From Candidatus Gastranaerophilales bacterium (GTDB lineage Bacteria > Cyanobacteriota > Vampirovibrionia > Gastranaerophilales > Gastranaerophilaceae), in contig CALVAR010000025.1 of the NCBI GenBank assembly GCA_944325575.1, positions 1 through 33,582 of the forward strand: DNA of 33,582 nucleotides. The letters are read 5' to 3'. Position numbers and translations under genes: made by a program. The number at the start of each line of letters is the position of its first letter. Within the stretch, counting starts at the first letter, position 1. The notes beneath the pieces were generated by a model. The model was not told the DNA's origin. It worked only from the letters and a program-made list of their open reading frames with translations, and did no database searches. Below, in pieces: positions 1 to 33,582 of this stretch.

Positions 1-173
1 AGTTGGATAGAGCCTTAATTTGAACTCACAAGCTCACCGCTTGTTTTGCCAACTGAGCTACCGGGGCATTTTTGCCTTATTTTCCCGATTATTTTCAGTT
101 GGATAGAGCCTTAATTTGAACTCACAAGCTCACCGCTTGTTTTGCCAACTGAGCTACCGGGGCATTTTTGCCT
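1..173. repeat. Two-copy tandem repeat (period 96 bp) built from tRNA fragments
   Basis: Positions 1-77 and 97-173 are identical and are separated by a 19-bp AT-rich spacer (78-96). Each copy holds, read on the minus strand, a typical tRNA 5' end (GCCCCGGTAGCTCAGTTGG). It also holds a plus-strand D-arm piece (AGTTGGATAGAGCC), so AGTTGG and CCAACT form an inverted pair. An inner hairpin is ACAAGC-TCACC-GCTTGT. No copy contains a complete cloverleaf: the anticodon arm and the 3' acceptor strand are missing. The array touches the window edge and may continue upstream, possibly to an intact tRNA gene. Confidence 0.85.
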
Positions 174-270
174 GAACCCGTTAATTATAAAATTAACAAA
201 TATATTCTATAATAACCAAATACAAAAATCATCCCCAAAACAATTTTTATTGAAATAAATTGCTTAATTT

Positions 271-276
271 TATATT
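271..276 (+). promoter_or_regulatory. Putative -10 box of the alcohol dehydrogenase gene
   Basis: TATATT lies 8 nt before the ATG at 285, with TTGAAA at 250-255 as a possible -35 (15-bp spacer, short). There is no Shine-Dalgarno sequence, so the transcript may be leaderless or nearly so. Confidence 0.35.
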
Positions 277-284
277 ATTAACCT

Positions 285-1352
285 ATGGAAAATATGAAAA
301 ACACAATGAAAGCACTAATCTGGCACAAAGACGGTTCTATAGAACTCACGGACAGACCCGTCCCTAAAATCTTGCACCCGAAAGATGCAATAGTAAAAGT
401 TACACTGTCATCTATATGTACAAGCGACCTGCATATTATTCACAATGCAGTACCGCAGGCTGTATCGGAAACTATTTTGGGACACGAATTTGTAGGAGAA
501 GTAGTTGAAACGGGTGCAGATATAAAAAACATATCCAAAGGCGACAGAGTCAGCGCAAACTGTGAAACCTTCTGCGGGGAATGTTTCTTCTGTAAAAGAG
601 GTTATATAAATAACTGTACTAAAGGCGGCTGGAAGCTCGGCTGCACAATAGACGGATGTCAGGCCGAATATGTAAGAGTCCCCTATGCTGATACGGGACT
701 GACAAAAATCCCTGACAATATCAGCTATAAAAATGCTCTTTTTGTAGGTGATATCCTATCGAGCGGCTATTTTGGCGCATTGATGTGTGAAATACAATCC
801 GGTGACACAATTGCAGTAATCGGGGCAGGCCCCGTCGGCCTATGTGCAATGCAATGTGCCAAAATCCTTGGTGCAAGCAAGATAATAGCCATCGATATTG
901 ATGAATCAAGACTTAATATCGTAAAACAGCAAAATCTTGCAGATATAACACTGAATCCCAATACAGATAACTGCGAAAAAATTATAAAAGAGCAGACAGA
1001 CAAAAGAGGTGCAGATGGCGTAATAGAGGCTGCAGGAACAAAAGAGACATTTAAGCTTGCCTGGCAAATCGCTCGCCCTAATGCTGTTGTTGGCATAGTT
1101 GCAATGTATGAAGAAGCACAAATTCTGCCGCTGCCCGATATGTACGGTAAAAACTTGACTTTTAAAACAGGCGGAGTAGATGCAACTCACTGCAAAGAAC
1201 TCTTACAGTTAATTTCCGAAGGTAAAATTAATACTGATTTTCTTATCAGTGAAGAAATTCCACTGGAAAACATCATTGAAGCATATAAAAAATTCTCGCA
1301 GAAACAAGAAGGTATGCTAAAAATAGCTATAACACCTTTCTTAAATGAATAA
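285..1352 (+). CDS. Zinc-dependent alcohol dehydrogenase (MDR family)
   Basis: Medium-chain dehydrogenase/reductase that would interconvert an alcohol and its aldehyde or ketone with NAD(P)H in the cytoplasm. The 355-residue length fits the family. The catalytic zinc ligands are visible as Cys45 and the His67-Glu68 pair in GHEFVGEV. Four structural-zinc cysteines lie at 97, 100, 103 and 111. The Rossmann motif GAGPVG is at 180-185, and Asp204 at the end of the next strand favours NAD over NADP. The true substrate cannot be read from sequence; the region around residues 115-165 resembles clostridial-type NAD(P)-dependent secondary alcohol dehydrogenases. ATG codons at 294 and 306 are alternative starts; none has a good ribosome binding site. 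It stands alone on its strand, and a fermentative role is inferred. Confidence 0.88.
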   Translation: MENMKNTMKALIWHKDGSIELTDRPVPKILHPKDAIVKVTLSSICTSDLHIIHNAVPQAVSETILGHEFVGEVVETGADIKNISKGDRVSANCETFCGECFFCKRGYINNCTKGGWKLGCTIDGCQAEYVRVPYADTGLTKIPDNISYKNALFVGDILSSGYFGALMCEIQSGDTIAVIGAGPVGLCAMQCAKILGASKIIAIDIDESRLNIVKQQNLADITLNPNTDNCEKIIKEQTDKRGADGVIEAAGTKETFKLAWQIARPNAVVGIVAMYEEAQILPLPDMYGKNLTFKTGGVDATHCKELLQLISEGKINTDFLISEEIPLENIIEAYKKFSQKQEGMLKIAITPFLNE

Positions 1353-1374
1353 TTTTCACTAAACATACAAGTAG

Positions 1375-1394
1375 GTCAGCTTTACTAAGCTGAC
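1375..1394. other. Small perfect hairpin after the dehydrogenase gene
   Basis: GTCAGCTT and AAGCTGAC form an 8-bp stem with a 4-nt loop, 22 nt after the stop codon at 1352. No T-run follows, so it is not a classical intrinsic terminator; it could stabilise the 3' end. Confidence 0.45.
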
Positions 1395-1446
1395 AACAGC
1401 AACTAATAACAGACAACAGAGCAATAGCTTTATCTTTTTAATTGTT

Positions 1447-1452
1447 TATTAT
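1447..1452 (+). promoter_or_regulatory. Putative -10 box of the secreted-protein gene
   Basis: TATTAT ends 7 nt before the ATG at 1460, and no Shine-Dalgarno sequence is present. No convincing -35 is seen. Confidence 0.3.
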
Positions 1453-1459
1453 TTATCTT

Positions 1460-2176
1460 ATGAAAAGATTATTTGCTATTTTTTTACTGTTATTTTTCCA
1501 ATTACCCGTTTTGGCTGATACCTGCAATTTACAGGAACAGGTTATAGCGGAACAGCATATGTTTCCGGAAAAAGATGCCCCCTGTGACAAGGTAGTCATC
1601 ACAAACCTGAGGAACATAATATGCAAGGGAAATGTGTTTCAAATAGTTTATGATTGTAAATTCTGGTCCGACAAAGCTAAAGCCGGAGACAGAGTAAATT
1701 TCACTGCACCCGAAAGCATCTACACACAGGAAGGTACTCTGTTGATACCGGCATGTTCTAAGATTGTTGCAACCGTAATAAAAATAGACAAACCGAGAAA
1801 ATTTAACAAAAACGCAAGAGTTTATTTAAAATTTGAATGCTTGCTGCTCCCTGACGGAACAGCCGTACCAATGTCCGCAAAACCGTTTACTAAGGACGGT
1901 TCTCTAAAAGAAGGCCCCTGGATGACAGCAGGAAAATTGACAGCCTCTACTCTCGGACTGGGTATAGCAGGTGCAGGCGCTGGTGTTGGATTTGCATTCA
2001 TACCCGATCCAGCCAAAATAGGCACGGGTCTTGCCATAGGTATACCTATAGGCTGTTCTGTCGGTCTAATAACCGGCCTTTTAACACCGGGCTTAAAATA
2101 TCACGCAAAGGCAGGCGAAGCTATAAAAATAATCCTCTGTGACAATCTTTGCATCAAAAAAATAGAATGCCAATAA
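1460..2176 (+). CDS. Secreted protein of unknown function with C-terminal glycine-rich segment
   Basis: A 238-residue protein counted from the ATG at 1460; an in-frame TTG at 1442 is a weaker start. It begins with Lys-Arg and a hydrophobic signal peptide ending near VLADT, so it is exported. The middle, roughly residues 65-150, contains a stretch reading as 'stated at low value, or else set' beta strands (YTQEGTLLIPACSKIVATV). This is reminiscent of beta-barrel domains of VirB10/TrbI-like proteins, but that link is only inference. Near residues 160-215 a glycine- and alanine-rich hydrophobic region (GIAGAGAGVGFAF) looks like a glycine zipper able to insert into membrane. The same layout (signal peptide, beta domain, hydrophobic segment, final KAG/KGD-type strand) recurs in the gene at 9051, so the two are probably paralogs. 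Function not recognised. Confidence 0.7.
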   Translation: MKRLFAIFLLLFFQLPVLADTCNLQEQVIAEQHMFPEKDAPCDKVVITNLRNIICKGNVFQIVYDCKFWSDKAKAGDRVNFTAPESIYTQEGTLLIPACSKIVATVIKIDKPRKFNKNARVYLKFECLLLPDGTAVPMSAKPFTKDGSLKEGPWMTAGKLTASTLGLGIAGAGAGVGFAFIPDPAKIGTGLAIGIPIGCSVGLITGLLTPGLKYHAKAGEAIKIILCDNLCIKKIECQ

Positions 2177-2179
2177 ATA

Positions 2180-2282
2180 ATTTCATATTGTCAACTGACT
2201 CAGACTACTTGATGAACCTGTGCTATAAACAAGTACATCTTTACCAACAAGTCCGGCACAGGCAACAAGTGCATGGGGTCAC
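2180..2282. repeat. Dispersed ~103-bp element, copy 1
   Basis: It starts 3 nt after the stop codon at 2176 and runs from ATTTCATATTG to GGGGTCAC. It matches 23098-23200 with 4 differences in 103 bases and is related to 33400-33484. Internal pairings are TACTTG/CAAGTA and CCTGTGC/GCACAGG. It lies between convergent genes. Function unknown; it may be a non-autonomous mobile element or a structured 3' UTR module. Confidence 0.85.
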
Positions 2283-2318
2283 CTTAGCAATATCTATGCC
2301 TATGCCTCAGAGATTTTA

Positions 2319-3062
2319 TCAGCACATTTGCTTTAAATTTTCACTAATTTTAAAATCTGCGCCTGTAGATGCTTTTATATCATCAATAGTAAACATAGGA
2401 TTTATTTCTTTTAAAATAAGTCCGTCATTGCTTACCTCAAAAACGCATCTTTCGGTAATTATCATATCCACTTCTTTATATGCGGTTAGAGGCAGATTGC
2501 ATTTTTTTACAATTTTTATCTGGCCCTTTGATGTATGTTCCATTGCAACAATAACTTTTTTGGCACCAACAACAAGATCCATGGAACCGCCCATGCCGGG
2601 AACCATTTTACCCGGAATCATCCAGCTTGCAAGGCTGCCGTCTTCATCGACCTGCAAAGCGCCTAATACCGTAGCATCAATATGCCCGCCTCTCATCATT
2701 GTAAAAGCCATCTGGGAATCATAAAAACATGCTCCGTATTTTGCTTCTACATAGCCGCCGCCTGCATTAATAATTCTTTTATCTATATTGTCTTTTGACT
2801 GATCTTTACCAACTCCTAAAAGCCCGTTTTCGGACTGGAATATAACATGCATATTCTCCGGCACATAGTTTGCTACAGCCGTAGGCAAACCTATACCCAG
2901 CGTAACAACATCGCCTTCTTTAAACTCTTTTGCCGCTCTTTTGGCTATAATCTCTCTTATTTCTTCTTTTGTAAGCTCCTTTTGCTTATGAGAGATAGGA
3001 TTGGTTGCAAGACAAGAGTTAGTTTCATTTTTTTCTATAGATTTTTGAGCTGTTAATTCCAT
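2319..3062 (-). CDS. atoA: 3-oxoacid/butyrate-acetoacetate CoA-transferase subunit B
   Basis: The catalytic subunit of a class I CoA-transferase, which moves CoA between acetoacetyl- or butyryl-CoA and acetate or another short acid. The SENGLLG motif at about 77-83 carries the glutamate (Glu78) that forms the acyl-enzyme thioester intermediate, and LGIGLPTAVANY precedes it. At 247 residues it is about 30 residues longer than usual. The extra N-terminus (residues 1-30, rich in Lys, Asn and Ser) comes before the normal TKEEIREIIAKRAAKEF start. The ATG at 3062 directly follows the stop codon of the A subunit with no intervening base, so the two are translationally coupled. The exact acid pair is uncertain; acetate- or butyrate-linked fermentation is likely. 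Confidence 0.9.
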   Translation of the reverse strand: MELTAQKSIEKNETNSCLATNPISHKQKELTKEEIREIIAKRAAKEFKEGDVVTLGIGLPTAVANYVPENMHVIFQSENGLLGVGKDQSKDNIDKRIINAGGGYVEAKYGACFYDSQMAFTMMRGGHIDATVLGALQVDEDGSLASWMIPGKMVPGMGGSMDLVVGAKKVIVAMEHTSKGQIKIVKKCNLPLTAYKEVDMIITERCVFEVSNDGLILKEINPMFTIDDIKASTGADFKISENLKQMC

Positions 3063-3713
3063 TTAATTGTTTTCCTTTACAACAATGTAATCTACAAAAA
3101 GTCCCGGTATAACTACGTCATTGGGATCAAGACAGTCAACAAGCTCATCAGCCTGCACAATAACAGTATCAGCAGCCGTTGCCATTACAGTGTTTAGATT
3201 TCTTGTGGTTCCGTAGAAGGCAACATTGCCGAATTTGTCCACTTTAGTTCCGTATATTAACGCAAAATCAGCACCTAACGGTTTTTCAAAAATAAACTTT
3301 TTACCGTCTATTTCCATTGTATCTTTATTTTCTTCAAGTACCGTACCGACACCCGTAGGAGTTAAAACACCGCCTAAACCGGTCCCCTTTGCTCTGATTT
3401 TTTCAATCAACGTACCCATTGGAACAAGTTCTATATCCAGCTCACCCGTATGCATCTGTCTGCCTGTTTCCGGATTTGTTCCGATATGTGAAGTAATAAG
3501 CTTTTTTATTTGTTTATTAACAATAAGTCTTCCCTTATCAGCATGCGGATAAGTTGTGTCATTGGAAATCATAGTAAGATTTTTAATGTTTTGCTTAACA
3601 AGTTCGTCTATCAGAATATCAGGGGCACCGCATTCCAAAAACCCGCCCACCATGATAGAGGATCCGTCTTTTATCATACTTATTGCTTTTTTAGCCGATA
3701 CTACGCTTTTCAT
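3063..3713 (-). CDS. atoD: 3-oxoacid/butyrate-acetoacetate CoA-transferase subunit A
   Basis: The partner subunit of the CoA-transferase, 216 residues, a normal length. The nucleotide-binding start VGGFLECGAPDILIDEL (about 22-38) and the glycine loop GTGLGGVLTPTGVGT (about 109-123) are hallmarks of the AtoD/ScoA family. It is the first gene of a two-gene operon read on the minus strand, followed immediately by subunit B. The start at 3713 has a weak upstream purine stretch. With the nearby alcohol dehydrogenase this suggests short-chain acid and alcohol fermentation, but no thiolase or other partner gene is present in the window. Confidence 0.9.
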   Translation of the reverse strand: MKSVVSAKKAISMIKDGSSIMVGGFLECGAPDILIDELVKQNIKNLTMISNDTTYPHADKGRLIVNKQIKKLITSHIGTNPETGRQMHTGELDIELVPMGTLIEKIRAKGTGLGGVLTPTGVGTVLEENKDTMEIDGKKFIFEKPLGADFALIYGTKVDKFGNVAFYGTTRNLNTVMATAADTVIVQADELVDCLDPNDVVIPGLFVDYIVVKENN

Positions 3714-3831
3714 TAAATAAAAATTACCCCAATTTAATACATTTCTATTTTATTATAAATATGATATTTTAAAAAGCGAACATGTAAAAATTTGCTTGCA
3801 GATTGCAAACTTCTTAACAAAAGGTGACACA

Positions 3832-4446
3832 ATGAAGGAAATTTTATGTTTCGGAGACAGCAACACTTTCGGATTTATTCCGGGTAGCGGTCAAAGATAC
3901 AACAAAACCGAACGCTGGAGCGGTATTTTAAGTGGACTTTTATCCGAAAATTACAGAATAATTGAGGCAGGCTGCAATAACAGAACTGCATTTTGTCCTA
4001 ATCCCGAAGGTGATTTGTTCACGGGAACAAAAGTTATTCTTCCATATTTGGACAGCCACAGAAATCTGGATTTAATAATACTTGCTTTGGGTTCAAATGA
4101 CCTGCAATTTTCTTACAAATTATCAACAGAGGAAATATATAAAGGAATAAAATCTTTTATAAAATTGATAAAAAACAAGTCTAATGCAAAAATACTCCTT
4201 GTCTGCCCGTCCATAATAAAACATAACGTTTTAGAAACTTTTTTTGCGGAAATGTTTGATGAGAGCTCTATTCAAAAATCAAAAACACTTCCTGTAATAT
4301 ACAAAAAAATTTCCGAAGAAGAAAACATACTTTATCTCGACTTAAATAACATTGCACAAACATCTGATACAGACGGACTTCATTACACAAAAGAAGCACA
4401 CAAATTAATAGCAGATGCTATAGCAAGAAAAATAAAAAATTTATAG
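3832..4446 (+). CDS. SGNH/GDSL-family hydrolase
   Basis: An esterase or lipase-like enzyme of 204 residues. The family blocks are all visible. FGDSNTFG holds the nucleophile Ser10. The oxyanion asparagine lies in ALGSNDLQF. The C-terminal DGLH supplies the catalytic Asp181 and His184. The ATG at 3832 is preceded by AAAGGTG and is preferred over the in-frame TTG at 3796. No signal peptide is present, so it acts in the cytoplasm. The substrate could be an O-acetyl sugar or another small ester. The acetyltransferase gene that follows after 26 nt makes an acetyl-ester role attractive, but that is inference from proximity. Confidence 0.85.
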   Translation: MKEILCFGDSNTFGFIPGSGQRYNKTERWSGILSGLLSENYRIIEAGCNNRTAFCPNPEGDLFTGTKVILPYLDSHRNLDLIILALGSNDLQFSYKLSTEEIYKGIKSFIKLIKNKSNAKILLVCPSIIKHNVLETFFAEMFDESSIQKSKTLPVIYKKISEEENILYLDLNNIAQTSDTDGLHYTKEAHKLIADAIARKIKNL

Positions 4447-4472
4447 ATCTAACGATACCAAAGGAGATTTTG

Positions 4473-5054
4473 ATGCTTACGGAAAAAGAAAAAATGACAA
4501 AAGGACTTATATACGATGCAACAGACCCGCAGTTAACAAAAGACAGAGAAACAGCGGAAGAATTAAATTTTAAATTTAACAGTCTGCCGCCTTCTAAAAG
4601 AAAAGAAAAAGATGAAATAACAAAACAACTTTTCGGTAAAGTAGGAAAAAACTTCTTTATACGTACAACTATGTATGTTGACTACGGCTACAATATAGAA
4701 ATTGGAGACAATTTCTATGCAAATCACAATCTTACAATTTTAGATTGTGCAAAAGTCAAATTCGGCGACAACGTATTTATTGCACCAAACTGTGGTTTTT
4801 ATACAGCAGGACACCCTCTTGAAGCGCAGGAAAGAAATACTCTTTTGGAATATGCTTACCCAATAACTATCGGCAATAATGTGTGGATAGGAGCAGGTGT
4901 GCAGGTTATGCCCGGTGTCACAATAGGCGACAACACAGTAATAGGCGGAGGAAGCATAGTGACAAAAGATATCCCCTCTAACGTGGTTGCTGTAGGCAAT
5001 CCCTGTAAAGTACTAAGAGAAATATCCGAACAAGACAAAATTTTAAATAAATAA
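4473..5054 (+). CDS. Hexapeptide-repeat sugar O-acetyltransferase (maltose/galactoside type)
   Basis: A 193-residue left-handed beta-helix acetyltransferase that would move an acetyl group from acetyl-CoA to a sugar hydroxyl. The N-terminal maltose-acetyltransferase helix region (about 4-55) is followed by hexapeptide turns (IGDNFYANHNLTI, FGDNVFIAPNC, IGNNVWIGAGVQVMPGVTIGDNTVIGGGSIVTKDI). The catalytic histidine is His114 in YTAGHPL. The start is set by AAGGAG at 4461-4466, six bases before the ATG at 4473; an in-frame TTG just before it is less likely. It probably shares a transcript with the SGNH hydrolase upstream. The specific sugar is not known. Confidence 0.9.
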   Translation: MLTEKEKMTKGLIYDATDPQLTKDRETAEELNFKFNSLPPSKRKEKDEITKQLFGKVGKNFFIRTTMYVDYGYNIEIGDNFYANHNLTILDCAKVKFGDNVFIAPNCGFYTAGHPLEAQERNTLLEYAYPITIGNNVWIGAGVQVMPGVTIGDNTVIGGGSIVTKDIPSNVVAVGNPCKVLREISEQDKILNK

Positions 5055-5065
5055 TTAGCTTTTTT

Positions 5066-5160
5066 TGCAGTAAGCAGGTATATAATTTTTTCGTTCCGAA
5101 AAATCCGCCCTTACGGGTAGGATTTTAAGTCACTCCAAAATTATATACCTGCTTACTGCA
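5066..5160. mobile_element. MITE-like element with 24-bp perfect terminal inverted repeats
   Basis: Left arm 5066-5089 and right arm 5137-5160 are perfect reverse complements. The 47-bp centre carries a second nested hairpin (AAAATCC...GGATTTT with CCC/GGG inside). The last part of the centre, 5114-5130, is an exact 17-nt match to 33566-33582 at the end of the window. No clear target-site duplication is seen. It lies between the acetyltransferase and the arsR gene, so it might also serve as a two-way transcript end. Confidence 0.65.
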
Positions 5161-5219
5161 TCCATGATATTAAATTCAGGCAATGCACCTGCGAAAAATC
5201 TTCACCTTTCAGACGATAA

Positions 5220-5573
5220 TTATTCGCAAATATGCTCGAGCGCCTTTTCAAAAATATCTTTTACATGGGAATCATTTAATGCATAATACACATTTTTCCC
5301 GTTTTTATGAGCTCTGACAAGTTTTGCCGTTCTTAACACCTTAAGCTGATGAGAAACTGCCGACTTTGTCATATTCAAAAGCACAGCCAGATCACCGACA
5401 CACATTTCGCTTTGCTCAAGAGCCCACAAAAGCTGTATGCGTGTGCCATCTCCCATAACTTTAAAAAAGTCCGACAACTCATACAAAAGATTCAAATCCG
5501 GCATATTGGGTTTGATTTTATTTACTAAATCAGTATTTATAGGTTCACAATCCGCTTTTTTCTCATTATTCAT
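5220..5573 (-). CDS. ArsR/SmtB-family metal-responsive repressor
   Basis: A winged-helix repressor of 117 residues that releases DNA when metal binds. The recognition helix region is NMTKSAVSHQLKVLRTAKLV (about 67-86). The C-terminal helix carries the exact alpha-5 zinc signature D-x-H-x10-H-x2-E (Asp101, His103, His114, Glu117) known from SmtB and CzrA. Cys58 with Asp61 near the alpha-3 helix and Cys9 in the N-terminal arm could add a second, CadC-like site. It is divergent from the P1B ATPase gene, and the shared 110-bp interval contains several TTGAA-n6-TTCAA palindromes. Zinc or cadmium is the likely inducer. Confidence 0.92.
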   Translation of the reverse strand: MNNEKKADCEPINTDLVNKIKPNMPDLNLLYELSDFFKVMGDGTRIQLLWALEQSEMCVGDLAVLLNMTKSAVSHQLKVLRTAKLVRAHKNGKNVYYALNDSHVKDIFEKALEHICE

Positions 5574-5579
5574 ATTTTA

Positions 5580-5607
5580 ATTGTAACACAATTGAATAAT
5601 TGTTCAA
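5580..5607 (-). promoter_or_regulatory. Putative arsR promoter with overlapping operator
   Basis: On the minus strand, TTGAAC (5602-5607) and TACAAT (5580-5585) are spaced by 16 bases. The -10 ends only 6 nt before the ATG at 5573, implying a leaderless mRNA. The palindrome TTGAATAATTGTTCAA at 5592-5607 covers the -35 and spacer, which would allow autorepression. Confidence 0.5.
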
Positions 5608-5644
5608 CTATATGAAGAAATATTTCAATTATAACACTTCACCC

Positions 5645-5674
5645 TTGACAATTGAATGGTTATTCAACTATACT
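5645..5674 (+). promoter_or_regulatory. Promoter of the P1B ATPase gene, with operator between -35 and -10
   Basis: TTGACA at 5645-5650 and TATACT at 5669-5674 are spaced by 18 bases. The 16-bp palindrome TTGAATGGTTATTCAA (5652-5667) fills the spacer. A metal-free ArsR/SmtB protein bound there would block RNA polymerase. Confidence 0.7.
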
Positions 5675-5684
5675 GTGAATATAA

Positions 5685-5700
5685 TTGAATAGTTATTCAA
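5685..5700 (+). promoter_or_regulatory. Second ArsR-type operator downstream of the -10
   Basis: TTGAATAGTTATTCAA differs by one base from the operator at 5652-5667 and lies 33 bases from it, about three helical turns. It sits at the predicted transcription start. The matching spacing suggests cooperative or looped repressor binding. Confidence 0.65.
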
Positions 5701-5720
5701 TCGTTGAAAGGATAGCCAAT

Positions 5721-7610
5721 ATGTGCGAACACTGCCACTCTCACGAACATCACGAAACACAAGATAAAACAAGAGTTTACAGATTGATTATTGCATTTGT
5801 AATTTTTGCAGTTGCAATGATTTTTCATTTTGCAGGTTTTGTAAAAGTTGCGGCATTTGTTATTGCTTACCTGATTGCCGGCTGGGATGTTTTATTTAAG
5901 GCGGCAAAGAATATTTTAAAGGGTGATTTTTTTGATGAAAACTTTTTGATGGGTATTGCTACACTCGGTGCATTTGCAATAAAAGAATATCCCGAAGCCG
6001 TAATGGTTATGGTACTTTACCAGCTCGGTGAATTTTTACAGGACATTGCAGTAGAAAAATCCAAACGCTCAATTACAGAGTTAATGGATATTCGTCCCGA
6101 TTATGCAAACATAGTGGATAGCAACGGTGAAATTATAAAAAAAGCACCTTCAGAAGTCTCTATCGGGGATGTAATCATTGTAAAAACAGGAGAAAAAATC
6201 CCGCTGGACGGAACTGTTATTGAAGGCAAAGCTGCCGTAGATACCTCCGCACTTACGGGAGAATCTGTTCCAAGAGAACTAAAAGAAAATGACACAGCAA
6301 TAAGCGGCTGCATAAACACAAACGGTTTATTAAAAATCCGTGTAGAAAAAGCATTTGGAGAATCTACTGTTTCTAAGATTCTTGAACTGGTAGAACACGC
6401 AAGTTCCAAAAAAGCAAAAGCTGAAAATTTTATAACAAAATTTGCCCGTTATTACACACCGATAGTTGTGTTTGGTGCTGCAGCTCTGGCAATTATCCCG
6501 CCTGTTTTAACAGGTGAGCCCTTCAGCTTATGGTTTTCAAGAGCATTGACATTTCTTGTAATTTCCTGTCCGTGTGCACTTGTTATATCTGTACCTTTAG
6601 GATTCTTTGCGGGTCTTGGCGGAGCTTCAAAATGCGGCATACTTATTAAAGGCAGCAGTTATTTAGAATTATTATCCAAACCGGATTCCGTTATTTTTGA
6701 CAAGACAGGTACTCTTACAAAAGGGACATTTAATGTCACACGAATCGTACCAAAAAATGTAAAAGAATCCGAATTGCTAAGATATGCGGCAACGGCAGAA
6801 AATTATTCAAATCATCCGATAGCATTGTCTTTAAAAGCAGCGTATGCACAAGAAATTAATCCTTCTGAGGTTAAAGATATTGAAGAAATTGCAGGAAACG
6901 GCGTAAAAGCCGCTGTTGACAATGCAGTGATTCTTGCAGGCAACGCCAAATTAATGGACAAGTTTAATGTGCAATACACAAAAGCCCCAGAAGCCGGTAC
7001 TATCGTATATGCGGCAAAAGACGGACAATACATTGGTTATATTGTTATTTCCGATGAGATCAAAGAAGACTCTGAAAGTGCAATAAAACAATTAAAAAAA
7101 TTAGCCAAACAAACAGTAATGCTTACGGGTGATTCTGCTTCCGCAGCACAATACACAGCAAAAAAACTGGGCATTGATAAAGTTTATTCCGAACTTCTGC
7201 CGGCTGATAAAGTAGAAAAAACCGAAGAAATTATCAATCAAAAACAAGCCGGCGGATCTGTAATATTTGTCGGAGACGGTATAAATGATGCACCGGTTTT
7301 AACAAGAGCTGATATAGGTATTGCAATGGGTGCAATGGGCTCTGATGCAGCAATTGAAGCAGCAGACATAGTAATAATGGATGACAAACCATCAAAAATC
7401 CCCGCTGCAATAAAAATTGCAAAAAACACAATGAACATAGTAAAGCAAAATATAGTATTTGCAATTGGTGTAAAATTACTGTTTCTTCTGCTAGGAGCAA
7501 TGGGTTTTGTAACTATGTGGGGTGCTGTTTTTGCAGATGTCGGGGTTGCTTTGATTGCGGTTTTAAATTCCCTGAGGGCTTTACATACAAAATGTTTTAT
7601 TCAAAAATAG
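5721..7610 (+). CDS. zntA: P1B-type Zn2+/Cd2+/Pb2+-exporting ATPase
   Basis: An integral membrane pump of 629 residues that uses ATP to expel zinc, cadmium or lead. It shows the CPC metal site (283-285), the phosphorylation loop DKTGT (Asp327), TGES (179-182), the His365-Pro motif, GDGINDAP (518-525), and the paired Lys585 and Asp606 in the last membrane segments typical of the Zn/Cd class (P1B-2). The usual N-terminal ferredoxin-like metal domain is absent. Instead there is a short Cys/His-rich tail (MCEHCHSHEHHE) that may serve as metal entry. The start ATG at 5721 follows GAAAGGA and is preferred over the in-frame TTG at 5685, which lies inside an operator. The gene is controlled by the divergent ArsR-type repressor. 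Confidence 0.95.
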   Translation: MCEHCHSHEHHETQDKTRVYRLIIAFVIFAVAMIFHFAGFVKVAAFVIAYLIAGWDVLFKAAKNILKGDFFDENFLMGIATLGAFAIKEYPEAVMVMVLYQLGEFLQDIAVEKSKRSITELMDIRPDYANIVDSNGEIIKKAPSEVSIGDVIIVKTGEKIPLDGTVIEGKAAVDTSALTGESVPRELKENDTAISGCINTNGLLKIRVEKAFGESTVSKILELVEHASSKKAKAENFITKFARYYTPIVVFGAAALAIIPPVLTGEPFSLWFSRALTFLVISCPCALVISVPLGFFAGLGGASKCGILIKGSSYLELLSKPDSVIFDKTGTLTKGTFNVTRIVPKNVKESELLRYAATAENYSNHPIALSLKAAYAQEINPSEVKDIEEIAGNGVKAAVDNAVILAGNAKLMDKFNVQYTKAPEAGTIVYAAKDGQYIGYIVISDEIKEDSESAIKQLKKLAKQTVMLTGDSASAAQYTAKKLGIDKVYSELLPADKVEKTEEIINQKQAGGSVIFVGDGINDAPVLTRADIGIAMGAMGSDAAIEAADIVIMDDKPSKIPAAIKIAKNTMNIVKQNIVFAIGVKLLFLLLGAMGFVTMWGAVFADVGVALIAVLNSLRALHTKCFIQK

Positions 7611-7670
7611 TTTTATAATTCAGGATAATTACACAAGCTGTAAATATTAAAATATGCCAAGGAGAAAAAA

Positions 7671-8510
7671 TTGGAAAAGTTCTGGATATTGATACAGGCT
7701 ACAGCTCTTGCAGGAATCGGAGGGACCGGTCTCGGCGGGGCGATAGGCGCACTTTTTAAAAGAGATTCAAATAAAACAGCGAGTCTTTTATTAAGTTTTG
7801 CAGCGGGTGTAATGGTTGCAATTGTGTGTTTTGATTTGATTGTAAGTGCTGTAGAAACTAAGACAAATGTCTATATAGTCAGTCTTGCAATTGCTGTTGG
7901 TGCCGGTGTTGTTTATCTTTTGAACCTGTTTATTGACAGAATGACAAACAAAGAAGTATCTCACATAGACAAAGAACACCCGGAAACCGCAGATGATCTG
8001 GATGAAATTATACACAGCAATCATCTTTCAGTTCATATAAAAAAGAATGATACAAAATTTTCTTTGTTTATTGCAGGTGTAATAATGGCTTGTGCAATTG
8101 CTTTACACAATGTACCGGAAGGTATGACAATAGGTGCATCTTTTGCAAACTCTAATGGTGTAATGCAGGGTTCTGCTCTTGTTCTTGCAATATTAATAGG
8201 TTTACATAATATACCGGAAGGTATGGCAATTGCCGTTCCTCTTATAAACGGTGGAGTTAAAAGACGTATGGCTATTCTTGTTACAGGCCTCAGCGGTGCT
8301 CCGACAATCATTGGTGCAATCGTCGGTTACTGGCTTGGAGATATAGGTCCTCTCGGTTTGGCTCTTAGTCTCGGGTTTGCCAGCGGTGCAATGCTTTATG
8401 TCGTATTTGGTGAAATATTGCCGCAATCAATTCTTATGTACAGAAGTAAGCTGCCTGCGTTTTTTGTTATGATAGGGATTTTAATAGGGCTGGTAGTTAT
8501 TTATTCATAA
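7671..8510 (+). CDS. ZIP-family divalent metal transporter
   Basis: A 279-residue membrane protein with about eight hydrophobic segments. The two metal-binding signatures HNVPEGMTIG (near 147-156) and HNIPEGMAIA (near 179-188) define the ZIP family. A His- and acid-rich cytosolic loop at about 98-121 (SHIDKEHPE...HSNHLSVH) is typical too. The start is TTG at 7671, six bases after AAGGAG. It lies 60 bp after the P1B ATPase and is probably in the same operon. ZIP proteins normally import metal, so pairing one with an exporter under a zinc-released repressor is unusual. It might run in the other direction, move a different metal such as manganese or iron, or restore balance after efflux. Confidence 0.88.
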   Translation: MEKFWILIQATALAGIGGTGLGGAIGALFKRDSNKTASLLLSFAAGVMVAIVCFDLIVSAVETKTNVYIVSLAIAVGAGVVYLLNLFIDRMTNKEVSHIDKEHPETADDLDEIIHSNHLSVHIKKNDTKFSLFIAGVIMACAIALHNVPEGMTIGASFANSNGVMQGSALVLAILIGLHNIPEGMAIAVPLINGGVKRRMAILVTGLSGAPTIIGAIVGYWLGDIGPLGLALSLGFASGAMLYVVFGEILPQSILMYRSKLPAFFVMIGILIGLVVIYS

Positions 8511-8511
8511 T

Positions 8512-8997
8512 CTATATCTTAACAGTAATCTCTGCAGCTGAATAGTTTATAACTTTTTTCAAATTATCGGGAGACAATTCTACCTGATAACCGATTTTTC
8601 CCGCACTGAAAATTATGGTATCAAAATCCAGAGCCGAAGAATCTATAACCGTATCAAATTGTTTTTTCATCCCTATTGGAGAACAGCCGCCATGGACATA
8701 ACCGGTTAATGGCAGAAGTTCTTTCAAGTGAAGCATTTCAATAGATTTTTCATTAACAGCATGTGCTGCTTTTTTTAAATCAAGTTCCTTTGCAACGGGA
8801 ATCATAAAAACATAATATTTTTTTGATTTTGAAACAGTAACAAGCGTTTTAAATACTTTATCTGGATTTTGATTCAGCGCAGCCGCAACTTCCACACCGC
8901 TTATTGCATCCGTATCAGCATAAGAATAATGGTTATACGGTATTTTATATTTATCCAAAATTCTCATTACATTTGTTTTATAATCTTTTCCTGACAT
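8512..8997 (-). CDS. ybaK: YbaK/EbsC-type Cys-tRNA(Pro) deacylase
   Basis: A trans-editing enzyme of 161 residues that hydrolyses misacylated Cys-tRNA(Pro) in the cytoplasm. The family features are DAISGVEVAAALNQNPDKVFKTLV with the key lysine in FKTLV, MIPVAKELDLKKAA, and the GYVHGGCSPIGMKK block. The ATG at 8997 (MSGKDYKT) is chosen over a TTG at 9009 because the domain normally begins with a short segment like KTNVMRILD. The gene is convergent with the ZIP gene, with a single base between the stop codons, so a shared terminator is unlikely. Housekeeping role. Confidence 0.92.
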   Translation of the reverse strand: MSGKDYKTNVMRILDKYKIPYNHYSYADTDAISGVEVAAALNQNPDKVFKTLVTVSKSKKYYVFMIPVAKELDLKKAAHAVNEKSIEMLHLKELLPLTGYVHGGCSPIGMKKQFDTVIDSSALDFDTIIFSAGKIGYQVELSPDNLKKVINYSAAEITVKI

Positions 8998-9037
8998 AAC
9001 ACAGACCAATCTTAAATTTACAATTTTTCTTAAAAAT

Positions 9038-9043
9038 TATACT
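9038..9043 (+). promoter_or_regulatory. Putative -10 box of the secreted-protein gene at 9051
   Basis: TATACT ends 7 nt before the ATG at 9051. There is no Shine-Dalgarno sequence, consistent with a leaderless transcript. A second in-frame ATG follows directly at 9054. Confidence 0.4.
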
Positions 9044-9050
9044 ATATAAA

Positions 9051-9680
9051 ATGATGGATTTTAAATGTATAAAATTTTTTATAATCGCAGCACTGTGTAT
9101 TTTTATAAATACACCGGCTTTTGCAAATAATACAGTTCTTGTAAAAAGCTTAAGCAATTTTTCCAGTATGCACCCAAGATACCATATCAGTGTTATTGTC
9201 GTAAAAGAACATAAGTTTAAAAGCGGTTTTGTTCTGGAAAAAGATACAGTGCTTAATTTAAAAGTAGAAAAAATAACAGAGCCCAAAAGAGGGAAAAGAA
9301 ATGTTTATATAGTAGTACATCCAACAACATTTAATGTCCCCTCTAAAAACCAGAAAAGAAAATTCCAAAATCGACATCTAATGGCAAAAGTTACACCTTA
9401 TAAAAAGTTGAACAAAACACAAGCAGCAGAAAAAGGTGCAGTAAGTGCTACTGGCATAATTATCCCGGGATTTTCACAAGCATTTTATTTTTGCAAAGGA
9501 TTTATTAATCCGGAAAAAAATAAAACAAGACTGGCATCTGGCGGCATAAGCACATACGAAAACTCGCCCCTCTCTTATATAGAAAAAGGAAGCGAATTAA
9601 AAATTAACAAAGGGGACTATTTAAAACTAAAATTCTATGATGAAACAACACCAAAATGGAAAATTTTTAAAGGTTTATAA
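9051..9680 (+). CDS. Secreted protein of unknown function, related to the protein at 1460
   Basis: A 209-residue protein with an N-terminal signal peptide (FFIIAALCIFINTPAFA, cut near residue 26). A beta-rich, lysine-rich stretch follows (VLEKDTVLNLKVEKI... and VYIVVHPTTFNVP). It then has a short hydrophobic segment, AVSATGIIIPGFSQAFYF, and a terminal strand ELKINKGDYLKLKFYDE. The order matches the protein at 1460-2176 (GTLLIPACSKIVATVIKI, glycine-rich segment, KAGEAIKIILCDN), which suggests a paralogous envelope family. The function is not recognised. ATG at 9051 and 9054 are both possible. Its stop is 2 bp from the convergent gene's stop. Confidence 0.65.
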   Translation: MMDFKCIKFFIIAALCIFINTPAFANNTVLVKSLSNFSSMHPRYHISVIVVKEHKFKSGFVLEKDTVLNLKVEKITEPKRGKRNVYIVVHPTTFNVPSKNQKRKFQNRHLMAKVTPYKKLNKTQAAEKGAVSATGIIIPGFSQAFYFCKGFINPEKNKTRLASGGISTYENSPLSYIEKGSELKINKGDYLKLKFYDETTPKWKIFKGL

Positions 9681-9682
9681 AT

Positions 9683-10141
9683 TTATTTATTGTTTCGTTT
9701 AAAATACTTGTCTCTCATAACAAAATATCTTTTGCACTGCAAAATTTTATCATATCCAAGCATTATCCCAAGCATAAAATCCTGCTCCGGTGTCAGTTTA
9801 TCAAGACTTTTGTTAAAAGTGGATACGACTTTTATACAATCCTTATTGCCAAAAAATACATTTATATTCTTTTTATTCACATCATTTATTACATACGGAA
9901 TATTTTCTCTTTTAAGTCTGGCTTCTATGATTTCTCTGTTATCCGCACGTTCCGTTGTCAGCACAAGACTTCTCAGGCCTTTTTTATACTCATATATATG
10001 GTGATAAAAGACTCTTAATTCACTATGCGGAAAAGAATCCGGTGTTTTTGCCTCTCCAAAAGCAATATTAAAACAATTCTGTTGTCTTTGTATACCTTTA
10101 TTGCCGGAATATATCAATCCGCTAACGGGCATTATACTCAT
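9683..10141 (-). CDS. DUF2023-like small protein with N-terminal FGE-type leader
   Basis: A 152-residue cytoplasmic protein. The central part, ELRVFYHHIYEYKKGLRSLVLTT, then INVFFGNKDC and LTPEQDFMLGIMLGYDKILQCKRY, matches my memory of the DUF2023 family (a small alpha/beta domain of unknown role), but I could not check this. The first 35 residues are an extra leader with IAFGEAKTP, similar in style to the FGA leaders of other small proteins in this window. The ATG at 10141 has a strong AAGGAGG five bases upstream; the in-frame TTG at 10144 is not needed. Confidence 0.65.
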   Translation of the reverse strand: MSIMPVSGLIYSGNKGIQRQQNCFNIAFGEAKTPDSFPHSELRVFYHHIYEYKKGLRSLVLTTERADNREIIEARLKRENIPYVINDVNKKNINVFFGNKDCIKVVSTFNKSLDKLTPEQDFMLGIMLGYDKILQCKRYFVMRDKYFKRNNK

Positions 10142-10270
10142 CAAAACCTCCTTATTTTTTTAAATGTAAGGCAAGACTAACTTTATGTCAAGAACATATT
10201 ACAAAAAATTTAAAAAATTATTATAAAAAATTATCCTAAAAGGCAATGCAAAAAAGCTTCCGTCATATAA

Positions 10271-10284
10271 ATATAAGCTTATAT
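10271..10284. promoter_or_regulatory. 14-bp perfect palindrome upstream of the peroxiredoxin gene
   Basis: ATATAAGCTTATAT is a perfect palindrome ending 7 bases before the ribosome binding site AAAGGAA. It could be an operator, for example for a peroxide or redox regulator, but no specific regulator consensus is recognised. Confidence 0.35.
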
Positions 10285-10301
10285 CACAGAAAGGAATATG
10301 T

Positions 10302-11084
10302 ATGCTGAAAAAAATATTGCTTCCGGCTGTTATTACAGCGGTTATATTTGGCTTGATAAATAACAGAAACAAAAAACGCCTGCCTCAAATCGGAGAAAAA
10401 GCACCGTCTTTTCATGCAAAAAGTACAAAAGGATTTATAAGTTTTCCTTATGATTTTAAAGGAAGCTGGGTAGTTTTTTTCTCACATCCTGCGGATTTTA
10501 CCCCGGTTTGTACTACAGAGTTTATGACACTTGAAGCAATGAAAAGTGAATTTGAGCAAATCAATACAAAGCTGCTCGGACTTTCTGTTGACAGCCTGAG
10601 TTCTCATCTGGCCTGGCTTAAAGATATTAAAGAGAATATAAACTACAAAGGATTAAATGAAGTAGATGTCGATTTTCCGGTTATAGACGATTTAAACGGC
10701 AATATAGCCAGAAAATACGGAATGATTCAGCCCAAAGCAGATAACACAAAAACCGTACGTGCTGTATTTATTATTGACCCCAAAAGTATAATAAGAGCAA
10801 TTTTATATTATCCGCAGTCAACGGGCAGAAATCTTGATGAAATAAAACGTATTGTGATTGCACTGCAGACCGCCGATAAATTTAATGTTGTAACACCTGC
10901 AAACTGGGAAACTGGAGACGAAGTAATTATCCCTCCTCCGTTAAATAAAAAAGAAGCAATAGAACGTTTAGAGAGCATGGAAAATATAAAATGCTACGAC
11001 TGGTTTTTATGCTTTAAGCAACTCCCTAAAAATGATATAGAAGAAAAAATATTTTGTGAAAAATGCGATATATGCGAAAACTAA
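10302..11084 (+). CDS. Membrane-anchored Prx6/AhpC-type peroxiredoxin
   Basis: A thiol peroxidase of 260 residues. The active-site motif P-x3-T-x2-C is PADFTPVC, with peroxidatic Cys70. The long C-terminal region including PANWETGDEVIIPP and the CYDWFLC segment places it in the Prx6-like group. It differs from the usual cytosolic form in its N-terminus, a hydrophobic stretch (about 4-19) with flanking lysines that would anchor it to the membrane. The C-terminus also carries extra cysteines (CYDWFLC and FCEKCDICEN), possible resolving or metal-binding residues. The thioredoxin gene follows after 11 bp, so thioredoxin is the probable reductant. The ribosome binding site is AAAGGAA. Confidence 0.88.
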   Translation: MLKKILLPAVITAVIFGLINNRNKKRLPQIGEKAPSFHAKSTKGFISFPYDFKGSWVVFFSHPADFTPVCTTEFMTLEAMKSEFEQINTKLLGLSVDSLSSHLAWLKDIKENINYKGLNEVDVDFPVIDDLNGNIARKYGMIQPKADNTKTVRAVFIIDPKSIIRAILYYPQSTGRNLDEIKRIVIALQTADKFNVVTPANWETGDEVIIPPPLNKKEAIERLESMENIKCYDWFLCFKQLPKNDIEEKIFCEKCDICEN

Positions 11085-11095
11085 AGGAGATAATA

Positions 11096-11425
11096 ATGTC
11101 AAAAGTATTAGAATTTACGGATGAAAATTTTGATATAGAACTGGAGAACACGAACAATCCCGTAATAGTAGACTTTTTTGCGCCATGGTGCGGACACTGC
11201 CGCACACAAGGACCGATTATTGAAAAACTCGCAGATGAGCTGGACGGCAAGGCTATTGTGGCAAAACTTAATGTTGATGAAAACAGAGAAAAAGCTGCAG
11301 AATATTTTATAAGCGGAATTCCGGCCATTCTTGTATTTAAAAACGGCAAACTTGTAGAACAAAAAGCCGGTGTGCAGCAGCTCGAGGAATTAAAGAAGCT
11401 TGCATTAAAACACGAAAATAACTAA
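11096..11425 (+). CDS. trxA: Thioredoxin with a WCGHC active site
   Basis: A 109-residue thioredoxin fold. The active site is WCGHC (Cys32 and Cys35), with cis-proline Pro76 in GIPAIL. Classical thioredoxins have WCGPC; histidine in this place is typical of PDI-like enzymes and raises the redox potential, so it may be a more oxidising disulfide exchanger. It has no signal peptide. The ATG at 11096 is preceded by AAGGAG and follows the peroxiredoxin stop by 11 bp; the ORF can be read further upstream, but only inside the peroxiredoxin gene. The pair is likely one operon that ends at the intrinsic terminator 11436-11463. Confidence 0.92.
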   Translation: MSKVLEFTDENFDIELENTNNPVIVDFFAPWCGHCRTQGPIIEKLADELDGKAIVAKLNVDENREKAAEYFISGIPAILVFKNGKLVEQKAGVQQLEELKKLALKHENN

Positions 11426-11435
11426 AAGACACAAT

Positions 11436-11463
11436 AAAATCCGGAGAATACTTCGGATTTTTT
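11436..11463 (+). terminator. Intrinsic terminator of the peroxiredoxin-thioredoxin operon
   Basis: AAAATCCG (11436-11443) pairs with CGGATTTT (11454-11461) around a 10-nt loop, and the T-run continues to 11463. It sits 10 bp after the thioredoxin stop. Confidence 0.85.
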
Positions 11464-11569
11464 GTTAAAATAACTTAACAAGCTGACAAAATATTTTATG
11501 TTCAGGCTTTGTCTATAATACAGAATATTTATATAACACAAGAAACACTATACAAAGAAGGAAAAGTAA

Positions 11570-12166
11570 ATGGAAAACTACAATGTATCATTTGGAGCAA
11601 GAAGAATAGGCACAGCAAATATTCGTGCAAAAATTAATAATAAGTGGAAAGATATCCCCGTAAGTTTTGTTAGACTTCACCCGAAAACAAACAAAGGGGA
11701 TAAAGCAGCTCTTGAATCCGTAACAAACTTATGGCAAGGGAAGAATTTGTCAGGTTCAATACAAGAACAATCAGAAATTTGTAATGATCCTGTTTTTGCA
11801 TTGACAACACAAAACGAAAATTTTAAAAGCATTAATCCCAAAAAAATACTAGGAATGCTTACGACAAATGATTTCAAAAGCAATGCGGAAGATACAGCAG
11901 AAATTTTCAGACTCGGTGTAAATCCGGAGTATGCGTATACTCAAAATAAAAACAAAAGAGACTTAAAACATATCGGAGCAGCTCTTATTAAAAAATTTGT
12001 GGATTTAGTTGATAAAAGAACAAATGTCAGAAGAGTTGTTGCAACAGCAGAAGAGCCATCTGAAGTTAAATTTCTAAAAAAAATGAATATGAATGAAAAA
12101 AATTCTAACTTCAAATATACAAACTTTGAAATAAACAAAGAAAATTTTGATGAATTTGTGAAATAA
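11570..12166 (+). CDS. GNAT-like protein with FGA-type leader, unknown substrate
   Basis: A 198-residue protein starting with YNVSFGARRIG, a leader style I associate with Gastranaerophilales small proteins. The C-terminal half reads like a GNAT acetyl-CoA site: a basic KRDLKHIGAALIKKFVDLVDKR segment where the HIGAAL turn would bind the pyrophosphate, then VRRVVATAEEPSEVKFLKKMNM. The N-terminal half (about 15-95) is not recognised. The start has GAAGGAAAAG nine bases upstream. It stands alone between the terminator at 11463 and the tRNA-derived repeat array that begins just after its stop codon. The acetyltransferase assignment is moderate. Confidence 0.6.
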   Translation: MENYNVSFGARRIGTANIRAKINNKWKDIPVSFVRLHPKTNKGDKAALESVTNLWQGKNLSGSIQEQSEICNDPVFALTTQNENFKSINPKKILGMLTTNDFKSNAEDTAEIFRLGVNPEYAYTQNKNKRDLKHIGAALIKKFVDLVDKRTNVRRVVATAEEPSEVKFLKKMNMNEKNSNFKYTNFEINKENFDEFVK

Positions 12167-12168
12167 AA

Positions 12169-12512
12169 AGCCGGTGACGGGGCCGAGCGGGCAAAAGCCT
12201 GCGTTTTAAAATTAGCCTGCGATTGGTCGCAGGTTCGCATAAAATTTGTTAAAAAAGCCGGTGACGGGGCCGAGCGGGCGAAAGCCTGCGTTTTAAAATT
12301 AGCCTGCGGGGTCGCAGGTTCGCATAAAATTTGTTAAAAAAGCCGGTGACGGGGCCGAGCGGGCGGAAGCCTGCGTTTTAAAATTAGCCTGCGATTGGTC
12401 GCAGGTTCGCATAAAATTTGTTAAAAAAGCCGGTGACGGGGCCGAGCGGGCGAAAGCCTGCGTTTTAAAATTAGCCTGCGGGGTCGCAGGTTCGCATAAA
12501 ATTTGTTAAAAA
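12169..12512. repeat. Four tandem tRNA-derived repeats in an alternating A-B-A-B pattern
   Basis: Copies start at 12169, 12256, 12341 and 12428, with periods of 87, 85 and 87 bp, and 85 bp to the intact tRNA-Thr at 12513. Each begins with AGCCGGTGACGGGG, the 3' end of tRNA-Thr as seen on the plus strand, then departs. It later carries GTCGCAGGTTCG, the T-arm in the opposite orientation. Type A copies (1, 3) have hairpin CCTGCGA-TTGG-TCGCAGG; type B copies (2, 4) have CCTGCG-GGGT-CGCAGG. So a two-unit block of about 172 bp was itself duplicated. Between copies is a shared ATAAAATTTGTTAAAAA linker. Confidence 0.9.
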
Positions 12513-12585
12513 AGCCGGTGACGGGGTTCGAACCTGCGACCTGATCATTACGAATGACCTGCTCTACCAGCTGAGCTACACCGGC
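12513..12585 (-). tRNA. tRNA-Thr(CGT)
   Basis: Read on the minus strand it begins GCCGGTGTAGCTCAGCTGG and ends CACCGGCT. The acceptor stem pairs GCCGGTG with CACCGGC. The anticodon stem is GGTCA/TGATC (one G-T pair) around TTCGTAA, so the anticodon is CGT (12550-12552) and reads ACG, threonine. The T-arm CGCAGGTTCGAACCCCG is complete. CCA is not encoded. It lies 5 bp from the GH32 gene stop, on the same strand, and directly abuts the repeat array. Confidence 0.95.
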
Positions 12586-12590
12586 TTTTA

Positions 12591-14171
12591 TCAATTATTT
12601 ATTGACTTCAATTTATAAAAATCAAGCGATTTAATCTTAACTTCGCCGTCAGAAACAAATTTTACATCGTTACTGTTTTTGTCCGGATAAATTCTTGAAC
12701 TCATCACGACCTGGCCATCATTTGCAAATACCTCGACAGATGATTTATCAACAAAGATATGCAGCTTCAAAAGATTATCCGCCAGAGGCAAAGAGGCTTC
12801 TCTTTCGCCTGTTAGCATATGTTCCGGCACGGAACTTGATTTGTCACGGTTCAATTTTAAGATTTTACTTTCTTTATCATAACTCAAAACTGTTTCTTGT
12901 GAAGAGGAAGCTCTTAACTTAATCGCAAAAGATTTTGCATTGGTCAAATCTGCTGTAACAATGAGTTCATATGCATTGCCGTTAATTCTGCTAAATTCTC
13001 TTGTGCCATTAAGTTTTTGATCTTTATAATTTGCAGAATCATATCTCAGCGCTTTTAAACCGCTGTATGGAGCAGTAACGACCTTACCGTTCAATATTTT
13101 CAACTCACGGGGAATACTCATCATGCCCGCCCAGCCTTCTGCTGTTTCGGGTATTTTTGTATCCCACATATCAAGCCACGCAATCAAGACATGCTTTCCG
13201 TCAGGAGTTTTTATAACCTGCGGCGCATAAAAATCAAAACCATAATCGAACAAGCCAAACGGACCTTTTTGTTTAAATTTTCCGGTATCATAATCCAATT
13301 TTCCGACAAACCATCCGGATTGATATTTGTTTAAGAACATTTTACCGTGAGGCTTGATGCCCTGAGGAGAAATGATTAAGACATCATCACTGCCTATATG
13401 CCAAAAGCTCGGACATTCCCACATATAGCCCATCTCGCCGTTAGAGCCTATTGCCGTAATATTTATAAATACCCAGTTTCGTAAATCTTTGCTTTTAAAA
13501 AGAAGTACAGCACCGTCTTTTGTTTTTTCGTACTGAGAACCGACAAGTGCATAATATCTGTCAGACTGTTTCCAGATAAAAGGATCTCTGAAATCTTTCA
13601 GAGAAAAGTTCAAGACAGAATAATGAGGAGCCATATTAATTACGGGATTATTCGCAGACTTGCCGAAGTTTATACCATCCTTGCTCATTGCAAGATTCTG
13701 TGTTTGATGAATTTCTGTTTTATCATCCTTCTTATTTACCACATGTCCCGTATAGAACAGATATAAAATATTGTCCTCAACAATTGCGCTGCCGGAAAAT
13801 ACCCCGTCTTTGTCATAAGCTTCAGAAGGAGCAAGGGCAATCGGCATTTCTTTCCAGTGAACTAAATCAGGACTAACATAATGCCCCCAGTGCATTTTTT
13901 CATGTTTCGGAGCAAAGGGATTATGCTGATAAAAAAGATGATACTGTCCGTTAAAATAAGAAAAACCGTTTGGATCATTCATCCAGTTTGCAGGCGCAGC
14001 AAGATGATATTGCGGATAGAAATGCGCCTTATCAATTTTAATCGAAGCCGCATCCACGCTTTGCTGTGCCTTTTGCAGCAGCTGTTTATGAGAAGCGGCA
14101 TCGGAAAAAGAAGTATTTTGAACGGAAAATACTAAAAATACCGCTAATAATAAAGACCAGAATGGATTCAT
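12591..14171 (-). CDS. Secreted glycoside hydrolase family 32 (fructan/sucrose hydrolase)
   Basis: A 526-residue enzyme that cleaves beta-fructosidic bonds in levan, inulin or sucrose. The GH32 triad is clear: WMNDPNG with nucleophile Asp66, RDP (195-197) with the transition-state Asp196, and WECPSFW with acid/base Glu252. The five-bladed propeller covers about 55-370 and the beta-sandwich C-terminal domain follows. A signal peptide (MNPFWSLLLAVFLVFSVQN) directs export, so it works outside the cytoplasm, unlike sucrose-6-phosphate hydrolases. The start ATG at 14171 has GGAGAAG five bases before it; the in-frame codon at 14228 is upstream of this site and would bury the signal peptide. No sugar transporter or regulator is next to it. 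Confidence 0.93.
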   Translation of the reverse strand: MNPFWSLLLAVFLVFSVQNTSFSDAASHKQLLQKAQQSVDAASIKIDKAHFYPQYHLAAPANWMNDPNGFSYFNGQYHLFYQHNPFAPKHEKMHWGHYVSPDLVHWKEMPIALAPSEAYDKDGVFSGSAIVEDNILYLFYTGHVVNKKDDKTEIHQTQNLAMSKDGINFGKSANNPVINMAPHYSVLNFSLKDFRDPFIWKQSDRYYALVGSQYEKTKDGAVLLFKSKDLRNWVFINITAIGSNGEMGYMWECPSFWHIGSDDVLIISPQGIKPHGKMFLNKYQSGWFVGKLDYDTGKFKQKGPFGLFDYGFDFYAPQVIKTPDGKHVLIAWLDMWDTKIPETAEGWAGMMSIPRELKILNGKVVTAPYSGLKALRYDSANYKDQKLNGTREFSRINGNAYELIVTADLTNAKSFAIKLRASSSQETVLSYDKESKILKLNRDKSSSVPEHMLTGEREASLPLADNLLKLHIFVDKSSVEVFANDGQVVMSSRIYPDKNSNDVKFVSDGEVKIKSLDFYKLKSINN

Positions 14172-14264
14172 AAAACTTCTCCGTCTCCATCTATGAGGAA
14201 CTGCTTTATAATAACATAAAATATTCAAATTTTTAAATTTCCTATAAAAACGGGCTTTAAGAAA

Positions 14265-15503
14265 TTAGATAAACTGCTTAAATGCCGGCGATATATTTTT
14301 TTGTTTTAAAAATTCCTGCGTCATAGTCTGCAATTTTTTATCCTTATTGTATCTGTATCTTGTAAAAAGATTGGAAATACCCGCAACGAAAAAGCCCATA
14401 ACACCTATGCTGAACAGGAAAGGCACACCGGAAATAAGAACCTTTTGTTTGGCAAGTTTTTTAAATTCAGCTTCAACAGATGTTTTATTTTTATCAGCCA
14501 AATCTTTTGCCAATTTTTCCAATTTATCAAACCCAGGAACCTCAAGATCCTTATTAATAGTTTCTTTACATTTTCCGGCTTTTTTCAACAGTTTTTTAAA
14601 CCCTTTTTCAAACAGCTCAGAGCCCGTAATAACATAAAAGCCGACAACCGGATAACGAAACAGTGTCTCTAAAAAGTTTTGTTTTCCTCTGTCTTTTGAA
14701 GCGCCGAAATATCCGGCACCGCCGATAAGCACACACGAAGTGAGCTGACCTTTGCTCAAAACAAGCTTGCCGTCTTGGGATGCAAAATCAAGAGAAAAAT
14801 ATTTATTGAAAAACTCTTTTGCCTTTTTATTGTTACCAAAGAACTTTGAACCCGGTGCAAGAATTGCTTCGGATACATTCTGCAGCATTTTTGAATTTGC
14901 TCCTTTTTTTGAAATCAGTATACCGAGTCCCAAACTCGTGATAAAAGTCAAAGCAGCTTTTAAAATATTTTTATGCGCACTTTTTCGTACTCTGTTTTGC
15001 AAAGATTTATCTTCTCTTTTGTTCTTAAGATTAGCAATATTTTCAAAATCACCGCTTTTAAAAACATTTAATGTCATAAGGTTTTTAAAATAGTTCAACG
15101 TAAATACGGCAAGCGGCATAAACAGAGCGCTGAGAGCAATGGCAGCTTTTACAGGTAATACGTTTTTATTCAACGCATTTTTTTGAGACATTAATTTTTC
15201 CGCACTAACCGCAACCAGCTGCTTTGCATTTATATCCAAATTTTTTGAGAATATTTTTCGTGATAAATTCTCACCGATTATTGCAGGCAGAAAATAAACA
15301 ACAGCACTCTCCAAAAGTTCTAAAAAAGTATTTTCAGCAAGATCGGCTTTGCTTCTTGCAAAAGTTGCCTTGGGCACAAGACAGGTTCCCGTATCCTGTA
15401 TAAATCTGGAAGTAGATAAACCGGAAGCTTGCTCGTTATGATTTACAAACTTTGCTGCGGCTCTAAGCGGCTGTGATAATGTATTTATTAAATTGATAGA
15501 CAT
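14265..15503 (-). CDS. Multi-pass membrane protein of unknown function
   Basis: A 412-residue protein with several hydrophobic segments, roughly at 80-100, 125-145, 185-205, 255-290 and 365-390, joined by lysine-rich loops. A long charged helix at about 315-355 (KELEVPGFDKLEKLAKDLADKNKT-like) may be a coiled coil. There is no signal peptide. Its N-terminus contains NTLSQPLRAAAKFVNHNEQ and TGTCLVPKATFARSKADL, which I do not recognise. The start ATG at 15503 has AAGGAA ten bases before. The style suggests a lineage-restricted family, but that cannot be tested here. Function not recognised. Confidence 0.65.
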   Translation of the reverse strand: MSINLINTLSQPLRAAAKFVNHNEQASGLSTSRFIQDTGTCLVPKATFARSKADLAENTFLELLESAVVYFLPAIIGENLSRKIFSKNLDINAKQLVAVSAEKLMSQKNALNKNVLPVKAAIALSALFMPLAVFTLNYFKNLMTLNVFKSGDFENIANLKNKREDKSLQNRVRKSAHKNILKAALTFITSLGLGILISKKGANSKMLQNVSEAILAPGSKFFGNNKKAKEFFNKYFSLDFASQDGKLVLSKGQLTSCVLIGGAGYFGASKDRGKQNFLETLFRYPVVGFYVITGSELFEKGFKKLLKKAGKCKETINKDLEVPGFDKLEKLAKDLADKNKTSVEAEFKKLAKQKVLISGVPFLFSIGVMGFFVAGISNLFTRYRYNKDKKLQTMTQEFLKQKNISPAFKQFI

Positions 15504-15540
15504 TTTGATAATTCCTTTAACTTAAACTCTGCAAACACTT

Positions 15541-15598
15541 TAGTACAGGTTTAAATTCAGGAAATTAAATAAATCGCAAAAAATTCATGCCTGTACTA
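15541..15598. other. Perfect 9-bp inverted repeat in the divergent intergenic region
   Basis: TAGTACAGG (15541-15549) and CCTGTACTA (15590-15598) are exact reverse complements with 40 bp between. It lies upstream of both divergent genes (15503 minus, 15745 plus). It could be an operator pair, a hairpin or a small mobile element end. Confidence 0.4.
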
Positions 15599-15731
15599 TA
15601 TAGACAGGCGCCACCAACGATTATTCAATTTAACAATACTTTTAATTTTCATAGCTCAACTATACCGTCAATATAAAAAACCGTCAATAAGAAAATTTGC
15701 TGATTTAAAATTGATTTTTAATAAAAATACA

Positions 15732-15737
15732 TTATTA
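15732..15737 (+). promoter_or_regulatory. Putative -10 box of the secreted-protein gene at 15745
   Basis: TATTAT ends 7 nt before the ATG, and no Shine-Dalgarno sequence precedes the start. Confidence 0.35.
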
Positions 15738-15744
15738 TAAAATT

Positions 15745-16314
15745 ATGAAAAAATTATGGTCATTAATCTTTATATGTTTAATCTTTTGTTCGCTAAAATC
15801 TTATGCGGCAACAGACTATGCAACATTATATGAAAAAGCGCAGGTTCCTGATTTTGAACTTGTTCACAATCTTGACCCTTACCAGAATGAAGATTATCAA
15901 AAATATGCATACGCGCCCTATCCGCTTTTTAGGCTCAGTTCAACAGTATATTTTAAAAATCAAACTGTTCCGGCCGGTTATTACATACTCACCCCGAGAG
16001 TAATGAAAGACAGAGATTACGTATTTTTTAAAGAAGCGGGAAAGGTAAAATATATAATTCCGGTTGTCAAAAAGGAACTGGTACCTGTAGATTTTTACCA
16101 TACTAATCTTCCAACCCCTAAATTGACTAAATGGCAGGGGTTTTGCAAGAATGTAAGAGAAAAATTTTATACTGTTTTCAGAAATTCTTCGAAAAAAGCT
16201 CCTCCGCCACAATCGTATGTTGTAACTGAAAATATCGAAGGCAATTTATACCTTATTGTTTTATACTACGGTGATGTAAAGTACTATATGGTATTCAAAT
16301 CAAATAAGTATTAA
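15745..16314 (+). CDS. Small secreted protein of unknown function
   Basis: A 189-residue protein with a clear signal peptide (KKLWSLIFICLIFCSLKSYA, cut at about residue 21). The mature part is tyrosine-rich with PAGYYILTPRVM and YVFFKEAGKVKYIIPVV, suggesting beta strands. The end YLIVLYYGDVKYYMVFK looks like a terminal beta-hairpin. There are no cysteine pairs or catalytic motifs. The 3' end overlaps the stop of the convergent DHA2 gene by 4 bp. It is a third exported small protein in the window, with signal-peptide style like those at 1460 and 9051, but no internal similarity is obvious. Function unknown. Confidence 0.65.
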   Translation: MKKLWSLIFICLIFCSLKSYAATDYATLYEKAQVPDFELVHNLDPYQNEDYQKYAYAPYPLFRLSSTVYFKNQTVPAGYYILTPRVMKDRDYVFFKEAGKVKYIIPVVKKELVPVDFYHTNLPTPKLTKWQGFCKNVREKFYTVFRNSSKKAPPPQSYVVTENIEGNLYLIVLYYGDVKYYMVFKSNKY

Positions 16315-17909
16315 TAATCGCTGCTGTCTGTTTTTTCCGGCAAAGCAATTTCTTCAGGCGCTGGTTTACGGAGTTTTTGTTTGTATAACAACAAAAGAGG
16401 CAGACAAATAAAAGTAATAATCCCCCAGACTCTGAAAGTTTCTATATACGCACACAGGGTAGATTGTTGTATCAGCTGGTTATACAGCATCCCCTGCGCC
16501 TTTTGCAAAGCGACTGCATAAACATCAAACTGCGCAAAATAAGATGTGAGACTGGCAAGTTTTTCCGCATACACGGTGCTTGCATTATCTAAAAAGCCAA
16601 CCATATTATGCTGAAATGCCTGTGAGTATCTTGAAACCATAGTTGCAACGAGAGATGTCCCGATGGCAGCACCAAGATTTTTAATCAGATTCTGCACTCC
16701 GCTTGCATTTGTCATCTGTGCATTTGAAATTGTTTCCATTGATGCGGTGGTTAAAACAGTAATTGTCAAACCTACGGAAAAGCCAAAAATCACATTCGGT
16801 ATAACTATATTTATCATCGAAAACTCAAGATTTAAATGTCCGAACATAAGTCCCGAAATACCGAGCAGAGTTATCCCTATTGCTGTAAAAATTCTAAAAT
16901 CAAGAACTTTATTCATAACACTGTAAAGGAAAATTGCAGCGACAGAGCCAAATCCCCTGGGCATTAGAGAATAGCCGCTCCAGAAGGCATTGTATCCCAT
17001 TAGATTCTGAAGAAACAAAGGCATAATAGTCGTTGATGCATACAGTACCATGTTTGCAATAACTAGTATAGTCGTACCTATTAAAAAATTTCTGTCCTTA
17101 AAAACTTTTAAATCAATAATAGAATTTTTTTGTACAATTTGTGAGTATATAAAAAGCACCATTGCAACCATTGATATGCCAAATGTCCAGCAAATCCACT
17201 CAGAGCCGAACCAGTCAGCATTATTGCCCTTATCAAGAAAAACCTGAAAAGTTACCAGCCAGACTATAAGAAAAGCAAAACCTATATAATCAATTTTGGC
17301 GCCGGCCTGTTTTCTTGCATACGGAGGGTCAAAAATCCACAATTTTGAGGTAACAGCAGCAAGTATACCAAACGGAATATTAATAAAGAAAATCCAGTTC
17401 CATGACCAGTTATCCGTAAGCCATCCGCCCAAAATAGGCCCTATTACCGGTGCAACAACAACCCCGAAACCAAAAATAGACATCGCAAGTGCGCGTTTTT
17501 CCAGAGGAAAAGCTTCAAGCAAAATAGCCTGAGAAACAGGCAGCAATGCACCGCCGCCAAGCCCCTGCAAAATTCTTGCAAAAATCATCATATCAAGAGA
17601 TGTGGACATTCCGCACAACAGTGAAGCAACAGTAAATAAAAGAATACAAGCAATAAAAAAAGCCTTTCTTCCAAAAAACTTGGAAAACCAGTCAACAGAA
17701 GGAACAACAATACCGCTCGCAATAAGGTAGCTTGTCAATATCCATGTGGCTTCATCATTACTGGAAGAAAAACTGCCTGCCATCTGAGGAAGCGCAACAT
17801 TGGCAATAGTACCGTCCAGTACAAAAATAAATGTTGCACTCATAACAGCTATTGTTGTAAGCCATGGATTTATTTGAGGAGTATTTTCCGTATTTTCTTT
17901 TGCAGTCAT
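16311..17909 (-). CDS. DHA2-family (EmrB/QacA-type) drug efflux MFS transporter
   Basis: A 532-residue proton-driven exporter with about 14 membrane segments. The DHA2 features include the first helix FIFVLDGTIANVALPQMA, the loop motif DWFSKFFGRK between segments 2 and 3, and motif C GPILGGW in segment 5. It follows the MarR gene by only 10 bp and would be co-transcribed. EmrB homologs work with an EmrA/HlyD adaptor, but none is present in the window, so it may act alone or use a distant partner. The start ATG at 17909 has GAGG seven bases upstream. Likely substrates are lipophilic toxicants or bile-like compounds; not provable here. Confidence 0.92.
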   Translation of the reverse strand: MTAKENTENTPQINPWLTTIAVMSATFIFVLDGTIANVALPQMAGSFSSSNDEATWILTSYLIASGIVVPSVDWFSKFFGRKAFFIACILLFTVASLLCGMSTSLDMMIFARILQGLGGGALLPVSQAILLEAFPLEKRALAMSIFGFGVVVAPVIGPILGGWLTDNWSWNWIFFINIPFGILAAVTSKLWIFDPPYARKQAGAKIDYIGFAFLIVWLVTFQVFLDKGNNADWFGSEWICWTFGISMVAMVLFIYSQIVQKNSIIDLKVFKDRNFLIGTTILVIANMVLYASTTIMPLFLQNLMGYNAFWSGYSLMPRGFGSVAAIFLYSVMNKVLDFRIFTAIGITLLGISGLMFGHLNLEFSMINIVIPNVIFGFSVGLTITVLTTASMETISNAQMTNASGVQNLIKNLGAAIGTSLVATMVSRYSQAFQHNMVGFLDNASTVYAEKLASLTSYFAQFDVYAVALQKAQGMLYNQLIQQSTLCAYIETFRVWGIITFICLPLLLLYKQKLRKPAPEEIALPEKTDSSDY

Positions 17910-17919
17910 TTTACCTCGT

Positions 17920-18384
17920 TTAGATTTGTATGTTTACGTTTTCACTGATTTTATTAATAATTTTTTCAAGCGTATTTTGAAATTGCTCAAGTTCTGTTCT
18001 GCTAAAATCCTCTAAAAAATCATTCAAATGCTTCTTTAGAGGGATATTATATTTATCAGCCAGTTTTTGTCCTTTTGGAGTGATTTTTAAAATTTTTACC
18101 GGACGATTTTGTTTAATTGCAGCCTCACGTTTTATAAGATCTTTACTTTCAAGTATGGACACTATTCTTGTAACATTTGACCTGTCTTTTAAAAGAATTT
18201 TTGCAAGATCTCTCTGGCAGATATCTTTATTCATTGCAATAGCATCAAGCGCAATAAACTGTTCTACTGTCAAATCAGAATTTAATGAATGCAAAAATAC
18301 AGAGGCATGCAGCCTTAAATATACAGACGCCTTATCAACAAAATAAGGCAGACAGTCAGCATAACATTCCGGTACGGCTCTCAA
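17920..18384 (-). CDS. MarR-family transcriptional regulator
   Basis: A 154-residue winged-helix regulator. The HTH segment is ICQRDLAKILLKDRSNVTRIVSILESKDLI (about 55-84), followed by the wing with EAAIKQNRPVKILKITPKG. The start codon is TTG at 18384; no other convincing start lies before the first conserved helix. It is the first gene of a regulator-efflux pair with the DHA2 transporter. Two overlapping palindromes directly upstream (18387-18420) are good autoregulatory operators, so ligand binding would derepress both genes. Confidence 0.9.
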   Translation of the reverse strand: MRAVPECYADCLPYFVDKASVYLRLHASVFLHSLNSDLTVEQFIALDAIAMNKDICQRDLAKILLKDRSNVTRIVSILESKDLIKREAAIKQNRPVKILKITPKGQKLADKYNIPLKKHLNDFLEDFSRTELEQFQNTLEKIINKISENVNIQI

Positions 18385-18386
18385 TT

Positions 18387-18420
18387 ATGTTAAAACTCCA
18401 ACATGTTGTAATTCCAACAT
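18387..18420 (-). promoter_or_regulatory. Two overlapping MarR-type operators
   Basis: Plus-strand palindromes ATGTTAAAACTCCAACAT (18387-18404) and ATGTTGTAATTCCAACAT (18403-18420) share the central AT and repeat every 16 bp. The half site is ATGTTG/CAACAT. They end 3 bases before the TTG start. AT-rich TATTAT-like sequence at about 18420-18428 could be the -10. Confidence 0.75.
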
Positions 18421-18490
18421 AATAATATAAAATTTACATTATTCAGTCAAGCCAAATACATAATATTTACTATACAGAAAATTTTTAATG

Positions 18491-18496
18491 TATAAT
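18491..18496 (+). promoter_or_regulatory. -10 box of the zinc-finger gene, leaderless type
   Basis: A consensus TATAAT ends 7 nt before the ATG at 18504. No ribosome binding site is present, so transcription likely begins at or very near the start codon. Confidence 0.6.
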
Positions 18497-18503
18497 GTAA
18501 GTT

Positions 18504-18824
18504 ATGGATAAACAGAAAGAATTAAAAATTATAGAAGATATGCAGGCAGTAGTAGCCCAGATGAAACAGGATGATATAGAGGAAAATCCTGATTGCGAAT
18601 TTGAAACTTTTGACTGCCAGTGCTGCGGCGAAGAAAAATCACTCGCCGGCTCTGTTGTATATGACGGGATAAGAATATGCAATGACTGCGTTTTATATGC
18701 AGAGACAGGTTTTGCTCTGGGAAAAATAGAAAACATACATGACCTCATCAAAAATATGGAAGACAAAAAACTGGAAGCGCAGTGTATGTTTATAAAACAG
18801 GATGAATTAGAACACAACAACTAA
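18504..18824 (+). CDS. Small protein with ClpX-type C4 zinc finger
   Basis: A 106-residue acidic protein. The four-cysteine finger C-x2-C...C-x2-C (CQCCGEEKSLAGSVVYDG, then ICNDCV) at about 38-61 follows the same pattern as the N-terminal zinc domain of ClpX (CSFCGK...ICDECV), a dimerising, adaptor-binding domain. The rest is helical (residues 1-25 and 66-106) with no ATPase domain, so it is not a ClpX. It may be a stand-alone adaptor or regulator. It is the first gene of a co-directional run with the LptF/G permease, 35 bp downstream. Function is inferred from the finger only. Confidence 0.7.
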   Translation: MDKQKELKIIEDMQAVVAQMKQDDIEENPDCEFETFDCQCCGEEKSLAGSVVYDGIRICNDCVLYAETGFALGKIENIHDLIKNMEDKKLEAQCMFIKQDELEHNN

Positions 18825-18859
18825 TCCAAAGAAAAATTGTAAGAAAAAGCGGAAGAAAA

Positions 18860-19993
18860 ATGCAACTAAAGCTTATAAATAAATTAAGCATACTGGACAG
18901 ATACATACTTATACAAATATTAGAAATATTTATAATGGGTATTGTAATATTTACCTCTATTATTTTTGCCTCTGACACATTTATTACATTAATTAAACAG
19001 ATTACTCTGTACGGAATCCCGTTTAATATTGCATTGATGATTGTTCTTTTGAACCTTCCTCAGGTAATAGTAATGGCAATACCTATGAGTGTATTATTTT
19101 CTACTGTAATGACACTGAATCGTTTAAGCCTTTCATCGGAAATTACCGTTATGAGAGCTTGCGGAATAGGGTTGAATCGTATTGCAAAACCAATTTTTAT
19201 TTTTGCCGCATCAATGTCATTATTGACATTTATAGTCAATGAAACAATCGTACCGATAACAAATTCTCAATCAAAAACTCTTGCCGTATGGGCTCTCGGA
19301 CAAAAAAACATCCCTAACGGAAAACAGAATTTTACATTTAAAGAAATTAAAGAAAATCCTGACGGCAGCAAGACGATGAAAAGACTTTTCTTTGTTCAAA
19401 AATGCGAAGAAAATACACTGAAAAATGTTTCTGTTGTAGATTTTTCAAATGACAAAACCATTCAGGTTATTCAATCCCAGACCGGCAGCACAAGCCCGGA
19501 AGGCTGGCAATTTAACCGCGGTGCTGTTTATACAATGAATAAAGACGAAAAAATCTTGAATACGACCTGGTTCAGCAAGTCAGTTGTTGACTTTGGTATG
19601 GATGTAAAAGATGCGCTGACCGAGGATGAAGCAACCCAGTACAATGTAATTGCATTATGGAAATATGTCGAAAATAATGCAAAAAAACATGATCCCAAAA
19701 CACATTCTTTATTTAAAATCGAACTGCATAACAAATTTGCATTTCCGGTAACGACAGTTGTACTTGTACTTTTAGGGGTTCCTCTGGCAATTACTCCGCC
19801 AAGAGTACGATATAACAGAGGATTCTTATTCAGTATTCTTATTATTTTCCTGTATTATCTTTTAAGAGCGCTGTCTTTATCTTTTGGCGAGACTATGGCA
19901 ATATCTCCGTTTTTGGCAGCATGGATACCGAACGTTATCCTGTTTATTCTCGGCTCAATACTTTATTACAAAAAAGTTTATACAATTACATAG
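18860..19993 (+). CDS. LptF/LptG-family permease (YjgP/YjgQ)
   Basis: A 377-residue inner-membrane subunit of the lipopolysaccharide export ABC transporter. It has three N-terminal membrane segments (about 17-40, 52-80, 98-125), a periplasmic beta-jellyroll domain (about 130-285) and three C-terminal segments (about 290-375). The N-terminal helix LDRYILIQILEIFIMGIVIF and the coupling region RLSLSSEITVMRACGIGL are typical. Only one permease gene is present; LptB, LptC and a second permease are not in the window. Its presence argues for an outer membrane. The start ATG follows GCGGAAGAAAA. Likely co-transcribed with the zinc-finger gene. Confidence 0.9.
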   Translation: MQLKLINKLSILDRYILIQILEIFIMGIVIFTSIIFASDTFITLIKQITLYGIPFNIALMIVLLNLPQVIVMAIPMSVLFSTVMTLNRLSLSSEITVMRACGIGLNRIAKPIFIFAASMSLLTFIVNETIVPITNSQSKTLAVWALGQKNIPNGKQNFTFKEIKENPDGSKTMKRLFFVQKCEENTLKNVSVVDFSNDKTIQVIQSQTGSTSPEGWQFNRGAVYTMNKDEKILNTTWFSKSVVDFGMDVKDALTEDEATQYNVIALWKYVENNAKKHDPKTHSLFKIELHNKFAFPVTTVVLVLLGVPLAITPPRVRYNRGFLFSILIIFLYYLLRALSLSFGETMAISPFLAAWIPNVILFILGSILYYKKVYTIT

Positions 19994-20064
19994 CTGTTTA
20001 ATAACATTCTCACAAAAATTTTATAGTTATTGTAAAATTATATGGAGAATAATGAGGTGGAATT

Positions 20065-21846
20065 TTGGACAGAGAAGAAATTTTAAACAAAGCCAATGAA
20101 CTTATTTCAGAAAAAAGTTTTAAAGAGGCTAAATCAATCATTGAAGAATATCTAAAAGAAAATGATGATGATTCAATTGAAATACAAAAAACACTCGGGC
20201 TTTGCAATGTAAATCTCGATATTTATAAAGACGCAAAAGAAAACTTTGAAAAAGTTGTAAAAGCAAATGATGAAGACGCAACGTCCTGGTTTTATCTTGG
20301 AATAATATACGAAGACCTAAATGATCTCGAAAAAGCCCAAAAAGCCTATGAGAAAGTAATAGTACTGAGAGAAGACTATAAAGACGCATATAAAAATCTG
20401 GCTGTTATTCAATTAAAACTAAAAAACTACGATACAGCGATAGAATTTGCACAAAAAGCACTGTCCCTTGACGAAAACGATTACCAGATTCATTACATAA
20501 TAGGTACTGCGTATACTTCAAAAAAAGAATACGAAAAAGCAGTAGAGGCTATGTTAAAGGGTATTGAAATAAACCCCGAACATCCGCTTATGTATAATAA
20601 TCTGGGCTCGTGCTATCTTGCATTAAACAAAATAAATGACGCACAGGAAGCTTTTAAAACATCAGTAAAATTAAACCCGACAAATGCCACAAGCATGTAC
20701 AATCTGGCAACATCATACCAGCTGCAGCAAAAACATACAGAAGCATTTGAATATTTTAAAAAAGCTTATGAAATGGAGCCTACGGAGTTTTATCTTTCTG
20801 CAGCAGCACTTGAAGCAGCAAATGCAAAAGAATGGACATACGCAGAAGAATATTATCATAAACTCGTTGTATTACATCCTGAAAAGCAGAATTTTCAATA
20901 CAACCTTGCCTGTGCATATCACGAACTCGGAAAATACAATGATGCAATCAAAATATTATCCCAGCTTGTTGCAACAAATCCAAAATCAGTTGCAATGGGG
21001 CAAAGGCTCGCTGACTGCTACGAAAAAACAAATAATACGGAACTTGCAAAAAATGTTTATACAAACCTTATAAAATTAGGAAAAATCCCGGCAGAAGTTT
21101 ATTACAGATATGCGCTTCTGTGTATGAAAACGGAAGATAGAGATAAAGCGGAAAATATATTCAAAAAAGTAATACAGCTGGATCCGACTAACCCTTATGC
21201 ACACAAGGATCTTGGTGTTGTTTATCTTTCTGAAAGACTTTTTGACTATGCAAAAGATGAATTTGAAACGGCATACAAAATGGCACCGGATGATGCATCT
21301 GTGGTTTTTGAACTTGCAAACTTTCATCATGCAATGAATGACTTTAAACAAGCCCAGGAATTATATGAAAAAGCATATACATTAGAGCCGAATGTAATGG
21401 ATATAGCTTTATTCAGAGCCTTGAATTATTTAAGAATGAATGATACGGACAAAGCTCTTGAACTTTTTCTGGAGGCTAACAAAAAATATCCGTCCCGGCA
21501 TGCAATATTATTCAACATAGGATTGATTTATCTGCAAAAAGGCAAATACGATATGGCAAGAGAATTTCTCTCGGATGCTTTCAGTTTGCATCAGGATGCA
21601 GAAACAATGAATGCACTGGCTATATCATTCTTTGAGACAAAAGATTATGAAAACTCAAAAAATCTCGCTCACAAACTGCTGGTAAATTATCCTGAAAATA
21701 TTAATGTTCTTTTGCTTCTGGCAAAATCATACATAGAACTCGGAGATGTTGAAAATTCCGTTAAATATCTGGAAAAAATTCTAAAAATATTTCCTGAACA
21801 ACCCGAGGCAAAATCCTTATATGAAAGAATTAAAGGAGTAAATTAA
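20065..21846 (+). CDS. Tetratricopeptide repeat protein (about 16 repeats)
   Basis: A 593-residue protein made almost entirely of 34-residue TPR helical pairs. Recognisable units include TSWFYLGIIYEDLNDLEKAQKAYEKVI, KNLAVIQLKLKNYDTAIEFAQKALSL and NNLGSCYLALNKINDAQEAFKTSVKLNP. No enzymatic domain, signal peptide or membrane segment is visible, so it is a cytoplasmic protein-protein scaffold. The TTG start at 20065 is preceded by GAGGTGG. It follows the permease by 71 bp and precedes queD by only 2 bp. Partners are unknown; envelope assembly is a guess from neighbours. Confidence 0.9.
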   Translation: MDREEILNKANELISEKSFKEAKSIIEEYLKENDDDSIEIQKTLGLCNVNLDIYKDAKENFEKVVKANDEDATSWFYLGIIYEDLNDLEKAQKAYEKVIVLREDYKDAYKNLAVIQLKLKNYDTAIEFAQKALSLDENDYQIHYIIGTAYTSKKEYEKAVEAMLKGIEINPEHPLMYNNLGSCYLALNKINDAQEAFKTSVKLNPTNATSMYNLATSYQLQQKHTEAFEYFKKAYEMEPTEFYLSAAALEAANAKEWTYAEEYYHKLVVLHPEKQNFQYNLACAYHELGKYNDAIKILSQLVATNPKSVAMGQRLADCYEKTNNTELAKNVYTNLIKLGKIPAEVYYRYALLCMKTEDRDKAENIFKKVIQLDPTNPYAHKDLGVVYLSERLFDYAKDEFETAYKMAPDDASVVFELANFHHAMNDFKQAQELYEKAYTLEPNVMDIALFRALNYLRMNDTDKALELFLEANKKYPSRHAILFNIGLIYLQKGKYDMAREFLSDAFSLHQDAETMNALAISFFETKDYENSKNLAHKLLVNYPENINVLLLLAKSYIELGDVENSVKYLEKILKIFPEQPEAKSLYERIKGVN

Positions 21847-21848
21847 TA

Positions 21849-22214
21849 ATGTTCGAACTTAAAGTAATAAGCTCATTTTCAGCAGCGCACCACTTATTGA
21901 ATTATGAAGGAGAATGCGAAAATCAGCATGGTCATAACTGGAAGGTAGAAGTCTTTGTTAAAGGTGAAAATCTTGATAAATCCAATATACTTGTCGACTT
22001 TAAAGTTTTAAAACGAGAACTGAAAAAAGTACTCGACAAATTGGATCACAAAGATATAAACGAACTGCCGGAGTTTAAAAATATAAGCCCGAGCAGCGAG
22101 ATTCTGGCAAAATTTATTTATGAAGAGATGAACAAGATCTTCCCTCAGGTGTCAAAAGTTGGCGTATGGGAAAATGAAAACTCTTGTTCAATGTATTATG
22201 AAAATTGGGAATAA
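21849..22214 (+). CDS. queD: 6-carboxy-tetrahydropterin synthase (QueD)
   Basis: A 121-residue enzyme of the PTPS family. It converts 7,8-dihydroneopterin triphosphate to 6-carboxy-5,6,7,8-tetrahydropterin in queuosine (7-deazaguanine) biosynthesis. The zinc histidines are His15 (FSAAHHL) and His27/His29 (QHGHNW), and the catalytic cysteine is Cys23 in GECENQHGH, the arrangement of QueD rather than eukaryotic PTPS. The C-terminal glutamate motif is VWENENSCSMYYE. Length is normal. AAAGGAG precedes the ATG, which is 2 bp after the TPR stop, implying coupling. Other que genes are not present in the window. Confidence 0.93.
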   Translation: MFELKVISSFSAAHHLLNYEGECENQHGHNWKVEVFVKGENLDKSNILVDFKVLKRELKKVLDKLDHKDINELPEFKNISPSSEILAKFIYEEMNKIFPQVSKVGVWENENSCSMYYENWE

Positions 22215-22243
22215 TAATAAAAAAATAAAGGCGGATAGGAAAA

Positions 22244-23089
22244 ATGAATCTTATACAGGCAATCATAATGGGGCTGATGCAGGGGCTTACGGAATTTTTA
22301 CCGGTCTCAAGTTCAGGACACCTTGTTTTAACATCAAGCTTATACAAATACTTTACGCACAAAGATTTTGTGACAGGAGGAAGCGAAGAAGTTGTATTTG
22401 ATATAGTTCTTCATCTCGGCACACTTCTTGCCGTATGCATATTTTTTAAAGATGATATCATCAAAATTACAAAAGCTTTTATTAATGCCTGTTTAAAAAA
22501 AGATTTTTCCGATGCTGATGCCAAAATGGCTGCATTTATTCTTCTCGGTACAGTTTTTACCGTATTGGTAGCTTTCCCGTTAAAAATTGTTTCGGAAAGC
22601 CTTATTAATCTGCCATATATAGTGGGTATATTCATATTTATTACGGGTTGTATTCTATACATAGGAGAATGGGCTTCAGAAAAAAAACAGGTTAAAACAG
22701 ATAAAGTTGACCTGAAAACAGCAATCATCATAGGTCTTGCTCAGGGTATTGCCTCTATCCCCGGAATATCACGTTCCGGTTCTACTATTTCTACAGGCAT
22801 TCTCTTGGGATTGGACAGAGTGACATGTGCAAGATATTCATTTTTATTGAGTCTTCCCATTATTATAGGTGCGTCAATATTCTATCCTATTCTTGAATTG
22901 GAACTTAATGAATTTTTAAACTTCAATTGGATAGCTTTTATTGTCGGATTTATTGTCTCATTTATTTCCGGTTACTTTTGTATAAAATATTTTCTTAAAT
23001 TTCTTGCAAAACATTCTATGAAAGTATTTGCATATTACTGCTGGATTGCAGGTGCATTTATGTTTGTATTTTTCAAATTCTTTGTATAG
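22244..23089 (+). CDS. uppP: Undecaprenyl-diphosphate phosphatase (UppP/BacA)
   Basis: A 281-residue integral membrane enzyme that recycles undecaprenyl pyrophosphate for peptidoglycan and surface polysaccharide synthesis; it can confer bacitracin tolerance. The two active motifs are QGLTEFLPVSSSGHLVL (Glu17, Ser22-24, His26) and IPGISRSGSTIS (171-182, Arg176). About eight hydrophobic segments are visible. The ribosome binding site region GGATAGGAAAA precedes the ATG at 22244. It ends the run zinc-finger, lptF/G-like, TPR, queD, uppP. The 103-bp dispersed element follows 9 bp after its stop. Confidence 0.94.
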   Translation: MNLIQAIIMGLMQGLTEFLPVSSSGHLVLTSSLYKYFTHKDFVTGGSEEVVFDIVLHLGTLLAVCIFFKDDIIKITKAFINACLKKDFSDADAKMAAFILLGTVFTVLVAFPLKIVSESLINLPYIVGIFIFITGCILYIGEWASEKKQVKTDKVDLKTAIIIGLAQGIASIPGISRSGSTISTGILLGLDRVTCARYSFLLSLPIIIGASIFYPILELELNEFLNFNWIAFIVGFIVSFISGYFCIKYFLKFLAKHSMKVFAYYCWIAGAFMFVFFKFFV

Positions 23090-23097
23090 AAATAAAT

Positions 23098-23200
23098 ATT
23101 TCATATTGTCAACTGACTCCGACTACTTGATGAACCTGTGCAATAAACAAGTACATTTTTACCAACAAGTCCGGCACAGTCAACAAGTGCATGGGGTCAC
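23098..23200. repeat. Dispersed ~103-bp element, copy 2
   Basis: It matches 2180-2282 with four substitutions over 103 bases. It starts 8 bp after the uppP stop. The flanking GGTCAC (23195-23200) pairs with GTGACC at about 23222-23227, so the element may be longer here, up to about 23230. Confidence 0.85.
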
Positions 23201-23431
23201 TTCCGTAGTATTTATGCTTATGTGACCTCAGACAAATGCAAACATTTATTAAAAAAATTTAAAAAGTATTGCACAAAAAACTTTATCATGTATGATGATA
23301 AAGTCAGAAAAGTTACCCGACAATTTAATACACACCCAGCTGATATTTTTCGGCTTTATTTTTGTTGTATTAATTGTCTATATATTAAATAAACACACAA
23401 GTTTACAATTACACTAAGGAAAGGTAATACA
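23201..23431. other. Intergenic region upstream of rpsE with a hairpin
   Basis: No gene is seen. It contains a perfect 10-bp stem, ACTTTATCAT (23280-23289) with ATGATAAAGT (23295-23304), around a 5-nt loop. Further on, AGCTGA...TCGGCT at about 23339-23356 is followed by TTATTTTTG, which could be a weak terminator or attenuator. The region presumably holds the rpsE operon promoter, but I cannot assign -35 and -10 boxes with confidence. Confidence 0.5.
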
Positions 23432-24124
23432 GTGGAAGAAAAAGAAATTCAAGAAGTTGAAACTGCTCAAGAAGTACAAGAAACAGTTGACAACACAGAA
23501 GAAACAAAAGCGCAAGCAGCTGCCGAAGTCAGTGAAGAAGCTGTAGAAGCCGCAGTTGAAGAAAAACCGGCTAAAGGAAGAAAAGCTTCTAACGCAAAAG
23601 GCAAAGGCAAAAGAAAAATTGAAACAATAGAAAGCGCTCCTCAATCCGAATGGAAAGAACGCGTTGTACAAATCAGACGTGTAACAAAAGTTGTTAAGGG
23701 CGGTAAAAAATTAAGCTTTAGAGCAATTGTTATCGTAGGTAACGGCAAAGGTCAGGTAGGCGTTGGCTGTGCAAAAGCTTCCGAAGTTATCATTGCTATC
23801 CAAAAAGCTATTGCAGAAGGCAGAAAAAATCTTATCACCGTTCCTATATTCAAAACAACTATTCCTCACCCGATTGTAGGTCGTTCAGGCGCAGGTTCCG
23901 TTATGCTGAGACCTGCTTCTCAAGGTACAGGTGTTATCGCAGGCGGTGCTGTTCGTGCAGTATTAGAGCTTGCTGGTATCGAAAATATTTTGAGCAAATC
24001 TTTAGGTTCAAAATCTCCGCTTAACGCAGCTAATGCTACTATGGAAGCATTGAAAGAATTAAGAACATTCAACGATGTTGCAAAAAATCGCGGATTAACT
24101 CTTAAACAAATGCTTAACGCATAA
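23432..24124 (+). CDS. rpsE: 30S ribosomal protein S5, with long N-terminal extension
   Basis: A small-subunit protein at the mRNA entry site, important for decoding accuracy. The core begins at about residue 72 ([25 protein letters not shown]) and includes [17 protein letters not shown] and [27 protein letters not shown]. At 230 residues it is longer than the usual ~165. About 70 extra N-terminal residues are present, acidic at 2-45 (Glu-rich, Gln, Ala) and basic at 46-62 (Lys, Arg, Gly). The GTG start at 23432 is preceded by AAGGAAAGG. It is the first gene of this ribosomal cluster; the usual upstream neighbours rplR, rplF and rpsH are absent. Confidence 0.95.
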
Positions 24125-24158
24125 TTAATCACACAAATTAATAAAGGAAATAATAACA

Positions 24159-24350
24159 ATGGCTAAAGATAAATTGGAAAAAGTTTCGATTAAACTTACA
24201 AGAAGCTTAATCGGTTCTACAAAAGACCAAATCAAAGTTGTTAGAGCTCTTGGTTTGAAAAAGACAAACGATGTTGTTGAACATTTTGCAAGCCCGACAA
24301 TTATGGGTATGGTAAATAAAGTTCCTCACCTCGTAACAGTAATTAAGTAA
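24159..24350 (+). CDS. rpmD: 50S ribosomal protein L30
   Basis: A 63-residue large-subunit protein. The start KDKLEKVSIKLTRSLIGSTKDQIKVVRALGLKKTNDVVEH is the standard L30 domain, including the basic loop that contacts 23S rRNA. The ATG at 24159 follows AAAGGAAATAATAACA. It lies between rpsE and rplO in the expected spc order, 34 bp after rpsE and 21 bp before rplO. Confidence 0.95.
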   Translation: MAKDKLEKVSIKLTRSLIGSTKDQIKVVRALGLKKTNDVVEHFASPTIMGMVNKVPHLVTVIK

Positions 24351-24371
24351 TTATAGAAAAGGATATATAAA

Positions 24372-24824
24372 ATGGCAGACAGAATAACACTAGAAGACTT
24401 AAGACCTGCTGAAGGCGCTACTCACAGATCAAAAAGAGTGGGAAGAGGCAGAGCAACAGGTGTTGGTAAAACATCAGGAAGAGGCCACAACGGTGAAGGT
24501 CAACGCTCAGGCTCAAGCGCAAAAAGAGGTTTTGAAGGCGGTCAGATGCCCTCTTACAGACAAATGCCTAAATTAAAAGGCTTTACTAATTTTGCTGCAT
24601 TAAATACAGCAGAAATAAACGTTAAAGATATCGAAAAACTCGATGCTTCTGAAATCGATCTTACATGGTTGATTCAAAACGGTAAAGTTCATCCGAAATC
24701 AGAAGTTTTAAGAGTTTTGGGCAACGGCGAAATATCAAAAGCTGTTACGGTTAAAGCAAGATACTTTACACCTTCTGCTAAAGAAAAAATTGAAAAAGCA
24801 GGCGGTAAAGCTGAATTAGTTTAA
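24372..24824 (+). CDS. rplO: 50S ribosomal protein L15
   Basis: A 150-residue large-subunit protein. The glycine-rich, arginine-rich tail typical of L15 is visible (KRVGRGRATGVGKTSGRGHNGEGQRSG...GGQMPSYRQMPKLKGF), followed by the globular domain to AGGKAELV. Length and start (ATG at 24372) are normal. It is followed by a 112-bp gap with a strong hairpin before secY. Confidence 0.96.
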   Translation: MADRITLEDLRPAEGATHRSKRVGRGRATGVGKTSGRGHNGEGQRSGSSAKRGFEGGQMPSYRQMPKLKGFTNFAALNTAEINVKDIEKLDASEIDLTWLIQNGKVHPKSEVLRVLGNGEISKAVTVKARYFTPSAKEKIEKAGGKAELV

Positions 24825-24833
24825 TAACATATG

Positions 24834-24876
24834 TTGCAACTGCACTGCCGACATCTGTCTAAATGTGCAGTTGCAA
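24834..24876. other. 12-bp perfect hairpin between rplO and secY
   Basis: TTGCAACTGCAC (24834-24845) pairs with GTGCAGTTGCAA (24865-24876) around a 19-nt loop. There is no T-run, so it is not an intrinsic terminator. It starts 9 bp after the rplO stop and might act as a processing or stability site that separates secY from the ribosomal part. Confidence 0.7.
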
Positions 24877-24936
24877 TCATTATATGCCGTCTTTATTTAA
24901 CTTTACGGGCGGACAAACAAAATGGAGAGAAATTAA

Positions 24937-26280
24937 ATGCAAAATGCAAGAATGAAACCGCCATCTATGGATGATGTGGTATCAATGTTTCAGGCTTCGG
25001 GGTTAAAAGCAAAACTACTTTTCACATTTGCAATGATTGTGATTTTTAGACTTGGCGTTGCCCTGCCTTTATATGGTATAAACAACGAAGTATTTTCTAA
25101 AATTGCACAGGGCAATAATATTATAGGTTTTATCGATTTATTTTCAGGCGGTGCATTAGCAAGCGTTTCTATACTTGCACTTGGTATAGGACCTTATATC
25201 ACAGCTTCTATCATAATGCAGCTGCTGACAGTTATAATTCCGCATCTTGAACAGCTTCAAAAAGAAGAAGGAGAAGCCGGAAGAAGAAAAATTTCACAGT
25301 ACACAAGATACTTTACAGTGTTCATTTCATTCTTTCAGGCAAGTATATTCTTACTGTATTTATTACATCAGGCTCCGGCAACAATTATGCCGGGCATATC
25401 TCATACGGTATTTTTCATAGGCTCAGCAATTATTCTGACAGCAGGCTCTGTTTTTGTAATGTGGTTAGCTGAACTTATGACAGAAAGAGGGATAGGAAAC
25501 GGCGGTTCTTTATTGATTTTCGTCGGTATCATATCGAGAATCCCGTTCTATTGTGAAAAAACAGGACAACTGGTTGCAAATGATTCTTCTTTACAACTTG
25601 GATTACTTTTACTGCTTGCAATTTTCTTTGCAACAATGATTCTTATTGTTATTATGCAGGAAGCCATAAGAAAAGTTCTTATAGTTAACCCCAAAAGACA
25701 GGTCGGCAACAAGATATATGGCGGAGTAAATACATATATTCCGTTTAAAATGAATCCGGGCGGTGTAATGCCTATCATCTTTGCAATCGCAATTTTACTG
25801 TTCCCGACAACGGTAATAAGCCTTATCGGACAGACAAATCTTCCTGCAGGACAATTTAAAGATGCTATTACATGGTTGTCTACAATACTAAGCCCGTCAG
25901 GCTGGGTACACTATGTACTTTATTTCTTGTTAATTGTTTTCTTAACATTCTTTTATGCTTCTATTATGCCAAATATGCAGCCTAAAGAAATTGCAAACAA
26001 TCTAAAGAAATATGGTTCATCTATACCGGGCATAAAACCAGGCAAACCCACCGCGGAAGCTCTTGATAAAATTCTTTCAAGGATAACCCTTCTGGGTGCT
26101 CTGTGCCTCGGTATAATAGCATTAATCCCGTCAGGAGCATCATATATTACAAATATAACAACCTTGCAAGGTATTGGAGCAACCTCTTTAATCATCATGG
26201 TTGGTGTTGCACTTGACTTTATCAATCAGATTAAGACACAGCTTCTTGCAAGAAATTATGAAAGCTTCTTAAAAGAATAA
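24937..26280 (+). CDS. secY: Preprotein translocase subunit SecY
   Basis: The channel-forming protein of the Sec translocon, 447 residues with ten membrane segments, which exports proteins such as the secreted ones in this window. The plug region and the start of helix 2 (FSGGALASVSILALGIGPYITASIIMQLL) and the helix-5 ERGIGNGGSLLIF motif are clear. NPKRQVG and the later GIKPGKPTAEALDKILSRITLLGA segment mark the ribosome and SecA contact loops. The ATG follows GGAGAGAAATTAA. Normally adk and map follow; here a terminator and a minus-strand gene do. Confidence 0.96.
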   Translation: MQNARMKPPSMDDVVSMFQASGLKAKLLFTFAMIVIFRLGVALPLYGINNEVFSKIAQGNNIIGFIDLFSGGALASVSILALGIGPYITASIIMQLLTVIIPHLEQLQKEEGEAGRRKISQYTRYFTVFISFFQASIFLLYLLHQAPATIMPGISHTVFFIGSAIILTAGSVFVMWLAELMTERGIGNGGSLLIFVGIISRIPFYCEKTGQLVANDSSLQLGLLLLLAIFFATMILIVIMQEAIRKVLIVNPKRQVGNKIYGGVNTYIPFKMNPGGVMPIIFAIAILLFPTTVISLIGQTNLPAGQFKDAITWLSTILSPSGWVHYVLYFLLIVFLTFFYASIMPNMQPKEIANNLKKYGSSIPGIKPGKPTAEALDKILSRITLLGALCLGIIALIPSGASYITNITTLQGIGATSLIIMVGVALDFINQIKTQLLARNYESFLKE

Positions 26281-26304
26281 AAGATGTATTAAACATCAGA
26301 CAAC

Positions 26305-26337
26305 AAAAAGACCTCTTATAAATCAAGAGGTCTTTTT
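26305..26337. terminator. Bidirectional intrinsic terminator
   Basis: AAAAAGACCTCTT (26305-26317) pairs with AAGAGGTCTTTTT (26325-26337) around a 7-nt loop. It has A- and T-runs on both sides, so it can end secY transcription and also that of the convergent gene at 26336, whose stop overlaps the right arm. Confidence 0.9.
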
Positions 26338-27178
26338 AATGTAAAATAGGATGTTCTTTTATTTGTTCCAAATATCTTTGAATTACCGGCTCCGGCATAT
26401 AAGAATAAAGTATCCCCAAATCAGAGCAATTTATTTTTCTACCGTTTGCAAAAGCCAATCTTTCTTTTATTATTTCATTTGGGTCGCTTGTTCCAAATTT
26501 TCTAATAAATTTCTTAAAGTCCCTGCCCTTTGGCAGAATAAAAAACCTGCGTCCTCTTTTATAATGAGCGACATGAGCATCAAACATTGAATTAGATATA
26601 ATGCAAGGTTTAATATTATTTTTCAGACAATACTCTATTGCAAGTTGATCAGTGATTTTTGCTATACCGGAAAACGCTGTTTCATTATTATTTTGAATAT
26701 AATCAATGCATATCCTGTCACCGACAATACCATATTCAGGGTAATCTTTCAGTAAATTTTTATCCTGAAGAAGAGAAAACCAAAAGTCGTTTTTTTTCAC
26801 TTTTGTCAAATCCGATATTGTAATATAACCAATTTCTCTTTGTGTTCCGTCCTCAACAAGATAGTATGTAGTTGTCAAATCCTCAGAAGATTTTGCTATG
26901 CCGATCTCATAAGGAATTTTTTCCATACAATTTTTATCAGAGTTATAAACTTTTTTATAAATTATCGCCCTGTCCAGAGGATTTTGTTCAACTAAAACAG
27001 GAACAAAAAATCTGCCGTTTGCACATTCATCATGATTTAGCTTGAATTTTCTTATTTGCGTTGATGGCTCAAAAGTATCGTGCGAAAGTTCATTAATATA
27101 TCGCACACCGCTATTATTCAAAAATGTTTTTAACTTTCGAATCGGAAATAAGTTTAAATTTTTTATTCGATTAATCAT
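26336..27178 (-). CDS. GNAT-like protein of unknown function
   Basis: A 280-residue protein inserted in the opposite direction between secY and infA. The mid-part, TQREIGYITISDL, then YGIVGDRICIDYIQNNNETAFSGIAKITDQLAIEYCLKNNIKPCIISNS, reads like a GNAT fold in which the substrate strand is followed by the acetyl-CoA helix. GRRFFILPKGRDFKKFIRKF lies beyond. No signal peptide is present. Its first 40 residues are basic (INRIKNLNLFPIRKLKTFL). It shares a style with the GNAT-like gene at 11570. The assignment is moderate and no substrate can be named. No Shine-Dalgarno precedes ATG 27178. Confidence 0.55.
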   Translation of the reverse strand: MINRIKNLNLFPIRKLKTFLNNSGVRYINELSHDTFEPSTQIRKFKLNHDECANGRFFVPVLVEQNPLDRAIIYKKVYNSDKNCMEKIPYEIGIAKSSEDLTTTYYLVEDGTQREIGYITISDLTKVKKNDFWFSLLQDKNLLKDYPEYGIVGDRICIDYIQNNNETAFSGIAKITDQLAIEYCLKNNIKPCIISNSMFDAHVAHYKRGRRFFILPKGRDFKKFIRKFGTSDPNEIIKERLAFANGRKINCSDLGILYSYMPEPVIQRYLEQIKEHPILH

Positions 27179-27815
27179 TCTGAAAAATTATTAAATACCC
27201 AATAAACTTAAAACAAAAAAAATAAAAAATTGCCAATAGATTTTAAATATATTTATAATGTGCTTAAGCCGATTAACATAAAAAAAATGTTTGCAAAGTT
27301 GTTGCAAACATTAAATAAACACGAGGATATTAAGAGAGAGAGAGAGTATATGGATAAAACTTATTAATCTTTTTTAATTTATAGTTCAATCAATAACTTA
27401 AATATATATTATTTCTTCCTTTAAATTTTTGATTTCCCTTACTCTTTTATAAAGTATTTTTGTTTAAAAAAATTGCCTTAATATTTTTTATTTATTAAGA
27501 AATATTAACAAAAGTATCGGTAAAAAATGCTTTGTTTTTTTTAAAATAGAATAATTAAACAGTTAAATAAACTTAATAAAAATTCACGTAAAAGCCCGAA
27601 ATGAGAGGCTTATAAACAATAGCAATTTTATTAAAAACACCCATATATTTAATAAACAATCATACATCAATTTAAACAAATATGGTCAAAATTTAATAAA
27701 ATCAATGAAAAAAGCTTGCTTGAATATTTTGAGCATGTAAGATTAATAAAGTAAGGGATAATTGTGTGTAAATCACATCCCGAAAATTAATAACACAACA
27801 GTCAAAGAAGGTAAA
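27179..27815. other. Long AT-rich gap upstream of infA
   Basis: About 640 bp with very low GC and no convincing gene. It contains a perfect 10-bp stem ATGTTTGCAA/TTGCAAACAT (27287-27311, loop 5 nt). A (GA)7 run at 27333-27346 leads into a five-codon reading frame, ATG at 27350 to TAA at 27367. Many TTTAAA-like tracts follow. The promoter of the infA-rpsD cluster must lie near its end, but I cannot assign it. The in-frame GTG at 27762 is upstream of the infA ATG at 27816 and is not preferred. Confidence 0.6.
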
Positions 27816-28031
27816 ATGGCAAAAGATGTAATTGAATTCGAAGGCAAGATTTTAGAGTCACTACCAAACGCAATGTTTAGAGTCGAACTGGAAAACGGAC
27901 ATGAAATTCTTGCTCATATATCAGGAAAAATCAGAAAGAATTTTATTAAAATTCTTCCCGGAGATAAGGTAAAAGTTGAAATGACTCCATACGATCTCAC
28001 AAGAGGAAGAATCACCTACAGATTAAAATAA
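27816..28031 (+). CDS. infA: Translation initiation factor IF-1
   Basis: A 71-residue OB-fold factor that binds the A site of the 30S subunit during initiation. The sequence [37 protein letters not shown] and [23 protein letters not shown] matches the family throughout. ATG at 27816 is preceded by GAAGGTAAA. The stop codon is part of a hairpin with a UUCG loop. It is the first gene of the infA-to-rpsI cluster. Confidence 0.97.
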
Positions 28032-28047
28032 TCGCTTCGGCGTTATT
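28027..28047 (+). other. UUCG-loop hairpin containing the infA stop codon
   Basis: AATAA (28027-28031) and CGC (28033-28035) pair with GCG (28040-28042) and TTATT (28043-28047) around TTCG, with one bulged T. The TAA stop is inside the stem. There is no T-run. Confidence 0.6.
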
Positions 28048-28119
28048 CATATATAAAGTGTTCCGCCTCTCGGGACATACGCGGCAAAAACAATATAAAT
28101 ACTAGATAAGGAAACAAAA

Positions 28120-28233
28120 ATGAAAGTAAGAGCATCAGTAAAAAAAATGTGCAAAGACTGCAAATTCATCAGAAGAAGAGGAAGAATCACAGTTATTTGC
28201 AAAAACCCTAAACATAAACAAAGACAGGGCTAG
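28120..28233 (+). CDS. rpmJ: 50S ribosomal protein L36 (zinc form)
   Basis: A 37-residue protein, [15 protein letters not shown] followed by [22 protein letters not shown]. The zinc ligands Cys11, Cys14, Cys27 and His32 are all present, so this is the C+ form. The ATG at 28120 follows AAGGAAACAAAA. It lies between infA and rpsM as in many bacteria. It was too short to be listed by a typical length cutoff and was found by reading the spacer. Confidence 0.95.
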
Positions 28234-28234
28234 C

Positions 28235-28346
28235 GGATTTCTGGACGGGCACCGTGTGAGCAAAGCGAACCCAGCCCGGGGTGCGAAGCACGAAGTGAAC
28301 TGTTGCGCAGCAAAGTGAACGGCAGTGCTGAGCGAGAAAGAAATCC
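28235..28346 (+). other. Nested hairpin element between rpmJ and rpsM
   Basis: An outer stem GGATTTCT (28235-28242)/AGAAATCC (28339-28346) encloses GCACC (28249-28253)/GGTGC (28280-28284) and AGCAC (28287-28291)/GTGCT (28325-28329). The block is much more GC-rich than its surroundings and carries repeated AAAGCGAAC, CGAAGTGAAC and AAAGTGAAC words. It starts one base after the rpmJ stop. Confidence 0.65.
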
Positions 28347-28440
28347 AAGAGAACAAATTTTGGACAGCAAAAACTCCACAAGAGCAAAAGGCCGACAAAA
28401 TTAAACAAAAACAATCACTAAATTAAAATAAGGAGACACA

Positions 28441-28806
28441 ATGGCAAGATTGGCTGGGGTTGATTTACCCCGTAACAAAAGAATGATAATCGCATTAACC
28501 TATATCTACGGTATAGGTCCAACTCGTTCTGCTAAAATCTTAGAAGCTTGCGGTATTTCACAAGACTTAAGAACAGACGATTTGACAGATGACGATATCA
28601 AAAAATTAAGAAACGAACTCACAAATTATCACATCGAAGGTGACTTGAGAAGAGAAGAATCTCTTAACATCAAGAGACTTTCTGAAATCAACTCTTACAG
28701 AGGTATGAGACACAGAAGAAAACTTCCCGTAAGAGGACAAAGAACAAAGACTAACGCAAGAACAAGACGCGGTAAAAAAACAGGACCGGTAAGTAAGAAA
28801 AAATAG
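28441..28806 (+). CDS. rpsM: 30S ribosomal protein S13
   Basis: A 121-residue small-subunit head protein. Hallmarks are [14 protein letters not shown], the helix-hairpin-helix [14 protein letters not shown], and the end [32 protein letters not shown] at 28441 follows AAGGAGACACA. Its stop TAG (28804-28806) is the 5' side of a stem in the next spacer. Confidence 0.97.
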
Positions 28807-28905
28807 CAATCGTCTGCCTGAGTGAAGAAATACTAAATTTTCAAAGAAGAAAGACCGTAAGAACGTAAGATATTTAGTACTAACTTCACAAGAGCAAAAT
28901 TGCTA
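28804..28905 (+). other. Nested hairpin element between rpsM and rpsK
   Basis: Three nested pairings: TAGCAAT (28804-28810)/ATTGCTA (28899-28905), GTGAAG (28822-28827)/CTTCAC (28884-28889), and TACTAAAT (28831-28838)/ATTTAGTA (28872-28879). The outer stem includes the rpsM stop codon. The downstream part CACAAGAGCAAAA also occurs at about 28377 in the previous spacer. Confidence 0.7.
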
Positions 28906-28957
28906 TAAAAATATCGGATTACAGTTATAACAAGAGTAATAATTAAAGGAAATAAAA

Positions 28958-29344
28958 ATGGCAAGACCAATAAAAACAAAAAAGAAAGAAAAAAAGAATG
29001 TATTGCAGGGTGTTGTTCACATTCAATCAACATTTAACAATACAATCGTAACTTCTTGCGATACTCAGGGTAATGCTATTGCATGGGCATCTGCAGGCGG
29101 ATGCGGTTTCAAAGGAGCAAGAAAAGGAACTCCTTTTGCAGCACAATCTGCAGCAGCTTTGGTAGCAAAAAAATCAGTTGACCAAGGAATGAAAAAAGTT
29201 GAAGTATACATTAAAGGACCCGGCTCAGGACGTGAAACAGCTATCAGAGCTATTCAGGCAGCAGGTCTGGAAATTACTTTAATCAAAGACGTTACTCCGA
29301 TTCCACACAACGGATGCCGTCCGCCTAAGAAGAGAAGAGTATAA
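28958..29344 (+). CDS. rpsK: 30S ribosomal protein S11
   Basis: A 128-residue protein of the 30S platform. [46 protein letters not shown], then [25 protein letters not shown] and [16 protein letters not shown], span the whole family. The ATG at 28958 follows AAAGGAAATAAAA. Length normal. Confidence 0.97.
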
Positions 29345-29345
29345 C

Positions 29346-29473
29346 GGATTTTGTGCGGCTGTGGAGTTGACCGTAAGGGAACGAACAGCCATGCGAGTGG
29401 GTTTCTCGAAGTGAAAAATTTTTAGAATAAAAATTTGTAACGAAGTACAAAAACACACGAGCGCCGATAATCC
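29346..29473 (+). other. Nested hairpin element between rpsK and rpsD
   Basis: Outer GGATT (29346-29350)/AATCC (29469-29473) encloses GGCTGT (29357-29362)/ACAGCC (29385-29390) and AAATTTTT (29416-29423)/AAAAATTT (29429-29436). Its edges, CGGATT near the stop codon and AATCCAAGA, are the same as those of the element at 28235. Confidence 0.6.
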
Positions 29474-29532
29474 AAGATATAAAGTCATTCTCACAAAGTT
29501 AAGTAAAATTTAAGAAAACAAAGGAGTCAAAA

Positions 29533-30132
29533 TTGGCTAAATATACAGGACCTTCAAATAAATTATTCCGTAACTACGGTGTTACGGATTTATCTAACAG
29601 AAAGTTGGTTTCTTCTTTGAGACAGACTGCTTCAGGTCAGCATGGTGCTGCAAGAAAAAAACTTTCTGACTATGCTATTCACTTAAACGAAAAGCAAAAA
29701 ATCAGACTTACATATCTCGTAAGCGAAAAACAGTTTGCAAAATATTACAACAAAGCTGCAAGAACAAAAGGCGTTACAGGTACAGTTCTTTTACAGTTAT
29801 TAGAAAGAAGACTTGATAACACATTGTTCAGAGCTGGTTTTGCAACTACAAGAAAACAGGCAAGACAAATCGTAAATCACGGTCACGTGCTTGTTAACGG
29901 CAAAAAAGTTGATATTCCATCATACCTAGTTAAAGCAGGCGACGAAATCACAATCAGAAGCAGAAGTGCTGAATTCGTTAAAACTGTTATGGAACCGTTA
30001 GATGTAGCTGCTCCTCAATGGATGACAGTTGATGCTAACGCACAAAAAATCGTATTCGACAGAATTCCCGAAAGAGAAGAACTCGATCCTGAATTTAAAG
30101 AACAGTTAGTAATTGAGTACTACTCAAAATAA
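29533..30132 (+). CDS. rpsD: 30S ribosomal protein S4 (zinc-free form)
   Basis: A 199-residue primary 16S rRNA binding protein. The start is TTG at 29533, with AAGGAG at 29521-29526. The N-terminus [16 protein letters not shown] lacks the four zinc cysteines of the C+ form. The S4 RNA-binding domain ([48 protein letters not shown]) is at about 95-145. Downstream rpoA follows after 42 bp. Confidence 0.96.
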
Positions 30133-30174
30133 TCCACATAAAGTCCGAATAAAATTGAATTAGGAGAAAAAAAG

Positions 30175-31161
30175 ATGGAATTAAAAATTAAAAACGTAAC
30201 AACAACAACCGGATCTGACGGTTCACAATACGGAAAATTTTCTATTGAACCGTTAGAAAGAGGATTTGGTAATACAATCGGTAACGCACTGAGACGTGTA
30301 TTGTTGTCTTCATTGGAAGGTGCCGCCGTTACAGCAGTAAGAATCGAAGGTATTACTCACGAATACACTGCTATCCCCGGTATTGTTGAAGACGTTATTG
30401 ATATAATGCTGAATCTTAAGGGTATGGTTGTAAAAACTGACTCAAAAGAACCTCAGCAATTAAGATTGGACATAGACAGACCCGGTCCTGTTCTTGCTTC
30501 TGATATACAGCTTCCTGCAGGGGTAAAAATCGTAAACCCTGACTGGTTGATTTGTACAGTTGCAGAAGGCGGCTCTATCCACGCTGATATAGTTGTTGAA
30601 ACAGGTAAAGGATACATTGCTCACGATGTATTAAAAGATAACAACGGTTCTATGCCTATTGATATGCTTCCTATCGATGCTACATTTATGCCTATCAAAC
30701 GTGTAAGCTACAACGTAGAAAATACACGTGTTGGTGATGTAACTGACTTTGACAAATTAAATCTTGAAATTTGGTCAAACGGTTCTATCGATGTAAATGT
30801 TGCATTATCTCAGGCAGCAAACATCTTAATCGAACATTTCATGCAGATTGCAGCTATTACAGGAACTCCTGTTATATCTGTACCTCAGCCGGCAGCTGTA
30901 ATTGAAGAAGAAGTTGTTGCTGATACAAGTGCTCCTACAATTTCCATAGAAGATTTGGAATTGTCCGTAAGAGCATATAACTGCCTGAAAAGAGCGAGCA
31001 TAAACAACATGGCTGAATTATTGAAAAAATCAGAACATGATTTGTTAAACATCAAAAACTTCGGTAAAAAATCATCTGACGAAGTTATCGAAAAATTGCA
31101 CCAGTTTGGTTTGGACCTTATGCCAAATCCGGAAGGTGTAGATATGGACGAACTTGTATAG
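30175..31161 (+). CDS. rpoA: RNA polymerase alpha subunit
   Basis: A 328-residue subunit. The N-terminal dimerisation domain includes the start FSIEPLERGFGNTIGNALRRVLLSSLEGAAV and the later IEGITHEYTAIPGIVEDVIDIMLNLKG. A linker at about 236-250 leads to the C-terminal domain (IEDLELSVRAYNCLKRASINNMAELLKKSEHDLLNIKNFGKKS), which contacts promoter UP elements and activators. ATG at 30175 follows TTAGGAG. Length normal. Confidence 0.98.
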   Translation: MELKIKNVTTTTGSDGSQYGKFSIEPLERGFGNTIGNALRRVLLSSLEGAAVTAVRIEGITHEYTAIPGIVEDVIDIMLNLKGMVVKTDSKEPQQLRLDIDRPGPVLASDIQLPAGVKIVNPDWLICTVAEGGSIHADIVVETGKGYIAHDVLKDNNGSMPIDMLPIDATFMPIKRVSYNVENTRVGDVTDFDKLNLEIWSNGSIDVNVALSQAANILIEHFMQIAAITGTPVISVPQPAAVIEEEVVADTSAPTISIEDLELSVRAYNCLKRASINNMAELLKKSEHDLLNIKNFGKKSSDEVIEKLHQFGLDLMPNPEGVDMDELV

Positions 31162-31205
31162 TCTGTATTTAAGAACAGAAATAATTAAGAAAAAGGATAA
31201 ATAAA

Positions 31206-31643
31206 ATGAGACACCAGTCTAAAAAACATCACTTAGGAAAAGCACAAGACCAAAGAAATGCCTTGCTGCGTTCTTTAGCGACTGAACTTATTTTGCACGG
31301 TGAAATCAAAACTACTATGGCAAGAGCCAAAGCTCTTAAACCTTATGCAGAAAATATTATCACTCTTGCAAAACAGGGTACTCTTCATTCAAGAAGATTG
31401 GCTGCAAAATTCATATTTGACAAAGAAACAGGCAAATTTATGAATTTTGAAACAGGCGAAGTCTTAGAAGGCGTAGAAAAGGCAGATAAAGAAAAGAAAG
31501 CTGTTGCTCAGACAATTTTAAGAAAATTGTTCTCAGAAACAGGCAAAAAATACGCTAACAGAAACGGCGGTTATACAAGAATATACAGAATGCCACCAAG
31601 ACGCGGCGATGCGGCTGAAATGGCACTAATTCAGCTTGTATAA
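31206..31643 (+). CDS. rplQ: 50S ribosomal protein L17, with internal insertion
   Basis: A 145-residue protein, compared with about 116-127 in most bacteria. The core MRHQSKKHHLGKAQDQRNALLRSLATELILHGEIKTTMARAKALKPYAE and the end NGGYTRIYRMPPRRGDAAEMALIQLV are typical. Between them, at about 73-100, is an inserted hydrophilic stretch ETGKFMNFETGEVLEGVEKADKEKK. ATG at 31206 follows AAAAAGGATAAATAAA. It overlaps none of its neighbours, and truA begins 15 bp after its stop. Confidence 0.95.
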   Translation: MRHQSKKHHLGKAQDQRNALLRSLATELILHGEIKTTMARAKALKPYAENIITLAKQGTLHSRRLAAKFIFDKETGKFMNFETGEVLEGVEKADKEKKAVAQTILRKLFSETGKKYANRNGGYTRIYRMPPRRGDAAEMALIQLV

Positions 31644-31658
31644 CGGGAGAACTCTCCT

Positions 31659-32423
31659 GTGGCGAGATTTGCAATAGTTGTCGAATATGTAGGAACCAAC
31701 TATGCAGGCTCTCAAATACAGCCGGACAGAATCACAATCCAATCAGAATTGGAAAAAGCACTTAGTACATTGATATTGGGGGGTAAAAATCCCCCCCGTA
31801 TAAAATCTATATTCTCAGGCAGAACAGATGCAGGCGTGCACTCAAAAGGCCAGGTAGTTCATTTTGACAGTGAAAAACCAATTGTTGCTTCAAGGTTTTT
31901 AAACTCGATAAACGGACTGCTGCCGGATGATATCAGCGTAAAATCGATTCAACAGGTTGATGACAATTTTCACGCACAGTTGAGTGCAAGATACCGTGTT
32001 TATCAATATAAAATTGTTAACAGAGCAATTCGTTCTGTATGGGATGCTCATTCTCTTTTAGTTCGAGAACCCTTAGATCTGAAAAGAATGAACAGGAGCC
32101 TTTCTTATTTGATCGGAGAACACGATTTTACTTCGTTTAAGTCAGCAAAGGCAACATCACCCGCAAAAGACTGTATTGTCTATAAAGCAGAATGCACTAA
32201 AAATGGTGATTTTATCACTATAGAAATAGCAGCAAACAGATTTTTATACAATATGGTCAGATCAATTGTCGGAACGCTGCTTATGATAGAGCACAATAAG
32301 TTTGAACCCGAGCTTATGAAACAGGTGCTTGAATCAAAAGACAGACGTTTTGCGGGGCCGACAATCAGTCCTGACGGACTGACATTGATTGAGGTTGGAT
32401 ATCAGCCTTATCAAAACTCATAA
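31659..32423 (+). CDS. truA: tRNA pseudouridine(38-40) synthase
   Basis: A 254-residue enzyme modifying the tRNA anticodon stem. The catalytic aspartate Asp57 is in GRTDAGVHSKGQVVHF. QLSARYRVYQYKIVN and the FTSFKSAKATSPAKDC and NRFLYNMVRSIVGTLL segments are family marks. The start is GTG at 31659, after CGGGAGA, which can pair weakly with CTCC just before the start. The coding sequence contains a G6 run and a C7 run that can fold back (31778-31797). It follows rplQ closely and lies before rplM-rpsI. Confidence 0.95.
   Translation: MARFAIVVEYVGTNYAGSQIQPDRITIQSELEKALSTLILGGKNPPRIKSIFSGRTDAGVHSKGQVVHFDSEKPIVASRFLNSINGLLPDDISVKSIQQVDDNFHAQLSARYRVYQYKIVNRAIRSVWDAHSLLVREPLDLKRMNRSLSYLIGEHDFTSFKSAKATSPAKDCIVYKAECTKNGDFITIEIAANRFLYNMVRSIVGTLLMIEHNKFEPELMKQVLESKDRRFAGPTISPDGLTLIEVGYQPYQNS
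31778..31797 (+). other. G6/C7 hairpin inside truA
   Basis: GGGGGG (31778-31783) and CCCCCCC (31791-31797) flank TAAAAAT. In an AT-rich genome this is striking. Both runs are prone to slippage, which would shift the frame before the catalytic aspartate. Confidence 0.6.
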
Positions 32424-32427
32424 AAAT

Positions 32428-32466
32428 TCACAAAAGCAGGTAATAGTGTTTTTTGTGATAACACTA
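32428..32466 (+). promoter_or_regulatory. rplM leader with two mutually exclusive hairpins
   Basis: TCACAAAA (32428-32435) can pair with TTTTGTGA (32451-32458). Alternatively TAGTGTT (32444-32450) pairs with AACACTA (32460-32466). The two cannot easily coexist because the link between them is only one base. It lies 40 bp before the rplM start, where L13 autoregulation is known in other bacteria. Confidence 0.5.
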
Positions 32467-32506
32467 AAGAAAAGTAACCATATTAAAATAAAAGGAAAAC
32501 TGAAAG

Positions 32507-32944
32507 ATGAAAACATATTCAGCAAAACCTCTTGAAGTTGAAAGAAAATGGTATGTAATCGATGCCGAAGGCAAAACTTTGGGCAGATTGGCTACTGTTT
32601 GCGCTAACTTATTAAGAGGAAAATTAAAACCTGAATACACACCTAACGTTGATACCGGTGATTTTGTTATCGTTATCAATGCTGATAAAATTCAGGTAAC
32701 AGGCAACAAAGAAACAGATAAAATTTATTACCACCATACAATGTATCCGGGCGGATTAAAAGCAATTTCTTTCAAAGCTTTGATGGAAAAAGATCCTACA
32801 AAAGCTATTGAAAAAGCCGTAAAAGGTATGCTTCCGCACAATACTTTGGGTGCACAACAATTTACCAAATTAAAAGTTTACGCAGGTCCAAATCATCCGC
32901 ATGAAGCACAAAAACCTGTAGTATATGAAATGGAGGTTAAATAA
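32507..32944 (+). CDS. rplM: 50S ribosomal protein L13
   Basis: A 145-residue early-assembly protein of the large subunit. [43 protein letters not shown] and [15 protein letters not shown], then [11 protein letters not shown] and [20 protein letters not shown], match L13 throughout. The ATG at 32507 has AAAGG 12 bases upstream and GAAAG directly before it. Its stop shares one base with the rpsI start, so the two are coupled. Confidence 0.97.
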
Positions 32945-33342
32945 TGGCTGATAATAAAGTAATTATGGCAACAGGCAGAAGAAAAACCTCTATTGCAGTT
33001 GTTAAACTTGTAAAAGGTAAAGGCAGAGTATTTGTAAACGGCAAAACACTCGATGCATATCTCGGCAACAGACCGGCTATGAAGATTTTGGTTTACAAAC
33101 CGTTAGCTTTAACAGAAAATATGGAAAACTTTGACGTAAGAGTTAAAGCTGTAGGCGGCGGTATCTGCTCTCAAGCAGGTGCAATAAGACACGGTATTTC
33201 AAGAGCTTTACTTGAATACAATCCTGAATACAGAAGCCTCTTAAAAGCAGAAGGCCTCTTAACAAGAGATGCACGTGTTAAAGAACGTAAAAAATACGGA
33301 AGAAAAAGAGCAAGAAAAAGATTCCAATTCTCAAAACGTTAA
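32944..33342 (+). CDS. rpsI: 30S ribosomal protein S9
   Basis: A 132-residue protein whose C-terminal tail reaches the P site. [26 protein letters not shown], then [22 protein letters not shown] and the tail [16 protein letters not shown], are typical. The last three residues, SKR, contact P-site tRNA. The ATG overlaps the rplM stop by one base (TAATG). It is the last gene of the ribosomal cluster before the terminator. Confidence 0.97.
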
Positions 33343-33366
33343 TTTGGAAACTTATTTCGTATATAC

Positions 33367-33397
33367 AAAAAGACCGGATTATCTATCCGGTCTTTTT
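33367..33397 (+). terminator. Intrinsic terminator of the ribosomal protein cluster
   Basis: AAAAAGACCGGAT (33367-33379) pairs with ATCCGGTCTTTTT (33385-33397) around a 5-nt loop, followed by a T-run within the right arm. It ends 55 bp after the rpsI stop. Confidence 0.93.
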
Positions 33398-33399
33398 GT

Positions 33400-33484
33400 A
33401 TTTCATCTTGTCAACAGCCCCGCTTGCTTGTTGAAGCGGTGTAACAAACAAGCCCGCTTTTAGCAACAATTACATGGGGTCTAC
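33400..33484. repeat. Dispersed element, diverged copy 3
   Basis: It starts right after the terminator with ATTTCATCTTGTCAAC and ends with CATGGGGTCTAC, the same ends as copies 1 and 2. About 18 bases present in those copies are missing. A hairpin GCTTG...CAAGC replaces ACTTG...CAAGT, keeping the pairing. AGCGG pairs with CCGCT. Confidence 0.7.
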
Positions 33485-33523
33485 CTCTCATAAAAGCAAC
33501 ATTTAGTTGCTTTTATGAGAGGT
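33483..33523. other. 18-bp perfect hairpin
   Basis: Arms 33483-33500 and 33506-33523 (ACCTCTCATAAAAGCAAC and its reverse complement) enclose a 5-nt loop. It lies next to the diverged copy 3. Confidence 0.8.
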
Positions 33524-33530
33524 GCTAAGT

Positions 33531-33582
33531 CAGATACGAAGTATCTGCGTGCCGTATAACATTGGCGGGTAGGATTTTAAGT
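33531..33582. repeat. Partial MITE-like element at the window end
   Basis: CAGATAC-GAA-GTATCTG (33531-33547) is a small hairpin. The last 17 bases (33566-33582) match 5114-5130 exactly, the centre of the 24-bp inverted-repeat element. The window ends inside the element. Confidence 0.55.

Follow-up and report, generated by a model that had tools for sequence, protein, structure and literature searches.

What process builds a tandem array of partial tRNA copies beside an intact tRNA gene, and is the array peculiar to one locus? In the window, the whole stretch of 33,582 nucleotides analysed here, an intact tRNA-Thr(CGT) was found by ARAGORN and Rfam (RF00005, 61.2 bits) on the minus strand at 12512-12586, so the array beside it lies 3' of the gene. 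This tRNA is the source of the 3' end that is copied in all four units of the array.

Layout and anatomy of the tRNA-Thr array

The initial annotation had described four units, alternately 87 and 85 bp long in the order A-B-A-B, beside the intact gene, and TRF, direct-repeat searches, ARAGORN and Rfam all agreed with this description. It had located the array correctly, with coordinates (12169-12512) that were off by one base relative to 12170-12513, an immaterial difference. All units were assigned to the minus strand. Sequence, TRF and direct repeats defined unit 1 (type A, 87 bp, 12170-12256), which is the most distant from tRNA-Thr, and unit 2 (type B, 85 bp, 12257-12341). Sequence comparison defined unit 3 (type A, 87 bp, 12342-12428) and unit 4 (type B, 85 bp, 12429-12513), the latter adjoining tRNA-Thr. 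The direct-repeat search gave start-to-start spacings of 87, 85, 87 and 85, and TRF reported an array at 12165-12526 with a period of 87 (4.2 copies, 95% matches) and also a period of 172 (2.1 copies, 98% matches). The second AB dimer was 99% identical to the first, which supports the earlier reading that a dimer had been duplicated. The two B units were identical; the two A units differed in the loop of hairpin H1, AAAA in unit 1 and GGAA in unit 3. A chance origin of the array is excluded.

Along the tRNA strand, the order within each unit is a T-rich stretch that resembles the native flank; the inverse of tRNA nt 46-58; hairpin H2 and, after an AT linker, hairpin H1; and lastly the tRNA 3'-end copy, which starts at nt 61. 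In each unit, tRNA 3' end and flank together make up 18 bp. In unit 1 the 3'-end copy CCCCGTCACCGGC, corresponding to tRNA nt 61-73, lies on the minus strand at 12170-12182, and it recurs in units 2-4. Inverted-repeat analysis showed that 13 nt of the variable region and T-arm recur as a perfect inverse, GGTCGCAGGTTCG, at 12225-12237 in unit 1 and at 12310-12322, 12397-12409 and 12482-12494 in units 2-4. Every unit thus carries the tRNA 3' end and an inverted T-arm, as had been claimed. H1 of unit 1 (12187-12202) reads GCGGGC-AAAA-GCCTGC and is followed by TTTTAAAATTA, as judged by sequence and folding. H2 of unit 1 (12216-12233; sequence, folding and terminator scoring) reads CCTGCGA-TTGG-TCGCAGG, and its type B counterpart in unit 2 (12303-12318) was identified by sequence. 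Both types have CCTGCG(A)-loop-(T)CGCAGG in common, with a TTGG loop on a 7-bp stem in A and a GGGT loop on a 6-bp stem in B. The difference between A and B is therefore the H2 loop and one stem pair, matching the earlier statement that unlike loops sit on a common hairpin stem. The H2 stem is built partly from the inverse copy of nt 46-58.

No unit contained a complete cloverleaf, and ARAGORN and Rfam gave one tRNA in the whole window. In the Rfam search of the window, tRNA alone reached its gathering score and the RtT model was unmatched; 20 unit- or core-bearing loci gave tRNA plus weak matches, all far under the family cut-offs. We rejected a CRISPR array, because whole units repeat, the inserts are nearly alike within the array, and there are no unique foreign spacers.

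The units might be selected functional RNA or DNA parts, acting as terminators, insulators or processing signals of the tRNA transcript. H2 with its T-containing tail TAATTTTAA scored as terminator-like on the tRNA strand (6 sites in the region versus 1.5 expected), and judging by sequence a terminator-like role of the tRNA-Thr array is possible as a by-product. Leader and terminator regions are copied in units, and the tRNA-Thr unit folds with moderate stability, as this reading would have it. However, the z-scores of the fold were only -0.7 to -2, and at many other tRNAs an ordinary terminator already stands between the gene and the unit.

Unit number at the orthologous locus in other species

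A GH32 gene lies directly upstream of tRNA-Thr(CGT) in 19/19 congeners where the tRNA was found, indicating that the locus is orthologous. Copies of the tRNA end downstream number four in the present genome (G000), two in G020 and one each in G010, G014, G006, G016 and G018; G001 has at least part of a downstream unit, where its contig ends. Upstream, there are four units in G015 and two each in G005, G009 and G020, and five more species have single or degenerate ones. Both flanks are bare in six species (G004, G008, G021, G022, G002 and G003). The range over the 19 species is 0, 1, 2 or 4 units downstream and likewise 0, 1, 2 or 4 upstream.

The initial annotation had proposed comparing copy number among close relatives, holding that constancy of number and sequence across a wide phylogenetic range would speak for a stable functional RNA. 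Unit number varies even between G000 and its nearest relatives G010, G014 and G006, which argues against such an RNA. With up to four copies at one orthologous locus and none in six species, we regard selected functional parts as a distinctly unlikely explanation of the array.

On a GH32 protein tree, downstream presence changed at least three times and upstream presence at least twice, the degenerate upstream cases being scored by eye. The copied 12-mer matched each species' own tRNA, with four variants overall, so the copies are young or are kept in step with the gene. The four-species clade around G000 has downstream units in common, and in places such as this the units may be old and inherited.

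Gene-end units on both sides of tRNA genes

The array is no isolated oddity. Most tRNA genes of this genome, and tmRNA as well, bear the same construction, which is present on both sides in mirrored form. We scored exact matches of at least 11 nt to a tRNA within its own 300-bp flanks, and swapped flanks served as the control. Such matches were found at 18 of 32 distinct tRNA genes in this genome (control, 1.8) and at 11 of 20 in a congener (control, 1.5). By the same test, three further genera within the family scored 7/13, 4/20 and 0/22 tRNAs, two further families within the order scored 9/16 and 1/20, and one more genome from the class scored 0/15. Own-tRNA flank matches are patchy among relatives; most of the genomes are MAGs, one genome per species, in which arrays may be collapsed, and several counts in this work come from samples selected for containing the hairpin core described below.

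A 5' unit comprises a copy of the tRNA from nt 1 to nt 11-20, an insert, direct or inverse pieces of the D-arm, and the native leader. A 3' unit comprises the terminator, inverse or direct pieces of the T-arm, an insert, and a copy of the tRNA 3' end. The two are mirror images: the copied 5' end of an upstream unit breaks off in the D-arm, and the copied 3' end of a downstream unit starts in the T-arm. Breakpoints were surveyed in the 281 tRNA loci gathered here, a biased sample, with a test that needs about 9-10 matching bases and misses shorter copies. Among 5'-end copies, 95 of 96 endpoint counts fell at tRNA nt 10-20, with peaks at 11-12 and 18-19; the starting points of 3'-end copies all lay between nt 56 and 66 and were most frequent at 56, 60 and 63. 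The anticodon arm provided a single count, at nt 27. A conserved leader motif close to GAMAATTNAATA was seen just upstream of many tRNA 5' ends (e.g. L125, L073 and L160) and is copied within 5' units; we take it to resemble the boxA antitermination site.

This geometry is what a replication accident alone could leave behind. A polymerase would stall at the first hairpin that it meets (the D-arm on a 5' approach and the T-arm on a 3' approach) and slip back into the flank, leaving tandem partial duplications and inverted arm pieces. The mirror symmetry, the breakpoints at the first arm reached from either side, the inverted copies of the local arm and the native flank sequence kept in the units all agree with it, and pure replication slippage is the strongest rival to the reading that we favour below.

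Integrative elements give rise to tRNA gene fragments, in which a partial tRNA copy lies by or near an intact tRNA gene, and tRNA genes are the classic integration targets that are left with such copies (PMC9897764). The units resemble these fragments in the partial copy near the intact gene and in the duplication of a tRNA end at the far boundary, and every 3' unit terminates in a displaced 3' end. They might be scars of tyrosine recombinases, produced as larger islands integrated one after another and were lost. However, the units are only about 80-160 bp (the tRNA-Thr units, at 85-87 bp, are too short to hold an integrase gene), contain no integrase gene, form tandem arrays and carry an inserted hairpin. 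In addition, 5'-end copies are at least as common as 3' ones, the flank within each unit is native to its locus, and the same hairpin core recurs at different tRNAs. We consider integration scars very unlikely.

In this draft assembly, 8 of the 37 tRNAs are no more than 500 bp away from a contig end, versus about 0.7 expected by simple arithmetic from 76 ends and 2.02 Mb. This excess suggests that the arrays break the assembly. It could also be held to point to an assembly artefact, but the structures recur, locus for locus, in many independent assemblies, and the breaking of contigs at arrays suggests real arrays whose copies are under-counted; we find an artefact hardly credible. The right end of contig C7 of this genome (L171) carries repeats of a tRNA-Arg(CCG) 3' array whose tRNA is at the start of contig C2 (L024), so these contigs probably join through the array.

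tmRNA and RNase P RNA genes

The tmRNA gene has an acceptor and a T-arm in common with tRNA. Units were present at its 3' end in 8 of 14 genomes, some with the inverse T-arm and the core, and copies of its 5' end were found in 3 of the 14. Convincing units at the RNase P RNA gene were found in none of 13 genomes; the few short matches look like terminator palindromes or chance, and non-specific targeting of structured RNA genes was rejected on this ground. Separately, the RNase P RNA matches span 497 nt in L362 (G093) and 423 nt in L363 (G138), compared with the usual length of about 350 nt, suggesting insertions within the gene.

A dispersed hairpin core in the inserts

Many inserts have in common a hairpin core of the form CTCTGCCGA-stem-GAGAGG. 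This genome contains 44 copies, and a reversed-pattern control gave 0. We surveyed 146 genomes of the order Gastranaerophilales at the family level: the core was present in 120 of 124 genomes of family f1, at up to 84 copies, in 4 of 7 genomes of f6 and f7, and in 0 of 15 genomes of f2-f5. Among the matches listed for contigs of species-level genomes, nearly all came from Gastranaerophilales or unnamed gut MAGs. Viral contigs contained no core, and carriage by phages was rejected accordingly.

Among the matches listed, 59 of 106 cores lay within 500 bp of a tRNA, compared with 12.5% of random positions in the same loci. The cores have a polarity: among the same matches, 46 of 47 on the 5' side were on the tRNA strand, and 8 of 12 on the 3' side were on the opposite strand. 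Many of the listed cores more than 500 bp from a tRNA lay at contig ends, and some cores without a nearby tRNA in this genome sit in longer nested repeats. The genome also holds many near-identical copies of non-coding, nested palindromic repeats, dispersed and about 200-400 bp long, in which the core is contained (L205-L224, e.g. L206 372-734 and L209 437-797).

The tRNA-Thr units have the architecture seen elsewhere but carry the H1 and H2 hairpins in place of the CTCTGCCGA core sequence, so that a grouping by architecture has to embrace several core families.

Across 144 distinct cores, stems varied freely with full compensation, forming 1237 Watson-Crick pairs, 23 G-T pairs and 14 A-C pairs. 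A tandem G-A/A-G mismatch at the base of the stem was constant, partly owing to the search pattern. Selection on RNA should tolerate G-U far more than A-C; since G-T barely exceeds A-C, the stems suggest structure at the DNA level or renewal. The covariation points to DNA- rather than RNA-level selection on the core, and RNA-level selection was rejected because the two mismatches are nearly equal. The scarcity of G-T pairs also weighs against selected functional parts.

The core is likewise the main difficulty for slippage: it belongs to one dispersed family with conserved ends that also occurs far from tRNAs, every long end duplication at the loci inspected has an insert, and restriction to a lineage is unexpected for a general replication error. 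We regard a replication accident alone as unlikely. On balance we lean towards a short, palindromic, non-coding mobile element that targets the ends of tRNA-like genes and is followed by tandem amplification.

RAYT transposases as candidate enzymes

RAYT genes were found in 40 of the 124 f1 genomes. The median core number was 10 in RAYT-positive and 4.5 in RAYT-negative genomes (p = 2e-4, kinship uncorrected), a weak correlation, and 21 RAYT-negative f1 genomes had at least 10 cores. The RAYT loci are edged by other REPs, such as GTAGGTTGGGCATACTTGCCCAAC (L171, L172, L173 and L174). The GTAG-type tetranucleotide is absent as a 5' foot of the core, whose constant feet are CTCTGCCGA and GAGAGG; GTAG sometimes occurs on the 3' side. 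RAYT/Y1 transposases were rejected as the cognate enzyme, because they are not required, are not flanked by the core, and their genes do not track the units; among the transposases tested (RAYT/Y1), no candidate fitted the core. Of the three RAYT genes of G000, two are about 1 kb or less from a tRNA gene.

A model for unit formation and its relation to known systems

Under the mobile-element explanation, a hairpin core would lodge in a tRNA or tmRNA gene, entering the D-arm when it comes from the 5' side and the T-arm when it comes from the 3' side. That event, or one closely linked to it, would duplicate the outer gene end with about 20-60 bp of native flank, so that an intact gene persists beside a truncated copy holding the core. 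The unit of gene end, native flank and hairpins would then amplify in tandem, here by doubling of an AB dimer to ABAB, and its copies would stay similar to the resident tRNA. The anatomy of the units, their mirror symmetry, breakpoints and polarity, the specificity to tRNA and tmRNA genes, the dispersed core family and the variation between species are observed; we infer that the core moves as DNA by means of a trans-acting enzyme and that insertion and duplication are coupled. One point against the model is the length of native flank in the duplication, which would be unusual in a target-site duplication. More tentatively, the units may represent a novel mobile DNA system of Gastranaerophilales, in which enzyme-inserted hairpins at the D- or T-arm of tRNA-like genes duplicate the outer end so that the essential gene survives each insertion, and in some genomes tandem arrays load the tmRNA gene and the majority of tRNA genes; this fuller proposal could well be wrong.

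We found no prior description of hairpin units at gene ends in the open-access papers searched. MITEs are short, non-coding elements with terminal inverted repeats that depend on a trans-acting transposase; the core here is a hairpin with conserved ends. RtT repeats of the E. coli tyrT operon are tandem units of about 178 bp downstream of a tRNA, each with the tRNA 3' end, at a single locus in enteric bacteria. They are not known to have a hairpin core family or 5' units, and the array here had no Rfam RtT match. REPs and REPINs with their RAYTs (PMC3116915) are also short, dispersed, non-autonomous palindromes that form tandem and nested clusters. The core resembles them as a short palindrome of many copies (44 against 0 in the reversed control) with stem covariation, but the RAYT genes here are bordered by REPs other than the core, and the units, with no cognate RAYT, strongly target tRNA and tmRNA genes and copy gene ends. 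Palindromes that spread through genomes, nested or tandem in places, also include the small dispersed repeats of Nostoc (PMC3116915) and the mitochondrial repetitive hairpin elements (PMC2800124). Unlike the units here, they are not tied to tRNA ends, and the accessible text of these sources describes no duplication of a target gene end (PMC3116915, PMC2800124). REPINs, island tRNA fragments, mitochondrial hairpins and RtT each show part of the pattern; none shows all of it.

If the mobile-element explanation is true, then in a common gut lineage a miniature, palindromic element that regenerates its target lands mainly at tRNA genes. We know of no REP, MITE or integrase system that inserts into essential, mostly single-copy genes and regenerates its target. 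The explanation would also account for the assembly breaks at tRNA genes in these genomes, and the many natural replicates and bare sister loci that it offers could be used to identify the enzyme and the insertion intermediate.

Repeats at the two ends of the window

TRF and sequence inspection identified a second array at 1-180 of the window (minus strand). It is of the 5' type and has two units 96 bp apart, in which the tRNA 5' end is copied as TGCCCCGGTAGCTCAGTTGG (145-164 and 49-68). This array is cut off by the contig end; a tRNA with the 5' end TGCCCCGGTAGCTCAGTTGG was not found in the assembly, and a search of the own genome gave no further copy.

Near the right contig end, a core-like palindrome, CCTCTCATAAAAGCAAC-ATTTA-GTTGCTTTTATGAGAGG, lies at 33485-33523 within a longer dispersed repeat, and the same flank is present in two repeats of this genome (L216 and L222). 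Both of its outer ends are of the GAGAGG type (CCTCTC...GAGAGG), and from its sequence the palindrome looks like two opposite cores joined through the stem, or like an assembly join.
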